Assembly (NCBI RefSeq): GCF_014279595.1 | Contig: NZ_CP047943.1 | Coordinates: 2,292,422-2,356,421 of the forward strand | Length of the DNA: 64,000 nt | DNA from: Synechococcus sp. RS9909 | GTDB lineage: Bacteria > Cyanobacteriota > Cyanobacteriia > PCC-6307 > Cyanobiaceae | Reading direction: 5' to 3' | Made by a program: the position numbers and the translations under genes | Notes under the pieces: generated by a model | Told to the model about the DNA's origin: nothing | The model's database searches: none | The model's input: only the letters and a program-made list of their open reading frames with translations | Part shown: piece by piece, positions 1-64,000 of the stretch | Layout: every line of letters starts with the position of its first letter | How positions within the stretch are numbered: position 1 is the first letter of the stretch

Positions 1-435
1 GCCACCGACGCCTACCGCCAGGCCCTCGACCTCCCCCTCGACACCCGTCTCAGCATGGGTGCGCGCCTCAATCTGGCCGCCCTGCTGATGCAACAGGAGC
101 GGCTGGACGAAGCGATCCAGCTCACGCTCACCGCCACCCAACGCGCTCCGGAAGTGGCCCTGGGCTGGTACAACCTGGGCCTGATGCAACGGCGCCGCGG
201 CGACATCGCTGCAGCGCTGCAGGCCTACGAACGCGCCCTGCACTTGAACCCGGAGCACGCCGAAACGCATCAGAACCTGGCCGTTGCCCGATTGCTGGGC
301 GGCGATATCGACGGCGCTCGCAGCGGTTTCCGCGAGGCGATCGCGCTGCTGCACCAACAGGGTCGGCCTGAAGAGGCCCAGGCGCTGCGTCACCAGGTGG
401 AGGGCATGGTGAAACTCGACGAGGTGCGCGCATGA
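1..435 (+). CDS. TPR-repeat protein, 3' part
   Basis: The open frame runs from the first base of the window, so the gene begins upstream. The visible 144 residues are helical tetratricopeptide repeats. One clear unit reads ALGWYNLGLMQRRRGDIAAALQ and ends in ALHLNPEH, and a weaker unit follows (NLAVARLLGGDIDGARSGFREA). TPRs are protein-protein scaffolds and no catalytic domain is visible in this part. The stop codon overlaps the hemD start in an ATGA arrangement, so the two genes are probably co-translated. The specific partner is unknown. An in-frame ATG at 55 exists, but coding clearly extends upstream of it. Confidence 0.75.
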   Translation, partial: ATDAYRQALDLPLDTRLSMGARLNLAALLMQQERLDEAIQLTLTATQRAPEVALGWYNLGLMQRRRGDIAAALQAYERALHLNPEHAETHQNLAVARLLGGDIDGARSGFREAIALLHQQGRPEEAQALRHQVEGMVKLDEVRA

Positions 436-1241
436 GCGCCGCCGGGCAGCAGCCGCTGATCGGCACCACCGTGGTGGTGACCAGGGCGCAGGAGCAGCAA
501 GGCGCGGTGCGGCAACAACTGGAGTCCCTGGGGGCCCAGGTGCTCGATCTGCCGGCGCTGGTGATCGGTCCTCCGGATGAATGGGGGCCCCTCGATGACG
601 CTCTCGCGGAACTGGATCAGTTCCACTGGCTGGTGGTGTCGAGCGCCAATGGCGTGCAGGCGGTGGAAGCACGCCTGCAACGGCAGGGCCGCAGCCTGCG
701 GCAACGGCCCTGCAGCTTGAAAATCGCCGCGGTCGGTCGCAAGACCGCTGCCAGCCTCGATCACCTGGGTGCACCGGCGGATTTCGTGCCACCCACCTTT
801 GTGGCCGACAGCCTGATCGATCACTTCCCCGTGTCGGGCTGGGGCCTGCGCCTGTTGCTGCCCAGGGTGCAGAGCGGCGGCCGCACCGTGCTGGCGGAGG
901 CCTTCGCAGAAGCGGGCGCCCGCGTGGTGGAGGTGGCCGCCTACGAATCACGTTGCCCTGAGAGCATTCCTGCCGACACGGAGCAAGCCCTGCGCGACGG
1001 TCGCGTCGAGGCGATCAGCTTCAGCAGCGGTAAAACCGTGACCCACACCGCGGCTCTGCTGGAGCGGAGTTTCGGCGCCCAGTGGCGGCAGCGGCTGGAG
1101 GGCGTGCGCCTGATCTCAATCGGCCCCCAGACCAGTCAACGCTGCCGGGAGCTGCTCGGACGGGTGGATGGGGAGGCCGATCCCCACGACATGGACGGGT
1201 TGGTGCAGTGCTGCGTTCAGGTCATGCAGACGGGGGGCTGA
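432..1241 (+). CDS. hemD: uroporphyrinogen-III synthase
   Basis: HemD closes and rearranges hydroxymethylbilane into uroporphyrinogen III, the last common precursor of chlorophyll, haem, bilins and corrins. The 269-aa length fits the family. The N-terminus (GTTVVVTRAQEQ, residues 11-22) is the typical HemD opening strand, and the SSANGVQAV and AISFSSGKTV stretches match the two alpha/beta lobes. The protein is soluble and cytoplasmic. The start ATG overlaps the stop of the upstream TPR gene by 4 bp, and the 3' end overlaps the convergent lipoprotein gene by about 25 bp. Sequence conservation in HemD is low, so the call rests on overall pattern and length. Confidence 0.88.
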   Translation: MSAAGQQPLIGTTVVVTRAQEQQGAVRQQLESLGAQVLDLPALVIGPPDEWGPLDDALAELDQFHWLVVSSANGVQAVEARLQRQGRSLRQRPCSLKIAAVGRKTAASLDHLGAPADFVPPTFVADSLIDHFPVSGWGLRLLLPRVQSGGRTVLAEAFAEAGARVVEVAAYESRCPESIPADTEQALRDGRVEAISFSSGKTVTHTAALLERSFGAQWRQRLEGVRLISIGPQTSQRCRELLGRVDGEADPHDMDGLVQCCVQVMQTGG

Positions 1242-1795
1242 GCCTTTCCGCCCACCGAGTAGGTGAGACAGCCGCGGCGCAGGTCAATCGCCTGCACGGT
1301 CCAGCCTGCGGGCAGGAGCGGTTCCGCCTCTGCCAGGCAGCGGCCGCGACTGCCAAGGCAGACCGCACCGGAACCGGTCGCCGTGCTCACCAGGGCCTGC
1401 AGCTGCCCGCCCACCGCCAGCACACCGCGCAAACTCAAACTGGGTGCAGCCCCGGGTGCCGCCCCCGACCCAGCCGAGGCGGCCATGGCAGGTGGCGTCG
1501 CGGCGGGCTTGGGCGGACGCGGCAGCGCTGCGAACGGATCCTGACGCCCCCGGGGCACCGCCCCCTCCACCTGGGCTGGTGTGGGGAGGGGAATCAGCCC
1601 GGCCCGGACCGCCGGAGCAGGGGGCCGAGGGGCGCCGTCGACAGGTTGCTGGGCGGCGGCTCGCGGGGACGACGGCTTGGTGGTGGTGTCCATGGTCGTC
1701 GTTGAGGGACCACTGCTGCACGACACCAGACAGCCGGCGAGCAGCAGCAGACACCGTTCAGGCCGAAACGGTGTAATCGCTTTCCACCAGATCAC
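1217..1795 (-). CDS. putative lipoprotein with a PilP-like C-terminus
   Basis: This predicted protein of about 192 aa has a short basic N-terminus, a hydrophobic stretch (CLLLLAGCLVSC) with possible lipobox cysteines, then a long Pro/Ala/Thr-rich linker. The compact C-terminal part contains RQDPFAAL followed by LSLRGVL. A DPF motif followed by a beta-rich L-x-G module resembles the PilP/GspC family of pilus and secretion periplasmic proteins; that is only a resemblance. Two cysteines in the tail (VCLGSRGRCLAEAE) could form a disulfide. I chose GTG 1795; TTG 1807 is also possible, and both overlap the end of the upstream SRPBCC gene, suggesting translational coupling. The 3' end overlaps hemD. 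Confidence 0.55.
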   Translation of the reverse strand: MIWWKAITPFRPERCLLLLAGCLVSCSSGPSTTTMDTTTKPSSPRAAAQQPVDGAPRPPAPAVRAGLIPLPTPAQVEGAVPRGRQDPFAALPRPPKPAATPPAMAASAGSGAAPGAAPSLSLRGVLAVGGQLQALVSTATGSGAVCLGSRGRCLAEAEPLLPAGWTVQAIDLRRGCLTYSVGGKAQPPVCMT

Positions 1796-2207
1796 GGAAA
1801 CGGTCAAGGTTGGCCTGAAGCTCTCGCGTCACGATTCCCCCAAGGATGCTGGGTTCCATCAACGGTGCCAAGACACCCGGCAATTCATAGGTGACGCAGA
1901 GTTTCACGGCCGTGCGCTCCGGTGCCTCCGGATAGAAACGCACCGCCCCTTTGGTGGGCAGCCCCCCCACCGACTCCCAATGGAGCTGCTGGGCTTCGAC
2001 CCGCGAGGTGATCCGCGCTTTCCAGTGGAAGCGAAACCCCTGCGCCGCCAGGGTCCAATCCGTCAGATCAGGGTCTTCAAGGGTGTGCACGGATTCAATC
2101 CAGCGCATCCAGCGCGGCATCGCCTCCAGATCACTCCACACCGCCCAGACGCGATCGACAGGCGCTTGCACCTCAGTGGTCACGGTGTGTTCAAGCCAAC
2201 GTCCCAT
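1758..2207 (-). CDS. SRPBCC / START-like (cyclase-dehydrase) protein
   Basis: This 149-aa single-domain protein has the START/Coq10-type pattern: a leading strand with a VDRVWAVWSDLEAMPRWMRWIESV helix-grip segment and a long C-terminal amphipathic helix (GGIVTRELQANLDRFRDLVES). Members bind hydrophobic ligands such as quinones, carotenoids or lipids. Its stop-to-start distance from crtQ upstream on the same strand is only 5 bp, so it is very likely co-transcribed with zeta-carotene desaturase. A role in carotenoid or quinone handling is therefore plausible but inferred from context. The start ATG 2207 is the only good one. Confidence 0.8.
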   Translation of the reverse strand: MGRWLEHTVTTEVQAPVDRVWAVWSDLEAMPRWMRWIESVHTLEDPDLTDWTLAAQGFRFHWKARITSRVEAQQLHWESVGGLPTKGAVRFYPEAPERTAVKLCVTYELPGVLAPLMEPSILGGIVTRELQANLDRFRDLVESDYTVSA

Positions 2208-2212
2208 GGGAT

Positions 2213-3673
2213 TCAGGCGACTGCGGAATTGGAGGCCAGGCTGGCCTCCTTCCCCAGGATGGCCGCAGCGGCCAGGTGTCCGCTCATCGTGGCCCCTTCC
2301 ATCGAATCGATGTAGTCCTGACGGGTGTAGCTGCCGGCGAGGAAGAAATTGGGCACGGGCGTGCGCTGCTCCGGCCGGTAGGGCTCCATCCCCGGAGCCT
2401 CGCGATACAGCGACTGAGCCAGCTTCACCACGTTGCTCCAGGTGAGGGTGAGGTCGCGCGACGACGGGAACAGGTCACGCACCTGGCGATCGGTGTGGGC
2501 CACGATCTCCTCCACCGACTTCGGAATCCAGGGATCGCCGGGGGTGAGCACGCACTGGAGCAGGGACCCCTGACCATCCTTGCGGTAGTCCTCGGGACTG
2601 GCCAGAGCCAGGTCGGCAAAACAGCTGAAATCCGCATCGGCGGTGTACAGCAGATTGTTCAACCCCGCGGGCTGGGAGCAATCCTGGCGGCGGCGACTGT
2701 CATCAAGCTCGGTCACCCAGCCGTCGTAGCGCAGTTGCACCGTGGCCACGGGCACGGCCTCGAGCTGATCGATCGCCGCAAACTGGGGGAAGCGTTTCCA
2801 GTCGTCTGGGAGGAGGCGCTGAATGCCGGGAACATCACAGGCCGCGAGATAGGCATCCGCCTCCACCGTGATCTCGCCATCGGGCGTGCCGAGCTGCAAG
2901 CCAGTGATCTCGGGCGTTTCGCCGGCGCTGGACAGCACAGCCTTGACGCGGTGGCGCAGATGCAGCTGGGCGCCACGGGCCTGGATGTACTCCAGGATCG
3001 GACCCGTGAGCCAGCGATGGGGCGACCCCTTGAGCAGATTGAGTTTGGAGGCCTCCGTCTTCGCGGCAAACATCATGAAGATGGTGAGCATGCAACGGGC
3101 CGAGATCGCCTCGCAATCGATGAACCCCAGGGCGTAGGCGATCGGGTTCCACATCCTGCGGATGCTCTCCATGCTGCCGCCATGGCCGAGAAACCAGGCC
3201 TGGAAACTCACCGCATCAAGGGCCCGGATCGTCCGCATCGCCCCCTCGTAATCCACCAGGCCGCGCACGATCGGACTCGTGCCCAACGCCAGAGCGTTGC
3301 GCAGTTTGTCGATCCAGCTCAGCTGGGGCGTGGTGAAAAACGCTTTGAGGCCATTGAAGGGGGCTCCGACCGGGAAGCGGAAATCAAGCTCGCGCAGATC
3401 ACCACCCCGATTCACGAAAAGATGGGTGTGATCCTTCGGCAGCAGGTTCTCAATCGCCCCCACCTTGCGCATCAAGGCGAACAGGTTGGCGTAATTGAAA
3501 AAGAACACGTGCAATCCCATCTCGATGTGATTGCCGTCGTCATCGACCCAGCTGCCCACCTTGCCGCCCATGAACGGACGGGCCTCGTAGAGCGACACAT
3601 CGTGGCCGGCGTCGACCAGATCCACTGCGGCGGCAAGCCCGGCCAATCCAGCGCCCACGATCGCAACCCGCAC
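2213..3673 (-). CDS. crtQ: zeta-carotene desaturase (CrtQ/Zds)
   Basis: This FAD enzyme converts zeta-carotene to (pro)lycopene in the plant-type carotenoid pathway. Residues 1-35 form a Rossmann dinucleotide fold ([21 protein letters not shown], then YEAR), followed by [25 protein letters not shown], which distinguishes the Zds/Pds amine-oxidase group. The C-terminus carries the second FAD signature ([23 protein letters not shown]). The length of 486 aa fits. I chose GTG 3673, giving [12 protein letters not shown] 3697 would add eight residues. CrtP, encoded at 40172-41590, performs the preceding step. Confidence 0.93.
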
Positions 3674-3764
3674 GGGCAGCACCTGCCAACAACGCAACGA
3701 CTCTATGAATCGGCAGGTCGCGGCGGGGCTCCATACAGTGAGTGGAGGTCTGATCCCTATTCAC

Positions 3765-4178
3765 GTGAGCAGCACCAGCCCCACAACGGTTTCCGCCGCC
3801 ACCGGCGCCGCCCCACACACCGGCAAAGACGGCAAAGGCATCCTGATCACCGCCACGGCCATGCAGCAGCTGGCGAAACTGTGCCGGGAGCAGGGTGAGG
3901 AGCAGGTGTTGCGGGTCGGCGTGCGCTCCGGCGGCTGCAGCGGCATGAGTTACACGATGGATTTCGAGCCGGCCGACACCATCGTGGATGGGGATGAGGT
4001 GTACGACTACTGCGCCCCTGACGGTGCCGATTTCCGCGTGGTCTGCGACCCCAAGAGCCTGCTTTACATCTACGGCATGCAGCTCGACTACAGCACGGCC
4101 CTGATCGGCGGTGGTTTCAATTTCACCAATCCCAACGCCACCCAGACCTGTGGTTGCGGCAGCTCCTTCGCTGTCTGA
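3765..4178 (+). CDS. A-type iron-sulfur cluster assembly protein (IscA/SufA family)
   Basis: The protein accepts or delivers Fe-S clusters to apo-proteins. The three cysteines of the family are present: one in RSGGCSGMSYTMDF and two in the C-terminal TCGCGSSF motif. The core (GILITATAMQQLAKL, then VRVGVRSGG) matches the HesB/IscA fold. I chose GTG 3765, preceded by GGAGG at 3744-3748; the spacing is long, so an upstream GTG (3738) or ATG (3705) cannot be excluded. The first 25 or so residues are Ser/Thr/Ala-rich and probably disordered. It is divergent from crtQ with a gap of about 90 bp that must hold both promoters. Confidence 0.9.
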   Translation: MSSTSPTTVSAATGAAPHTGKDGKGILITATAMQQLAKLCREQGEEQVLRVGVRSGGCSGMSYTMDFEPADTIVDGDEVYDYCAPDGADFRVVCDPKSLLYIYGMQLDYSTALIGGGFNFTNPNATQTCGCGSSFAV

Positions 4179-4223
4179 TCGTCCCCATGGGAATCTGAGG
4201 GGTGCACGCACCTCCGATCGGTG

Positions 4224-4643
4224 ATGGAGTCAACACAGGAGAGCCTGTTTGAACAGGCGATGGCCCGCTATCAGAACGGGGCCCCGGCGGAGGAGCTGCT
4301 GGATGATTTCATCACCATTACCGAAGCGGCCCCCCGCCAGTCGGCGGGTTGGACCTGCCTGGCCTGGTTGCAACTGCTCTGTGATCAGCCGGAGGCGGCC
4401 CTGCGCTCAGCCCGTACCGCCGTGAAGCTCAACCCGCAGGATCCGCAGGCCCGGATCAACCTCAGCGTGGCCATGCTCGAAACCAAGGCCAAGGGCGTGC
4501 GGGATCAGATCGAGATGGTGCAACAGGTGCTGGCGATGGCCCCCGATGTGGGCCAGGAGCTGCAGGCGTCGATTGCCGATGGCTTCCAGCGTCGCCCAGG
4601 CTGGCCCGCGCTCACCAAGGTGAAGAACTGGCTGGAGCTCTGA
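4224..4643 (+). CDS. small TPR-containing protein
   Basis: A 139-aa, soluble, all-helical protein with one or two degenerate TPR units (AWLQLLCDQPEAALRSARTAVKLNPQDPQARINLSVAML). It ends in a conserved-looking tail GWPALTKVKNWLEL. I do not recognise a specific function; proteins of this kind recur in cyanobacteria next to the lipid-A-synthase-like gene. The start is ATG 4224; a GTG lies immediately in front at 4221. One base separates its stop from the GTG of the next gene, so the two form an operon. Confidence 0.75.
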   Translation: MESTQESLFEQAMARYQNGAPAEELLDDFITITEAAPRQSAGWTCLAWLQLLCDQPEAALRSARTAVKLNPQDPQARINLSVAMLETKAKGVRDQIEMVQQVLAMAPDVGQELQASIADGFQRRPGWPALTKVKNWLEL

Positions 4644-4644
4644 C

Positions 4645-5895
4645 GTGGCCCGTGTGCTGCTGCTCAGCAACGGACATGGCGAAGATCTCTCCGGCGCCCT
4701 GCTGGGGGCGGCCCTGCGGGACCGACAGCATCAGGTGGAGGCCTTGCCCCTGGTGGGCAACGGCCACCCCTACCGGGACGCCGGACTGCCTCTGATCCTG
4801 AAGACCCGTGAATTCAGCACCGGGGGGTTGGGGTACACCAGCCTGCGTGGACGCCTCACCGAACTGGTGCAGGGTCAGGTGCTGCATCTGCTCGGTGGCG
4901 TGGTGAAGCTGTTGCGGGTCGCCCATCGCTACGACCTGGTGGTGGTGATCGGCGATGTGATCCCGGTGATGGCGGCCTGGCTCAGTCGCCGACCTGTGGT
5001 CACCTACCTGGTGGCCTATTCGAGCCACTACGAAGGCCGCCTGCGCCTGCCCTGGCCCTGCGGCGAGTGTCTCTCGAGCCGTCGATGCCGTGCCGTGTTC
5101 AGCCGCGATCAGCTGACTGCCGACGACCTCAGCCAGCAACTGCAGCGACCGGTGCGCTTTCTCGGCAACCCCTTCATGGATCCGGTGCTGCAGCCCCAGC
5201 ACCCCCTGCCCCCCAGCCGGCGAAGGATCGGACTCCTCCCCGGCAGCCGCCGGCCGGAGCTGGAACAGAACCTGCGGCTACTGCTGAGGGTGGTGGAACA
5301 GCTGCCGGAACCTTGGCTCGCCAGCGGAGAGCTGGCGGTGGATCTCGCCCTGGTGCATGGCCTGGACGACACCGCTCTGACAGCCCTGACCCAGGCCGAG
5401 GGCTGGACGTTGCAGCCCGGCGATGGCCGCGATCAGCCGCAGCGGCTGGAGCGAGGACAACGGCGGATCCAGGTGCAACGCAGCCGTTTCACGGCCGTGC
5501 TGCAAAGCTCCGATCTGCTGCTCTGCATGGCCGGCACAGCGGCGGAACAGGCGGTGGGACTGGCCAAACCGGTGCTGCAACTCGTTGGCGAAGGCCCCCA
5601 ATTCACCCCCGAGTTCGCCGAAGCGCAGCGGCGCCTGCTCGGACCGACCGTGTTCTGCGCCAAGGGCCCCGTCGGCAGCCCCGACACTTTGAAGGCCACA
5701 GCCGCGCTGGCGCTCGAGTTGCTTGAGCGCAGCACCTCAGATCCAGACCTCCAGGAACGCTGCCGGCGCGAAGCGACCCGGCGCCTCGGCAGCATGGGTG
5801 GGGCCGCGGGAGTCAGCGGCGCGGCACGGATCGCCGAGGCGATCGATGATCAGCTGCAAAAGCAGCACCCACGGCACCCCAGAACTCGGGCATGA
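4645..5895 (+). CDS. lipid-A-disaccharide synthase-related glycosyltransferase (TIGR03492-like)
   Basis: This 416-aa protein has the two-lobed GT-B layout of LpxB relatives: LLLSNGHGEDLSGALLGAAL at the N-terminus, FLGNPFMDPV in the middle, LLPGSRRPELEQNL opening the C-terminal lobe, and LCMAGTAAEQAVGLAKPVLQL as the donor-binding loop. It is a cyanobacterial/plastid-type relative rather than true LpxB, and its acceptor is not known. The start is GTG 4645. The stop overlaps the next small membrane protein gene (ATGA). Confidence 0.85.
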   Translation: MARVLLLSNGHGEDLSGALLGAALRDRQHQVEALPLVGNGHPYRDAGLPLILKTREFSTGGLGYTSLRGRLTELVQGQVLHLLGGVVKLLRVAHRYDLVVVIGDVIPVMAAWLSRRPVVTYLVAYSSHYEGRLRLPWPCGECLSSRRCRAVFSRDQLTADDLSQQLQRPVRFLGNPFMDPVLQPQHPLPPSRRRIGLLPGSRRPELEQNLRLLLRVVEQLPEPWLASGELAVDLALVHGLDDTALTALTQAEGWTLQPGDGRDQPQRLERGQRRIQVQRSRFTAVLQSSDLLLCMAGTAAEQAVGLAKPVLQLVGEGPQFTPEFAEAQRRLLGPTVFCAKGPVGSPDTLKATAALALELLERSTSDPDLQERCRREATRRLGSMGGAAGVSGAARIAEAIDDQLQKQHPRHPRTRA

Positions 5896-6167
5896 ACAAG
5901 ACAGCCTCGGAATCCCTCTGGAAGCGCTGGCTGGACCGGCTGCTGGTGCTGGATGTGTTTGTGGTGCTCGCAGGAGCGCTCTGGTTCGCAGCGGCCGTGG
6001 TGGCGAGCAGCCAGGGGATTGAGGCGCCGCTGCGTCGATTCCAGCGACTCTGGGAGCCCCTGTTCACCCCGGCCATCGGCCTGCTGATCGCCGCGGCCCT
6101 GGTGAACGGCATCAGCTCCTGGTGGCAGCGTCGAGCGCTGCAGGCAGGGCGGGATAGCGAAACGTGA
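5892..6167 (+). CDS. small two-helix membrane protein
   Basis: A 91-aa protein with two hydrophobic segments, about residues 17-41 (LLVLDVFVVLAGALWFAAAVVASSQ) and 56-74 (LFTPAIGLLIAAALVNGIS). The ends are charged, and the tail (SSWWQRRALQAGRDSET) is basic. No known motif is visible. The ATG overlaps the upstream glycosyltransferase stop by 4 bp, suggesting coupling. The 3' end overlaps the convergent epimerase gene by 56 bp, so one of the two termini is possibly over-extended, although both stop codons are fixed. Confidence 0.65.
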   Translation: MNKTASESLWKRWLDRLLVLDVFVVLAGALWFAAAVVASSQGIEAPLRRFQRLWEPLFTPAIGLLIAAALVNGISSWWQRRALQAGRDSET

Positions 6168-7044
6168 ATCCGAGGCCATCCAGGCGCTCGGAGCGGACCT
6201 GCTGACCCTCCAGCACCACCCGGGCACCATCACCGAGGAGCAGCTGCAGCACAGGCCCAGGCACCGGCAACAGGCTCGGGCGGCCGAGACTGCGGCCGAG
6301 CGTCGTGGCGAACTCCCCCATGCGCACCGGCTCGGGCGCCACACCATTCACCACCCCAGTCCAGGCCGGATCCTCCAGAGCCACCGCAATCAGACGGCAG
6401 AGATCGGTGCGATGAATCCAGCTCATCCACTGACGACCATCGCCGATCGGTCCACCGAAACCGGCGCGGAACACAGGCAGCATCTTGCCCAGGGCGCCGC
6501 CGTCAGGGGCCAGCACAATGCCGATACGCACCACCACCAATCGAGTGGCGGCGGGTTTGCCTGCAGCCGCCGCTTCCCAGGCGGTGCAGAGCTGGGCGAG
6601 GCGATCAGCTCCAGCGCCACTGCTCTCCTGAAAACAGGCGTCGGCTGCGGTGCCGTAGAAGCCCACCGCGGAGGCATTGACGAGCACGGAAGGTGGCGTC
6701 TCGAGGCCCGCCATGGCCGCAACGCAATGGCGGCTGGTGTGGAGACGGCTGTCTTCGAGCAACTGCACGTGCGCCGGCGTCCAGCGCTGCTCAGCGATCG
6801 GCTCACCGGCGAGATTCACCACCCCATCCGCAGACGCCAGCGCCTGATGCAACGGCCCCTCAGGCGCCCAGGCATCGGCCTGAGCCGGATCCAGCTGCAG
6901 CCAGGTGAGGGGCTGGACCAGGGAAGGGCACGCCACGGCCTGGGGGCGCCGGCTCACCACGGTGAGATCGTGGCCGGCGGCCTGGAGCGTCGGGATCAGC
7001 TCACGCCCTACCAGACCGGTGCATCCGAGCAGAAGCAGGCGCAT
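6112..7044 (-). CDS. TIGR01777 family NAD(P)-dependent epimerase (YfcH-like)
   Basis: A 310-aa short-chain dehydrogenase-like protein. The N-terminus has the Rossmann glycine motif (LLLGCTGLVGRELIPTL), then GVVNLAGEPIAEQRW, then SAVGFYG, which are hallmarks of this family. The C-terminal DUF1731-like part includes RSERLDGLGFTFRYP. Homologues are annotated as sugar-nucleotide epimerase or cell-division inhibitor SulA, but no substrate is established. I chose ATG 7044 (MRLLLLGCTG) rather than the upstream TTG because the Rossmann fold begins there. Confidence 0.88.
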   Translation of the reverse strand: MRLLLLGCTGLVGRELIPTLQAAGHDLTVVSRRPQAVACPSLVQPLTWLQLDPAQADAWAPEGPLHQALASADGVVNLAGEPIAEQRWTPAHVQLLEDSRLHTSRHCVAAMAGLETPPSVLVNASAVGFYGTAADACFQESSGAGADRLAQLCTAWEAAAAGKPAATRLVVVRIGIVLAPDGGALGKMLPVFRAGFGGPIGDGRQWMSWIHRTDLCRLIAVALEDPAWTGVVNGVAPEPVRMGEFATTLGRSLGRPSLLPVPGPVLQLLLGDGARVVLEGQQVRSERLDGLGFTFRYPALPAALDAATRS

Positions 7045-7072
7045 GGTGTTCGTCCAGGCAAGGGCCCGCAGG

Positions 7073-8314
7073 CTAAGGGGCCTGGGCCTCCGCAATCGGC
7101 ACGGTGATCTTCATGCGGCGGGCCAGCGGCACGAGGGCGAAACCCTGAATGAACAGCCCGCAGAGCACCACCGCCAGAGCCAGCGGCGGCATCTCCCGCC
7201 CCCAGCTCACCCCAGACGCCCAGGCATCGATCGCCAGGGCGATCGGCACTGCGCCACGGAGCCCGGCCCAGCAGATGAACATGCGTTCAGGCGGACGGAA
7301 GGTTGTGCGCAGCAGCAGGGTCTGCACAATCACGAGACGCACCAGCTGCATCACCAGGAAGAGCAGGAAGCCCCAGCCAGCAGCGAACACCACGCTCTCC
7401 GGCTCCACCACCAACCCCATGCAGAGGAACAACACCAGCTCGGCCATCTTGGCGAAGCTGGCGTGGGCTTCCTCAAGAGCCGCCTGATCCAGGCTGGGGC
7501 CATTGCCGAGCACGAGGCCGGCCACGTAGGCGGCCAGGAGGGGGCTCCCCCCCATCAGGGCGGTGCCGCCGCTGAGCAGCATCAGCAGCGCCAGGCTCAC
7601 CACAGGCAGCATGGTGGTTTGGTTGAGGCTGGTGCGACTGCCGAGCAACTGCACGGTGAGGCTGCCGCCGAGGAAGCCGATCAGGATGCCGAGCAGAAAC
7701 TGACGAATCACCTCGATCACCAGATCGGCCGGTGCCACGCCCTCCCCACCGGCCAGAGCGAGGGCGACGCCCGCGAGCACCACCGCCATCGGATCGTTGA
7801 AGCCGGATTCGGTTTCGATCAGATCGATCAGCGGCTGGGGCAACTGACCAGCCAGGGGCCGCAGCAGGGCCAGCACCGCCGAGGCATCGGTGCTCCCCAC
7901 CATGGCGCCCACGAACAAGGCTTTCGGCAACAGCTCCAGCACGGGCCGGTCGTCCTGAAGCACCCCGAAGCCGATCAACACAGCGGCGGTGAGCACGGAG
8001 GTGAGCACCACCCCCAGGGTGGCCAGGCGAGCAGCAGGTCGGATCACGGCCCGCACCTCAGCCCAGTTGGTGGTGAGACCACCAAAAAAGAGCACCAGCA
8101 CCAGGGCCACCTGGGTGATCTGCTCGGCATGGCTCAAGTTGAGCAGGGAGGCCGTGCCGGAGGCCACCTCCATCTTGTTGTCGATCAGCAGACCGAGCAT
8201 CAGCACCATCAGGATGCCGGGCACGCGGATCCGGGCCGCCAGATCATCGAGCAACACGGCCACCAGCAGCAGACCGCCGAAAGCGAGCAGGTAGACCGCC
8301 AATTGATGGGCCAA
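7073..8314 (-). CDS. CPA1-family Na+(K+)/H+ antiporter
   Basis: A polytopic inner-membrane protein of about 413 aa with roughly 12 hydrophobic helices. Family motifs include LVLFFGGLTT near the N-terminus, FVGAMVGSTDASAVLALL, and ETESGFNDPMAVVLA, where the SGFND aspartate region carries cations. WAGLRGAVPIALA also matches the group. It exchanges monovalent cations for protons, contributing to pH and salt homeostasis. No C-terminal RCK domain is seen. The start is uncertain: the only in-frame candidates near the first helix are TTG 8314 and TTG 8302, while TTG 8419 would run into ndhO. It is divergent from ndhO. Confidence 0.85.
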   Translation of the reverse strand: MAHQLAVYLLAFGGLLLVAVLLDDLAARIRVPGILMVLMLGLLIDNKMEVASGTASLLNLSHAEQITQVALVLVLFFGGLTTNWAEVRAVIRPAARLATLGVVLTSVLTAAVLIGFGVLQDDRPVLELLPKALFVGAMVGSTDASAVLALLRPLAGQLPQPLIDLIETESGFNDPMAVVLAGVALALAGGEGVAPADLVIEVIRQFLLGILIGFLGGSLTVQLLGSRTSLNQTTMLPVVSLALLMLLSGGTALMGGSPLLAAYVAGLVLGNGPSLDQAALEEAHASFAKMAELVLFLCMGLVVEPESVVFAAGWGFLLFLVMQLVRLVIVQTLLLRTTFRPPERMFICWAGLRGAVPIALAIDAWASGVSWGREMPPLALAVVLCGLFIQGFALVPLARRMKITVPIAEAQAP

Positions 8315-8369
8315 AGGCTCGATGCAACATCGCGATCGTTTTAGCCTGCTGTTCAGCGAGTGCTCCGTG

Positions 8370-8597
8370 ATGGCCGAAACAGCCCCTGCCCTGAAGAAAG
8401 GCGCCCTGGTGCGGGTCAATCGCCAGGCCTACTCCGGCAGTGTGGAGGCAGCGGCCAGCGATCCATCGGCACCGGCCTACATTTTTGAAGGGCCTGGGGA
8501 ACTGCTGGCGATCCAGGGTGACTACGGCCAGGTGCGCTGGCGGCGCCCTGTGCCGGATGTGTGGCTGAAGCTGGCTCAGCTTGAGACCTGCGACTGA
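8370..8597 (+). CDS. ndhO: NAD(P)H-quinone oxidoreductase subunit O
   Basis: A 75-aa cyanobacterial NDH-1 subunit located on the hydrophilic arm. The conserved core is visible: [11 protein letters not shown], then [14 protein letters not shown], and the C-terminal [15 protein letters not shown]-1 carries out respiration and cyclic electron flow around photosystem I. The start is ATG 8370 (MAETAP); a GTG immediately precedes it. The last 22 bp overlap the convergent glycosyltransferase gene. NdhS was considered, but the PVPDVWLxLxQLE ending is the NdhO pattern. Confidence 0.92.
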
Positions 8598-10645
8598 AGC
8601 GTCGCTTCCACCTCCTGCACAGCGCGGGGAATCGAGCGGCCGGCGGCGGGAAGTCGCCAGAGCGCCCCAGACAACACCGCGCTGAGATCATCGAGCGCCA
8701 CCAAGAGCGCCCCATCGCCATGGCGTCGGCGTGCAGCTTCCATCACCAGGCGCGCCTGGGCTGGGTTCCAAGCGGCGATTGACACGACCGCCCGGTAGGC
8801 GCTGGGCCAGGGGTTCTGGGGCTGGACCCGCTCCAGGGCAGCGAACTGACGGTCCGCCGCCGCCGGCCGATTCGCCAGCACGGCCAGCACGGCCAGACTC
8901 CAACGGGGTTCCACGGCCTCAGGATCGAGGCGAAGCGCCTGCTCCGCCTGGCGCTGGACCCGATCGCGATACAGCTGATGGCCATCGAGCATGTGCTCCA
9001 CACCCACGGCCGCGAACAAGGGATCCAGGCCGACCGGCCCCTGGGCCAGACCGCTGGCGAGGGCGGGAAATTGCGTCGCAAACTCTGCCGGTGCCGGCGC
9101 CTGCGCACGCCGCCTCCAGAGGGAATAACTCCCCCCCTGGGGCCGAGGAAAGCGCTCCACCCGTTCAAACACACCGCTGCTGCGCACGGCTTGATCGAGT
9201 CGCCGAGCGCTTTTGCGCACTGAACCCTGATCCCCTTCCGCGAGCAGCACCCACTCGGCCCGATCCAGGACGGGTTCCACATCGCCGCGGCTGCTGCCGA
9301 GCTGACGCCCCACCAGGTGTCCGCCCTGGCGACGGCCGTAATAGCTGACGTTGTGCTGATTGAGATCCGGGGTGCTCGGCACCACGATCAAGGTGGTGGG
9401 TCGCCCATCGGCCCGGGCACCGCCAGCTCGGCGCACGATCGCATCCAGCGGCCCCTGATGGCGGTTCTGCAGTCGGGCCAGCTGGGCGGACCAGGCGGCC
9501 GGCAGACAGACCAGCAGCCCTGACATCAGGGCGACCGGTGCCAACCAGTCCTGCAGACCGGGCCAACGGGCGCGCAACCAGAGGCCCCACTGCCACCAGC
9601 CCCGCGCCAGCAGCAGGATCAGGGCCGGCAGCAGGGGGGCGATGTAACGATCGTCTTTGTTGGGGCTGAGGCTGGTGAACACCCAGCCGGCCAGAAGGGT
9701 CACCAGCAGAAACCGCCAGGCCTGGGGCTCATCGCCGCTATAGCGGCGGCGCTGCCAGCACCAGAGCAGCACCCCAGCGCAGCCCACCGTCAGCAGCACC
9801 GCGCCGATCTGGGCCGGCAGCAGTCGGGGATACCAGAGCCAGCCGCTGAGGCTGAGCGGCCCGGGGTCTCCCTCGCGGGCTGCCGACTCGAGCACAGCCC
9901 GGTTGGTGCCACCCAGGGTGGTGATCCAGTTGTGCCGCAGCCAGGGCAGCACGCCGGCGAGCACCACAGCCACCCCAGCCAACCACTGCAGGCGGCGCCC
10001 CTCGCCCCGACGCCAAGCACCCCAACTCACCCAGGCCAGAGCGGGAATCAGCACCAGCAGAGCGCTCTGCTTCACGAGAAGCGCTCCGGTGCAGGCGAGG
10101 GCGGCGGTGAGGGCCTGCAGCCATTGCCCGCCCTCCAGGGGATGCCACCAGCGGCTGAGCCGCCAGAGGGCGAGGGTCACCATCGCCGTGAGGGCCATCT
10201 CCAGCACGTAATCGCTGCGTAGCTCCAGCAAGACCGGCGCCAGGGCCACCATCAGGGCCGCCAGCAGGGCAAAGGCGCGCGCCTCCACCAAGGAACGACG
10301 CAACGTCACCGCCCAGGACGCCACAGCCCACAGCAGCACCCCGTGCCAGAGGCTGAGGCTCCAGGCCGCCTGGGCCGGATCATCGCCGGCCGCAGCCATC
10401 ACGGTGCCATTCACCAGCGAGGCCAAGGGCGGAATCTTGGGCGACAGATCCAGCAGAGCGTTCCAGCCCTGCCAGGCACCACCCGGCAGCAGCCCGAGGG
10501 CGCGGCCGTGATCGAGGGCACTGTTGAGATAGTCGGCCTGGTCCCAGGCCGGCAGGCCGTCATGAAGGGTCCACCAGAGGCGATCGACGCCGGTGGCGAG
10601 CAACCAGATCCCGAGCAGCAGGGCACGAAAGAGCCAGGGGCCCAT
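8576..10645 (-). CDS. GT39-like membrane glycosyltransferase with TPR-like C-terminal domain
   Basis: A 689-aa protein. The N-terminal 400 or so residues are hydrophobic, with about 10-12 helices and a GT39/ArnT-like first loop ([16 protein letters not shown], around residues 28-44) bearing the acidic residues expected to bind a polyprenyl-phosphate sugar. A soluble region follows. Residues about 560-680 look like TPR helices ([47 protein letters not shown]). It probably glycosylates an extracytoplasmic lipid or protein; the substrate is unknown. The ATG overlaps the upstream J-protein stop by one base, so it belongs to the cysK operon. Confidence 0.8.
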
Positions 10646-11376
10646 CAACCGATCTCCAGGCGCCCGCGCTCCTCATGTAAGCGCTGACGGCGACGTTTCG
10701 CCTCCCGCAGCATCTCCCGACCGTCGTGGAGGTAATTGTCCACGTAGCCCATCGTGTAACGATCCAGTTCGTTGAGGGCATCCTCCACCTGGGAGAGGCA
10801 GTGGTACACGCTCAGGCCAAAACCCCGGGCCAAGGCCGGTGTGGGCAGGGATTGATAGAGAGTTTTCACCTTGTCGATGCGGGCGCGGCTCTGCTCCAGG
10901 TAGGCACAGAACGCCTCCATCAGGGCGTCATCGTAAGGATCGGCGGAGAGGGCGCGCAGCTGGGCTGGAAAGGCATTGATCACCTGGCCGAGCTGGCGAT
11001 CGATCGGCCCATACACCACCTGCAGCCACTGCATCAGGGCGTCGTCGGCACTGGCGCCCTGGCCGCTGGAACGTCTGGCGGCCTGGGCCGCACGGGCATT
11101 GCGGGCCCCACGGCGGCGGGCCTCCTCCCGGCCCCCGTCCGCCGAAGCGACAGTGCGATCACGATCGAAGGCACGGCGGCGCTCGGCATCCCCGAGCAGT
11201 TCCCAGGCGGCATTGAGCGCCAGAATCCGCTCCTCATCACCACCTGCATCGGGGTGGTGTTCCTTCACCAGGCGCCGATAGGCCGCCTTGATCTCCCCGT
11301 GGCTGGCGCTGGGACCGAGGCCGAGCACCCGATAGGGATCACCGCCATGGGCGTCGAGCTGGGGCGAGCGACTCAC
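10645..11376 (-). CDS. J-domain (DnaJ-like) protein
   Basis: A 243-aa co-chaperone-like protein. Residues 13-73 form a J domain ([24 protein letters not shown]) with the HPD tripeptide at 41-43 that stimulates DnaK ATPase. An Arg/Ala-rich low-complexity linker follows, then a helical C-terminal domain without the zinc fingers or Gly/Phe region of true DnaJ, making it a type III J protein. The start GTG 11376 overlaps the cysK stop (GTGA), so translation is coupled. The client is unknown. Confidence 0.88.
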
Positions 11377-12341
11377 AACTGACCATCCCCACGGGCTGGT
11401 GGCGCAGGCGCGCTGCTGAACATCGGCGTGGAGAGATACCGCTCCCCGAAGCTGGCGAGGATCACCACGATGCGGCGGCCGGCCATCGCCGGACGCTGGC
11501 CGATCCGGAGCGCTGCCGCCACCGCCGCACCACTGCTGACGCCACTGAGCAGTCCCTCCTCCCGGGCCAGACGGCGACCCATCGCCATCGCCTCCTCATC
11601 GCTGATGGCCAGAATCTCATCGATCAACCCAGCCTCGAGCACCGGAGGCACAAAACCGGCGCCGATGCCCTGTATCCGGTGGGGGCCGGGGGCCCCACCC
11701 GCCAGCACCTGGCTCGCCGCAGGCTCCACCGCCACCACCTGCAGGCCCGGGCAACGGCGCTTGAGCACCTGGGCGCAGCCGGTGAGGGTGCCGCCGGTGC
11801 CAACGCCGGCCACGAAGGCATCCAGGGCGCGGCCGGTGTCAGCCCAGATTTCTTCAGCGGTGGTGGCCGCATGGACGGCAGGGTTGGCCGGATTGTCGAA
11901 CTGCTGCAGCAGATAGGCCCCGGGGATCTCCGCCACGAGCTGACGCGCAAGGGCAATCGCCCCCTGCATTCCCTCCACCCCTGGAGTGAGCTGAAGTTCG
12001 GCGCCGTAGGCCCGGAGCATGGAACGGCGCTCCGTGCTCATCGTGTCGGGCATGGTGAGGATCAGCCGGTAGCCGCGGGCGGCGGCCACCATGGCCAGAG
12101 CGATGCCGGTGTTGCCACTGGTGGGCTCCACCAGCACGGTGCGCCCGGGCTGGATCGTGCCACTGGCCTCCGCTGCCTGCACCATCGCCCCGGCGATCCG
12201 ATCTTTCACCGAGGCGGTGGGATTGAAACTTTCCAGCTTCGCCAGGATCTCCGCCTGGCAACCGCAGGCGGCCGGTAAACGGTTGAGCCGCACCAAGGGG
12301 GTGCGACCCACCAGCGCAGTGATGTCGTCGGCGATCGGCAT
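11373..12341 (-). CDS. cysK: cysteine synthase (O-acetylserine sulfhydrylase)
   Basis: This PLP enzyme makes cysteine from O-acetylserine and sulfide. The internal-aldimine lysine is K46 in the NPTASVKDR motif, followed by the substrate loop [12 protein letters not shown] and the phosphate-binding [10 protein letters not shown]. The C-terminal [13 protein letters not shown] is also typical. The 322-aa length fits CysK. I chose ATG 12341 ([17 protein letters not shown]), which matches the family start; an upstream ATG at 12371 would add ten residues. It is first in an operon with the J protein and the GT39-TPR gene. Sulfate activation by cysC lies at 63 kb. Confidence 0.93.
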
Positions 12342-12374
12342 GGGGAGGCCGTCGGGGCTGCCCCCATCCAATCA

Positions 12375-14105
12375 TCAGAATTTGAAGGTGGTTTGAACCA
12401 GGCCGCCGAAAATACTGAAGTTGCCGTCGTAGCCGCTCCCCTGGCGGGTGAGATTGGAGGTGAACTGGCCCATCGGACGCGACAGATAGAACACGCTGGG
12501 CGCAACCTGGATGTTGTCGGTCACCTGGAAGGAGTAATACAACTCGAAGGCATAGTTGCCATCAAAGGGAGTGGAACCGCCATCGAGGCCGGTGGCAAAC
12601 ACAGGCTGGCCCACGGCGAAGCCCAGGTCGTTCCCTTTCAGGCCCACATCCGACCATTTGATGCCAGTAAACCAGCTCTGACTGTTGAGGGGCGAACCCG
12701 TCACTTTGTTGGCAGCGCTCACCTGGTTGTATCCCCAACCCGCCGACACAGAAGGAATCCAGCCACTGTTCTGAGGCTGCCAGTAGGCATTCACGGCATA
12801 GCTGTTCGTGGAGCTCGCGATCGGCTCCGAGGCCCCATTAGCCAGGGTGGCGGTGCAACTGTTGTTGTACCCATTGGCAGCCGTAAATTCCGTGGCATGG
12901 CGGAAGTTAGTGCCGCACTGACCGTAGCGATAGCCCAGGGCCGCACCGAATCGAGGTCCGCTGTAGCCAAGCTGAGCCAACAGATTGCCTTCCGAGCGAT
13001 CGGTCATGATTCCGCCACTGTTGGGATCCGATGTGTTGCCTTGTTGAGCGACATAGTTCACCGACACGCTCCAGGCTGGGTCACCCTTGCTGGTGGCTTG
13101 TTTCCAGTAGCCGCCAATCATCTGCCCCGTGGCCTTGTTGTAGACACCGGTTGCACCAGCAAGCGAAAACACCTCAAGGGTTTTCACGCCGCCTTTGTTA
13201 TACACCGAGGGCCACATCGCCAACATTTCCGTGTTTCGGGCTACAGCACCAGCGATGAGCGTGAACTGATCTCCCACCGGGAAGCGATACCAGAGGCGAT
13301 AGATGTTCAGGAAATTGCTGGAGCCAGTTCCACTTGAACTGTCATAGGCCACATCCAGCTGGGTGAGATTGATCCCACCACCGTTGAGAGCGTTGTTCTT
13401 ACCGAAATTACCGGCACGGAGGTAAGCCAGCAGTAGATCTTTCCCCGTGAAACTGGTCTCAAAGTAAAGACGCTGATCGTAATTGAAGGTGAAAGCGCCA
13501 TACTCCTGGTTGTAAGCCTTGGCACCACCATTGAGGCCATTGCCACTGAAGCTGCTGACATCGCGCGTCGCCCCGTTGGGCAGAACCTTCGATCCGTTAT
13601 CACCACTGGCATTCACGGCGCCGGTGATGAAGGTGGTCTGCCCCTTCAGTTTGGTGGTGGTGGAGAACTGGGTCGCTTCCAATTCACCCACTTTGGCTTC
13701 AAGGCCATCGACGCGGCCCTTGAGAATGGCGAGCTCCTTCTCGAATTCCTTGATCAGGCGCTTGAGCTCGTCGGTCACTTCGGTGACGCGGTCGAGACAG
13801 GCGTTGAGCAGGGCGGCCGCTTCAAAGCGGGTCATCGCCCGGTTGCCGCGATAGGTGCCGTTGGGGTAACCGGCAACGCAGCCGTAGCGCTCGATCAGGT
13901 TGCTCAGCGCCTGGTAGGCCCAGTCGGTCGGAACCACATCCGAAAACTGGGTGATGCTGGTGACCTGCTGACTGGAAATGGCGTAGTCAGAAACGGCGTT
14001 GATGTTCAGCTCGGCAGCGTTGGCCGATGGGCTGGCCTCAAACCCGGCGCCGCCGACAAGCGATAGGGCCACCAGACGTGGAAGAACTGCAGCAACAGGG
14101 CGCAT
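12375..14105 (-). CDS. SLH-OprB family outer-membrane porin (first of three)
   Basis: A 576-aa porin with a signal peptide ending near SANA|AELNIN, an SLH-like domain (FSDVVPTDWAYQALSNLIERYGCVAGYPNGTY, split here only by reading), and a coiled coil (DELKRLIKEFEKELAILKG). An aromatic-rich OprB beta-barrel follows, closing with the terminal TTFKF. The SLH domain anchors these proteins to peptidoglycan and the barrel passes small solutes or ions. Its signal peptide differs from those of the next two paralogues. I chose ATG 14105, leaving a compact signal sequence; ATG 14132 or 14168 are possible. No terminator is evident before cysK. Confidence 0.88.
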   Translation of the reverse strand: MRPVAAVLPRLVALSLVGGAGFEASPSANAAELNINAVSDYAISSQQVTSITQFSDVVPTDWAYQALSNLIERYGCVAGYPNGTYRGNRAMTRFEAAALLNACLDRVTEVTDELKRLIKEFEKELAILKGRVDGLEAKVGELEATQFSTTTKLKGQTTFITGAVNASGDNGSKVLPNGATRDVSSFSGNGLNGGAKAYNQEYGAFTFNYDQRLYFETSFTGKDLLLAYLRAGNFGKNNALNGGGINLTQLDVAYDSSSGTGSSNFLNIYRLWYRFPVGDQFTLIAGAVARNTEMLAMWPSVYNKGGVKTLEVFSLAGATGVYNKATGQMIGGYWKQATSKGDPAWSVSVNYVAQQGNTSDPNSGGIMTDRSEGNLLAQLGYSGPRFGAALGYRYGQCGTNFRHATEFTAANGYNNSCTATLANGASEPIASSTNSYAVNAYWQPQNSGWIPSVSAGWGYNQVSAANKVTGSPLNSQSWFTGIKWSDVGLKGNDLGFAVGQPVFATGLDGGSTPFDGNYAFELYYSFQVTDNIQVAPSVFYLSRPMGQFTSNLTRQGSGYDGNFSIFGGLVQTTFKF

Positions 14106-14221
14106 GCTGAGGCAGATCACGGCGGACGACATCACAACGAGTCGCGCTGAACGTAGTCGATCCCCCATTAAGGAGGCATCAACACAAGGTGGTGATTCAT
14201 AGCCTTTCAGGCCACAAAAAT

Positions 14222-14241
14222 GCCCCCGGTCTCCCGGGGGC
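14222..14241 (-). terminator. rho-independent terminator of the second porin
   Basis: An eight-base-pair G+C stem (GCCCCCGG / CCGGGGGC) with a 4-nt loop is followed on the minus strand by ATTTTTGTGG. It lies about 80 bp past the stop of the second porin and upstream of the first, so each porin is largely a separate transcription unit. Confidence 0.85.
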
Positions 14242-14322
14242 TGCAAGAGGCACGGTGAGGAGTGCCCGTTCTATGTGTGTGAGAAGTGAACTAACCAGAG
14301 AGAACTGATCCGATGGAACGAA

Positions 14323-16191
14323 TCAGAACTTGAAGGTGGTCTGGATCAGACCGCCCCAGAGGTTGAACTGACCGTCGTAACCCTGGCCGTTCTGAACCAG
14401 ATTGCGGGTGTTCTGGCCGAGGGGACGGGACATGTAGAAGATCGCTGGGGTCACAGCGATGTTGTCGGTCACCTGGAAGTTGTAGTACCACTCGAAGACA
14501 TAGTTGCCATCGAAGGGAGTGGTGCTCACAAAGTTATCGAACTTGTTGCGCTTAGCGCCCTCCAGATTGGTCGCGAAGGTGGGCTGACCGAAGGCGAAGC
14601 CGAAGTCGTTGCCCTTGAGGAACACGTCATCCCACTTCATGCCCACCATCCAGCTCTGGCTGGTGACCGGGGAACCGGGCAGCTTGTTGCTGGTGGTGTT
14701 CTGGTTGATCGCCCAACCCACGGAGAAGGAGGGGATCCAGCCAGCGTTCTTGGGCTGCCAGTAGGCGTTCAGGGCGTAGCTGTTGGTGCTACCGCTCACA
14801 CGGTTACCGGTTGATTTCGCCAGCTTGTCGTAGAAGTCCGAATTGTTCGGGGTTGTGTAAGCGAGCTGGTTGCAGTTGTTGTTCCAAGTGCCATCAAACT
14901 TGACGAAGCTGGTACCGCGACGCAGGCCGTTGCCGGAATCACACTGGCCGTAACGATAGGCAAAAGCCGCACCCCACTCAGGTCCGCCGTAACCGATCTG
15001 AGCCAGGAAGCTGGCTTCCGAGTTGTCGGTCATGAAGCCACCGCTGTTGGGATTGGTGGTATTACCATTGCCATCGTCAGCCACGTAGTTGACCGACACA
15101 CTGAAGGCGTTGGCGCCCTTCTTGGTGTTCTGCTTCCAGTAAGCACCAATACCCTGACCGGTCTCCTTGTTGTACACACCACTGGTGCCCATCAGAGCAG
15201 TCCAGTCGAGGATCTTGGCGCCACCCTTGTTGTACACAGAAGGCCAGAGAGCCACCATTTCGGTGTTACGAATCAAACCACCGGCGTAGACGGTGAACTC
15301 TTTGCCGACCGGGAACTTGTAGTACAAGCGGTCAAGGACCACCGCGTTGCTCACGGTGTTGTTCACACCGGAATCGGTGGCGATGTCCAGAGCGGTGAGG
15401 TTCACACCGGCGCCAGCGAAGGCGTTGCTGCTCTTGGTGAAGTTGCCAGCGCGCAGACGGGCATACAGCTTGTCCTTACCGGTGAAGCTGGTGTCGAACG
15501 CCAGACGTTGGTCGTAGTTGAAGGTGAAAGCGCCGTAGTTGGCGTTGTAGGCGTTCGCGCCACCCTGACGGCCAGTATTGCTGAAGTTTTTGGCGTCCTT
15601 GCCAACGTTGCCGTTACTATCGGCCTTACGACGTACGGCAGCCGTGAAGGCCTGACCGTCAATGTTGAACTTGCGGCTGCGGTAGATGTACTGGGAACCG
15701 TTGTTGCCACCAGCGTTGACAGCACCGGTCACGAAGGTGGTCTGACCCTTCAGTTTGGTGGTGGTGGAGAACTGGGTCGCTTCCAGTTCGCCAACGCGGG
15801 CCTCGAGGCCATCCACACGACCCTTGAGGATCGCCAGTTCACGCTCGAATTCCTTCATCAGGCGCTTGAGCTCGTCGGTCACTTCGGTGACGCGGTCGAG
15901 ACAGGCGTTCAGCAGGGCGGCCGCTTCAAAGCGCGTCATGGCGCGCTGACCGCGGTAGGTGCCGTTGGGGTAACCGGCAACGCAGCCGTAGCGCTCGATC
16001 AGATTGCTCAGGGCCTGGTAGGCCCAGTCGGTCGGATACACATCCGAGAACTGGGTGATGCTGGTGACCTGCTCGCCGGAAGCGGCGTAGTCAGACACAC
16101 CGTTGATGTTCAGCTCAGCAGCATTTGCCGCCACAGGAGCCAGAAGGCCCAGGGCAGCAGGCGCCACCAGCAGTTGCTGGAAAAGTTTCAT
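14323..16191 (-). CDS. SLH-OprB family outer-membrane porin (second of three)
   Basis: A 622-aa porin. The signal peptide is MKLFQQLLVAPAALGLLAP ending at VAANA|AEL, followed by an SLH domain, a coiled coil and a long OprB barrel terminating in QTTFKF. It is the longest of the three paralogues; extra length lies in barrel loops, for example the basic segment near residues 185-210. The start ATG 16191 is preceded by a purine-rich GGACCCC stretch. The N-terminal 160 or so residues are nearly identical to its neighbours while the barrel diverges. Major porins of marine picocyanobacteria are of this type. Confidence 0.9.
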   Translation of the reverse strand: MKLFQQLLVAPAALGLLAPVAANAAELNINGVSDYAASGEQVTSITQFSDVYPTDWAYQALSNLIERYGCVAGYPNGTYRGQRAMTRFEAAALLNACLDRVTEVTDELKRLMKEFERELAILKGRVDGLEARVGELEATQFSTTTKLKGQTTFVTGAVNAGGNNGSQYIYRSRKFNIDGQAFTAAVRRKADSNGNVGKDAKNFSNTGRQGGANAYNANYGAFTFNYDQRLAFDTSFTGKDKLYARLRAGNFTKSSNAFAGAGVNLTALDIATDSGVNNTVSNAVVLDRLYYKFPVGKEFTVYAGGLIRNTEMVALWPSVYNKGGAKILDWTALMGTSGVYNKETGQGIGAYWKQNTKKGANAFSVSVNYVADDGNGNTTNPNSGGFMTDNSEASFLAQIGYGGPEWGAAFAYRYGQCDSGNGLRRGTSFVKFDGTWNNNCNQLAYTTPNNSDFYDKLAKSTGNRVSGSTNSYALNAYWQPKNAGWIPSFSVGWAINQNTTSNKLPGSPVTSQSWMVGMKWDDVFLKGNDFGFAFGQPTFATNLEGAKRNKFDNFVSTTPFDGNYVFEWYYNFQVTDNIAVTPAIFYMSRPLGQNTRNLVQNGQGYDGQFNLWGGLIQTTFKF

Positions 16192-16335
16192 GGGGTCCTC
16201 ACACCAAAATTGAGGGAAAAGGCCGTAGAGAAGGTGACGCATCAAAGTGCGCACACTCCTCCATGACCCACGCAAGGTACTCAGGCCAGCCCAGCCGCGA
16301 ACAGGAGGCCGGTCGAGAATCTGTCCCAAAAGAAG

Positions 16336-16360
16336 GCCCTCCGGCCAGTGACCGGAGGGC
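16336..16360 (-). terminator. rho-independent terminator of the third porin
   Basis: A nine-base-pair stem (GCCCTCCGG / CCGGAGGGC) with a 7-nt loop is followed on the minus strand by CTTCTTTTGG. It sits about 40 bp past the stop of the third porin. Confidence 0.85.
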
Positions 16361-16399
16361 GAGGCGGGGGCGGGATGCCCCCTGGCAAGGAGTCCTGAA

Positions 16400-18184
16400 T
16401 CAGAACTTGAAGGTGGTCTTCACCAGACCGCCGAACTGGTTGTAGGAGACGCCTTGAGTCGCCGTACCCAGGGGACGGCTCAAATAGAAGATGGCTGGGG
16501 TGACCGAAATGTTGTCGGTGACCTGGAACATGTACCACCATTCCCAGGCGTACTGACCGTCACGCACCAACACATCTTCAGCGTCTGAGGCCTGACTGCC
16601 GGAGAAGGTCTTGTTGCTGCCGAGACCCAGGGAGGTCACGAAGCCCTGCTGACCCACAGCCATACCGGCGCTGTTCCCTTTCAGGAACACGTCAGCCCAT
16701 TGCAGACCCACATACCAGGACTGGGTGGTCGCACTGTCAAAGTCATAGCCCAGCAGCGTGGTGTCTTTGGCACCACTGGTGCTGTTCAGACCCCAACCGG
16801 TGGAAATCGACGGTATCCAACCGGCGTTTTCGGGCGTCCACCAGGCGCTCACGCCCACCGAGTTGGTGTTGCCGAGGGTGCCCACCTGCGTGGCCAGGGG
16901 TGTGCCCGTACTCTGATACAGGTTGCCCCAGTTCTGCGAGCTGTAGTTGTAGGCAGCCGCCAGACCCCAGTTGTCCTTGGCATAAGCGACCTGAACAGTT
17001 CCGGTTCCAGCAGCTCCATCGGTAGCAATACCGCCAACGTTGGGGTTGCCGTCATTGCCGTTGGCTGACACATAGTTGGCACTGATGCTGAAGGCATCTT
17101 TCTGCCACCAGATACCAGCACCGGAACCGAGGTTCAGGTTGTAGGTGCCAGGTGCACCGGCATAGGTGAAGAAATCGAGGACGCTGTCAGCCGGATAGGC
17201 GCTCGGCCACACCGCCAGCATGTCGTCCTGACGCACAACACCACCAGCGGTGACGGTGAAGTCGCTGCCGACGGGGAACTGGTAGAAGAGGCGATTGACG
17301 CTGATCGCGTTGCCGATCGTACCTTCCTCGAAGGCGATCTCCATGCCGGAAGCCGTGGCAAAGGTGCCGCCGAAGGGACTACCAATGCCCGTGGAAGCAT
17401 TGAAGCCGAAGGCGCTGTTCTGGAAGTTGCCGGTGCGCAGACGTACCTTCAAAAGATCCTTACCCGTGAAGCTGGTGTCGAGATCCAGCTGCTGGTCGTA
17501 GTTGAAGACCGTGGCGCCCAGGTTGGAGTTGGCCAAGGTGGCCATTTTTTCGGTGTTCTTCGTACCGCCAGCCGCAGTGATGGCTTTATCGAAGATTCCA
17601 CGAACAGTTGTTGACTTTGGCAAGGGGTAACCACCCACCAACTCGCCGTCGGCATTAAACACATTGACGTTTTTGGCATCACCACCGAAGGTGTTGGCGC
17701 CGATCACGAAGGTGGTTTTGCCCTTCAGTTTGGTGGTGGTGGAGAACTGGGTCGCTTCCAGTTCGCCCACTTTGGCTTCGAGGCCATCGACGCGGCCCTT
17801 GAGAATGGCGAGCTCCTTCTCGAATTCCTTGATCAGACGCTTGAGCTCGTCGGTCACTTCGGTGACGCGGTCGAGACAGGCGTTCAGCAGAGCGGCCGCT
17901 TCAAAGCGGGTCATCGCCCGGTTGCCCCGGTAGGTGCCATTGGGGTAACCGGCAACGCAGCCGTAGCGCTCGATCAGGTTGCTCAGCGCCTGGTAGGCCC
18001 AGTCGGTCGGATAAACGTCAGAAAACTGGGTGATGCTGGTGACCTGCTCGCTGGAGCTGGCGTAGTCGGAAACGCCGTTGATGTTCAGCTCAGCAGCGTT
18101 CGCGGGCTTGGTGGCGTCAACAGCCAGTGGAGCCAGAAGGCCCAGGGCTGCAGGCGCCACCAGCAGTTGCTGGAAAAGTTTCAT
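16400..18184 (-). CDS. SLH-OprB family outer-membrane porin (third of three)
   Basis: A 594-aa paralogue with the same signal-peptide core (MKLFQQLLVAPAALGLLAP), but with an insert (LAVDATKPANA) before the cleavage site. The SLH domain, coiled coil (EFEKELAILKGRVDGLEAKV) and OprB barrel ending in KTTFKF follow. The barrel differs in loops from the other two, suggesting different pore selectivity. The start ATG 18184 is fixed by the signal peptide. About 260 bp of non-coding DNA lies upstream and presumably carries its promoter. Confidence 0.9.
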   Translation of the reverse strand: MKLFQQLLVAPAALGLLAPLAVDATKPANAAELNINGVSDYASSSEQVTSITQFSDVYPTDWAYQALSNLIERYGCVAGYPNGTYRGNRAMTRFEAAALLNACLDRVTEVTDELKRLIKEFEKELAILKGRVDGLEAKVGELEATQFSTTTKLKGKTTFVIGANTFGGDAKNVNVFNADGELVGGYPLPKSTTVRGIFDKAITAAGGTKNTEKMATLANSNLGATVFNYDQQLDLDTSFTGKDLLKVRLRTGNFQNSAFGFNASTGIGSPFGGTFATASGMEIAFEEGTIGNAISVNRLFYQFPVGSDFTVTAGGVVRQDDMLAVWPSAYPADSVLDFFTYAGAPGTYNLNLGSGAGIWWQKDAFSISANYVSANGNDGNPNVGGIATDGAAGTGTVQVAYAKDNWGLAAAYNYSSQNWGNLYQSTGTPLATQVGTLGNTNSVGVSAWWTPENAGWIPSISTGWGLNSTSGAKDTTLLGYDFDSATTQSWYVGLQWADVFLKGNSAGMAVGQQGFVTSLGLGSNKTFSGSQASDAEDVLVRDGQYAWEWWYMFQVTDNISVTPAIFYLSRPLGTATQGVSYNQFGGLVKTTFKF

Positions 18185-18368
18185 TGGGGTCCTCACACAG
18201 AACGGGCGCAATGCGCCAACCCGCAATGTGGGGGATTACCTGCCGTTAACCATTCAGGGATGTGACAGAGATTGCGATGTCTTGTAACAAGGGAAACCAA
18301 AATCCAGGCAAACGGCTCGTTTTGATACCAAACGCAGCGGGGCATCAAGACGTCTTGGCCAAAACGAT
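18185..18368. promoter_or_regulatory. upstream region of the third porin
   Basis: This gene-free region lies between the porin start and the neighbouring terminator. It is more A+T-rich than its surroundings. On the minus strand it contains a GTTACAAGAC element at about 18282-18291, a single half-site reminiscent of the RpaB-binding HLR1 repeat, but no second half at the right spacing. I could not assign -35/-10 boxes with confidence. Confidence 0.35.
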
Positions 18369-18395
18369 GCCCCCGACCGGAAACCGGCCGGGGGC
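18369..18395 (-). terminator. rho-independent terminator after the 17-codon ORF
   Basis: A 12-bp stem (GCCCCCGACCGG / CCGGCCGGGGGC, one mismatch) with an AAA loop is followed on the minus strand by ATCGTTTTGG. It lies 52 bp past the stop of the 17-codon ORF at 18448-18501. No other minus-strand gene needs it, so it supports a short discrete transcript. Confidence 0.8.
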
Positions 18396-18447
18396 TCTCG
18401 CCGGGTCCGCTCTGGCGCGGAACCGAATGATCAGTCAGATGGTGCCG

Positions 18448-18501
18448 TCAGCCGGCGTTCTCCGCGATCAGCAGACCCTGCATGAAAGAACTGGAACTCA
18501 T
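18448..18501 (-). CDS. 17-residue ORF with strong ribosome binding site
   Basis: The ORF encodes MSSSSFMQGLLIAENAG. It starts with ATG 18501, preceded by an extended Shine-Dalgarno AGGAGGAGG at 18507-18515 (minus strand) with five bases between it and the ATG. This is the most complete ribosome binding site I noticed in the window. A terminator follows 52 bp after the stop. The peptide has no membrane helix, no cysteine and no recognisable leader. It could be a functional micropeptide, a leader peptide, or part of a small RNA. The 5' region overlaps possible N-terminal codons of the divergent glycosyltransferase gene. Confidence 0.5.
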   Translation of the reverse strand: MSSSSFMQGLLIAENAG

Positions 18502-18604
18502 GGACACCTCCTCCTGAATGGATGGTTGAACGCCGGTGTTGCTTTCGAAGTCAACCTCACCTCGGAAGGTCGAGGATGGCTTCACATCACTGCGATCTGG
18601 ACGT

Positions 18605-20179
18605 TTGAACCATAACGGAACTGGCGTCGTTTCGGGACGCAGGGCTGCCGTCACACCGCTCCTACTGTGGGCCCTCACCCTGCTGCTCTGGCTGCCCTGG
18701 CTGGGGAACCAGCCCCTCCGTGACTGGGATGAGGGCCTGGTCGCCACTGTGTCGCGATCGACGGTGTCGCGATCCACCGATGGACTGCTGGCCTTCAAAT
18801 GGGATGACGCCTATCTGAACAAACCGCCGGGCTTGCACTGGCTGATCGGCGGGACTGTCCAACACTTCGGAGAAGCCGACGGGGTGGTGCGACTGGTGCC
18901 CTGCCTGCTCTCCAGCCTCGCCGTGCCACTGCTCTACTGGCTGCGCTGCGGCCTGAATCCAACACCGGCAACCCCGGACGCACGCCGACAGCGGGATCGT
19001 CGGGCCCTGATGGCAGCGCTGATCCTGATGACCCTGCTGCCGATGGCGCGCCACGGGCGGCTGGCGATGCTGGATGGCACCCTCGTGAGTTGCTCCCTGC
19101 TGCTCTGGAGCGGCTGGATCGCCAGCAGAACCACCCATTGGCATGCCCTGCTGGCAGGACTGGGAGGCAGCGGCGTTCTGCTGCTCAAACCACCGGCGCT
19201 GCTGGGATTTCTCCTGATCGCGCTGGCGATCAGCCTCTGGGAACGGTGGCCCTGGCGCACCCCGGCGCTTGGCTGGTTCGGCCTTGGTCTGCTGCCCGGG
19301 ATCGGATGGCATGGCTGGCACCTGCACCAGCGGGGTGCCGATGCCCTGGTGATGTGGGGCGGCCAGGGTCTGGGTCGGATCACCGAGGTGGTGGGAGAGA
19401 ACCAGGGCGCCTGGGTGATGCCGATCACGGAAGTGCTCGAGGGGGGCTGGCCCTGGTTGCTGCTGCTGCCCACGGGGTTGGCCTGGGCCTGGCACCACCG
19501 GCAGCAGAGCAGCGGCCGCTGGGAACTGGGACTGCTGATCGGCAGCGCCGCCCTGGTGCTCCCCCTACGCACCCAGCTGCCCTGGTACAGCCATCTGCTC
19601 TGGGCTCCAATCGCCCTGCTCTGCGGCGAGGGCCTGGCCCAGCTGCTGCAGACGGGCAAGCCGCGCTGGCTGGGCTGGGGCTTTCAGCTTCTCGGTGTGC
19701 TCAGCCTTGTGCTGGCTGGATTGACCAGCCTTGTTGCTGCAACCAACCAGCTGCCGATTGCCGCCCTCCTGCTCGCCGGGCTCGGGCTGCTGATCGGTGG
19801 CGCTGGCCTGCGCGGCAGCTCGCTGCGTTCGCGGCAGCGCGGCCTGGTGGCCGTGCTGGTGGGCTGGGGGCTGGCCCTGCTGATGCTCTGGCAGAGCCAG
19901 CTCTGGCTCTGGGAACTGAACGAAAGCTGGGATCCCAGGCCCATCGCCGGCCTGATCCGCCAGCTCCCCGACGATGCCGTGGTCGTTCTCAAAGGCCCGA
20001 CCCGACCGTCGCTGGGCTGGTATGCCGGCCGGGAGTTGCGCCGTCCCAGCGAGACCGACAGCGACACAGGCGCCAACGAGCACTGGCGAGTGAGTCGGCA
20101 GCAGGAACGCGACTGCGAGAAGGTCGGCTCCGCACAGGAGTGGGACTGGGCTCTCTGGCATTGCCCCGCAACACCTTGA
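18605..20179 (+). CDS. GT39/ArnT-like membrane glycosyltransferase
   Basis: A protein of about 524 aa with around 11 hydrophobic helices. The first periplasmic loop has the family signature: a DWDEGLVA acidic motif, then LNKPPGLHWLIG, where the acidic residues contact the lipid-linked sugar. Such enzymes move a sugar from polyprenyl phosphate to lipid or protein on the outer face of the membrane. The start is uncertain: TTG 18605 leaves room for the divergent 17-codon ORF, whereas GTG 18536 would add 23 residues. A 15-bp tandem duplication at 18749-18778 inserts VSRST into the catalytic loop. DUF2079 follows 28 bp downstream. Confidence 0.82.
   Translation: MNHNGTGVVSGRRAAVTPLLLWALTLLLWLPWLGNQPLRDWDEGLVATVSRSTVSRSTDGLLAFKWDDAYLNKPPGLHWLIGGTVQHFGEADGVVRLVPCLLSSLAVPLLYWLRCGLNPTPATPDARRQRDRRALMAALILMTLLPMARHGRLAMLDGTLVSCSLLLWSGWIASRTTHWHALLAGLGGSGVLLLKPPALLGFLLIALAISLWERWPWRTPALGWFGLGLLPGIGWHGWHLHQRGADALVMWGGQGLGRITEVVGENQGAWVMPITEVLEGGWPWLLLLPTGLAWAWHHRQQSSGRWELGLLIGSAALVLPLRTQLPWYSHLLWAPIALLCGEGLAQLLQTGKPRWLGWGFQLLGVLSLVLAGLTSLVAATNQLPIAALLLAGLGLLIGGAGLRGSSLRSRQRGLVAVLVGWGLALLMLWQSQLWLWELNESWDPRPIAGLIRQLPDDAVVVLKGPTRPSLGWYAGRELRRPSETDSDTGANEHWRVSRQQERDCEKVGSAQEWDWALWHCPATP
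18749..18778 (+). repeat. 15-bp tandem duplication inside the GT39-like gene
   Basis: GTGTCGCGATCGACG (18749-18763) is followed directly by GTGTCGCGATCCACC, 13 of 15 bases identical. The reading frame is kept and yields VSRSTVSRST between the DEG and KPPG motifs. Confidence 0.8.
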
Positions 20180-20207
20180 AACGTCACAGCTTTGAAACGT
20201 CACAGCC

Positions 20208-21611
20208 ATGAACCAATCACCGCCCCATCGCGCTCCGGCGCCGCCCCCCGCCGCGCTCTGGCTCTGGTCTGTGCTGCTCGGCCTGCTCGCCTGGGGAGCT
20301 TCCGCCCTGCGCCACGCGCTGCTGCAAAGCAACGCCTACGACCTCGGCCTGTTTGATCAATGGGCCTGGCTGATCGGCTCTGGCCACGCCCCGATCTCGT
20401 CGATGGAAAACGTGCATGTGCTGGCCGACCACGGCGCCTGGCTGTTCTATGCCGCCGGCGCCGCCTACGCCCTGCTGCCCTCGGTTCAGTGGCTGCTGGC
20501 CAGTCAGGCCCTGGCCCTGGGGCTGACGGCGGTGCCGATCTGGATGCTCGCCAGCCAGGCAGGCCTGTCGCGGCATCGCTGCTGGCTCGCCTGCGGCCTC
20601 TGGTGGCTGCAGCCGGTGGTGTTCAACGCCAGCTTGTTCGACATGCATCCGGAAACCTGGGTGATGCCGGCTGTTGCCCTCGCCCTCTGGGCGGAGCGGG
20701 CTGAACGGCCCCGGCTCTGGCTGGCGTTGCTGCTGTTGATGCTGGGCGCACGCGATGGCCTGGTGCTGATCACGGCGGGGATGGCGCTCGATCTGGGCTG
20801 GCGCCGGCGCTGGCGCTGGAGCGCGAGCGCGGCTGCCCTCTCGGGTCTCTGGCTGCTGCTGCTGAGCCGCTGGCTGTACCCCCTGCTCCGCGATGGCGAG
20901 GGTCCGAAAGCGGCTGGGCGCATGTTCAGCCATCTGGGCGGGGCACCGGGCACGGTGCTGCAGAGCATCGACTGGAGCGGCGGCGGCCTGTATCTGCTGC
21001 TGCTGGCCTTGCCCTGCCTCTGGCTCTGGCGACGGCGCTCCCTGCCCACCCTGCTGATCGCCGTGCCACTGTTGCTCACCAACCTGCTGTCGGCATCGCC
21101 CAGTTACCGCACCCTGATCCACCACTACAGCCTGCCCCTGGCGGTGGTGGCGGTGGTGGCCGCCATCGATGGCCTCAAGGCCAGCAAAACCGAAGCGTCC
21201 CACCCCTTCCCCTGGACCCTCACCTGGGCTGTGATCTGCTGGTTGGCCCTGGCCAAACCCTGGTTTTTCACCGGCCCCTACCTGGAGCGGCTCAACGTGT
21301 TGCAGGACGCCCGATCGGCCATCGCACAGGTGCAAGCCGGCGATGCCGTGTTGACCACCAGCTATCTGGTGCCCCACTTGAGCCACCGCCAACGGATCGC
21401 CTTTCCCAAAAAAAGCTTCAGCGATGCACTCCAAGGTGATCAGTGGACAACGTTGGTTTTGCGTCCAGATGATCCCGGCTGGGGTTCGAGCCGCCGAATC
21501 CAGCAGCAGCTGCTCGACAGTGCCGCCTCGCAGAATTGGAACTGTCGCGTCTGGCCTTCAGGGTTGACGCTCTGCCGCCGCCCTGGAGTCGCCAGCAACC
21601 CTACAAATTAA
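20208..21611 (+). CDS. DUF2079 multi-pass membrane protein
   Basis: A 467-aa polytopic protein. The DUF2079 pattern is recognisable: SNAYDLGLFDQWAW near residue 45, then FDMHPE around 145, followed by LLMLGARDGLVLITAGMAL. The fold resembles GT-C glycosyltransferases, and a sugar-transfer role is suspected in the family but not demonstrated. It is probably transcribed with the preceding GT39-like gene and ends at a bidirectional terminator shared with psbD. About ten helices are apparent. Confidence 0.85.
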   Translation: MNQSPPHRAPAPPPAALWLWSVLLGLLAWGASALRHALLQSNAYDLGLFDQWAWLIGSGHAPISSMENVHVLADHGAWLFYAAGAAYALLPSVQWLLASQALALGLTAVPIWMLASQAGLSRHRCWLACGLWWLQPVVFNASLFDMHPETWVMPAVALALWAERAERPRLWLALLLLMLGARDGLVLITAGMALDLGWRRRWRWSASAAALSGLWLLLLSRWLYPLLRDGEGPKAAGRMFSHLGGAPGTVLQSIDWSGGGLYLLLLALPCLWLWRRRSLPTLLIAVPLLLTNLLSASPSYRTLIHHYSLPLAVVAVVAAIDGLKASKTEASHPFPWTLTWAVICWLALAKPWFFTGPYLERLNVLQDARSAIAQVQAGDAVLTTSYLVPHLSHRQRIAFPKKSFSDALQGDQWTTLVLRPDDPGWGSSRRIQQQLLDSAASQNWNCRVWPSGLTLCRRPGVASNPTN

Positions 21612-21613
21612 AA

Positions 21614-21636
21614 AAGCCCACCTAGCGGTGGGCTTT
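21614..21636. terminator. bidirectional terminator between DUF2079 gene and psbD
   Basis: A nine-base-pair stem AAGCCCACC / GGTGGGCTT with a TAGC loop. On the plus strand it is followed by T-rich sequence (CTTTGAAT), and on the minus strand by a run of T (TTTTTAATTT), so it can serve both converging genes. Confidence 0.85.
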
Positions 21637-21660
21637 GAATCGCTTTAAGCGAGCTCTCGA

Positions 21661-22716
21661 TCAGAGAGCGTTTCCACGGGGCAGAACCTCTTCAGGGAAG
21701 ACGAAGTTTTCGTGCGGCTGGTCAGCCGGTGCCATCCAGGCACGCAGACCTTCATTCAGAAGGATGTTCTTGGTGTAGAAGGTCTCGAATTCGGGATCTT
21801 CTGCAGCGCGGATCTCCTGCGACACGAAGTCGTAGGCGCGCAGGTTGAGGGCCAGGCCGATGATGCCGATGGAGCTGGTCCACAGGCCCATCACAGGCAC
21901 GAACAGCATGAAGAAGTGCAGCCAGCGCTTGTTGGAGAAGGCGATCCCGAAGATCTGGCTCCAGAAGCGGTTGGCGGTGACCATCGAATAGGTCTCTTCT
22001 TCCTGGGTCGGTTCGAATGCCTTGAAGGTGTTCGACTGCTCACCGTCTTCAAACAGGGTGTTCTCCACGGTGGCGCCGTGAATGGCACAGAGCAGGGCAC
22101 CGCCGAGGATTCCGGCCACGCCCATCATGTGGAAGGGATTCAGGGTCCAGTTGTGGAAGCCCTGAAGGAAGAGCAGGAAGCGGAAGATCGCTGCCACACC
22201 GAAGGAGGGAGCGAAGAACCAGCTGCTCTGGCCGAGGGGGTACATCAGGAAAACGCTGACGAACACCGCAATCGGACCGGAGAAGGCAATGGCGTTGTAA
22301 GGACGGATGCCGACGAGACGGGCAATCTCGAACTGACGCAGCATGAAGCCGATCAGGGCGAAGGCACCGTGGAGTGCCACGAAGGCCCAGAGGCCACCGA
22401 GCTGGCACCAGCGCACGAAATCGCCCTGGGCCTCAGGGCCCCAGAGCAGCAGGAGGCTGTGGCCCATCGCATCGGCGGGGGTGGACACCGCAGCGGTGAG
22501 GAAGTTGCAACCTTCCAGATACGAGGAGGCGATGCCGTGGGTGTACCAGGAGGTGACGAAGGTGGTGCCGGTGAGCCAACCACCGATGGCCAGATAGGCC
22601 GTGGGGAAGAGGAGGATGCCGGACCAGCCGACAAAAACGAAGCGGTCGCGCTTGAGCCAGTCATCGAGGACGTCGAACCATCCCCGCTGTGGCGCGCGTC
22701 CTACAGCGATCGTCAT
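21661..22716 (-). CDS. psbD: photosystem II D2 protein
   Basis: D2 is a core reaction-centre subunit that binds P680 chlorophyll, pheophytin, QA and the non-haem iron. The 351-aa length fits. Visible landmarks are the [11 protein letters not shown] start, the tyrosine-D segment [10 protein letters not shown] (about residue 160), [18 protein letters not shown] carrying the P680-ligand histidine (about 197), and the ending [12 protein letters not shown]. There is no psbC overlapping its 3' end, where cyanobacteria usually have psbDC. This is therefore probably the monocistronic psbD2 copy. The start ATG 22716 has no Shine-Dalgarno and is preceded by palindromes. Confidence 0.97.
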
Positions 22717-22718
22717 GA

Positions 22719-22735
22719 GAAGCGCTTCATGAAGC
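22719..22735 (-). promoter_or_regulatory. overlapping palindromes in the psbD 5' leader
   Basis: Two perfect palindromes overlap just upstream of the psbD ATG: GAAGCGCTTC (22719-22728) and GCTTCATGAAGC (22724-22735). They occupy the place where a Shine-Dalgarno would be and contain an out-of-place ATG. They could be an operator or a structure controlling translation; neither is shown. Confidence 0.45.
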
Positions 22736-22922
22736 TTTACGTGCCGAGCCTAGGGGGCGCAGCCGGTTTATGGGACCCGCAGCCAATTAGGGGAGGAGTA
22801 GATGAGTGCAAATACTCAGCCCCAGCATCCAAGCCGGCCAGCCCTCGCATCCAGACCGCTGTTGGCGAGAATGGGCTGAGTTGAGTCCTGCAGCTGTGTA
22901 CATCGTGGAACTGGCCTTGAGG
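22736..22922. other. psbD / small-gene divergent promoter region
   Basis: About 190 bp between divergent genes. On the psbD strand there is an A+T-richer stretch with TTGCAC followed at about 16 bp by TAATTG, a weak promoter-like pair. No clear signal for the plus-strand gene was found. Confidence 0.3.
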
Positions 22923-23159
22923 ATGAGCCCGATGCCGGTGTCGGTTCAGCGCAAGGAACTCCCCGATGCCGAGGCCCTGTATCAGCAGGTGCGCCAAAGC
23001 ATGGAGCAAGGGCAACCGCGGTTGATGGAACTGAGCTGCGAAAAGGTCGATGGCAAGCGGGTGAGCGTGCTCACCAGCGAGGTTCTCGCTGTGCAGATCT
23101 ACGAGAAGGCGGCCGCCAGCGGCGGCAGCAAGCGCCCCGGCTTCGCGTTTGATTCCTGA
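22923..23159 (+). CDS. small conserved protein of unknown function
   Basis: A soluble 78-aa protein rich in charged residues ([32 protein letters not shown], read across helices). The tail [13 protein letters not shown] is basic-aromatic. I do not recognise a domain. ATG 22923 and ATG 22932 are both possible starts. The stop lies 8 bp before the ABC ATPase gene, implying co-transcription. Confidence 0.65.
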
Positions 23160-23167
23160 GGCTGGGA

Positions 23168-23872
23168 ATGCCTGAGGCCACGGACGAGAACACCCATCGG
23201 GGCGGCGTTCGCATTGAACATCTGAGCTACAGCTGGCCCTGTGGAACCAGGGCCCTGGACCACTGCACCCTTGAGATCCCCGGCCCCGGCCTCTGGATGC
23301 TGGTGGGCAGCAATGGCAGTGGCAAAAGCACGCTGTTTCGCTTGCTTGCCGGGCTGCTCAAGCCACAGCACGGACGGATCAGCCATCAGCTCCGGCCAGC
23401 CTTGGTGTTTCAGAACCCCGACCATCAACTGTTGCTCCCCAGCTGCGGCAGCGAGCTGCTGCTGCAGCTGCCGCCAGGCTGCCCGGCCGATCAGCGCCGC
23501 CACAGAATTGAACAGGCCCTGGAACAGGTGGGCCTGGCAGGCATGGCCTCTCGTCCGATCCACACCCTCAGCGGCGGCCAGAAACAGCGGCTGGCGATTG
23601 CGGGCGCCCTCGCCAGCGACGCCAGCCTGCTCCTGCTCGACGAACCCACCGCCCTGCTCGACCCCACCAGCCAGCAGACGGTGCTGGGAACCGTGCAACA
23701 GCTCTGCCATCGCTCCGAGGGGCCCCTCACAGCCCTCTGGGTCACCCATCGCCTCGATGAGCTCGACCATGCCGATGGAGCCGCCCGCATGGAACACGGA
23801 CGGATCGGCGCCTGGCAATCGGGCCGTCAGCTGCGGCAACGGCTTCAGGCCCTTGCCGGTCGGCGGGGCTGA
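23168..23872 (+). CDS. ABC transporter ATP-binding protein, CbiO/EcfA-like
   Basis: A 234-aa single ATPase domain. Walker A is GSNGSGKST (residues 47-55), the Q loop is VFQNPDHQLLLPS, the signature is LSGGQKQRLAIAGAL, and Walker B is LLLLDEPTALLDP, with a switch His in VTHRLDEL. The FQNPDHQL loop is typical of cobalt/nickel/vitamin ECF-type ATPases. No permease or substrate-binding gene is adjacent, so the transmembrane partner must be elsewhere and the substrate is unknown. The gene lies just upstream of tRNA-Asn. Confidence 0.87.
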   Translation: MPEATDENTHRGGVRIEHLSYSWPCGTRALDHCTLEIPGPGLWMLVGSNGSGKSTLFRLLAGLLKPQHGRISHQLRPALVFQNPDHQLLLPSCGSELLLQLPPGCPADQRRHRIEQALEQVGLAGMASRPIHTLSGGQKQRLAIAGALASDASLLLLDEPTALLDPTSQQTVLGTVQQLCHRSEGPLTALWVTHRLDELDHADGAARMEHGRIGAWQSGRQLRQRLQALAGRRG

Positions 23873-23895
23873 GGGGTAAGTTCTTTGGGTGCCAT

Positions 23896-23967
23896 TCCTC
23901 GGTAGCTCAGCGGTAGAGCGGTCGACTGTTAATCGATTGGTCGCAGGTTCGAATCCCGCCCGGGGAG
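23896..23967 (+). tRNA. tRNA-Asn (GTT)
   Basis: A 72-nt cloverleaf. The acceptor stem TCCTCGG pairs with CCGGGGA (one G-U), the D arm is GCTCAGCGGTAGAGC, and the anticodon loop CTGTTAA has anticodon GTT at 23928-23930. The T arm is GCAGGTTCGAATCCCGC and the discriminator is G. The CCA end is not encoded and is added by the CCA enzyme (gene at 37.4 kb). Confidence 0.97.
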
Positions 23968-23980
23968 CTCTTCTTTGTTT

Positions 23981-24009
23981 GCCGTAGCCGTGAGCTGCGG
24001 CTTTTTTTT
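23981..24009 (+). terminator. rho-independent terminator after tRNA-Asn
   Basis: The stem GCCGTAGC / GCTGCGGC (one G-U) with a 5-nt loop is followed by eight T, 13 bp after the tRNA. Confidence 0.9.
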
Positions 24010-24269
24010 GGCCAGCAATCGCTCGCTTTTTTTCGTGACGGGCGGAAAATTCGTCACAAAGAGGGCGGGATTCGGAAGACTTTCTGAAGAGCCTTGGCGA
24101 GTGTGGCCGCCAGCACAGCGGCAAATCCCTTACCACGCCTGAGATCCATAGCCAAGGGATCGCTCCATCGCCGCGGCGACCACCCCTGCATGGGCCACCA
24201 AATCTTGGGAGAATCCGCATAACGATTGATTCGCGTTTCGTTTCCCTGTTCGCCCGCGTCTGACGTCTG
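24010..24269. other. rpaA upstream region; possible 45-codon minus-strand ORF
   Basis: This non-coding stretch precedes rpaA. I found no confident promoter boxes. On the minus strand 24191-24054 is an open frame of 45 codons ending in a basic amphipathic segment (MDLRRGKGFAAVLAATLAKA, continuing to FRIPPSL). It has no good ribosome binding site, so I do not call it a gene. Confidence 0.3.
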
Positions 24270-25064
24270 ATGAAACCCTGCATCCTGCTGATTGAAGACG
24301 ACAGGGACATGCGTGAGCTCGTGGGCGGCCACCTCGAGCACAACGGCTTTGATGTGCAGCGCGCCGAAGACGGCATCAAGGGTCAGGCGCTGGCGCTGCA
24401 ATACTCCCCTGACCTGATCCTGCTCGACCTGATGCTGCCCAAGGTCGATGGCCTCACGCTCTGTCAGCGACTCCGCCGTGATGAACGCACCGCTGGCATT
24501 CCGATCCTGATGCTCACGGCCCTGGGCGGCACCAAAGACAAGGTGAGTGGCTTCAACTCCGGTGCCGACGACTACCTCACCAAACCGTTTGATCTCGAAG
24601 AACTGCAGGTGCGGATCAAAGCCCTGCTTCGACGCAGTGATCGGGGGCCCGTCGGCAGCGGAACCCACCAGGAAATCCTCAGCTACGGACCGCTCACCCT
24701 GGTGCCGGAACGCTTCGAGGCGATCTGGTTTGACAATCCCGTCCGCCTCACCCACCTGGAGTTCGAGCTGCTGCACTGCCTGCTCCAGCGTCATGGTCAG
24801 ACCGTGGCGCCCTCGTTGATCCTCAAAGAGGTGTGGGGGTATGAACCAGACGACGACATCGAAACCATCCGGGTGCACGTGCGACACCTGCGCACCAAAC
24901 TCGAGCCCGATCCGCGCAAACCGCGTTTCATCAAAACCGTGTATGGCGCCGGCTACTGCCTGGAATTACCCACCGGTGCCCAGCTTGAGGATCTGGGCGA
25001 TGTGTTGGCCCAGGCCCGGCAAGACCGGCAAGAGCACGAGCAGGCCAAACGGGCCAGTGCCTGA
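24270..25064 (+). CDS. rpaA: OmpR-type response regulator RpaA
   Basis: RpaA is the master clock-output regulator of cyanobacteria, phosphorylated by SasA and controlling dusk genes and phycobilisome coupling. The receiver domain (residues 3-120) has the acidic pair at D10/D11, phospho-acceptor D53 in LILLDLMLP, a T in LMLTAL, and K in [15 protein letters not shown] and [10 protein letters not shown] match the RpaA subgroup. The winged-helix DNA-binding domain covers about 135-235. The length of 264 aa includes a polar C-terminal tail. Its close relative RpaB is encoded 6 kb downstream. Confidence 0.9.
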
Positions 25065-25082
25065 GGGGCCACCTCATCCCGA

Positions 25083-26048
25083 TCAGGCGTTCACAACAAG
25101 CAGATCCAGCAGCGCCACCTCCCAGGCCAAACGCGGCTGCACATAGGCCAGCAACTGCTGGCGCAGACGCTGCAACCGTTGCAGATCCTGCTCAAGGCCC
25201 TGCTGCCGCCAACGCACCTGCTCCCACCAGGCGAGCAGCCAGAGCTGTTGCTCACCATTGAGCGCTTCCGTGACCTCCCGCGCCAGCGCCAGGGCCTCCA
25301 CCGGTTGCTGCGGCGGCTGCTCCAGCCTCTGGCGCAGGGCTTCCGGCACCGCCTGCCACTGCCCAGCATGATGCAGGAGCGCACCGGGTGATCCCGCCGC
25401 CAGGGCAGCCAGATCCGGCTGATTCAGGGCCTCAAGAGCCGACGACGACAGCGCTGGATCCAACCGCTCCAGCACCTGATGCATCGCCCCAGCGCTGAGC
25501 CTCACAAAACGGATCTGCTGACAGCGCGAACGAATGGTGTCGAGCAGCCGCTCGGGGGCCGCCGACACCAGGATCAACAGGCCATGCCCTGGTTCCTCCA
25601 GGGTTTTGAGCAGGGCATTCGCTGCGGCCTCCGCCATCGCTTCCGGCTCCTCCAGCACCACCAGACCGCGCCGTGCCTCCAGCGGCTGCCGTGCCAGGAA
25701 GCGGGCGAGCTCCCGGATCTGCTCCAGACGCACCTGGGGAGGGGAGCGGCGATTGACGCCGGCCTCCTCCGCTTCGGAGCGGGGAATGAGGCGCCCCTGA
25801 TGGCTGTAGGTGGGTTCCACCCAGAGCAGATCGGGGTGATTGCGAGCCTCCAGACGCCGGCGTTGCCTGGAATCCGGCTGACCATCGGCCAGCACCCCCT
25901 CGAGGAAACGGAGCGCCGCCAGGCGACGGCCCACACCGTCGGGGCCATGCAACAGATAGGCGGGAGCGATCCGGTCGCAGCGGAGGGCCGCCTCGAGCAG
26001 AGACACCGCCAGCGGCTGCCCCACCAGATCGGCAAACAACGCCGTCAC
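25083..26048 (-). CDS. holB: DNA polymerase III delta' subunit
   Basis: This 321-aa clamp-loader subunit belongs to the AAA+ fold. DLVGQPLAVSLLEAAL and AYLLHGPDGVGRRLAALRFLEG form the N-terminal nucleotide-binding fold with an altered P-loop (GPDGVGRR, lacking the usual GKT/S), as expected for the non-hydrolysing delta'. LEEPEAMAEAAANALLKTLEEPG is the family's sensor region. It helps load the beta clamp. The start GTG 26048 overlaps the tmk stop (GTGA), and the tmk-holB arrangement is common in bacteria. Confidence 0.9.
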   Translation of the reverse strand: MTALFADLVGQPLAVSLLEAALRCDRIAPAYLLHGPDGVGRRLAALRFLEGVLADGQPDSRQRRRLEARNHPDLLWVEPTYSHQGRLIPRSEAEEAGVNRRSPPQVRLEQIRELARFLARQPLEARRGLVVLEEPEAMAEAAANALLKTLEEPGHGLLILVSAAPERLLDTIRSRCQQIRFVRLSAGAMHQVLERLDPALSSSALEALNQPDLAALAAGSPGALLHHAGQWQAVPEALRQRLEQPPQQPVEALALAREVTEALNGEQQLWLLAWWEQVRWRQQGLEQDLQRLQRLRQQLLAYVQPRLAWEVALLDLLVVNA

Positions 26049-26698
26049 GGGCGTGCCCAGCGCCGGGCCTGTTGGCTGAGCAGCGCCTCCAGGGCCTCAC
26101 GCACCTGGGCCAGGGGGCGATCCGCCCGCACCTCCAACCACCCCTGCTCCGCTGCCTGGGCAGCAAAACCATCCGCCACCCGCTGGAGAAAGTCCAGGCC
26201 CGACGCCTCGATCCGATCGGCACGGCGCCCCCCCCGGCGCTCCACACTCACCGCCACAGGCAGCGACAGCCAAACGGTGAGATCCGGGGTCAGACCGCCG
26301 GTGGCGATCAACGCCAACTGACGGATCAGGGCCTGATCCAGTTGGCGCCCAAACCCCTGATAGGCCATCGTTGATCCGGTGAAACGATCACTCAGCACCC
26401 AGTCGCCCCGCTCGAGGGCGGGTCGAATCACCTGGGCAACATGCTGGGCCCGATCCGCTGCGTAGAGCAGCAATTCCGCCACCGCTTCCGGTGCCGCCGC
26501 CTCGGGAGGATGGAGCAGCAGCCCTCGCAGGGCCTGCCCCAGAGCGGTGCCACCAGGCTCCCGGGTCTGAATCAGGCGAGCCGTTGATGGCATCAGCCCA
26601 CTCACCGGCAACCAGGTGGCCAGATGCTCCATCTGGGTGGTTTTGCCGCAACCATCAATCCCCTCCAGCACCAGCAGCCGGCCGCGCTGGATGCTCAT
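26045..26698 (-). CDS. tmk: thymidylate kinase
   Basis: Phosphorylates dTMP to dTDP for DNA synthesis. The P-loop is EGIDGCGKTTQ (residues 13-23) and the DR motif is LSDRFTGSTMAYQGFGR. TREPGGTALGQALR carries the dTMP-contacting loop. The 217-aa length is usual. ATG 26698 is chosen because it sits directly before the fold and overlaps the upstream ATPase stop (ATGA); longer upstream starts would fall within the ATPase gene. Confidence 0.95.
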   Translation of the reverse strand: MSIQRGRLLVLEGIDGCGKTTQMEHLATWLPVSGLMPSTARLIQTREPGGTALGQALRGLLLHPPEAAAPEAVAELLLYAADRAQHVAQVIRPALERGDWVLSDRFTGSTMAYQGFGRQLDQALIRQLALIATGGLTPDLTVWLSLPVAVSVERRGGRRADRIEASGLDFLQRVADGFAAQAAEQGWLEVRADRPLAQVREALEALLSQQARRWARP

Positions 26699-29025
26699 GG
26701 CAGCCGCAGGCTGAGGGCATTGAGCACCACCGTGATCGAGCTGAGGGCCATCAGAAGGGCAGCGAGCGGAGGCGAGAGCAGCACCCCGAAACCGGGCAAC
26801 AACACCCCGGCCGCCACGGGCAGGGCGATCAGGTTGTAACCGAAGGCCCACACAAGGTTCTGACGCACTTTCGCCATCGTGCGACGCGCGAGCAGCAGCG
26901 CTTCCGGGACCCCCTCGAGGCGATCGCCGAGCAGCACGAGATCAGCCGTGTCTTGAGCGATCTGCGTGCCGGTTCCCACCGCGATCCCAAGATCGGCTGC
27001 GGCGAGAGCGGGCGCATCATTGATGCCATCCCCAACCATCGCCACCGCCCCTTCAGCCCGGAACGCTTCCAACCGTTCCAGCTTTTGCTCAGGCAGGAGC
27101 CCCCAGGCCAATTGCTCAGGGCGGAAGCCGAGCTCCCCCCCCAAACGCTCAACCGATTGACGCCGATCGCCGCTGAGCATCGCCAGCTGCAAGCCTCGAT
27201 CCGCCAGCCGGCGCACCGCCGTGGCGGCATCAGGCCTGGGGCGGTCATCGACACTGATCAGGGCCAGAAAGCGCGCCTCCAGAGCCACCGCCACCAGGGA
27301 GGAGCCCGCCGCCGCCAGCCGGTCGAGCTGTTGCTGCTCGGCCTCCCCCCAGGCCACGCCCTGGCGTTGCAACCATTCGGGTGTGCCGACCAGAACGGTG
27401 CCCTCCACTCCGGCGAGGCGGCCGGAGACCCCGGCGCCCGCGATGGTGTGGCTGGCTTCCACAGGCAGCAGCGGCAGCTGACGGCGCTGGGCCTCCTGAA
27501 GCAGGGCATGGGCCAGGGGATGGCGACTGCTCTGCTCCAGACTCGCCGCCAGCTGCACGGCCCGAGCCGGATCATCACTGGCCAGCACGTGGGAGACCAG
27601 GGGGCGCCCCAGGGTGAGCGTGCCTGTTTTATCGAACACCACGCGGGAGAGATCGGCAGCCTGCTCGATCACATCGCCGCCGCGGAACAACCAGCCCTGA
27701 CGGGCCGCCAGGCCCGAGGCCACGGTGATCACCGTGGGGGTCGCCAGGCCAAGGGCGCAGGGGCAAGCGATCACCAGCACCGCGATCGCGAGCTGGATCG
27801 CCAGACCCAGCGGTGTTTCCGCCCCGGCACCCAACGGCGCATGCAAGCCATGGGCCATGCCCTGCTGCATACCGTGCGCCGACACGAGTAACTCCGGCCA
27901 GAGACGGGCGCCGATCCACCACCAAAACAGCAGGGTGATCAGCGCAAGGGACACCACCCCATAGCAGAAGAGGCCGGCAACCCGATCGGCCAGCCCCTGG
28001 ATCGGGGCCTTGCGGGCCTGGGCCTGCTCCACCAGGGCGATGATCCGGGCCAGGGCTGTTTCTGCCCCCACCCGCTGCACCTGAAGCACCAGGGACGCCT
28101 CCAGGTTGAGACTGCCCGATGCAAGCTCGGTGCCGGGTGCGGCCTCCAACGGCAGCGGTTCACCCGTGAGGCTCGACACATCCACCGCCGAGGCGCCATC
28201 CACCACCAGGCCATCCACCGGCACCCGATCGCCCGCCAGCAGCTGCACCCGCTCACCGGGGCGGAGATCGGACACCGGCACCTCCCGCACCGTGCCGTCA
28301 TCCATCATCAGCCGAGCCACATTCGGTTGCAGCGACGCGAGCTCCTGGAGGGCACGGCCCGTGCGCAGCCGCGCCCGCTCCTCGAGGAATCGGCCCAGCA
28401 GCACAAAGCCGAGCAACATCACCGGCTCATTGAAGAAACAGGGCCAGCCCACCTGGGGCCGCAACAGAGCCACCACACTGGCCAGGTAGGCACTGCCCAC
28501 CCCGAGAGCCACCAGCGTGTCCATGCTCGGTGCGCCGGCCCTGGCAGCCGCCCAGCCACCCAACAGGATCGGCCGGCCCGGACCCAGCAGCGCCACCGTG
28601 GCCAAAGCGGCATGAAAGGGCAAGGCACCCAGGATCGGCACCTGGAGTTGGCCGCCCTCGGCCAGATGTCCCAGCACCGACAGCAGCAGCAGCACCAACG
28701 CCACCATCAACTGTCGCCACTGGCGCCACCAGCCCCAGAGCCGCTCAGGATCGTCGGCCACCACAGGAGACACCCCCCTGGGCTTGGCGGGGAAGCCCCG
28801 ATCGGCAAGGGCCTGGAGCACCGGCTCCAGGCCGTCGTCCCGCCCCGGCCGATCGTCATCGGCGGCCAGCTGCACCCAGGCGCTGCGGGTGACCAGATTC
28901 ACGCTCGCGTCCCGCACGCCGGGCTGCTCCAACAGTGTGCGTTCCACGGCGCGCACACAGCCTCCGCATTTCATTCCTTCCACATCCAGCAGCACGGTGC
29001 TGCTGGAGGCGGCAGGCGACGACAT
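26695..29025 (-). CDS. ctaA: copper-transporting P1B-type ATPase (CtaA-like)
   Basis: A membrane ATPase of about 776 aa. An N-terminal HMA domain has the metal-binding GMKCGGC motif (C20, C23). It is followed by a membrane domain, the TGEP actuator loop, the CPC transport motif (VIACPCALGLATPTV), the phosphorylation site DKTGTLTLG, an HP motif (SRHPLAHAL) and GDGINDAPAL. In cyanobacteria CtaA imports copper for plastocyanin and cytochrome oxidase, while PacS serves the thylakoid. The GMKCGGCVRAVE form of the HMA motif favours CtaA, but that assignment is inferred. ATG 29025 is chosen; GTG 29046 is possible. It is coupled to tmk. Confidence 0.87.
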   Translation of the reverse strand: MSSPAASSSTVLLDVEGMKCGGCVRAVERTLLEQPGVRDASVNLVTRSAWVQLAADDDRPGRDDGLEPVLQALADRGFPAKPRGVSPVVADDPERLWGWWRQWRQLMVALVLLLLSVLGHLAEGGQLQVPILGALPFHAALATVALLGPGRPILLGGWAAARAGAPSMDTLVALGVGSAYLASVVALLRPQVGWPCFFNEPVMLLGFVLLGRFLEERARLRTGRALQELASLQPNVARLMMDDGTVREVPVSDLRPGERVQLLAGDRVPVDGLVVDGASAVDVSSLTGEPLPLEAAPGTELASGSLNLEASLVLQVQRVGAETALARIIALVEQAQARKAPIQGLADRVAGLFCYGVVSLALITLLFWWWIGARLWPELLVSAHGMQQGMAHGLHAPLGAGAETPLGLAIQLAIAVLVIACPCALGLATPTVITVASGLAARQGWLFRGGDVIEQAADLSRVVFDKTGTLTLGRPLVSHVLASDDPARAVQLAASLEQSSRHPLAHALLQEAQRRQLPLLPVEASHTIAGAGVSGRLAGVEGTVLVGTPEWLQRQGVAWGEAEQQQLDRLAAAGSSLVAVALEARFLALISVDDRPRPDAATAVRRLADRGLQLAMLSGDRRQSVERLGGELGFRPEQLAWGLLPEQKLERLEAFRAEGAVAMVGDGINDAPALAAADLGIAVGTGTQIAQDTADLVLLGDRLEGVPEALLLARRTMAKVRQNLVWAFGYNLIALPVAAGVLLPGFGVLLSPPLAALLMALSSITVVLNALSLRLP

Positions 29026-29132
29026 GGGGGCCGGATGGGTGGTCACCAGCGGGGCTCAGATCAACGTCAACAGGATCACCACGCTAGGCAGGCCTGGTTG
29101 CCCCAGGATGGAGGCACCTGAGCAGGCGCGCC

Positions 29133-29654
29133 GTGCCCCGCAGCAATCGCAACGACAACTTCATCGACAAAAGCTTCACGGTGATGGCGGATCTGATCGT
29201 GAAGCTGCTGCCGATCAATGCGCGCGCCAAAGAGGCCTACGTGTATTACCGCGATGGTCTCTCGGCCCAGAACGACGGCGATTACGCCGAAGCTCTGGAG
29301 AATTACGAGGAGAGCCTGAAGCTGGAGGACAACCCGATCGATCGCGGTGAAACCCTTAAGAACATGGCGATCATTTACATGAGCAACGGCGAGGAAGAGC
29401 GGGCGCTGGAGACCTATCAGAAAGCACTCGATGAAAACCCCAAGCAGCCGTCCTGCCTCAAAAACATGGGCCTCATCTACGAGAAACGGGGCCGCACGGC
29501 GGAAGAGGACGGGCGGCGCGACGAAGCAGACCGCTGGTTCGACCGCGCCGCCGATGTGTGGACCCAGGCCGTGCGCCTCAATCCAGGCGGCTACCTCGAC
29601 ATCGAGAACTGGCTCAAGTCGACGGGCCGCAGCAACGTGGATGTGTATTTCTGA
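29133..29654 (+). CDS. ycf3: photosystem I assembly protein Ycf3
   Basis: A thylakoid-associated chaperone needed for PSI assembly. The 173-aa length and sequence are typical: [21 protein letters not shown] at the start and three TPR units ([54 protein letters not shown]), ending [15 protein letters not shown]. The start is GTG 29133. It is convergent with radA, with only 3 bp between stop codons. It is monocistronic as far as the sequence shows. Confidence 0.97.
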
Positions 29655-29657
29655 GGC

Positions 29658-31070
29658 TCAGGCGCGATCGTCGGCCGGATCCACCCCGAGAGCCAGCACC
29701 AGGGCTTCCGTGATCCGAGCCGCTTCCAACAGTTCGAGATCCAGGGCCGCCGCTGCCGCGCCCAGTCCGCTGCCCCTGGGCACCACGGCCCGCCGGAAGC
29801 CGAGTCGGGCCGCCTCCTGCAGGCGCAGCTCCAGTTGCGTCACCGGTCGCAACTGGCCTCCGAGCCCGAGCTCCCCCAGCAACACGGTGCCGGCCGGCAG
29901 GGTGAGATCGCGATAACTGGCCACCACGGCGGCCGCCACCCCCAGATCCGCGGCCGGTTCCTCCACCTCGAGCCCGCCGGCCACAGCGAGATAGCAGTCG
30001 AAGCGCGAGAGGGGCAATCCCATGTGCTTTTCGAGCACCGCCAGGATCTGATGCAGGCGATTCACCGCAATGCCGGTGGCGGTGCGGCGCGGACTGGCGT
30101 AGCTGGTGGTGCTGACCAAGGACTGCAGATCCACCACCAGCGGCCGCGTGCCTTCGCAGGCCACGATCGTGGCCACACCGCTGGCCTGATCTCCACTGAG
30201 AAACAGCTCGCTTGGATTGCCCACTTCCGCCAGGCCCTGCCCACGCATCTCGAACACGCCCAGTTCGTGGGTGGCACCGAAGCGGTTCTTCACGGCCCGC
30301 AGCAGCCGGTGGCTGGCGAAGCGATCCCCCTCGAAGGTGAGCACCGCGTCCACCAGATGCTCAAGCACCTTGGGCCCGGCCAGCACCCCCTCCTTGGTGA
30401 CGTGCCCCACCAGCAACAGGGCCGTGTTCTGGCGTTTGGCGAGTCGTTGCAGAGCGGCGGCGCACTCCCGCACCTGGGCCACGGAGCCTGGAGCGCTGGA
30501 CAGCTCGGCATCGTGGAGGGCCTGAATGCTGTCGATGATCGCCACATCCGGCTGCAGCGCCTCCAGTTCCTCGAGCACCAGCTCAAGGTCGGTCTCGGCC
30601 AGGAGCTGCAGGCTCTGAACGGCCACCCCCCCCACCGGATCCTGCAGGCGCTGCCAACGCAGCTTCACCTGCGCCGCCGACTCCTCCGCACTCACATAGA
30701 GCACGGAGCGCTGCTGCGCCATCGCCGCAGCGCTCTGCAGCAACAAGGTGCTCTTACCGATGCCGGGATCGCCGCCCACCAGCACCAGAGAACCGGGCAC
30801 GACGCCGCCGCCGAGCACGCGATCCAGCTCCCCGTAGCCACTCGCCAAGCGCTGCAGAGGCTGATCCGCGAGCGCATCGATCGCCATGGACCGGCGCGCC
30901 GTCGGCGTGGTCGCCGGATCGGCGGCAGTCCTAAGGCGACGGCCATCAGGCTTAGGCGCGGCCTGCTCCACCAGGGAGTTCCAGCTCCCACAGCTGTTGC
31001 AGCGACCGAAGAACTGACGGGTCTGGGCCCCGCAGCTCTGGCAAACGAAAAAAGAGCGCGACCGTGACAC
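29658..31070 (-). CDS. radA: DNA repair protein RadA/Sms
   Basis: A branch-migration helicase of homologous recombination. The N-terminal C4 zinc finger is visible (VCQSCGAQTRQFFGRCNSCGSW). A RecA-like domain follows with Walker A GGDPGIGKSTLL and the diagnostic KNRFGATHELGVFEM motif. A Lon-like C-terminal domain includes LGELGLGGQLRPV. The length of 470 aa is typical. The start is GTG 31070. It is divergent from rpaB with 75 bp between them. Confidence 0.95.
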   Translation of the reverse strand: MSRSRSFFVCQSCGAQTRQFFGRCNSCGSWNSLVEQAAPKPDGRRLRTAADPATTPTARRSMAIDALADQPLQRLASGYGELDRVLGGGVVPGSLVLVGGDPGIGKSTLLLQSAAAMAQQRSVLYVSAEESAAQVKLRWQRLQDPVGGVAVQSLQLLAETDLELVLEELEALQPDVAIIDSIQALHDAELSSAPGSVAQVRECAAALQRLAKRQNTALLLVGHVTKEGVLAGPKVLEHLVDAVLTFEGDRFASHRLLRAVKNRFGATHELGVFEMRGQGLAEVGNPSELFLSGDQASGVATIVACEGTRPLVVDLQSLVSTTSYASPRRTATGIAVNRLHQILAVLEKHMGLPLSRFDCYLAVAGGLEVEEPAADLGVAAAVVASYRDLTLPAGTVLLGELGLGGQLRPVTQLELRLQEAARLGFRRAVVPRGSGLGAAAAALDLELLEAARITEALVLALGVDPADDRA

Positions 31071-31103
31071 GTCGAACTGTGAAGAAACTTGGCGCTGAGT
31101 GAA

Positions 31104-31146
31104 TGATGGGCACCCCCATCAATTTATGTGTGACGAGATCTTGTAA
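31104..31146 (+). promoter_or_regulatory. hairpin and six-codon upstream ORF in the rpaB leader
   Basis: A 7-bp stem TGATGGG / CCCATCA (31104-31121) is followed by ATG at 31126 opening a six-codon frame, MCDEIL. Its stop TAA (31144-31146) shares one base with the rpaB ATG at 31146. It could couple or attenuate rpaB translation, but it could also be chance, because rpaB may start at 31161. Confidence 0.35.
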
Positions 31147-31907
31147 TGGCTGCTGATCTCATGACAGCCTCCGGTTCTGCTAAGGAGACCATCCTGGTCG
31201 TCGATGACGAGGCCAGCATCAGGCGGATCCTGGAGACGCGCCTGTCGATGATCGGCTACAACGTCATCACCGCCAGTGACGGCAACGAGGCCCTCGAGTG
31301 CTTCCGCGTCAACGAACCGGATCTGGTGGTGCTCGACGTGATGATGCCCAAACTCGACGGCTACGGCGTCTGTCAGGAGCTGCGCAAGGAATCGGATGTG
31401 CCGATCGTGATGCTCACCGCCCTGGGCGATGTGGCCGACCGGATCACGGGGCTGGAGCTCGGTGCCGATGACTATGTGGTGAAGCCCTTCAGTCCCAAGG
31501 AGCTGGAGGCCCGCATCCGCTGCGTGCTGCGCCGGGTCGACAAGGAGCAGGTGGCGGGCATCCCCAATTCCGGCCTGATCCAGGTGGCCGACCTGCGCAT
31601 CGACACCAACAAACGTCAGGTGTTCCGTGGCGATGAGCGGATCCGACTCACCGGCATGGAATTCAGCCTGCTGGAGCTGCTGGTGAGCCGCTCCGGCGAG
31701 CCCTTCAGCCGCGGTGAAATTCTCAAGGACGTGTGGGGCTACACCCCGGAACGCCATGTGGATACGCGGGTGGTGGATGTTCATATTTCCCGACTTCGCT
31801 CCAAACTGGAGGACGATCCGGCCAACCCCGAGCTGATTCTCACAGCTCGGGGCACCGGCTATCTGTTCCAGCGCATCGTCGACTCCGTTGCCTCCGAAGG
31901 ACCCTGA
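31146..31907 (+). CDS. rpaB: OmpR-type response regulator RpaB (Ycf27)
   Basis: RpaB is the essential high-light/redox regulator paired with the kinase NblS. It binds HLR1 repeats upstream of photosynthesis genes. The receiver has the acidic pair at D20/D21 (VVDDEAS), phospho-acceptor D64 in VVLDVMMPKLDGYG, and the near-invariant RpaB stretches ETRLSMIGY and LGDVADRITGLELGADDYVVKPFSPKE, split here by reading. The winged-helix domain ends in RGTGYLFQRI. The length is 253 aa from ATG 31146; ATG 31161 would give 248. The 3' end overlaps the likely plsX start by 20 bp. Confidence 0.95.
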   Translation: MAADLMTASGSAKETILVVDDEASIRRILETRLSMIGYNVITASDGNEALECFRVNEPDLVVLDVMMPKLDGYGVCQELRKESDVPIVMLTALGDVADRITGLELGADDYVVKPFSPKELEARIRCVLRRVDKEQVAGIPNSGLIQVADLRIDTNKRQVFRGDERIRLTGMEFSLLELLVSRSGEPFSRGEILKDVWGYTPERHVDTRVVDVHISRLRSKLEDDPANPELILTARGTGYLFQRIVDSVASEGP

Positions 31908-33246
31908 CTCCGCCGCGACCTCCTCGCCCCGGAGCAAACCCCGCCGATCCCGCGCCGTGCGACGGCTGGTGATCTGGTATCGACGCAACGCTGCCGTCAC
32001 CAGCCTGGTGGGCACAGCGGCCACATCCGCCAGTGCCGCAGGAACGGCGGCCGGCCAGGTGGCCGGTTCGGTCGGCTCGATGGCGGGGACGGTGGTGTCC
32101 AGCGCCGGGACGATGGCCGGCAGCATGCTGCAACCCCTGGTCTTCGATCCCCTGCGGCGACTGCAGGGTGGCAGCGACACCGACGATGCGGTGATCGAGG
32201 ACAGCACCCGGCTCTGGGTGGCCGTGGATGGCATGGGCGGTGACCATGCCCCTGGCCCGATCCTGGAGGGCTGTCTGGAGGCGATCGAGCGACTGCCGCT
32301 GCGCATTCGCTTCGTGGGAGAAACCGATCGGGTGCTGGAGGCGGCGGCCGCCATGGACCTGAGCGCTGCCCTGGAGCAGGCGATCGCCCGGGGGCATCTG
32401 GAGCTGGTGGCCAGCGGCCCTTCGATCGGCATGCACGACGAGGCCACCACCGTGCGCCGCAAGCGGACGGCCAGCATCAATGTGGCCATGGACCTGGTGA
32501 AACGCGGCGAGGCGCTGGCGGTGTATTCCGCCGGCAATTCCGGTGCCGTGATGGCGTCAGCGATCTTCCGCCTGGGGCGGCTCGCCGGCATCGATCGACC
32601 GGCGATCGGCGCCCTGTTCCCCACCAAGGATCCAGGCCAGCCCGTGCTGGTGCTGGATGTGGGCGCCAACATGGATTGCAAACCCGCCTACCTGCACCAG
32701 TTCGCCCTGCTGGGCAACATCTATTGCCGCGATGTGCTGCAGGTGGAGCAGCCCCGCATCGGACTGCTCAACATCGGCGAAGAGGAGTGCAAGGGCAATG
32801 ATCTCGCCCTGCGCACCCATGCGCTGCTCCGTGACGAGTCACGCCTGCATTTCGCCGGCAACTGTGAAGGCCGCGACGTGCTCTCCGGTGCTTTTGATGT
32901 GGTGGTCTGCGACGGCTTCACCGGCAACGTGCTGCTCAAGTTCCTCGAGTCGGTGGGCAGCGTGCTGCTCGATGTGCTCCGCGCCGAGTTGCCACGGGGG
33001 CGGCGCGGCAAGGTGGGCTCCGCCTTCCTGCGCAGCAATCTGAAGCGCATCAAGAAGCGCTTGGACCACGCGGAACACGGAGGCGCCCTGCTGCTGGGGG
33101 TGAATGGCATCTGCGTGATCGGTCACGGCAGCAGCCGGGCCCTTTCGGTGCTGAGTGCCCTGCGGCTGGCCCACTCGGCCGCCAGCCATGGCGTGATGGA
33201 CGACCTCGCCGCCCTGGGCGAGCCAAAGCAGGCCGTGCAGGCCTGA
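31888..33246 (+). CDS. plsX: phosphate acyltransferase PlsX with N-terminal extension
   Basis: PlsX turns acyl-ACP into acyl-phosphate for phospholipid synthesis. The catalytic domain begins at about residue 110 with VAVDGMGGDHAPGPIL and includes NSGAVMASAIF and LDVGANMDCKP. The normal protein starts at that first motif, so this one carries about 105 extra residues. The extension is a basic head (SKPRRSRAVRRLVIWYRR) followed by a repetitive Ala/Gly/Ser/Val stretch (50-80). The start is TTG 31888, overlapping rpaB; GTG 31957 would still leave about 80 extra residues. fabH, fabD and plsC follow. Confidence 0.92.
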   Translation: MPPKDPDSAATSSPRSKPRRSRAVRRLVIWYRRNAAVTSLVGTAATSASAAGTAAGQVAGSVGSMAGTVVSSAGTMAGSMLQPLVFDPLRRLQGGSDTDDAVIEDSTRLWVAVDGMGGDHAPGPILEGCLEAIERLPLRIRFVGETDRVLEAAAAMDLSAALEQAIARGHLELVASGPSIGMHDEATTVRRKRTASINVAMDLVKRGEALAVYSAGNSGAVMASAIFRLGRLAGIDRPAIGALFPTKDPGQPVLVLDVGANMDCKPAYLHQFALLGNIYCRDVLQVEQPRIGLLNIGEEECKGNDLALRTHALLRDESRLHFAGNCEGRDVLSGAFDVVVCDGFTGNVLLKFLESVGSVLLDVLRAELPRGRRGKVGSAFLRSNLKRIKKRLDHAEHGGALLLGVNGICVIGHGSSRALSVLSALRLAHSAASHGVMDDLAALGEPKQAVQA

Positions 33247-33283
33247 CTGTGGTTGACTGACGCCGACCCTGCGACCGTGTCTC

Positions 33284-34312
33284 TTGGCTGGATCAGCTCC
33301 ACTCTCCGGTGCGACCGGTGGCGTGGCCCTGGTGGCCAGCGGCAGCGCCAGGGGTGAGCAGACGATCCGAAACGATCAGCTCGGGCTGCGGGTCGACACC
33401 AATGATGAATGGATCCGCAGCCGCACTGGCATCCGTGAGCGCTGCATCTGCGGACCGCAGCAGAGCCTGGCCGACCTGAGCCACGAGGCCGGCGATGCAG
33501 CGCTGACCATGGCTGGCTGGTCGCCCGAGAGTGTCGACCTGGTGCTGCTGGCCACCTCCACTCCCGACGACCTGTTCGGCACAGCGCCCAAAGTGCAGGC
33601 GCTGCTCGGCGCCAAGCAGGCCGTGGCCTTTGACCTCACGGCCGCCTGCAGCGGTTTTCTGTTCGCGCTGGTCACCGCCGCCCAGTTCCTGCGCGCGGGG
33701 GCGATGCGCAGGGTGCTGGTGATCGGGGCGGATCAATTGAGCCGCTGGGTCGACTGGGATGACCGCCGCACCTGCGTGCTCTTCGGTGATGCGGCCGGCG
33801 CGGTCGCGCTCGAAGCCACCACAGCCGCCGAGGATGGGTTGCTCGGCTTTGCCTTGCGCAGCGATGGGCTGCGGGGCGACTGTCTCAACCTCTCCCAGCA
33901 TCAGGAGCGCCAAGCGCTGGTGGGTGGCACCAGCCATCAGGTGGGCGGCTTTGCGCCGATCAGCATGAACGGGCAGGAAGTGTATAAGTTCGCGGTGCGC
34001 GAGGTGCCGGCGATTCTTCATCACCTCCTGCAAAGCACGGAAACGGCAGCCGACAGCCTCGACTGGCTGCTGCTGCATCAGGCCAACCAGCGCATCCTCG
34101 ATGCGGTGGCCGATCGCTTCAAACTTCCCCACGCCAAGGTGCTCAGCAACCTGGCCCACTACGGCAACACCTCCGCCGCCACGATTCCGCTGATGCTCGA
34201 TGAAGCGGTCCGTGACGGGCGCATCCAACCCGGCCATCGGATCGCCAGCAGTGGCTTTGGCGCAGGACTCAGCTGGGGCGCGGCCCTGTTCCGCTGGCAA
34301 GGCCCCTCGTAG
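33284..34312 (+). CDS. fabH: beta-ketoacyl-ACP synthase III
   Basis: FabH condenses acetyl-CoA with malonyl-ACP to start fatty-acid synthesis. The catalytic triad is visible: C122 in LTAACSGFLF, H265 in LLLHQANQRI, and N295 in HYGNTSAAT. The NDEWIRSRTGI motif and GDAAGAV also match. The 342-aa length fits. The start TTG 33284 is the first possible after an in-frame stop; GTG 33323 is an alternative. It sits in the plsX-fabH-fabD-plsC run. Confidence 0.94.
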   Translation: MAGSAPLSGATGGVALVASGSARGEQTIRNDQLGLRVDTNDEWIRSRTGIRERCICGPQQSLADLSHEAGDAALTMAGWSPESVDLVLLATSTPDDLFGTAPKVQALLGAKQAVAFDLTAACSGFLFALVTAAQFLRAGAMRRVLVIGADQLSRWVDWDDRRTCVLFGDAAGAVALEATTAAEDGLLGFALRSDGLRGDCLNLSQHQERQALVGGTSHQVGGFAPISMNGQEVYKFAVREVPAILHHLLQSTETAADSLDWLLLHQANQRILDAVADRFKLPHAKVLSNLAHYGNTSAATIPLMLDEAVRDGRIQPGHRIASSGFGAGLSWGAALFRWQGPS

Positions 34313-34338
34313 GCTCGCCGCACAGCTGCGCTTGGTTG

Positions 34339-35247
34339 ATGTCGATCGCCTGGGTGTTTCCCGGTCAGGGTTCTCAGAAGACCGGGATGGCCGATCCCGT
34401 GCTCAGCCTTCCCGGTGCCGAGGAACGCTTCGCCCTCGCCTCGCGCCTGCTCGGACGTGATCTGCTGGCGATCTGTCGGGGCGAGCCCGGCAGTGACGAT
34501 CCCGAACGGCACGGCCCCAACGACCTCAACGACACCCGCAACACCCAACCGGCCCTGTTCGTGGTCGAATCGCTGATCGTGGACGAACTGCGACGGCAGC
34601 AGCGGGAGCCGGCTCTGGTGGCCGGCCACAGCCTGGGGGAACTGGTGGCGCTCTATGCCGCTGAGGTTTTTGATGCCGCCACCGGGCTGGAGCTGATGCT
34701 GCGCCGCTCCGAACTGATGGCCGCCGCCGGAGGTGGCGCCATGACCGCCGTGATCGGCTTCGACCGCGATCAACTCCTGGCGCTGGTGGCCGCCAACGAC
34801 GCTGTGGTGATCGCCAATGACAACAGCGCCGCCCAGGTTGTGCTCTCCGGCACCCCGGAGGCCGTGCAGCAAGTGAGTGAGCAGCTGACCTGCAAACGGG
34901 CCATTCCCCTGGCCGTCTCCGGGGCGTTTCACTCACCGTTCATGGCGGAAGCCGCCGAAGCCTTCGCCAGCCACCTCGAGGCTGTCACCTTCGAAGACGC
35001 TCGCTTCCCGGTGCTGAGCAACACCGATCCAACCCCCAGCTGCGATGCCGCCGTGCTCAAGCAACGCCTCCGGCTGCAGATGACCACCGGGGTGCGCTGG
35101 CGGGACACCATGGAGGCGATGCAAGCCGCCTCGATCGACACCGTGGTGGAGATCGGGCCTGGCAACGTGCTCAGCGGACTGGCGAAGCGCTCCATGCCGG
35201 GAGTGACGCTCAGCTCCCTGGCCGGAGCGGCTGATCTGGGGCTCTGA
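34339..35247 (+). CDS. fabD: malonyl-CoA:ACP transacylase
   Basis: FabD loads malonyl groups onto acyl carrier protein. The N-terminal AWVFPGQGSQKTGM oxyanion-hole motif, nucleophile S98 in VAGHSLGEL, and histidine in SGAFHSPFM are all present. The 302-aa length fits. ATG 34339 is preceded by an in-frame TTG at 34336. The stop lies 3 bp before the plsC start. Confidence 0.95.
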   Translation: MSIAWVFPGQGSQKTGMADPVLSLPGAEERFALASRLLGRDLLAICRGEPGSDDPERHGPNDLNDTRNTQPALFVVESLIVDELRRQQREPALVAGHSLGELVALYAAEVFDAATGLELMLRRSELMAAAGGGAMTAVIGFDRDQLLALVAANDAVVIANDNSAAQVVLSGTPEAVQQVSEQLTCKRAIPLAVSGAFHSPFMAEAAEAFASHLEAVTFEDARFPVLSNTDPTPSCDAAVLKQRLRLQMTTGVRWRDTMEAMQAASIDTVVEIGPGNVLSGLAKRSMPGVTLSSLAGAADLGL

Positions 35248-35250
35248 TCC

Positions 35251-35967
35251 TTGGCACTCCCTGTTCCCAGACCAGGTTCTGTAGCTCCGGTGCTGCTCAC
35301 GCCGCGGCCGAGCCTCACCTATCGCCTGGTGAGCTCCCTGCTCGTCTTTCCCGTGTTCCGCGGTCTGTTCAGAGGCCGCACCGTGGGGAACGAGAATGTG
35401 CCGATGCAGGGTCCTGTTGTGGTGGTGGCCAACCATGGCTCCCATCTGGATCCGCCGCTGCTGGGCCATGCCCTCGGGCGCCCGGTCGCCTTCATGGCCA
35501 AAGCGGAACTGTTCGACGTTCCGGTGCTGGGGCCGATCATCCGCGCCTGCGGCGCCTACCCCGTGCGGCGCGGAGCCAGTGATCGCGAAGCGATCCGCAC
35601 AGCCACGGCCCGCCTTGAGCAGGGATGGGCCACCGGCGTGTTTCTGGACGGCAGCCGCCAAGCGAACGGCCGGGTCAATGAGCCGATGCCAGGCGCTGCC
35701 CTGCTCGCCGCCCGCAGCGGCGCCCCCCTCCTTCCCGTGGCGATCGTGAACAGCCACAGAGCCTGGGGCCCTGGCCAGAGGCGCCTGCGCACCGTGCCGA
35801 TCCTGCTCCGAATCGGCACACCGATCCCAGCTCCGGCCAGTCGCCGCAAACCGGATCTGGAAGCCACCACCCGGGAGCTCCAGCAACGGATCAACGGCCT
35901 GCTCGATCAGGGCCTGCTCGATCATGGGCTTCTGGGCCAGGGTCTGCCGGGCCAGTCCCCCCACTGA
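35251..35967 (+). CDS. plsC: 1-acyl-sn-glycerol-3-phosphate acyltransferase
   Basis: Makes phosphatidic acid from lysophosphatidic acid at the membrane. The HX4D catalytic motif is NHGSHLD (H62, D67), followed by FMAKAELFDVPVLG and VFLDGSRQ. The 238-aa length is usual. The C-terminus is repetitive (GLLDQGLLDHGLLGQGLPGQ), which looks like recent expansion of a short unit. The start is TTG 35251. The last 77 bp overlap the convergent DUF218 gene. Confidence 0.9.
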   Translation: MALPVPRPGSVAPVLLTPRPSLTYRLVSSLLVFPVFRGLFRGRTVGNENVPMQGPVVVVANHGSHLDPPLLGHALGRPVAFMAKAELFDVPVLGPIIRACGAYPVRRGASDREAIRTATARLEQGWATGVFLDGSRQANGRVNEPMPGAALLAARSGAPLLPVAIVNSHRAWGPGQRRLRTVPILLRIGTPIPAPASRRKPDLEATTRELQQRINGLLDQGLLDHGLLGQGLPGQSPH

Positions 35968-36535
35968 GCCACCTCCCCCACGACATCCGCGCCCAGGGTT
36001 TGAGATCCCGACCGGTGAGCACCCAGGCGAGGGCGCGCAGACCATCACCCACCTGCTTCCCCAGGCTCTCCTCGAGGCAACGGGGCGCACAGGCCACCGG
36101 CACGGCGGTGAGGCGAATGCCCCGACTGCCAGCCACCAACCGCCCCACCGCCATCGCCCGGGGCAGATGGTCGCGGCTGGTGACCAGAAGCATGTGTTGC
36201 ACGCCCTCACGCTTGAGGTCATCCACCAGAGAGGTGAAGTTGCCCAGGGTGTCTTTCGCCCGGTAATCCAGGCGCACCCGGCTCTGGCTCAGGCCCTCGC
36301 GATCCATCAGCCAATGGGCGTATTCGGGATTGCTACCGCCGCTCACCACCACGGGCAGTGCAAGGCGACGGCCCAGCTGCAGTCCGGCCTTCTCCCGATC
36401 CACATCGCCGCCCAGCACCAAAATGCGCTGGGGAGGCTGAGGCGTGAACCAGGCCTGGCGATAGGGCCGCAACGGCCAGGCGCTGAGAGCGCCGAGCAGC
36501 GCTGCAGCGCTCAGGATCAGAAGGCGGCGCCCCAT
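35891..36535 (-). CDS. DUF218 (YdcF-like) membrane-anchored protein
   Basis: A 214-aa protein with one N-terminal hydrophobic segment (LLILSAAALLGALSAWPL), then the DUF218 fold: ILVLGGDVDREKAGLQLG, VVVSGGSNPEYAHWLM, DYRAKDTLGNFTSL and LLVTSRDHLPRAMAVGRL. The family includes SanA/YdcF proteins linked to envelope biology; no reaction is established. ATG 36535 gives the signal anchor at the N-terminus. It lies 4 bp after tsaB, so it is probably third in the ycf34-tsaB operon. The C-terminal 25 or so residues are encoded opposite plsC. Confidence 0.82.
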   Translation of the reverse strand: MGRRLLILSAAALLGALSAWPLRPYRQAWFTPQPPQRILVLGGDVDREKAGLQLGRRLALPVVVSGGSNPEYAHWLMDREGLSQSRVRLDYRAKDTLGNFTSLVDDLKREGVQHMLLVTSRDHLPRAMAVGRLVAGSRGIRLTAVPVACAPRCLEESLGKQVGDGLRALAWVLTGRDLKPWARMSWGRWLSGGTGPADPGPEAHDRAGPDRAGR

Positions 36536-36539
36536 CGGC

Positions 36540-37175
36540 TCACACCACACCCACCGGCGACGTGGGATATAAGGGGAGCACCTCCGACCAGGCGGCCGGG
36601 AGCCGCTGCTGATCGGCCTGGCCACAGAGATCGAGCAGATGCAGCACATCCGCCGCCACGTCCGTTGCCATGGGCAGGGCCGGACGGGGCTGGGCATCAG
36701 CAGCGAGCAGACGAGGAGCCGCCAGCTCCACCGCACCGAGCTCAGCCGGGTGGCAGCGATAGCAGCCACCGACGCGACCGCGACGGGGCAGGTCTTGCAC
36801 GATCCAGAACGGTTGCTCCGGATCGAAGGCATCGACGCCGGCCGCAGCGTCTCGGGCCAGCCGGGGCGCCATCAGGGCAAAGCTGCTCAAGCCATCGAGG
36901 GGAACCTGCAGCTGCTGCGCCAGGGTGCGCGCCATCACCACGGTCAGTCGGGTGCCCGTGAACCCGCCCGGCCCTGTGGCCACCGCCAGGCGAGTGATCG
37001 ACGACCATTGCGCCGACGGCAGCAGCAGCTGCACGGCCGGGATCAGGTCATTGGTCAACCGGCGGCCACAGGAAAGCACGAGATGACGCCGCGTGTCGGA
37101 GGGTTGGTCGGCGTCGAGCACGGCCACCCCAAGATCGGGGGTCGAACTGTGCAGCGCCAGGAGCCAGCGGGTCAT
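36540..37175 (-). CDS. tsaB: tRNA N6-threonylcarbamoyladenosine synthesis protein TsaB
   Basis: TsaB partners with TsaD and TsaE in forming t6A37 on ANN-decoding tRNAs. The N-terminal LLALHSSTPDLGVAV and the hallmark ATGPGGFTGTRLTVVMARTLA (read in parts) are present. The 211-aa length fits. ATG 37175 overlaps the ycf34 stop by 4 bp (ATGA). Confidence 0.92.
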   Translation of the reverse strand: MTRWLLALHSSTPDLGVAVLDADQPSDTRRHLVLSCGRRLTNDLIPAVQLLLPSAQWSSITRLAVATGPGGFTGTRLTVVMARTLAQQLQVPLDGLSSFALMAPRLARDAAAGVDAFDPEQPFWIVQDLPRRGRVGGCYRCHPAELGAVELAAPRLLAADAQPRPALPMATDVAADVLHLLDLCGQADQQRLPAAWSEVLPLYPTSPVGVV

Positions 37176-37423
37176 GGGGGGAGCTTCGCACCCGGACGCA
37201 GACGCTGCCAGCGCCCAGGCTCAGCCTCAAAGCTGTCGCAGGCGCGGACGTCCCACTCCACCCCCACACGCCCGCCCTCCAGATCGCGCACGCTGATGTG
37301 AATCCGGGGCTTTCGGGGCTCCAGATCCGGAGCCGGATTGAGGTGCTCGGCTCCGTGCTGGCGCTCCACCGCGTGATAGGCCTGGCATCGATCGACCCAG
37401 CGGCAATCCACGCAGATGCACAT
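37172..37423 (-). CDS. ycf34: Ycf34 family protein
   Basis: An 83-aa protein that starts MCICVDCRWVDRCQAYHAVE with the family's clustered cysteines (C2, C4, C7, C13). It continues with EPRKPRIHISV, GVEWDVRACDSF and further conserved residues. In cyanobacteria Ycf34 binds an iron-sulfur cluster and affects photosynthetic electron transport. Longer upstream frames are shadows of the CCA gene; ATG 37423 is the correct start because the CxC motif is N-terminal. Its start codon overlaps that of the divergent CCA enzyme. Confidence 0.93.
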   Translation of the reverse strand: MCICVDCRWVDRCQAYHAVERQHGAEHLNPAPDLEPRKPRIHISVRDLEGGRVGVEWDVRACDSFEAEPGRWQRLRPGAKLPP

Positions 37424-38669
37424 GCCTCGCCATGCCGCTGAGCCATCCATTCTGGAGGCGGAGCCCCGCACATGGGCCTCGCTGCTCTGGCAGCGGTTGG
37501 CACCGGAGCGCTGGCCGATCCCGCTCACGGCCCTGCCACCGGGCGCGGCCCTCGTAGGAGGAGCGATCCGGGATGGACTGATCGGGCGGCTGCGGCCCCA
37601 ACCGGATCTCGATCTGGTGGTGCCCGAGAACGCCCTGGAGCTCACTGCCCGGCTAGCCCAAGAACATGGCGGCGCCCGCGTGGTGCTCGATGCCCAACGC
37701 GACATGGCCCGCCTGGTGCTGAGGGGCTGGACCCTCGATCTGGCCCGGCAGGACGGGGCCGACCTGGAGGCGGATCTGTGGCGGCGGGATTTCCGGCTCA
37801 ATGCGATCGCCCTGGTGATCGATCCCCAGCCCCAGTTGCTCGACCCCACTGGGGGCCTCGACGATCTACGCGCCGGGCGCCTCGCCGCCATCGCTGAACA
37901 CAACCTGATCGACGACCCGCTGAGGCTGCTGCGGGGCGTGCGACTGCTGGCGGAACTGCCCTTCAGCCTCGACACCGCCACCATGGCGATGCTCAGGCGA
38001 CAGCGCGCCCTGCTGGCCAGGGCGGCACCGGAGCGCATTCAGGCGGAACTGCTGCGGCTGGTGGCAGGCCCCCAGGCCGACCACGCCCTGGAGGTGCTCG
38101 ACAACCTTCAGTTGCTGAAGCCCTGGCAGGAGCGGGAGGGGCCGCCACCGGCAGCACTGCCGGTGCGGGGTGCTGGCCTGGATCAGGCGGCCGCGGCCCT
38201 CAACCCAGACGAACGCGACCAAGCCTTGCCCCTGCTCCGGCTCACCGCCTGCCTGGGTGATCGGGGACTGCAGAGCCTGCGCTTCAGCAAAAAGCAGTGT
38301 CAACGCTGTGCCCGGCTGCGTCACTGGCTGACACGCCTGGAGCAAGCGGCGGACGACACGCTTGCGGAACCCGAACGCCTCCAGCTGCATCTGGAGCTGG
38401 AGAACGACCTGCCTGCCTTGATTCTGCAACTGCCCGCCGAGAGGCGAGATCACTGGTTGATGCGCTGGCGCGATGGCAGCGATCCTTTATTCCATCCCCG
38501 GGCGGCCCTGGATGGACGCACCCTGCAACGCGAACTGGAGCTGCCCCAGGGCCCCCTGCTGGGGCGACTGCTGCATCACCTGAAGCGCGAACGAGCCTTC
38601 GGGCGCATCCACGATCGCGAGGACTGCCTTGCCGCAAGCCGGACGTGGCTGAAGCTTCAATGTGATTGA
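37416..38669 (+). CDS. CCA tRNA nucleotidyltransferase / poly(A) polymerase family
   Basis: A 417-aa class II nucleotidyltransferase. The GG-RD motif (ALVGGAIRDGLIG, residues 45-57) and the metal-binding DLDLVV (D64, D66) are followed by WRRDFRLNAIA and the RNA-binding helix LIDDPLRLLRGVRLLAEL. It adds or repairs the 3' CCA of tRNAs such as tRNA-Asn in this window, which lacks encoded CCA. ATG 37416 and ATG 37422 are both possible starts, and both lie within or beside the start codon of the divergent ycf34. A bona fide poly(A) polymerase cannot be excluded. Confidence 0.9.
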   Translation: MHMPRHAAEPSILEAEPRTWASLLWQRLAPERWPIPLTALPPGAALVGGAIRDGLIGRLRPQPDLDLVVPENALELTARLAQEHGGARVVLDAQRDMARLVLRGWTLDLARQDGADLEADLWRRDFRLNAIALVIDPQPQLLDPTGGLDDLRAGRLAAIAEHNLIDDPLRLLRGVRLLAELPFSLDTATMAMLRRQRALLARAAPERIQAELLRLVAGPQADHALEVLDNLQLLKPWQEREGPPPAALPVRGAGLDQAAAALNPDERDQALPLLRLTACLGDRGLQSLRFSKKQCQRCARLRHWLTRLEQAADDTLAEPERLQLHLELENDLPALILQLPAERRDHWLMRWRDGSDPLFHPRAALDGRTLQRELELPQGPLLGRLLHHLKRERAFGRIHDREDCLAASRTWLKLQCD

Positions 38670-38736
38670 CTGGCCTTGCAATGACGACCCCGATCGGCCT
38701 GACCGGATCTTCACGTTTCAAATTTCCCCTCCCTTC

Positions 38737-39171
38737 ATGAGTGTTCGCCTCTACATCGGCAACCTGCCGCAAGACTTCGACAGCAAAGCCCTGGAGTCTC
38801 AGCTCGCCAATGTGGGAGAGGGGATCCGTTTCAAAGCGGTGCTTGACCGAGAGACGGGCACCAGCCGGGGCTTCGGCTTTGCCAATGTTAATGACGAAAA
38901 AGTCGCCGATGCTGTGATCGAACAGTTCAACGGCAAGGAGTTCGGTGGCCAGTCTCTGCGGGTGGAGCGGTCCGAGCGCCGCGACAGCAACGCCGGCGCC
39001 GCGGGTCGCCGTGGCGGTCGCGATCAGGGCCATGCGCCTGGCTCAGCCCGTAAAGCGGTGAATAAAGTGGTTCATAGCGATGCCAAGGCTGAAGAAGCAC
39101 CCGATCCGCGCTGGGCGGGTGAACTCTCCAAGCTGAAGGACCTGCTCGCCAATCAGAAAACCGCCGTCTGA
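38737..39171 (+). CDS. RRM-type RNA-binding protein
   Basis: A 144-aa protein. Residues 2-80 are one RNA-recognition motif with RNP2 (LYIGNLP) and RNP1 (SRGFGFANV). The C-terminal part is Gly/Arg-rich (AAGRRGGRDQG) and then acidic. Cyanobacterial Rbp proteins of this type bind mRNA, are often cold-induced, and may localise photosynthetic mRNAs. This one has a longer tail than the usual 80-100 aa. ATG 38737 is chosen from the RRM boundary. It ends at a terminator shared with crtB. Confidence 0.93.
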   Translation: MSVRLYIGNLPQDFDSKALESQLANVGEGIRFKAVLDRETGTSRGFGFANVNDEKVADAVIEQFNGKEFGGQSLRVERSERRDSNAGAAGRRGGRDQGHAPGSARKAVNKVVHSDAKAEEAPDPRWAGELSKLKDLLANQKTAV

Positions 39172-39193
39172 ACAAAGACCACACAACAGTGAC

Positions 39194-39222
39194 AGCCCGG
39201 GATTGAACATCCCGGGCTTTTT
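39194..39222. terminator. bidirectional terminator between RRM gene and crtB
   Basis: A ten-base-pair perfect stem AGCCCGGGAT / ATCCCGGGCT with a 5-nt loop, followed by T on the plus strand. The crtB stop codon lies immediately at its right edge, so for crtB only the stem, not a good T-tract, is available. Confidence 0.88.
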
Positions 39223-40168
39223 AGCGCGCCTGGGCGATCACAAAGGAGCGGGGCAGCTCAAGCAATTTACCAAGACGACTCACATAGGCCCGATGGTTGA
39301 ACACGTCGTAATCGAGCCGTTCAATCGCATCAAGAATGCCGCGATATAAACGCAGAGAGGTCCACACCGGCCAGCGTGCATCGCCTGACAACCAACGCAC
39401 ACCCGCTTCGGAACGGGCAAACCAGAAGCGCGCACGCTCGAGCTGGAACATCATCAGATCGCGCCAGGCCTCATTCAGCCGACCGGCCAGGAGGTCGGCC
39501 TCGGAATAACCGAATCGGTCGAGATCTTCCAAGGGAAGATAGATGCGACCACGGGAGCGATCTTCACCCACGTCGCGAAGAATATTGGTGAGCTGATTGG
39601 CGATACCGAGGGCCACAGCAGCATCGGAGGTGTTGGGATCATGGCTCCAGGGGGCCGTGGTGTAGGCCGGATCCAAGCCCATCACGCCCTGGGTCATCAG
39701 GCCCACCGTGCCCGCAACGCGGTAACAGTAGAGACGCAGATCGTCAAAGGTGGGATAACGGGTCCAGGTGAGATCCATCCGCTGCCCTTCGATCATGTCG
39801 AGATAGGGCTGAATCGACTGCGGGAAACGCTCCAAGGTGTCGACCATCACCGCATCAAGATCACTGCCAACCCGCCCGGCAAACACCGCGCGGGTGTTCT
39901 CCTCCCAACGATCGAGTCGCTCAGCCAGTTCCGCCTGAGGGCGGGCCTGAGCTTCGGCACTGTCCATCAGTTCATCGGTGCGACGACACCAGACGTAAAT
40001 CGCCCAGATCGCCCGCCGCTTCTCGGGAGGCAGCAGCAACGTGCCCAGATAGAAGGTCTTGGCCCACTCGGCCGTCTCCTGTCGACAGGCTTCATAAGCC
40101 CGCTCCAGAGCCCCGCTGAGAGCCTGACTCCCGCGGTCCTGGGAGGGTTCGGGCGGCGCGAGGGTCAT
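39221..40168 (-). CDS. crtB: 15-cis-phytoene synthase
   Basis: CrtB joins two geranylgeranyl diphosphates to phytoene. Both Asp-rich motifs are present (YVWCRRTDELMDS and NILRDVGEDRSRGRIYLP). The YCYRVAGTVGLM segment and the 315-aa length fit. It lies 3 bp after crtP on the same strand, the usual cyanobacterial crtP-crtB operon. Confidence 0.96.
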   Translation of the reverse strand: MTLAPPEPSQDRGSQALSGALERAYEACRQETAEWAKTFYLGTLLLPPEKRRAIWAIYVWCRRTDELMDSAEAQARPQAELAERLDRWEENTRAVFAGRVGSDLDAVMVDTLERFPQSIQPYLDMIEGQRMDLTWTRYPTFDDLRLYCYRVAGTVGLMTQGVMGLDPAYTTAPWSHDPNTSDAAVALGIANQLTNILRDVGEDRSRGRIYLPLEDLDRFGYSEADLLAGRLNEAWRDLMMFQLERARFWFARSEAGVRWLSGDARWPVWTSLRLYRGILDAIERLDYDVFNHRAYVSRLGKLLELPRSFVIAQAR

Positions 40169-40171
40169 GAG

Positions 40172-41617
<1,446 letters not shown>

Positions 41618-41693
41618 TTAAAAGGACCGCTTCCCCGGCCGCTTCCTAAAGTCGATTTCAACAGCCACCGGAGCCTCCGCTCGCCCCCCTGCC

Positions 41694-42041
41694 ATGGCCG
41701 AGACCCTGCTGAAGTGCACCACCCGCCACGTCCGGCTGTTCACCGCCCGGGTGGAGAACGACAACCTGGTGCCGGCTGACGACCAGCTCACCCTGGATCT
41801 CGACCCCGACAACGAATTTCTCTGGGATGACGCCGCGATTGCCACGGTGCAGCAACGATTCCGTGACCTGGTGGACCGTCAGGCCGGCCAGGAGCTGAGC
41901 GATTACACCCTGCGGCGCATCGGCTCCGAACTTGAGGGCTGCATTCGCGACCTGCTGCAGAGTGGCGCCCTGAAGTACAACCCGGCCTGCAGGGTGCTCA
42001 ACTATTCCATGGGTCTGCCCCGCACCCCAGAACTGCTGTGA
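41694..42041 (+). CDS. ndhM: NAD(P)H-quinone oxidoreductase subunit M
   Basis: A 115-aa cyanobacterial/plastid-specific hydrophilic subunit of NDH-1. The family core is evident: [40 protein letters not shown] and [20 protein letters not shown]. It stabilises the membrane-peripheral arm. The stop overlaps the next GTG start (GTGA), so the following DUF3172 gene is co-translated. Confidence 0.95.
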
Positions 42042-42634
42042 GCCGTTCCCCCTACGACCGCCCCCGGCCCACCCGTCGCAGCAGCGAACGCCGCTATGAG
42101 GAGAGCCGCTATGGCCCACCGCCAACGGGTGGTGGTGGTCCGGGTGGGCTCAAATTCAACGGGGCCACCGCCGCCGTCCTCGCCGGCGTGCTCGTGATCG
42201 GCATCGGCATCGGCAGTGCCGTCACCAGCACCACCCAAGGCGATCAGGGCAACATCGCCAGCAGCCAACAGCTGGACATGGCAGTGCCGGATCCGGAGTT
42301 CTGCCGGCAATGGGGTGCCAGTGCCTATGTGATGGATGTGGAGATGTACACGACGATGAACCCGGTGAGCAGCTTCGTGACCCAACCGGCACTGCAGGCC
42401 GGTTGCGTGATCCGCCGGGAGAACTGGGCCGTGCTCCGCAAGGAGGGAGCGATCACTCCCGCCCAGGAGCGGGAATGCAAGCAACGGATGAACACCTTCG
42501 CTTACATCGGCTCCATCCGCGACAAGCCCGTGGTGCGCTGCGTCTATCAGACCGACATCCGGGAGAACAAGTTCATCACCAAGGGCGTCGCTGACGATTC
42601 CGTCGGCATCACCCCGGAAGCGGATCAGTTCTGA
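42038..42634 (+). CDS. DUF3172 single-pass membrane protein
   Basis: A 198-aa protein. A basic, Arg/Pro/Tyr-rich cytoplasmic head (residues 1-38) is followed by one transmembrane helix ([20 protein letters not shown]) and a soluble domain with conserved cysteines ([31 protein letters not shown]). The pattern matches the cyanobacterial DUF3172 family of unknown function. Coupling to ndhM suggests, but does not prove, a link to the NDH-1 complex. Confidence 0.85.
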
Positions 42635-42647
42635 TCCATCGCTTCGA

Positions 42648-43634
42648 TCACCCCGCTTCCGCCACCGCTTCCCCCTCCTCCATGGCGCTGCGGCTCTGAC
42701 GCAGGGGGCTGTCGGCACTGGCAAACACCGGCAGCACATCGCGGCGGAACGCTTCCGCTGCCCTGGAGCAGTAGCGGGCGGGGTGGCTGATCAGCTTCAG
42801 TTGCCGCCGCACCTGCAGATCCACCACCGAGGGTTTATAGAGGGTGCCGGCATTGAGCTCCCGCTCAATCGAGACCACCGGCAGAAAGGCGGCACCCAGG
42901 CCGGATTGCACCGCATTCTTGATCGCTTCCAGAGAGTTGAGCTCCATCTCGATCCGCAAACGCTGCACATCAAGGCCGGAGCGCGCCAGCAGCTGATCCA
43001 CCATCTTTCGGGTGGTCGATTGGGCATCGAGGCAAACGAAGCCGAGCCGGTAGAGGTCGTCTTTGCTCAGCTCCAGCAAGCGGGCCAGCGGATGCTTCAC
43101 CGGCAACACCAGAGCCAGTTCATCGCTGGCGTAGGGCACCACCTGCAGCAGCTCGTTGAGCTCCGGGGGCAGTTCACCGCCGATGATCGCCAGATCGATC
43201 TGACCGTTGGCCACACTCCAGCCGGTGCGCCGGGTGCTGTGCACATGCAGCTGCACGGCCACATCGGGGTATTTCTGCCGGAACAGGCCGATCATCCGTG
43301 GCATCAGATAGGTGCCTGTGGTCTGGCTGGCGCCCACCACCAGGGAGCCTCCCTTGAGGTTGTGCAGATCGTCGAGGGCGCGGCAGGCCTCGTGGCACTG
43401 GCTCAGGATCCGGTCGCAGTAACCGAGCAACAGGTGCCCGGCCTCGGTGAGCTGGGCCTTGCGACCACCACGGTCGAAGAGGGAGACCTCCAGCTGCTTC
43501 TCAAGATTCTGAATCTGCAAGCTGACCGCCGGCTGGGTGACGAAGAGGCTGTCGGCGGCCTTCTTGAAGCTTCCCTCGCTGACGATGGCGCGAAGAATGC
43601 GCAGCTGATCCAGGGTGAACGGGAGATCGGCCAT
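42648..43634 (-). CDS. rbcR: LysR-type regulator RbcR (Ycf30-like)
   Basis: A 328-aa LysR regulator. The N-terminal HTH ([36 protein letters not shown], read in parts) is close to the RbcR/Ycf30 group. The effector domain includes [16 protein letters not shown]. RbcR-type proteins regulate Rubisco and carbon-concentrating genes, and CcmR/NdhR is the related NDH-linked regulator; the neighbourhood with ndhM, ndhF and ndhD keeps both options open. ATG 43634 is chosen from the HTH position. The stop lies 13 bp after the convergent DUF3172 stop. Confidence 0.87.
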
Positions 43635-43748
43635 GGGGCCCAGCCACCCGGGCAACGAAGAGCAAAACTGTAAGTGGGATACCCGCTGCGGGAGCGACCG
43701 TTCACGGACCGCCAGAATCGCCGCTTGCGATGGCTGTGAGATCCAACC

Positions 43749-44495
43749 ATGCCGCTGAGCGCCCCTCCCACTCTTCACCACAGCAGCCTGGTGATGCTGG
43801 CCCTGCTCCTCGCTTTCGCCCTGATCCACAGCGGCGGTGCGGCCCTGCGCAGCCGCGCCGAAGCCCGCATCGGTGCCCGCGCCTGGCGGCTGATCTTCGC
43901 GGCTCTGAGCATTCCCTCAGCCGTGGTGGTGATCGGCTATTTCCTGGCGCACCGCTACGACGGCCTGCAGCTCTGGAACCTCCAGGCGGTGCCGGGCATG
44001 GTGCCCCTGATTTGGACACTGACGGCGATCAGCTTTCTATTTCTCTATCCCGCCACCTACAACCTGCTGGAGATTCCTGCCGTTCTCAAGCCTCAGGTGC
44101 GGCTCTATGCCACGGGAATCATTCGCATCAGCCGCCACCCCCAGGCGGTGGGTCAGATCCTGTGGTGCTTCAGCCATGCCCTCTGGATCGGCAGCAGCTT
44201 CATGCTCGTGACCTGCGCCGGCCTGATCGGGCACCACCTCTTCGCCGTCTGGCATGGTGATCGCCGCCTGAAGGAACGCTTCGGCACCGCCTTCGACACC
44301 CTGCGGGACAGCACCTCGGTGGTGCCCTTCGTGGCCGTGCTCGATGGGCGTCAGCAGCTCGACTGGCGAGAACTGCTGCGTCCAGCGCAACTCGGCATCG
44401 CCATCGCCGTGGGGGTGTTCTGGTGGTCCCATCGCTACATCCCGATCGGCGGCATGGTCTTTCTTCACTCACGGCTCGAGGGCCTGTTGAGCTGA
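43749..44495 (+). CDS. NnrU family membrane protein (possible zeta-carotene isomerase, Z-ISO)
   Basis: A 248-aa protein with about six hydrophobic helices. The NnrU signature is clear: [20 protein letters not shown] near the start, and [22 protein letters not shown] carrying the conserved histidines that bind haem in the family. Plant Z-ISO, which isomerises 9,15,9'-tri-cis-zeta-carotene, belongs to NnrU. As crtB, crtP and crtQ are all in this window, a Z-ISO role is attractive but not shown by sequence alone. Confidence 0.82.
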
Positions 44496-44530
44496 GCTGC
44501 CTACACTCAGCATCAGCCTGATTCGCCCGG

Positions 44531-46543
44531 ATGCACTCGGCCGCTGACTTCGCCTGGTTGATCCCGGTGCTCCCCCTGCTCGGTGCTGTCCTCACCGGCC
44601 TGGGGCTGATCAGTTTCAACCGCACGATCAATCGGTTGCGCAAACCGGTTGCCGTGCTGCTACTCAGTTGCGTGGGGGCGGCCGCCGCCATCAGTTATGC
44701 GGTGCTGCTCGAACAGCTGGCAGGTGCCGCTCCGGTGGAACATCTGTTTGTGTGGGCCAGCGCCGGCAGTTTCAGCCTGCCGATGGGCTACGTGGTCGAT
44801 CCGCTCGGGGCCGTGATGCTCGCCCTGGTCACCACGATCGCCCTGCTGGTGATGCTGTATTCCCATGGCTACATGGCGCACGACAAGAGCTACGTGCGCT
44901 TTTTCACCTACCTCGCCCTGTTCAGCAGTTCAATGCTCGGGCTGGTGTTGAGCCCGAACCTCCTCGAGATCTACGTGTTCTGGGAACTGGTGGGGATGTC
45001 GTCGTATCTGCTGATCGGCTTCTGGTACGACCGCGACGGTGCCGCCCATGCCGCCCAAAAAGCTTTTGTGGTGAACAGGGTCGGGGATTTCGGGCTCCTT
45101 CTCGGAATCCTCGGTCTGTTCTGGGCCACCGGCAGCTTTGATTTCCAGGGCATCGCCGATGGCCTCTCCGCTGCGATCAGCTCAGGCGTGGTGCCCGGCT
45201 GGGCCGCTCTCGCCCTCTGCCTGTTCGTGTTCATGGGGCCGATGGCCAAGTCGGCCCAGTTCCCCCTGCACGTGTGGCTGCCCGACGCGATGGAAGGCCC
45301 CACCCCGATCTCCGCCCTGATCCACGCCGCCACGATGGTGGCCGCCGGCGTGTTCCTGGTGGCCCGCCTGGAGCCGCTCTACGCCCAGTTCCCATCGGTG
45401 GGTCTGGTGATCGCCGTGGTGGGCACGATCACCTGCTTTCTGGGGGCATCGATCGCCCTCACCCAGATGGATCTCAAGAAAGGGCTGGCTTACAGCACCG
45501 TGAGCCAACTGGGCTACATGATGCTGGCCATGGGTTGCGGCGCCCCGGTGGCCGGGATGTTCCACCTGGTGACGCACGCTTTCTTCAAAGCGATGCTCTT
45601 CCTCTGCTCTGGCTCGGTGATCCACGCCATGGAAGACGTGGTGGGGCATGAACCCGTGCTGGCGCAGGACATGCGCCTGATGGGCGGCCTGCGCGGCAAG
45701 ATGCCGATCACGGCGATCACCTTCCTGATCGGCTGCATCGCCATCAGCGGCATCCCCCCCCTCGCCGGCTTCTGGAGCAAGGACGAAATCCTCGGCCAGG
45801 CCTTCGGCACATTCCCGCTGTTGTGGGCCGTGGGCTTTCTCACCGCAGGCATGACGGCCTTCTACATGTTCCGCCTCTACTTCCTCACCTTCGAAGGGGA
45901 GTTCCGCGGCACGGATACGGCGCTGCAACACAACCTGCTCGAAGCCGCCGGCAAAACTGCGGACGAAGACCATGGTCATCAGGCCGGCAGCGTGCATGAA
46001 TCCACCTGGTCGATGACCCTGCCCCTGGCGATCCTGGCGGTGCCGTCGGTGCTCATCGGCCTGCTCGGCACCCCCTGGAACAGCCGCTTTGCTGCCCTGC
46101 TCAATCCAGAGGAGGCGGTGGAGATGGCTGAACACTTCAGCTGGGGAGACTTCCTGCCCCTGGCCGGTGCCTCTGTAGCCATCTCGTTGCTGGGCATCAG
46201 CATCGCCGTTCTCGCCTATCTGCTGCATCGCCTCGATCTGAGCCAGCTTGCGGCCGCTCGCTTCCCGGCGATCAATGCCTTCCTTGCCAACAAGTGGTAT
46301 CTCGATGCCATCAACGAAAAGCTCTTTGTTCGCGGCAGCCGCAAGCTGGCGCGCGAGGTGCTGGAAGTGGACGCCAAGGTGGTGGATGGCGTGGTGAATC
46401 TCACCGGCCTGCTCACCCTGGGCAGCGGCGAAGGCCTGAAATACTTCGAGACCGGCAGGGCGCAGTTCTATGCCTTGATCGTGTTCGGTGGCGTCATCGC
46501 CCTGGTGGTGCTGTTCGGCGTGCTCGGCAGTCCGATCAGCTGA
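44531..46543 (+). CDS. ndhF: NAD(P)H-quinone oxidoreductase subunit 5 (NdhF1)
   Basis: A 670-aa proton-pumping subunit of NDH-1 with about 16 helices. The antiporter-like core contains YVFWELVGMSSYLLIGFWYDR, MGPMAKSAQFPLHVWLPDAMEGPTP and ALIHAATMVAAGVFL, with the catalytic Glu and Lys residues. HAFFKAMLFLCSGSVIHAM is also typical. The long C-terminal lateral helix follows residue 560. It is the F1 (respiratory/cyclic) type rather than the CO2-uptake form, judged from overall similarity. ndhD follows 112 bp downstream. Confidence 0.96.
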   Translation: MHSAADFAWLIPVLPLLGAVLTGLGLISFNRTINRLRKPVAVLLLSCVGAAAAISYAVLLEQLAGAAPVEHLFVWASAGSFSLPMGYVVDPLGAVMLALVTTIALLVMLYSHGYMAHDKSYVRFFTYLALFSSSMLGLVLSPNLLEIYVFWELVGMSSYLLIGFWYDRDGAAHAAQKAFVVNRVGDFGLLLGILGLFWATGSFDFQGIADGLSAAISSGVVPGWAALALCLFVFMGPMAKSAQFPLHVWLPDAMEGPTPISALIHAATMVAAGVFLVARLEPLYAQFPSVGLVIAVVGTITCFLGASIALTQMDLKKGLAYSTVSQLGYMMLAMGCGAPVAGMFHLVTHAFFKAMLFLCSGSVIHAMEDVVGHEPVLAQDMRLMGGLRGKMPITAITFLIGCIAISGIPPLAGFWSKDEILGQAFGTFPLLWAVGFLTAGMTAFYMFRLYFLTFEGEFRGTDTALQHNLLEAAGKTADEDHGHQAGSVHESTWSMTLPLAILAVPSVLIGLLGTPWNSRFAALLNPEEAVEMAEHFSWGDFLPLAGASVAISLLGISIAVLAYLLHRLDLSQLAAARFPAINAFLANKWYLDAINEKLFVRGSRKLAREVLEVDAKVVDGVVNLTGLLTLGSGEGLKYFETGRAQFYALIVFGGVIALVVLFGVLGSPIS

Positions 46544-46655
46544 TCCGTTCGCGCCCTGACGGCCTCCAGACGCGTTGTGTGTGTCAACGCCTATCGAGGC
46601 GATGCGAACCGGGCCAGGATTTCTACACTCCAGCCAGTGCTGAAAAGGCCTGGCC

Positions 46656-48320
46656 GTGCTGGATTTCGCCGTCAGTCCACCCTTCGATCCCACGTCGGCT
46701 CTGGTGCCTGACGCCCTCGAAGCCGGTGTTCCCTGGCTGAGCCTTTCGATTCTGTTTCCGATCGTCGGCGCCCTGATCGTGCCCTTTGTGCCCGACAAGG
46801 GAGACGGCAAACAGGTGCGCTGGTTTGCGCTGGGCATCGCCCTGGTCACCTTCCTGATCACAGCTGCTGCCTACCTCAATGGCTACGACCCCAGTGTCAG
46901 CGGCCTGCAGCTGTCGGAACGGGTGAGCTGGCTACCGCAGCTCGGACTCACCTGGGCCGTCGGCGCCGATGGGCTCTCCATGCCCCTGATTCTGCTCACG
47001 AGCTTCATCACCACCCTGGCCGTTCTCGCCGCCTGGCCGGTCACCTTCAAACCGAAGCTGTTCTTTTTCCTGATCCTGGCGATGGATGGCGGGCAGATCG
47101 CCGTCTTCGCTGTGCAAGACATGCTGCTCTTCTTCCTGGCCTGGGAGCTGGAGCTGATTCCGGTGTATCTGCTGCTGGCGATCTGGGGAGGCAAGAAACG
47201 CCAATACGCCGCCACCAAATTCATCCTCTACACCGCCGGAAGCTCCTTGTTCATCCTGCTGGCAGCCCTGGCCATGGGTTTCTTCGGGGGTGGAACACCG
47301 AGTTACGAATACAGCGTGCTGGCACAGAAGGGCTTCGGCACCGGCTTCCAACTGCTCTGCTACGCGGGCTTGCTGATCGCCTTCGGCGTCAAGCTGCCGA
47401 TCGTGCCCTTGCACACCTGGCTGCCGGATGCCCACGGCGAAGCCACCGCTCCTGTGCACATGCTGCTGGCCGGCATTCTGCTCAAGATGGGTGGTTACGC
47501 CCTGATGCGCTTCAACGCCGAGTTGCTGCCGGCAGCGCATGCCCAATTCGCGCCGCTGCTGGTGGTGCTTGGGGTGGTGAACATCATCTATGCCGCCCTC
47601 ACCTCCTTCGCCCAGCGCAATCTCAAACGCAAGATCGCCTACAGCTCCATCAGCCACATGGGTTTCGTGCTGATCGGCATCGGCAGCTTCAGCGCCCTCG
47701 GCACCAGTGGCGCCATGCTGCAGATGATCAGCCATGGTCTGATCGGCGCCAGCCTGTTTTTCCTGGTGGGAGCCACCTACGACCGCACCCACACACTCCA
47801 GCTCGATGAGATGGGCGGCGTGGGCCAGAAGATGCGGATCATGTTCGCCCTCTGGACGATCTGCTCCCTCGCCTCCCTGGCCCTGCCCGGCATGAGTGGC
47901 TTCGTGAGTGAATTGATGGTGTTTGCCGGCTTCGCCACCGACGAGGCCTACAGCCTCACCTTCCGCATCGTCATCGACGGCCTGGCTGCCGTCGGCGTGA
48001 TCCTGACCCCGATCTATCTCCTCTCCATGCTGCGGGAGATTTTCTTCGGCAAAGAAAACAGCCAGCTGGTGACCAACACCAACCTGGTGGATGCCGAACC
48101 GCGCGAGATCTACATCATCGGCTGCCTGCTGGTGCCGATCATCGGCATCGGTTTGTATCCCCGGCTGATGACCGACAGCTACCGCAGTTCGATCGAGGCG
48201 CTGGTGGATCGGGATGTGGTGGCGATGGAACGGCTCAAACAACCCACGGCGCCGATGATTCGCAGCCTCTCACTGGCGCCGGCCCTGTTGCAGGCTCCGG
48301 CGCTGCCTGTGGGCGAATAA
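46656..48320 (+). CDS. ndhD: NAD(P)H-quinone oxidoreductase subunit 4 (NdhD1)
   Basis: A 554-aa antiporter-like pump subunit of NDH-1. Motifs include [41 protein letters not shown] (catalytic Glu) and [20 protein letters not shown] with lysine, then [18 protein letters not shown]. The start is GTG 46656. Together with ndhF it forms the distal membrane arm. Paralogues D3/D4 belong to CO2-uptake complexes; the adjacency to ndhF1-type sequence favours D1. Confidence 0.95.
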
Positions 48321-48388
48321 CCACCAAGGGATCGGAGCTGGCATCTCCTTGTTCTCCTCGATACCCTCAGCGCAGTGATGTCACAGCG

Positions 48389-49291
48389 TTGTCGGATGCC
48401 GAGCTGAGCCGCGGAAGTGAGGGGGGGGCGCGCCTGGCGATCCGCCTGCTTCAGGATGCGGCGCAGCGCGGCGATCTCGATCCCTGGGATGTGGATGTGA
48501 TCGCCGTTGTGGACGGCTTTCTCGATCAGCTCCGTCAGCGCATTGCCGTGCCCCGTCAGGTGGCGCACGCCCTTCAGGGTCGTGGTGGCAGCTACGAGCA
48601 GGATCTGGCCGACAGCAGCGAAGCCTTTCTGGCCGCCTCCGTGCTCGTGGGCCTGAAAGCGGAAGTGCTCGAAGCCCAGACCTTCCCCCCGGAGCCAGTG
48701 CTGGAAGAGTGCTGCGAAGCTGAGCTGGGGGATCAGGGCTGGCTGAATCCGGAGTTCGACCTGCCCCGTCGACCGGAACGCTTGCTGGAGCGCCGCCCGG
48801 TGGCCCCACCACCGTTGCGGCGGCCGGTCACCCTCGGCGAACTGATCGAACAGCTCGAATCGATCGCCGAACAACTCGACTCCGACGAGCTGGAGCTGCG
48901 GCGACGCCAACGGCAGAAGCGCTTCAGTCGTCGCGAAGCGATTGCCCAGGTGGCCGCCCTCGCCCACCGGGAGAAACTGCCGGAAACCACCGCTGCCCTG
49001 GGCGTGTTCCTGAGCCGTTGGGAGGCAGCCCTTCACTGGACCGATTTCGAAACCCTCGTTCAACGCTGGGCGGAAGCTGCGGCTGCGGATCTGGACACCG
49101 ATCGGGTGGGGGTGTTCTGGGCCCTGCTCTTCCTCTCCTCCCAGGGACAGGTGGAGCTGCAGCAGGAGGGGCACCTGCATGCCCCACTCCGGCTGAAACG
49201 GGTGCTGGCATCAGGCAGTGCGGCCCAGTTGCCGCTCACAACGCTGCAGGTGCCAGCTGTCATGCCGGCCGAGGAGGCGAGGGTGGCGTAA
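48389..49291 (+). CDS. scpA: segregation and condensation protein A
   Basis: ScpA is the kleisin of the bacterial SMC complex and helps organise and segregate chromosomes. The 300-aa protein has the ScpA N-terminal pattern (RLAIRLLQDAAQRGDLDPWDVDVIAVVDGFLDQL, read in parts), then SEAFLAASVLVGLKAEVL, a variable middle, and a C-terminal winged helix (VGVFWALLFLSSQGQVELQQ). The start TTG 48389 is the best in frame. No scpB is adjacent. Confidence 0.88.
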   Translation: MSDAELSRGSEGGARLAIRLLQDAAQRGDLDPWDVDVIAVVDGFLDQLRQRIAVPRQVAHALQGRGGSYEQDLADSSEAFLAASVLVGLKAEVLEAQTFPPEPVLEECCEAELGDQGWLNPEFDLPRRPERLLERRPVAPPPLRRPVTLGELIEQLESIAEQLDSDELELRRRQRQKRFSRREAIAQVAALAHREKLPETTAALGVFLSRWEAALHWTDFETLVQRWAEAAAADLDTDRVGVFWALLFLSSQGQVELQQEGHLHAPLRLKRVLASGSAAQLPLTTLQVPAVMPAEEARVA

Positions 49292-49337
49292 GCGGCCCTT
49301 TATGTTGATGCATCCGAACTGAGGCCTCGAGACGTCG

Positions 49338-50516
49338 ATGAAGGCGATGATCCTGGCGGCGGGCAAGGGAACGCGGGTCCAGCCGATCACGCACGTGATC
49401 CCTAAGCCGATGATCCCAATCCTGCAGAAACCGGTGATGGAGTTTCTGCTGGAGCTGCTCAAGGAGCACGGCTTCAAGGAGGTGATGGTGAATGTGTCGC
49501 ACCTCGCCGAAGAAATCGAGAACTACTTCCGCGACGGCCAGCGCTTCGGTGTGGAAATCGCTTACAGCTTTGAAGGCCGCATCGAGGATGGTGAACTGAT
49601 CGGCGATGCCCTGGGGTCGGCCGGCGGCCTCAAGAAGATCCAGGATTTCCAGCCCTTTTTCGATGACACCTTCGTGGTGCTCTGCGGCGATGCCCTGATC
49701 GACCTGGACCTGAGCGAAGCGGTGCGTCGCCACAGGGAGAAGGGGGCGATCGCCAGCCTCGTCACCAAACGGGTGCCTCGCGATCAGGTGAGCAGCTACG
49801 GCGTCGTCGTCACCGACGAACAGGACTGCATCCGCGCCTTCCAGGAAAAACCGAAGGTGGAGGAATCCCTCAGCGACACAATCAACACCGGCATCTACAT
49901 CTTCGAGCCGGAGATCTTTGCCCACATTCCCTCCGGTCAACCGTTCGACATCGGCTCCGACCTGTTCCCGAAGCTGGTGGAGCTGGGGTCGCCCTTCTAT
50001 GCCCTGCCGATGGATTTCGAATGGGTGGATATTGGCAAAGTGCCCGATTACTGGCAGGCGATTCGCAGCGTGCTCCAGGGCGAGGTGCGTCAGGTCGGCA
50101 TCCCGGGCAAGGAGGTGCGGCCAGGGGTCTATACCGGCCTGAACGTGGCTGCCAACTGGGACACGATCAAGGTGCAGGGCCCGGTGTATGTGGGTGGAAT
50201 GACCAAGATCGAAGATGGCGCCACCATTCTCGGCCCGTCGATGATCGGCCCCAGCTGTCACATCTGCGAAGGCGCGGTGATCGACAACTCGATCATTTTT
50301 GATTACTCACGGATCGGCCCCGGGGTGCAGTTGGTGGAGAAGTTGGTGTTCGGCCGCTACTGCGTCGGCAAGAACGGCGACCACTTCGATCTGCAGGAAG
50401 CGGCCCTCGACTGGCTGATCACCGATGCCCGCCGTCAGGATCTGGTGGAACCCTCGCCCCAGCAGAAGGCGATGGCCGAGCTGCTCGGCACCGATCTCAC
50501 GACCGCTGCGAATTAA
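49338..50516 (+). CDS. NDP-sugar pyrophosphorylase (mannose-1-P guanylyltransferase-like)
   Basis: A 392-aa nucleotidyltransferase. The N-terminal signature is ILAAGKGTRVQPITHVIPKP, with VVLCGDALIDLDL as the metal-binding GD motif. Residues about 250-340 form a left-handed beta-helix with hexapeptide repeats (VYVGGMTKIEDGATILGPSM; GPSCHICEGAVIDNS). It makes an activated sugar for polysaccharide synthesis; GDP-mannose or a dTDP/ADP-sugar cannot be told apart here. The 3' end overlaps metF by 20 bp at a tandem duplication. Confidence 0.87.
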   Translation: MKAMILAAGKGTRVQPITHVIPKPMIPILQKPVMEFLLELLKEHGFKEVMVNVSHLAEEIENYFRDGQRFGVEIAYSFEGRIEDGELIGDALGSAGGLKKIQDFQPFFDDTFVVLCGDALIDLDLSEAVRRHREKGAIASLVTKRVPRDQVSSYGVVVTDEQDCIRAFQEKPKVEESLSDTINTGIYIFEPEIFAHIPSGQPFDIGSDLFPKLVELGSPFYALPMDFEWVDIGKVPDYWQAIRSVLQGEVRQVGIPGKEVRPGVYTGLNVAANWDTIKVQGPVYVGGMTKIEDGATILGPSMIGPSCHICEGAVIDNSIIFDYSRIGPGVQLVEKLVFGRYCVGKNGDHFDLQEAALDWLITDARRQDLVEPSPQQKAMAELLGTDLTTAAN

Positions 50517-51420
50517 CAGCCTGCGAATTAACAGCCTCTGAGCTGACGCCCGCCTGACGGAGGATCTCCGGGATTCGCTCCTCCGCTTTCACCGCCATCA
50601 GGTGCACCCCGTGGGCGATCCCCAGATAGCGACGCACCTGCTCGGCGGCGATGGTCACCCCTTCGGCGGCAGGGTTCTCGGCCCTGGCCAAGCGATCGAT
50701 CAGGGCCTCGGGAATGCAAGCCCCGGGCACCATCCGATTGATGAACTGGGCGTTGCGAGCCGATTTGAGCAGAAACACTCCGGCCAGCACAGGGAGCTCC
50801 AAGGGAGTCGCCAACTCGCGGCAGAAGCGCTCCAGCACAGCGGCATCCATCACCATCTGGGTCTGCACGAACTGGGCACCGGCCTTGCGTTTGCGTTCCA
50901 ATCGCCTGGAGAGGCCGCTCCAGCTGGAGGCGTGAGGATCGGCAGCAGCCCCCGCAAACAGGCTGGTGGGCCCATCCGCCAGGGTTTCCTTTACCGGATC
51001 CAAGCCGCTGTTGAACGCCGTGACCTGCTGGAGCAGACGCACCGATTCGAGCTCATTGACTGGCCTGGCGCCGGGCTGATCCCCCGCCTTCACCGGGTCA
51101 CCGGTGAGGCACAGCAGGTTGCGGATCCCCAGAGCATGGGCCCCGAGCAGATCCCCCTGCAGCGCAATCCGATTGCGATCGCGGCAAGCCATCTGCAGCA
51201 CCGGCTCATGGCCTGCATCCAGAAGCAGGCGGCAGAGGGCGAGGCTGCTCATCCGCATCACCGCCCGGCTGCCATCCGTCACATTGATGGCATGCACCCG
51301 GCCCCGCAGCAGCTCCGCCATCGCCAGGGCATGGCTGGGATCCCCTCCCCGTGGCGGCATCACCTCCGCCGTGATCGCTGCCTCTCCAGACAGCAGGACG
51401 CGCTGCAGCGCACTGACCAA
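50497..51420 (-). CDS. metF: methylenetetrahydrofolate reductase
   Basis: This flavoenzyme reduces 5,10-methylene-THF to 5-methyl-THF for methionine synthesis. The 307-aa TIM barrel has AEVMPPRGGDPSHALAMAE, HAINVTDGSRAVMRMSS, LCLTGDPVKAGDQPGA (flavin contact) and GAQFVQTQMVMD. The start is TTG 51420. The C-terminus ends AVNSQAVNSQRS because of a 15-bp tandem duplication shared with the convergent nucleotidyltransferase gene. Confidence 0.92.
   Translation of the reverse strand: MVSALQRVLLSGEAAITAEVMPPRGGDPSHALAMAELLRGRVHAINVTDGSRAVMRMSSLALCRLLLDAGHEPVLQMACRDRNRIALQGDLLGAHALGIRNLLCLTGDPVKAGDQPGARPVNELESVRLLQQVTAFNSGLDPVKETLADGPTSLFAGAAADPHASSWSGLSRRLERKRKAGAQFVQTQMVMDAAVLERFCRELATPLELPVLAGVFLLKSARNAQFINRMVPGACIPEALIDRLARAENPAAEGVTIAAEQVRRYLGIAHGVHLMAVKAEERIPEILRQAGVSSEAVNSQAVNSQRS
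50507..50536. repeat. 15-bp perfect tandem duplication across the convergent gene ends
   Basis: TGCGAATTAACAGCC occurs twice back to back (50507-50521, 50522-50536). The first copy contains the nucleotidyltransferase stop codon; on the other strand the duplication adds five residues (AVNSQ) to MetF. Confidence 0.9.
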
Positions 51421-51510
51421 ACCGATTCACCCTTGAACCCCGGCCACTATGGGGGATCAGGCCACTGCCCCGCGCCTAGGATGACAAGACAGGCGTGGGA
51501 ATCGGTGACC

Positions 51511-51789
51511 ATGGCCCATGGCAGCGACTCCGGCTCCCCATCGATCGATCTCTCGACCAGGGAGATCGAAATCGTGGAGCTGGTGGCGGAGGGACTCACC
51601 AATCAGGAAATCGCGGAACGCCTCACCATCAGCAAGCGCACGGTGGACAACCACGTCAGCAACGTGTTCACCAAAACCGGTGCCAAAAACCGGGTGGCCC
51701 TGCTGAACTGGGCCATGGATCACGGCAAGATCTGCCGGGATGGGTTCAATTGCTGCTCACTGCCTGACGCGACACCCGGCGCGTCCTGA
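51511..51789 (+). CDS. pedR: small LuxR-type regulator, PedR-like
   Basis: A 92-aa protein made almost entirely of one GerE/LuxR HTH (LSTREIEIVELVAEGLTNQEIAERLTISKRTVDNHVSNVF, read in parts). A short tail carries cysteines C75, C81 and C82 (KICRDGFNCCSLP). The cyanobacterial PedR has this size and Cys-rich tail and responds to photosynthetic electron flow through thioredoxin. The assignment is from recall of the family, so moderately sure. ATG 51511 is chosen; an in-frame ATG at 51481 would add ten residues. The last 44 bp overlap a convergent small gene. Confidence 0.72.
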   Translation: MAHGSDSGSPSIDLSTREIEIVELVAEGLTNQEIAERLTISKRTVDNHVSNVFTKTGAKNRVALLNWAMDHGKICRDGFNCCSLPDATPGAS

Positions 51790-51931
51790 TCGGCGAGCGG
51801 ATCACCCTGGGGATCGCCAGCAGAGAGCAATTCGCCAGAGAAAGCTCAAACAGCGCGGCATAGTCTTCACAGGCTTCCCGGCAGCCGCCCATGAAGCGCA
51901 GGATGCCGTCGCTGTCGTAAAGGCCATACAT
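51746..51931 (-). CDS. small conserved protein of unknown function
   Basis: A 61-aa protein beginning MYGLYDSDGILRFMGGCREACEDYAALFEL. ATG 51931 has an AGGGG a few bases upstream; a GTG lies two codons earlier. It has cysteines in GGCREACEDY and ANCSLLAI and a basic tail. No domain is recognised, though the beginning looks like a compact alpha/beta protein rather than a chance frame. The 3' half lies opposite the pedR-like gene, including the region encoding that gene's cysteine tail. Confidence 0.6.
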   Translation of the reverse strand: MYGLYDSDGILRFMGGCREACEDYAALFELSLANCSLLAIPRVIRSPIRTRRVSRQAVSSN

Positions 51932-51992
51932 GGCCACCCCCTGCAGATTGCTCTGCGACCTGGGCCGGCAGCGCCGACCCTGTCACTCAAAT

Positions 51993-52508
51993 CTAAAGCA
52001 AATCAAAAGCTTTCAGCCACTCCCCGGGCCTGCTCGCCAAGGGCTGGTGCGCCAGCGCCGCATTGCTCCAGCGATCGTCGCCCGTCAACTCGCGGCCACA
52101 CCAGGGGGGAAGCTCCAACGGCGCATCGGCCGCCGGCAGTTCCACCTCCGCTAACACCAGTGGTGCATTCTCCGCTGCAAACACATCCACCACCCAATCC
52201 CCGCCTGGACAGGCGAGGGCAAAGCGCGTCTTGGTGAGGCGATGGGGCGCGAACTGCCAGAGATCCTCCGCATCGGCCACGGGAATGGCGTATTCGAACT
52301 CATGGCGGGCAAAACCCGCCGCCGGGGCTTTGAGCGTCAGCCAGGCCTGCTCGGCCCGCCCTTGATCGCTGTCGCGCAGACGCAGTCGCACGGTGACACC
52401 CTCGCGCGAACCGGCGAGATACCCCTGACGCAACGGCTGGGCAGCACCGGCCAGGGACCGCCATCCATCCGATGCCACAAGGAAGCGACGTTCGATCTCG
52501 AGAGCCAT
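51993..52508 (-). CDS. CYTH domain protein (inorganic triphosphatase-like)
   Basis: A 171-aa protein with the CYTH signature EIERRFLV at residues 4-11, then VRLRLRD and FEYAIPVADAEDLW, and VVDVFA with acidic LAEVELP. These alternating charged strands form a tunnel that binds triphosphates and divalent metal. Bacterial stand-alone members usually hydrolyse inorganic triphosphate. The start is ATG 52508; nadK ends 12 bp upstream on the same strand, so co-transcription is likely. Confidence 0.88.
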   Translation of the reverse strand: MALEIERRFLVASDGWRSLAGAAQPLRQGYLAGSREGVTVRLRLRDSDQGRAEQAWLTLKAPAAGFARHEFEYAIPVADAEDLWQFAPHRLTKTRFALACPGGDWVVDVFAAENAPLVLAEVELPAADAPLELPPWCGRELTGDDRWSNAALAHQPLASRPGEWLKAFDLL

Positions 52509-52520
52509 GGCGTTTCAGGA

Positions 52521-53474
52521 TCAGTTCGGTGATGGAGCGCTGTCCACCAGGCTGCCCGCCCAGTGGAGCTTGTAGGCCAGGGTGCGGTAGTAGGAGGGCC
52601 GCTGATCCAGCTGCACCATCAGGGCGTGGTGGGGAGCCCGCTGAATCACACAGCACTCACCCGGCTCCAGGACAGAGCCACTGGCACCATCTTTCCAGAG
52701 CTTCACCTGACTGCTGGGCTGCCCCAGGGGCCAGATCACCAGCCTGGAGCGGGGTGGCACGACCACCGGCCGACTGGACAGACTCATGGGGCAGATCGGA
52801 CTGATGATGATGGCCTCCATGCCCGGATGCAGGATGGGTCCCCCTGCCGCCATCGCGTAGCCGGTGGAACCGGTGGGGGTGGCCAGGATCAGCCCGTCGC
52901 CCCGGATCTGATCCACCACTTCGCCATCGATCTCCAGCTCGAGAATGCAGGTGGGCGCAATTTCATCCCGATAGGGGCGCAAATAGAGATCATTGAGGGC
53001 CCAGTGCCGCTCCACATCGGGGGTCGCAGCATCGGTCATCGGCCCTGATGAGGCACCCACCGGACAATTGAGATCCGGGCGACGATTGACCGTGGCCTGC
53101 AGCATCATGCGCCGTTCCATGGCGTAACGGTCGTCGAGCAGGCGCTGCCAGAGCTCCTGACCGCCGAGGAGGCTGGGCTCATGGGTGAGAAAGCCAAGGT
53201 GGCCACCCACGTTGAAGCAAAGGATCGGGACCTTGAGCACCGACAGATGGCGCGCCGCGCCAAGCACGGTGCCGTCGCCACCCAGCACCACCGCCAGATC
53301 GGGAAGCTCGGTTTCCGAAGCCAGCAGACCTGGAAAGGGGTCGGCGCTGGCGCCGCTCATCGCCAGGGAGACCGTCACCCCGAGATCCGTCAATGCATCA
53401 GCGCAACGGCGGGCCTCACGCAAAGCAATCGGACTGTCAGCCCGATAAATCAGCCAGACCCTTTGGAGATGCAT
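52521..53474 (-). CDS. nadK: NAD kinase
   Basis: Phosphorylates NAD to NADP, the electron acceptor of photosynthesis. The GGDG motif is in [16 protein letters not shown], and the second conserved segment is [23 protein letters not shown]. The 317-aa length fits. Cyanobacteria usually have two NAD kinases; which one this is cannot be told here. The start is ATG 53474, 18 bp after ndhE, so it may belong to the ndhAIGE operon. Confidence 0.94.
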
Positions 53475-53492
53475 GGACGTGGGGCACCGGGA

Positions 53493-53822
53493 TCACCAGC
53501 GCAGCAGATTGAAGCGTTCCATATCCACTGTGACCCGATTCCGATACAGCGACAGCAGAATCGCCAGACCCACCGCCGCCTCCGCCGCCGCCACGGTGAT
53601 CACGAACACGGCAAACACCTGACCGCGGATCAGATCGCCATCCACATACGAGGAGAACGCCATCAGGTTGATGTTGACGGCGTTCAGCATCAGCTCAATG
53701 CTCATCAGCACGCGCACCGCGTTGCGGCTGTTGATCAGGCCCCAAACCCCCGTGCAGAACAGCACCGCCGCCAGGAGCAGGTAGGCCTCAAGAGGTACGG
53801 AACCGCTCAGCAGGTCGGACAT
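53493..53822 (-). CDS. ndhE: NAD(P)H-quinone oxidoreductase subunit 4L (NdhE)
   Basis: A 109-aa three-helix membrane subunit (NuoK homologue). [34 protein letters not shown] (read in parts) carries the conserved membrane glutamates of the proton channel. ATG 53822 (MSDLLSG) is preferred over the ATG three codons earlier. It is last of the ndhA-I-G-E set. Confidence 0.95.
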
Positions 53823-53861
53823 GGGGATCAAGAGCAGACAGGGGAAGGGAGATGGCCTGGA

Positions 53862-54464
53862 TCAGGAGGGACCCTGATCGACAAGCAGAGGTGTGCGCGC
53901 CTTTTCAATCAGGCCCTGATCGGCGACGGCGCCGGTGCCCAGGTCGGTGGACTGCACATCGCGACGGGCCAGAACGATCGCCCCGATCATCGCCATCAGC
54001 AACAACACCGACGCCAGCTCGAAGGGAAGCAGGTAGTCGGTGAAGAGATGTTCGCCGATCCGCTCGGTCGCCCCCTCACCGATCGCCGCCGGGCCTGGCA
54101 CAGCCCAGGGCGTGGTGATCACCACCCGCACCAACAGGGCGAACAGACCGGCACAGACGCCGGCGGAGAGCAGCCGCCGAATCGGCAGACCCTGAATCGG
54201 CGCCAGGTCTTCCCGTTTGTTCACGAGCATGATCGCGAACAGGATCAGCACGTTCACCGCCCCCACATAAACCAACACCTGGGCCGCAGCCACGAAGCTG
54301 GCATTGAGGAGGAGATAAAGGCCGGCAACCGCCAGAAACACGCCACCCAACAGGAAGGCGGAATAGACGATGTTGCTCAGGAGCACGACGCCGAGGGCGC
54401 CGATCACCACCACGGCAGCAAGGGCAACAAAACAGATGAGCTGGGTGGACGCTGCGATCGTCAT
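53862..54464 (-). CDS. ndhG: NAD(P)H-quinone oxidoreductase subunit 6 (NdhG)
   Basis: A 200-aa five-helix membrane subunit (NuoJ homologue), with the conserved [20 protein letters not shown] segment and a hydrophobic N-terminus. It lies between the quinone-site subunit NdhA and the pump subunits. ATG 54464 overlaps the ndhI stop by 4 bp, so translation is coupled. Confidence 0.95.
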
Positions 54465-55117
54465 TCCGCGCTCTCCTCCTTGGCGGGGGCTGTTGCAGAG
54501 GATTCTCCACCATCCGCCGCATCGGCACCAGCCAAGGGGGCCAGAGTGGCCAGAACCTGCTCCGGCAACTGACCGGCCCTGGGCTGATCCGCCGGCACGT
54601 CGTGGGGATCGATCACGCCTGCAGGCAGATAGCCGAGTTCTCGCAGCGGCTGCACGGAGGGGTCGGTGGTGACGCTGGTTGGCAGACGGCCGAGGGCGAC
54701 ATTGTCATAGTTGAGACTGTGACGGTCAAAGGCAGCCAGCTCATATTCCTCCGTCATCGAAAGGCAGTTGGTAGGGCAATATTCCACACAATTACCGCAA
54801 AAGATACAAACACCGAAATCAATAGAATAGTTACGCAGATCTTTTTTCTTCGTTTCCTTATTCATCACCCAGTCGACGACGGGCAAGTTGATCGGGCAGA
54901 CCCGCACGCACACCTCACAGGCAATGCACTTGTCCAACTCGTAGTGGATCCGGCCGCGATAGCGCTCCGATGGAATCAGCTTCTCGTAGGGGTACTGAAC
55001 CGTGACCGGCCGACGCTTCATGTGGTCAAAGGTGACCGCCAATCCCTGGGTGAGATTGCGGGCCGCATCCACGGCATCCCGGGTGTAGTCACCTACCTGC
55101 TTGAGAAATCCGAACAT
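54461..55117 (-). CDS. ndhI: NAD(P)H-quinone oxidoreductase subunit I
   Basis: A 218-aa subunit that carries two [4Fe-4S] clusters near the quinone site. The motifs are [12 protein letters not shown] and [12 protein letters not shown]. The C-terminal 60 or so residues are Pro/Ala/Glu-rich and variable. Codons for the segment between and including the second cluster motif (54775-54868) are unusually A+T-rich (33 of 94 bases G+C by hand count). It is third in a set of four ndh genes. Confidence 0.96.
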
Positions 55118-55209
55118 GGCAAGGCAGCGATCAGATGGTTAGCACAAGGTCATGATGCCGCCCATGGCGGCATGTTGTCGGTGCGAAGCCAGGCCTCGCA
55201 CCGACAGGG

Positions 55210-56364
55210 TCAGCCCCCGAAGGCGACGGGGAAGGCGAGTTTGAGGGCGGCGGTGACCAGCAGATTCACCAGTGAGAGGGGAAGCAGGAACTTCCAGCCC
55301 AGGTCGAGCAGCTGGTCGATGCGCACCCGCGGCGTGGTCCAGCGCAGCAGGATGGCGAGGAACACGAGCAGGTAGGCCTTGAGCACCGTCATCACGATGC
55401 CGACGGTGCCGGTGATCACCTGCACCACAGGGGCATCAACGGATTGCCCCAACCATCCGGCGAGCCACTCGACGGGGATCGGGAAGCCCCAGCCTCCGAG
55501 GTAGAGCACCGAGACCAGAAGCGCCGACAGCACCAGATTGATGTAGCTGCCCAGGTAGAAGAGGGCGAATTTCATACCGGCGTATTCGGTCTGGTAGCCG
55601 GCGACCAGCTCTTCCTCCGCTTCCGGGAGGTCGAAGGGGAGTCGCTCGCATTCGGCGAGGGCACAGATCCAGAAGATCAGGAAACCAACCGGTTGCCGCC
55701 ACACGTTCCAACTCAGCAGCCCGGCGCCGGTCTGCTGATCGACGATGTCGATTGTGCTGAGCGAGTTGCTCATCATCACGATCGCCAGCACGGAGAGCGC
55801 CAGGGGAATCTCGTAACTGATCGATTGGGCGGCTGCGCGCAGACCGCCCAGGAGTGAATATTTGTTGTTGGAGGCGTAGCCACTCATCAGCAGGCCAATG
55901 GGTTGCACGCTGCTCAGGGAGATCCAGAGAAAAATCCCCACACCCACGTTGCTGATCAGCAGGTTCTGGCCAAAGGGAACAATCAGCCAGGACAGGATCA
56001 CCGGCACCACCACCAGCACGGGGCCGAGGGTGAAGAGCAGGCCGTCGGCGCGGGCCGGAATCACGTCTTCCTTCACCAGCAGCTTCAGGCCATCAGCCAG
56101 GGGCTGCAGGACGCCGAGGGCACCGGCGTATTCGGGACCGATGCGCTGCTGCACAGCCGCGGAGATCTTGCGCTCCAGCCAGACGGTGACCAACACGCCC
56201 ACCACCGCAGCCACCAACACCAGCAGCATCGGCAGCGGCAACCAGAGCAGATGGGCCGCCTGGGGGGACAGCCCGAATCCCTGCAACGCCTCACTGAAGC
56301 TGAGTTCCAGATCCAGACCTGGACTCACCAGGGCCGGCGCGGCAGTGGCAAAGGGAGTCACCAT
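55210..56364 (-). CDS. ndhA: NAD(P)H-quinone oxidoreductase subunit 1 (NdhA)
   Basis: A 384-aa eight-helix membrane subunit (NuoH homologue) forming the quinone channel. [31 protein letters not shown] and [24 protein letters not shown] (acidic loop) are diagnostic. ATG 56364 (MVTPFA) is chosen over GTG 56370. The gene is followed by ndhI after a 92-bp gap and preceded by gltA with about 24 bp, so gltA and the ndh genes may share a transcript. Confidence 0.96.
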
Positions 56365-56388
56365 GATCACGGGTGAGTTGCCAGCAAC

Positions 56389-57573
56389 TTAGGCGCCCGC
56401 AGCCGGAACGCGGCTCTCGCGCGCGACCCAGCTGCGCAGCGGGTGGCCGGTGTAGATCTGCGATGGACGAAAAATGCGATTGGCACCGAGCTGTTCCCGC
56501 CAGTGCGCCAACCAGCCGGCGACCCGGGCGATGGCGAACACCGGTGTGAACAGATCCCTGGGGATCCCGAGCTTGCGATACACCAGGCCGGAGTAAAAGT
56601 CGACGTTGGGATAGATCCCTTTCGGACCGAGGCGAGTGTCGGCGGCCTCCTCCAGGGCGCGGGCCACGTCGTAGAGCGCATCGTGACCGAAGCGGGCGAA
56701 CATCTCTTCCGCCAGCGACTGCAGGATCACGGCACGGGGATCCTTGACGCGATATTCCCGGTGACCGAAGCCCATCACCTTGCGCTTGCTGGCCATCGCC
56801 TCATCGAGATAGGCGGCTGCGTTGGCAGGCGTGCCGATCTCTTCGAGCATGGCGAGCACATCCTCATTGGCACCACCGTGCAAGGGGCCGGCCAGCGTGC
56901 CGACGGCCGAGGCCACCACGGCATAGGGGTCGGTGAGGGTGCTGGCGGTGACCCGGGCACTGAAGGTGCTCGCATTCAGGCTGTGCTCGGCGTGCAGCAT
57001 CAGGCAGCGATCAAAGATGCGGGCCGCCAGCGGATCCGGTTCCCGCTCGGTGAGCATGTATAGGAAATTGGCCGAGTAGGCCAGGTCATCCCGCGGCTGA
57101 ATCGGATCCTGCCCCTTCCGGATCAGCTGGAACGCAGCCACCATCGTGGGGATCTTGGCGATCAACCGCACCACGGCGTCGTAGATGTATTGGGGATCAT
57201 CAATCGCCCGGCGGGAATAGAAGAGCCCCAGGGATGCCGCACTCGACTGCAGCGCATCCATCGGATGACCGCTGGCCGGGAAGCACTTCATCATGTCGCG
57301 CACCCGGAAACTGACGCGCCGGTGCATCTGAACTTCCTCTTCAAAGTCCCGCAGTTGCTGCGGCGAAGGAAGCTCGCCCCAGATCAGGAGATAGGTGGTT
57401 TCCAGGAAGGTGCTGTGAACCGCCAGATCCTCCAGGGGATACCCGCGATAGGAGAGACGACCGAGCTGGCCATCGATGTCGCAGATCGCCGACTGGGTGG
57501 CAGGCACGCCTTCCAGGCCGGGCCTGAACACGATCCCGGTTTTTTCATGGCGAATCTCCTCGTTCTGTGCCAC
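56389..57573 (-). CDS. gltA: citrate synthase
   Basis: Condenses oxaloacetate with acetyl-CoA. The 394-aa protein has the typical FRPGLEGVPATQSAICDIDG opening, the catalytic histidine in GPLHGGANEDVL, and FGHREYRVKDPRA with the second histidine, plus DFYSGLVYRKLGIP containing the catalytic aspartate. GTG 57573 is chosen because GGAG lies 5 bp in front of it; other GTG/TTG codons lie just upstream. The nearby ndh genes couple it to respiratory electron flow only by position. Confidence 0.94.
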   Translation of the reverse strand: MAQNEEIRHEKTGIVFRPGLEGVPATQSAICDIDGQLGRLSYRGYPLEDLAVHSTFLETTYLLIWGELPSPQQLRDFEEEVQMHRRVSFRVRDMMKCFPASGHPMDALQSSAASLGLFYSRRAIDDPQYIYDAVVRLIAKIPTMVAAFQLIRKGQDPIQPRDDLAYSANFLYMLTEREPDPLAARIFDRCLMLHAEHSLNASTFSARVTASTLTDPYAVVASAVGTLAGPLHGGANEDVLAMLEEIGTPANAAAYLDEAMASKRKVMGFGHREYRVKDPRAVILQSLAEEMFARFGHDALYDVARALEEAADTRLGPKGIYPNVDFYSGLVYRKLGIPRDLFTPVFAIARVAGWLAHWREQLGANRIFRPSQIYTGHPLRSWVARESRVPAAGA

Positions 57574-57598
57574 CCCCACTCCGCTTCTGCAGGGCAAC

Positions 57599-58099
57599 CT
57601 AAACCGGGCCTGGCAGGAGAAACCGTGGCCTCAGCAACGCTTCGAGGCGCGCTGTTCCGAAGCTGTGGACGCTTGGCCTCGACCAATGCAGATGACAGAG
57701 GCCGGCTTTCCGCAGCCGCAGGCTGCCGGCGGGCGCACCGACCAAGGCCGCTGCCAGGTCGCTGAGATCCGGCTCGTGCCCCACCAAAAGGCAGCGCCCG
57801 CCCAGCTCCGTCACCAGGGCGCGATGGTCGCCGCCGGGTTGGAGGCGCGGCTCGAGTTCCAGCTGGGGCGCCATATCGGCCTGCACCGCCAGCTCGGCCG
57901 TCTGCCGGGCCCGGCGATAGGGACTGGTGAGCAGGCGATCCGCCTGGACACCCAGACTGCGCAGTCGCCGCATCACGGCCAAAGCGCGTTGCTGACCGAC
58001 CCGGGTCAGGGCCCGCTCCGGATCATCCGCCCCTTGAACGCGCTCGGCGGCGATGCCATGACGCAGCAGATAGAGATCAACCGAGGCTGAGGTGGGCAC
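57599..58099 (-). CDS. SixA-like phosphohistidine phosphatase (histidine phosphatase family)
   Basis: A 166-aa protein with the branch-1 histidine phosphatase motif LYLLRHGIA (RHG, residues 13-15). The second basic segment is LTSPYRRARQTAEL, and the distal histidine is in LLVGHEPDLSDLAA, a pattern diagnostic of SixA. SixA removes phosphate from phosphohistidine on HPt domains or NPr. GTG 58099 is chosen; the longer frame is a shadow of the next gene. It overlaps the DUF3352 3' end by 23 bp. Confidence 0.85.
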   Translation of the reverse strand: MPTSASVDLYLLRHGIAAERVQGADDPERALTRVGQQRALAVMRRLRSLGVQADRLLTSPYRRARQTAELAVQADMAPQLELEPRLQPGGDHRALVTELGGRCLLVGHEPDLSDLAAALVGAPAGSLRLRKAGLCHLHWSRPSVHSFGTARLEALLRPRFLLPGPV

Positions 58100-59762
58100 G
58101 CAGTCGCAGGGTGTCGCTGGCTGAAGCCTGGTCCGATCCGGCTGAGCTGTCAGCAGCCACGGGCTCACCTGGGTCAACAGCCTTCCCCGGGACAACAGCC
58201 TTCCCCGGGACAACAGCCATGGCCATCCCCTGCACCGTGGGCAGCAAGGAGCGACCGGCAACGACCTGGAGCAACGTCCAGGGACGCCACCGCTGCAACT
58301 GGTCCCGGGCCAGCTGATCGTCCAAAGCCAGTTGCTGCAGCGCCCCAACGCCTCCCGCCCAGGCCTCGGCCGCCAGGGCATCGAGTTGCTCGAGGCGGGG
58401 GCGCAACGCCTTGGTCTCACGACGCTGCCCGAGAGCCTGCAGCGAAAGCCCCCACCATGCCGCGCCATCGCTCGCTTCACGGGCCACGGCCAATTCGGTC
58501 GCGAGCGACTCCTTGCCATGGCTGCGCTGACGCTGCAGTCGCGTCCAGACGCTGAGCGGCCCCTGATCCCCCTCCAGCGCGGAGCGCACCAGATCGCTCT
58601 CCTGCAACGCCGCATCCACCGCCTCGGCCTCCGGCTCAGCCGACTCGGTGCCCAGCAGCCAGCCGTCAGCAAGCCGCTCCCAGAGCAAGGGGCCGGCATC
58701 GAGCGTCGCCACCGCCCGCAGGGCAGGAGAGCCGGTCTGATCCAGCTGGCCCCTGAGCAGGGGGCCGAGCCACTGCACCAGCGGATCGTTGCCTGCGGTC
58801 ATCAGGTTCGCCGGTGCTTCCAGCACCGCCAGGGCCTCAGCCGGGCCACCGGCCGCCTGGATCAGGGCATGGCCATCGGCATCCGCGCGCACAGAGCGCA
58901 CCACAGGTGCTCGGAACCGGAGCAGGCCATCCAGTCGCAGGTCGGCGCCTTCAGGCTTCAGGGCCGCCACCATGCCGTTGAGATCATCGCGCTGGCTCAC
59001 GGCGGCAGGCAGACCGAGCCATTGCTCGAGCGCCGGCGGGCTGGCGGTGAGCAGCGCCACTCCCCGACCGAGCTCCTGCACCTGAGCCTGCAGTTGCGGA
59101 TCACCCAGCTGATGCACAGCATCCAGCTGGGAACTGTCCAGGGCCTGCTCCAGAGCACCCCGGCCCGAGGCGAGCAGCAGCAGGTCATCATCGATGAGCG
59201 CCGTCGCGATCGGCTGGGGATCACGACCGAGCAGCGCCCCCCGCCCACTGATCACGCCGATGCCGCGGTAGCGGCTGATCTGCAGATCGGTGCCAGCGAG
59301 ACTGCGGGTTTGCCAGAAGCGTTGCAGGAAGCGGCGGGCGCCATCCTGATCACGGCTGGCCAGGGCCAACACCCAGGCGGGCGATCGATCCGATCCCCCC
59401 GGTTCCAGCAGGGCCACGCTCACCTGGGGCCCGAGCCAGTCGGCCAGCTCCGCCTCGAAATCAAGCCCGGCAAGCGCGAAGACCCCCTGGCGCAGCTGGG
59501 TCATCCCCTCCCGCACCGCACGTCGCTGACCGATGGGCGCCACGGCCTCGGCATAGGCGGGCAGACGAGCGGGATCCACCAGCCAATGCAGGCTGAGGGC
59601 CGCATCCCTGGGCACAAAACGGGCGGCCCGCGGCAAGGCGAGGGGGCGATCGACGAGGCGGATCGGACTTTGCCGGGCCATGGCCCAGCCAATGCCAAGG
59701 GCAGATCCGAGCAGAACGAAGGCCGCCAGGGCAACGGCGAGCAGAAATGGGCGGGCCTTCAT
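58077..59762 (-). CDS. DUF3352 family protein, membrane-anchored
   Basis: A 561-aa protein with an N-terminal hydrophobic anchor (FLLAVALAAFVLLGSALGIGW) and a long extracytoplasmic part. The latter resembles cyanobacterial DUF3352 (AALSLHWLVDPARLPAYAEAV, WLGPQVSVALL). Function unknown. Near the C-terminus an 18-bp tandem repeat encodes VVPGKAVVPGKAVDPGEP. ATG 59762 is chosen; an upstream GTG 59780 is possible. The stop overlaps the SixA-like gene. Confidence 0.8.
   Translation of the reverse strand: MKARPFLLAVALAAFVLLGSALGIGWAMARQSPIRLVDRPLALPRAARFVPRDAALSLHWLVDPARLPAYAEAVAPIGQRRAVREGMTQLRQGVFALAGLDFEAELADWLGPQVSVALLEPGGSDRSPAWVLALASRDQDGARRFLQRFWQTRSLAGTDLQISRYRGIGVISGRGALLGRDPQPIATALIDDDLLLLASGRGALEQALDSSQLDAVHQLGDPQLQAQVQELGRGVALLTASPPALEQWLGLPAAVSQRDDLNGMVAALKPEGADLRLDGLLRFRAPVVRSVRADADGHALIQAAGGPAEALAVLEAPANLMTAGNDPLVQWLGPLLRGQLDQTGSPALRAVATLDAGPLLWERLADGWLLGTESAEPEAEAVDAALQESDLVRSALEGDQGPLSVWTRLQRQRSHGKESLATELAVAREASDGAAWWGLSLQALGQRRETKALRPRLEQLDALAAEAWAGGVGALQQLALDDQLARDQLQRWRPWTLLQVVAGRSLLPTVQGMAMAVVPGKAVVPGKAVDPGEPVAADSSAGSDQASASDTLRLRAHLSLG
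58165..58218 (-). repeat. 18-bp tandem repeat (two perfect copies, one degenerate) in the DUF3352 gene
   Basis: TTCCCCGGGACAACAGCC occurs at 58183-58200 and 58201-58218, and a variant TCACCTGGGTCAACAGCC precedes at 58165-58182. In the minus-strand frame they encode the VVPGKA / VDPGEP units. Confidence 0.88.
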
Positions 59763-59836
59763 GGGCCGGCGGGCGGTCACGTGCCGTCATCTTTGTCCAT
59801 CCGCCGACCCTTGCCAGGAACCAGCAGACTTCAGCC

Positions 59837-60199
59837 ATGACCGATTCGACACCTGACGCACGGCCAAAACCGCTTTCTGCCAGGGATCTCAGCCTCTGGC
59901 TGCAGAGTGAGCAACCGCTGCGATTGGTGGATGTGCGCGAGCAGCAGGAACTGGCGCTCGCCCCCTTCCCCCACCCCGTGATCCACTTGCCCCTGAGCGA
60001 GTCGGAACGCTGGCTGTCCGCCTTGCCAGGCCTGCTGGGTGAGGACGCCGACCTCGTGGTGCTCTGTCATGCAGGGGTGCGCAGCTGGCAGTTCGGCTGT
60101 TGGCTGCTGGCCAGGGATCCGCACCGCACCGTCTGGAATCTCGAGGGCGGGATCGATGCCTGGAGTGTGGAAGTGGATCCGAACGTCCCCCGCTACTGA
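59837..60199 (+). CDS. rhodanese-like sulfurtransferase
   Basis: A 120-aa single rhodanese domain. The active-site loop is VLCHAGVRS with C77 as the persulfide carrier, and VDVREQQELAL plus NLEGGIDAWS are the family's flanking motifs. Such domains move sulfur for cofactors or tRNA. ATG 59837 is chosen from the domain boundary. hrcA starts 38 bp downstream, so the two may be co-transcribed. Confidence 0.9.
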   Translation: MTDSTPDARPKPLSARDLSLWLQSEQPLRLVDVREQQELALAPFPHPVIHLPLSESERWLSALPGLLGEDADLVVLCHAGVRSWQFGCWLLARDPHRTVWNLEGGIDAWSVEVDPNVPRY

Positions 60200-60237
60200 C
60201 AAGCCGCCCGTACCATCGCCCTGACGATCGGGCTGCC

Positions 60238-61236
60238 GTGGACACCCTCCCCAACCGACAACAGGAGGTCCTGCGGGCCACGGTGCATCACTACGTGGAC
60301 ACGATCGAACCGGTGGGCAGCCGCACCCTGGTGCAGCGCTTCGGCCTCAAAGCCAGCTCCGCCACGGTGCGTTCGGCGATGGGGGCCCTGGAACAGCGGG
60401 GGCTGTTGACCCAACCCCATACCTCCGCCGGACGGGTGCCCAGCGCCCGAGGCTACCGCCACTACGTGGATTGCCTGCTGCCGAAACCCGGTGCCGCCGT
60501 CCAGCACCTGGAACAGGAACTCACCCAGATCAGCCTGCGTTGGGCCGCCCTTGATGATCTGCTGCAACAGATGGCCAGGCGACTCACCGACTTCACCGGG
60601 CTGATGAGCCTGATCACCCGTCCCCAGCGGAGCACGCCGAGCCTGCAGGCGGTGCGACTGGTGTGCAGCGGCGATCGCTTGCTGGTGATGCTTGTGGAGA
60701 GCAGCAACCAGGCCAGCCACCTCAATCTGCGCCTCCCCCATGGCTCAGGGCACCAGCTGGAGGCGATGGAAACCTGGACCCGCCGCCAGCTCGACAGCAG
60801 CAGGGATGGAAACCTGGACTGGAACAGCCTGCCCCTGCAGCTCCAGCCCTTCGGGCGGGTGCTCGAGGATGCCATCAGCAGCCACCAACAGCTGAAACAA
60901 GCGGAGGAGACCGCCGCCCTCGTCCATGGGGTCTCCCGTCTGATCGCCCAGCCGGAATTCATCGACAGCAGCCTGGTGCGCCCCCTGCTCGAATTGGTGG
61001 ACCAACGACCCGGCGCCCTGGTGCCGGCAGACCATCCGCCCGAACGGGGGGTGTGGATCGGTGAAGAGCATCCGGAAGCAGCCCTGCAGCAGTTCTCGGT
61101 GGTTCAGGCGCCGTACCGCAGCGGCAGTGAGGGCATCGGCCATGTGGCCCTGATCGGACCGATGCGCATGGCCTACGCCACGGGTCTGGCCGCGGCTCGC
61201 TCGGTGGCCCGGGCCCTGGAGCGCCTGCTGTCCTGA
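60238..61236 (+). CDS. hrcA: heat-inducible transcription repressor HrcA
   Basis: HrcA represses groESL and related genes by binding CIRCE repeats. The N-terminal winged helix is visible (RQQEVLRATVHHYVDTIEPVGSRTL, read in parts), followed by ATVRSAMGALEQRGLLTQPHTSAGRVPS, typical of the family. The C-terminal dimerisation part contains YRSGSEGIGHVALIGPMRMAY. The 332-aa length fits. The start is GTG 60238. I saw no CIRCE repeat upstream of this gene. Confidence 0.94.
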   Translation: MDTLPNRQQEVLRATVHHYVDTIEPVGSRTLVQRFGLKASSATVRSAMGALEQRGLLTQPHTSAGRVPSARGYRHYVDCLLPKPGAAVQHLEQELTQISLRWAALDDLLQQMARRLTDFTGLMSLITRPQRSTPSLQAVRLVCSGDRLLVMLVESSNQASHLNLRLPHGSGHQLEAMETWTRRQLDSSRDGNLDWNSLPLQLQPFGRVLEDAISSHQQLKQAEETAALVHGVSRLIAQPEFIDSSLVRPLLELVDQRPGALVPADHPPERGVWIGEEHPEAALQQFSVVQAPYRSGSEGIGHVALIGPMRMAYATGLAAARSVARALERLLS

Positions 61237-61243
61237 AGGCGCG

Positions 61244-62500
61244 TCAGCCGCCGAGGGCGTCCCCCAGCTTCTCGGCCACGGTGTTCACGTCCTTGTCGCC
61301 TCGCCCGGAACAGTTGAGCACCACTTCGGTGCCCTGCTGCAGGGTGGGGCAGAGCTGGTCCAGCCAGGCGAAGGCATGGGCGGTTTCCAGGGCGGGAATG
61401 ATGCCCTCACAGCGGCTCACCAGCTGCAGTGCGTCGAGTGCCTGGGCATCGGTGACGGCGCCGTACTCGGCGCGTCCGATCTCGCGCAGATAGCTGTGCT
61501 CCGGCCCGACACCGGGATAATCCAGACCCGCACTGATCGAGTGGGCTTCCTGCACCTGGCCGTCCTGATCCTGCAGCAGCAGACTCATCGCCCCGTGCAG
61601 CACCCCCACCCGGCCTTCCGTGATCGTGGCAGCGTGCCGGCCCGTGTCGACACCATCGCCGGCGGCTTCCACGCCGACCAAGCGCACGTCGGTGTCGCCC
61701 ACGAACGGGTGAAAGAGCCCCATGGCGTTGGAGCCCCCGCCCACACAGGCCACCAGCACGTCGGGGTTGCGACCGAAGGCCTCATGGCACTGTCGCTTGG
61801 TCTCCTCGCCGATCACGGCATGGAAGTCGCGCACCAACATCGGGTAGGGATGGGGGCCCGCCACCGATCCGAGGATGTAGTGGGTGGTCTCCACGTTGGT
61901 GACCCAGTCGCGGATCGCTTCGCTGGTGGCGTCCTTGAGGGTGGCGGTGCCGGCGGTGACAGGCTGCACCGTGGCGCCCAGCAAGCGCATGCGGAACACA
62001 TTCAGGGCCTGCCGGCGCATGTCCTCGGCGCCCATGTAAACAACGCAGTCCAGGCCGAAGCGAGCGCAGACGGTGGCGGTGGCGACACCATGCTGGCCGG
62101 CACCGGTTTCGGCGATGATCCGCTTCTTGCCCATGCGCAAGGCGAGCAAGGCCTGGCCGAGGGCGTTGTTGATCTTGTGGGCGCCGGTGTGGTTGAGGTC
62201 TTCGCGCTTCAGCCAGATGCGCGGGCCACCCTCGCTGCGGCGGTAATGCTCCGTGAGCCGTTCGGCTTCATACAACGGGTTGGGGCGCCCCACATAGGTG
62301 CGCAGCAGGTGGTGAAGGCGATCGGTGAACGCCGGATCCTTCCAGGCTTCCGCCGCGGCCTGCTCCAGTTCGGCCAGCGCCGGCATCAGGGTTTCGGGCA
62401 CGTATTGCCCCCCGAAGCGACCGAAGCGGCCCAGGGGGCTCGGCCTGGAGCTCACGGCCAGATCCGCGTCGGTGGGCTTGGGAGGCAGGGTGCTGGTCAC
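61244..62500 (-). CDS. trpB: tryptophan synthase beta chain
   Basis: TrpB joins indole and serine to tryptophan using PLP. The aldimine lysine is K109 in [41 protein letters not shown] and [13 protein letters not shown] are typical. The 418-aa length fits TrpB1. GTG 62500 is chosen because upstream frames lack homology. It is convergent with hrcA (7 bp apart). No trpA is adjacent, as is common in cyanobacteria. Confidence 0.97.
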
Positions 62501-62633
62501 GGAGCAGCCGACCGCGGAACGATCGTTGAAGCGTGGGGTCAGCGTAAGCAGGCGATCAGGCCGTGCCGTGGGTGTCGGGCGGTCGGGCGCCGATCCCGGA
62601 AACGGCAGGATGGGCAGGGTTGGGATCTCGAGG

Positions 62634-62960
62634 ATGCCGAAGGGAGGCTGGCAGGAATTCAGCAGCGCCGACAGCCTGGCGCGGGCCCCGAGCCCGGCGA
62701 AGACCTCCACGCCGAAAAGCCAGCAGGTGGTGCGGGTGCAACCGACCCGGGGGGGCCGGGGCGGCAAAACCGTGACCGTGATCCGGGGCCTCGAGCTGGA
62801 TGCGGCCGGTTTCAAGACCCTGCTGAAAACGCTGAAAAGCCGCATCGGCAGTGGCGGCACAGCGAAAGACGGCATCGTGGAACTCCAGGGCGACCAGGTG
62901 GATCTGGTGCTGGAGCTCCTCAGCAAAGAGGGCTACCGCCCCAAGCGCGCCGGCGGTTGA
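62634..62960 (+). CDS. SUI1/eIF1-like translation factor (YciH family)
   Basis: A 108-aa protein. A variable N-terminus ([15 protein letters not shown]) is followed by the SUI1 core ([20 protein letters not shown], then [24 protein letters not shown]). The beta-alpha fold is homologous to eIF1; the bacterial relative YciH acts in translation-initiation fidelity or stress, but its role in cyanobacteria is unclear. ATG 62634 is chosen; ATG 62610 is eight codons upstream. cysC follows after 45 bp. Confidence 0.88.
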
Positions 62961-63005
62961 CGCCTCAGGCTGGGCAACAATGACGGGCCGCCATCGCCCC
63001 TCGCC

Positions 63006-63638
63006 ATGACCGCTGCCCGCGCCGAGACCCCCAAGGCCACCAACATCGTGTGGCATCACGCCTCGGTCGACCGGGCCGCCCGGGCTGAACAGCGCGGCCA
63101 TCGCAGCGCCATCCTCTGGTTCACCGGCCTGAGCGGTGCCGGCAAGAGCACCCTGGCCAATGCGGTGAATCAGGCCCTGTTCGTGCGGGGGCTGGCCACC
63201 TACGTGCTCGATGGTGACAACATCCGCCATGGTCTCTGCAAAGACCTGGGCTTCTCTGATGCAGACCGGGAGGAGAACATTCGTCGCATCGGTGAAGTGG
63301 CGAAGCTGTTCCTCGATGCCGGCGTGGTGGTGCTCACCGCCTTCGTGTCTCCCTTCCGCGCCGATCGCGACCGGGCCCGCCAGCTCGTGAGCGCTGGCGA
63401 TTTCATCGAGATCCACTGCGCCGCCGACCTGGAAACCTGCGAGCAGCGCGACACCAAGGGGTTGTATGCCAAGGCCCGGGCCGGGGAGATCAAGGACTTC
63501 ACCGGCATTTCCAGCCCCTATGAGGCCCCGGAACAGCCCGAGCTGAAAGTCGACACGGGCAGCAGCGATCTGGAGGCCTGCGTCCATCAGGTGGTGCATC
63601 ACCTGATTCAGCAGGGCATCATTCCGGCGCAGTCCTGA
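63006..63638 (+). CDS. cysC: adenylylsulfate kinase
   Basis: CysC phosphorylates APS to PAPS in sulfate assimilation. Walker A is GLSGAGKST (residues 41-49), followed by [17 protein letters not shown] and the substrate loop [34 protein letters not shown] is the lid/substrate segment. The 210-aa length fits a stand-alone CysC. The last 20 bp overlap the convergent AI-2E family gene. It supplies the pathway that ends with CysK at 11-12 kb. Confidence 0.95.
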
Positions 63639-64000
63639 AATCGACCCAGGCATCGAGCAGGGTCTTGATACAGCTGGCGACCGGAACCGCCAGCAACAGG
63701 CCCAGCAGTTCACCGACCCCCAGCAGATCGCCCGCCCTGGCCCCGAGGGGGAGGGCGATCAGCAGCCAGGCGGGTTGCAGGCCGACGATGCTGCCCATCA
63801 GGCGCGGCTGGATCACCTGATCCACCACCTGGCCCACACCAATCGCCGCCGCAAGGATCTCCAGGCCTGTGCGCGGATCCTGCACCGCCAACAGGGCGCT
63901 GACAGCGACGATGGTGAGGGCACTGGCGTAGGGAATCAGGGTGGTGAGCCCGATCACCACTGCAAACAGCACGCCGTAGGGAATGCCGATCACCGTGAAC
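63619..64000 (-). CDS. AI-2E/PerM family transporter, C-terminal part
   Basis: Only the last 126 or so residues are in the window; the gene continues upstream past 64000. Hydrophobic helices and the family-typical [20 protein letters not shown], followed by [20 protein letters not shown], identify the AI-2E/PerM group. Members export various small molecules or act as Na+/H+ exchangers; the substrate is unknown here. It is convergent with cysC, overlapping by 20 bp. Confidence 0.85.

Follow-up and report, generated by a model that had tools for sequence, protein, structure and literature searches.

The window analysed here is a stretch of 64,000 nucleotides from Synechococcus sp. RS9909, which carries on its minus strand a 17-codon reading frame placed between a long Shine-Dalgarno (SD) sequence and a terminator (Table 1), a kind of frame that automated annotation tends to overlook. 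The frame, a nine-base SD five bases ahead of it and a terminator 52 bp past its stop had been pointed out in an earlier note on this DNA, and all three are present: AGGAGGAGG occupies 18515-18507 (minus) with a spacing of five bases to the ATG at 18501, and the terminator-like stem at 18395-18369, made of 12 pairs of which 11 are G-C, begins 52 bases past the ORF stop. The 3' end of the 16S rRNA, as read in the window's genome, is ...GGATCACCTCCTAA; over all 8 nt, AGGAGGTG (18512-18505) is perfectly complementary to this anti-Shine-Dalgarno end, and it is a better measure of the site than the nine-base AGGAGGAGG. The 2.6-Mb genome contains the combination of AGGAGGTG, N2-6 and ATG at 20 places, as against 3 for the reversed control; the arrangement SD-start-N18-20-AGGGTCTGCTGATCG has one occurrence in the window, and 100 shuffles gave none. 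Across the 68 sequences of alignment A1, conservation of GGAGGAGGTG within the SD is complete or at least 90%.

Table 1. Features of the small RNA locus and of its neighbours in the window.
Feature	Coordinates	Strand	Details
17-codon ORF MSSSSFMQGLLIAENAG	18448..18501	minus	ATG 18501, TGA stop 18450-18448
Shine-Dalgarno AGGAGGAGGTG	18505..18515	minus	AGGAGGTG is the exact complement of the 16S 3' end
5' structural domain	18528..18597	minus	helices 18597-18592:18533-18528, 18590-18584:18542-18536, 18583-18580:18550-18547
Long hairpin	18403..18478	minus	18478-18471:18410-18403, 18465-18461:18421-18417, 18456-18453:18425-18422
Terminator	18363..18402	minus	lower stem 18402-18398:18367-18363, upper stem 18395-18369, T-rich tail
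-10-like promoter box TATGGT	18609..18614	minus	TA-containing box at the same place upstream in many relatives
SLH-OprB porin gene, downstream neighbour	16400..18184	minus	Pfam OprB 3.8e-12, SLH 2.5e-10
psbD (D2 protein), upstream same-strand neighbour	21661..22716	minus	Pfam Photo_RC 5.9e-74

The predicted RNA spans about 18602 to 18363, or about 240 nt, with its start point at about 18602 placed by inference; a scan with the sigma-70 consensus found no promoter at this predicted 5' end. The earlier note had expected a small RNA of 130-200 nt, of which the small RNA stands and the size does not, as the RNA also includes a conserved structural domain 5' of the SD and comes to about 240 nt. Comparison among genomes shows a free-standing transcription unit with its own predicted promoter and terminator. 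The downstream porin gene starts about 180 nt past the terminator and is not part of the RNA, and psbD lies about 3.1 kb upstream with two opposite-strand genes in between. These two genes, a PMT-like glycosyltransferase and a DUF2079 membrane protein (18536-21611, plus), split psbD from the RNA in this lineage. The porin is one of two tandem porin-like genes at 14323-18226 (minus), whose almost identical N-termini suggest a recent duplication; the Pfam matches to SLH and OprB come from the second gene only. The start region of the porin, 18180-18199 (minus), reads TGTGTGAGGACCCCAATG, in which nine bases are complementary to UCCUCACAC in the Yfr1 core as given in excerpts of PMC4734099, and the window porin is probably a Yfr1 target.

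The element is widely conserved among picocyanobacteria. A 221-base DNA query gave long matches in 29 of the 31 genomes of the genus (E 8.2e-40 or better), the two genomes without a long match being 85% and 63% complete, and such conservation excludes a chance origin of the ORF/SD arrangement. A protein query of the region, at the loose limit of E 10, gave matches in 164 of the 300 family genomes. From the picocyanobacteria 116 non-identical elements were chosen for resemblance in the core and for a string like the SD at a set distance, with neither start nor stop required; all of them open with ATG or GTG and run for exactly 17 codons to a stop. As this set came partly from a protein search, the test was repeated on 20 further loci from a search with a covariance model (R1), and 19 of them show the same A/GTG, 17 codons, and stop, with the pairs GTG and TGA (10 loci), ATG and TGA (five), and GTG and TAA (four). 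Seven of the 20 loci had weak protein-search matches; the 12 that come from genomes unmatched or uncovered by the protein search all keep the arrangement. The failing locus (L324, G011:C1:2023816-2023978) is a decayed second copy, with an intact one 5 kb away; it no longer has the SD and start, retains hairpin remnants and the terminator, and is also found by the DNA query. Among the picocyanobacterial sequences 94 distinct ones were scored, and each retains the start, the stop, and an open frame. The conservation of the frame in close relatives, which the earlier note had proposed as a check, is found both across the genus and in every scored sequence.

At the level of the order, R1 matches 145 of the 299 genomes sampled and 27 of the 35 genera, with a single match per genome in 144 of the 145. 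Among 20 listed of the 154 unmatched genomes, 19 are of 1.6-1.9 Mb (genera g18, g11, g56, g39, and g4) and are taken, by their size, as streamlined Prochlorococcus, and the remaining one is a 3.0-Mb draft (g47). Genus g9 (L310-L317) forms a divergent VSHSCIVKGLRFAEKAS-like subgroup which still has 17 codons and uses both TGA and TAA stops.

Relatives of the element occur well beyond the picocyanobacteria. R1 matches 63 of 386 phylum genomes, 30 of which lie outside the family (E 4.8e-12 to 0.009), and all 20 of the out-of-family loci that were fetched carry the frame. A pattern scan of named genomes, which prescribed the ATG and the distance from it to GGGTC and left the stop and the open frame free, found at least 116 loci, whose titles are cyanobacterial apart from one Streptomyces record and one bin. 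The codon count among the 116 listed scan matches is 23 in 98, 17 in 16, and 24 in one. The Streptomyces record, with 29 codons, is a chance match and is missed by R1; a bin titled ‘bacterium TMED88’, also among the listed matches, carries a Synechococcus-like element. Frames of 17 codons exist outside the picocyanobacteria too, in L158 (genome G431) and in two Thermosynechococcus records (L186 and L250), and the frame length is therefore treated as variable in the family and not as defining it.

The reverse search points the same way. A model built from 25 distant sequences (R2), run over the window with a limit of E 10, matches it once, precisely at the element (E 0.0047), and finds 13 of 28 picocyanobacterial loci at E 0.01, and R1 for its part finds 21 of 27 distant loci, with the Streptomyces record among the six missed. 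A sequence-only profile is weak, its best window match (nhmmer E 0.11) also lying at the element and five of the 116 picocyanobacterial loci falling below 1e-3. In the distant form (75 sequences) the frame from codon 8 on pairs with the 3' strand, and the layout of hairpin and terminator is as in the picocyanobacteria. The GGGUC:GACCC helix closing the distant hairpin was partly imposed by the sequence selection; the stem inside it was not imposed, and it covaries, one of its pairs being C-G in 32 sequences, G-C in 16, A-U in 16, and G-U in eight.

The 5' domain has a variable apical stem, and in 51 sequences 13 of its 17 pairs have changed on both sides, with a covariation score of 0.594 as against 0.264 for shuffled and at most 0.159 for slid alignments. 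In the long hairpin, as folded by RNAalifold from 68 sequences, codons 8-16 pair with the stretch directly 5' of the terminator and the stop codon lies in the loop. Here 97-99% of cells are paired; five of the 17 pairs have both-side changes and the others are nearly fixed. Hairpin and terminator together have 97.9% of cells paired, as against 91.5% in shuffled and at most 51.5% in slid versions, and each of the six innermost terminator pairs has changed on both sides in 10-31 sequences. The SD itself is largely paired in single-sequence folding (median unpaired probability 0.25 in picocyanobacteria and 0.37 in the distant form), and on these predicted folds it may not be freely exposed.

With half of the frame lying in a helix, the open frame could be a by-product of structure in a purely non-coding RNA. 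Codons 8-16 fit this explanation, as pairing accounts for most of their constraint and the stop test there does not separate the frames (picocyanobacteria, 0/26 single-base codon differences making or removing a stop in the true frame, 2/29 and 0/33 in the shifted ones); one shifted frame is open across 16 codons in 84 of the 94 sequences. Against it, codons 2-7 are variable and lie outside the consensus helices, and in the picocyanobacteria none of their 127 single-base codon differences makes or removes a stop in the true frame, whereas stops are involved in 12/121 and 12/94 differences in the shifted frames (p 1.4e-4 and 2.3e-5). Likewise, in the distant form the counts are 0/68 in the true frame and 14/90 and 13/74 in the shifted ones; in each of these comparisons, picocyanobacterial and distant, stop avoidance in the true over the shifted frame has p 3.2e-4 or less, with codon pairs that are not independent of one another. 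In the scored intact copies, every exchange of a start is between ATG and GTG and every exchange of a stop is among TGA, TAG, and TAA. A purely non-coding RNA is accordingly a very improbable explanation, and the frame is in all likelihood translated, as judged from these substitution patterns. The selection for translation that the earlier note had thought likely is upheld by the intact 94 sequences and by 19 of the 20 further loci; comparison shows start, frame, and stop to be under selection, to the extent that sequence can tell.

Whether the peptide is the product that matters is a separate question. A micropeptide of 17-23 residues made from a small structured mRNA would agree with the strictly kept start, frame, and stop, with the recognisable consensus of the distant peptide (about MIESSKRMGHQVAVSRLCAGAVL), and with in-frame synonymous changes slightly above expectation (0.25-0.31 vs 0.20-0.27). 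However, the last third of the peptide is wholly different between the 17- and 23-codon forms, in picocyanobacterial codon 17 the second base varies freely and the third is mostly C, and codon 15 alternates between N and K. The fixed codon positions are mostly those paired in the hairpin, and the synonymous excess in picocyanobacterial codons 8-16 is not specific to the frame, since shifted frames show an equal one (0.35 vs 0.24 and 0.39 vs 0.31). A Pfam search of the peptide found no family. The earlier note had looked to conservation of the peptide through synonymous substitutions; the frame is indeed kept, but the synonymous signal is weak, at 0.26 vs 0.20 expected in codons 2-7 of the picocyanobacteria. 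Peptide conservation is hence not favoured as the main signal, free and fixed codon positions tracking pairing more than amino acids, and a functional micropeptide is unlikely. The act of translation looks better guarded than the peptide. As the signals for translation are under stricter conservation than the amino acids, the favoured reading is a small RNA with a dual function or gated by translation, not a functional peptide.

The neighbourhood of the RNA changes between lineages. In other lineages psbD or a cobB-like gene lies directly upstream of the RNA, and in several a porin gene lies downstream, often preceded by a short gene which we take to be PCD-like. Within 700 nt upstream, psbD is found at 16 of 102 picocyanobacterial loci and at 27 of 91 listed scan and phylum loci, a set that includes 14 picocyanobacterial loci, and cobB at seven of the same 91. 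A porin gene follows within 700 nt at 33 of 105 picocyanobacterial loci and within 2.5 kb at 44 of 76 listed scan and phylum loci. However, no porin is found at 67 of the 104 picocyanobacterial loci that have at least 1.4 kb of downstream flank, and a convergent gene is often there instead. A role in cis only is unlikely, because the RNA persists while its neighbours change; in the porin-flanked lineages it may also act in cis.

These counts bear on the leader peptide, or attenuator, in which translation of the frame would decide read-through of the terminator into the porin gene. The anatomy of a leader ORF followed by a terminator suits it, as do the co-directional porins just counted. A candidate antiterminator in which the 5' arm pairs with the pre-terminator strand is 86% paired, and its covariation score of 0.135 exceeds all 500 shuffles (mean 0.096) and all slid versions (best 0.103). 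Yet the number of its pairs changed on both sides is equalled in 141 of the 500 shuffles, and its 5' arm is already engaged in the much better supported 5' domain. A second candidate, formed by pairing of the ORF end, has a score reached by 66 of 500 shuffles and is not clearly above them. Relatives are, moreover, reported as transcripts of about 200 nt in the excerpts of PMC6091082. As a general explanation the porin attenuator is rejected, the downstream gene being not conserved and the antiterminator covariation being mixed for one candidate and unclear for the other; overall, such a mechanism appears quite improbable. Of the micropeptide, leader peptide, and dual-function small RNA proposed in the earlier note, the dual-function small RNA fits best, and the leader loses ground since the downstream gene differs between lineages.

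The RNA closely resembles two RNAs already described in other cyanobacteria. According to excerpts of PMC6091082, Sye_sRNA1 of Synechococcus elongatus UTEX 2973 is about 200 nt long and is the top sRNA in control and high-temperature cultures; its 53 homologs lie mostly downstream of psbD or cobB, and the one in Synechocystis 6803 is incorporated into sll1501. The present RNA is likewise predicted to be free-standing and of a size near 200 nt, is conserved in structure, lies near a som porin gene, and at part of its loci follows psbD or cobB. Unlike Sye_sRNA1, for which the same excerpts mention no reading frame, it has one of its own, and its copy in the window is separated from psbD by two genes. 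In UTEX 2973 the transcription starts of Sye_sRNA1 and somA are 2,714 nt apart (PMC6091082, excerpts); in genome G431, taken as S. elongatus-like and carrying tandem porins, the ORF starts 2,728 nt before the start of the second porin. The other relative is ncl0160 of Synechocystis and Nostoc, for which excerpts of PMC4734099 give 83 homologs and a likely peptide of 23-25 residues ending at all three stops, in a survey that excluded the marine Prochlorococcus/Synechococcus lineage. Both are conserved small RNAs with a ribosome binding site, an ATG/GTG start, and a short peptide that is likely translated, and TGA, TAG, and TAA interchange in the present RNA as well; the difference is in length, 17 codons in the window as against 23-25 residues.

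Comparison shows homology between the window RNA and the psbD/cobB-linked RNAs of other cyanobacteria, as far as can be read from their sequences. Since published descriptions and synteny match, one family is concluded, and it is highly probable that the window RNA is the picocyanobacterial member of the Sye_sRNA1 / ncl0160 family. The family is thus one already described outside the picocyanobacteria, to which the picocyanobacterial form is added here. Two other picocyanobacterial RNAs come near to it in description. Yfr103 is likewise an abundant conserved picocyanobacterial RNA, but it is 290-328 nt long with seven paralogs in one strain (PMC5069720, excerpts), whereas the present RNA is shorter and mostly single. 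Yfr6 of MED4 and SS120 is a picocyanobacterial RNA of 239-244 nt; however, by the excerpts of PMC1242208, it has other neighbours and gave no Northern signal in WH 8102 or MIT 9313. On these partial descriptions both are ruled out as the identity of the RNA by length, copy number, and neighbours. A known Rfam element is excluded likewise, as the whole window at gathering score gave one tRNA only. Rfam searches at E up to 1 returned, for six loci including the window's own (L002), tRNA matches and one sub-threshold match, and for seven distant loci one sub-threshold match, with none at the element. One exact pattern of the element had no match in viral contigs. The literature searched was partial, with the original ncl0160 and marine-strain transcriptome papers outside it, and yielded Sye_sRNA1 and ncl0160 but no picocyanobacterial report of the RNA and no function for it: the passages seen of PMC7368042, PMC3610870, PMC7760959, and PMC6974561 contain nothing on it, and terms for it are absent from PMC2662882 and PMC5126843.

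Abundance invites one further explanation. Homologs are reported, in excerpts of PMC6091082, to be exceeded in transcript abundance only by 16S rRNA and to be repressed under several stresses. An RNA this abundant, with a near-perfect SD, could act as a ribosome decoy that sequesters initiating 30S subunits and tunes global translation. The complement to the 16S 3' end would serve it well, running from 8 nt in picocyanobacteria to 10 nt in the distant form (AGGAGGUGAU), with the 16S end taken from the window's genome only. A decoy would have no need, however, of a closed, length-fixed frame and a covarying hairpin, its SD appears partly paired, and the darkness data for UTEX 2973 conflict, showing the RNA up in dRNA-seq and down after 12 h on Northern (PMC6091082, excerpts). 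A decoy role is therefore rated very unlikely.

The explanation that best fits these observations is that of a family member which forms a free-standing unit of about 240 nt, a translated structured RNA acting in trans whose hairpin is opened by the passage of ribosomes; taken as a whole, this is judged probable. In the predicted RNA a covarying 5' domain would be followed by a near-ideal ribosome binding site and the 17-codon frame, the second half of which would pair with the RNA just 5' of the terminator. Since a ribosome translating the frame would have to melt this hairpin between ORF and 3' strand, translation may gate the fold and, through it, how stable the 3' half is or how it pairs in trans. 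On this reading the RNA would act in trans, and the peptide itself would be secondary. Gating of the fold by translation is put forward tentatively, as a possibility short of even chances. For RS9909 itself, transcription, translation, and function are predicted from sequence. A wider proposal is more speculative and somewhat unlikely as it stands: a phylum-wide RNA would keep its mini-frame for the act of translation, and passage along the 17-23 codons would melt the hairpin, so that the RNA would gauge the capacity for translation and switch its stability or its pairing in trans accordingly.

Picocyanobacteria dominate ocean photosynthesis, and they are now added to a family whose relatives in model cyanobacteria are reported, in excerpts of PMC6091082, to rank second only to 16S rRNA in transcript abundance, and for which the partial literature searched gives no function. 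With the frame, start, stop, and ORF-embedding hairpin kept across lineages, the question of whether this is a peptide gene or a small RNA can now be addressed with mutants. If the reading in which translation gates the fold is true, a reportedly very abundant, phylum-wide RNA would sense translation capacity.
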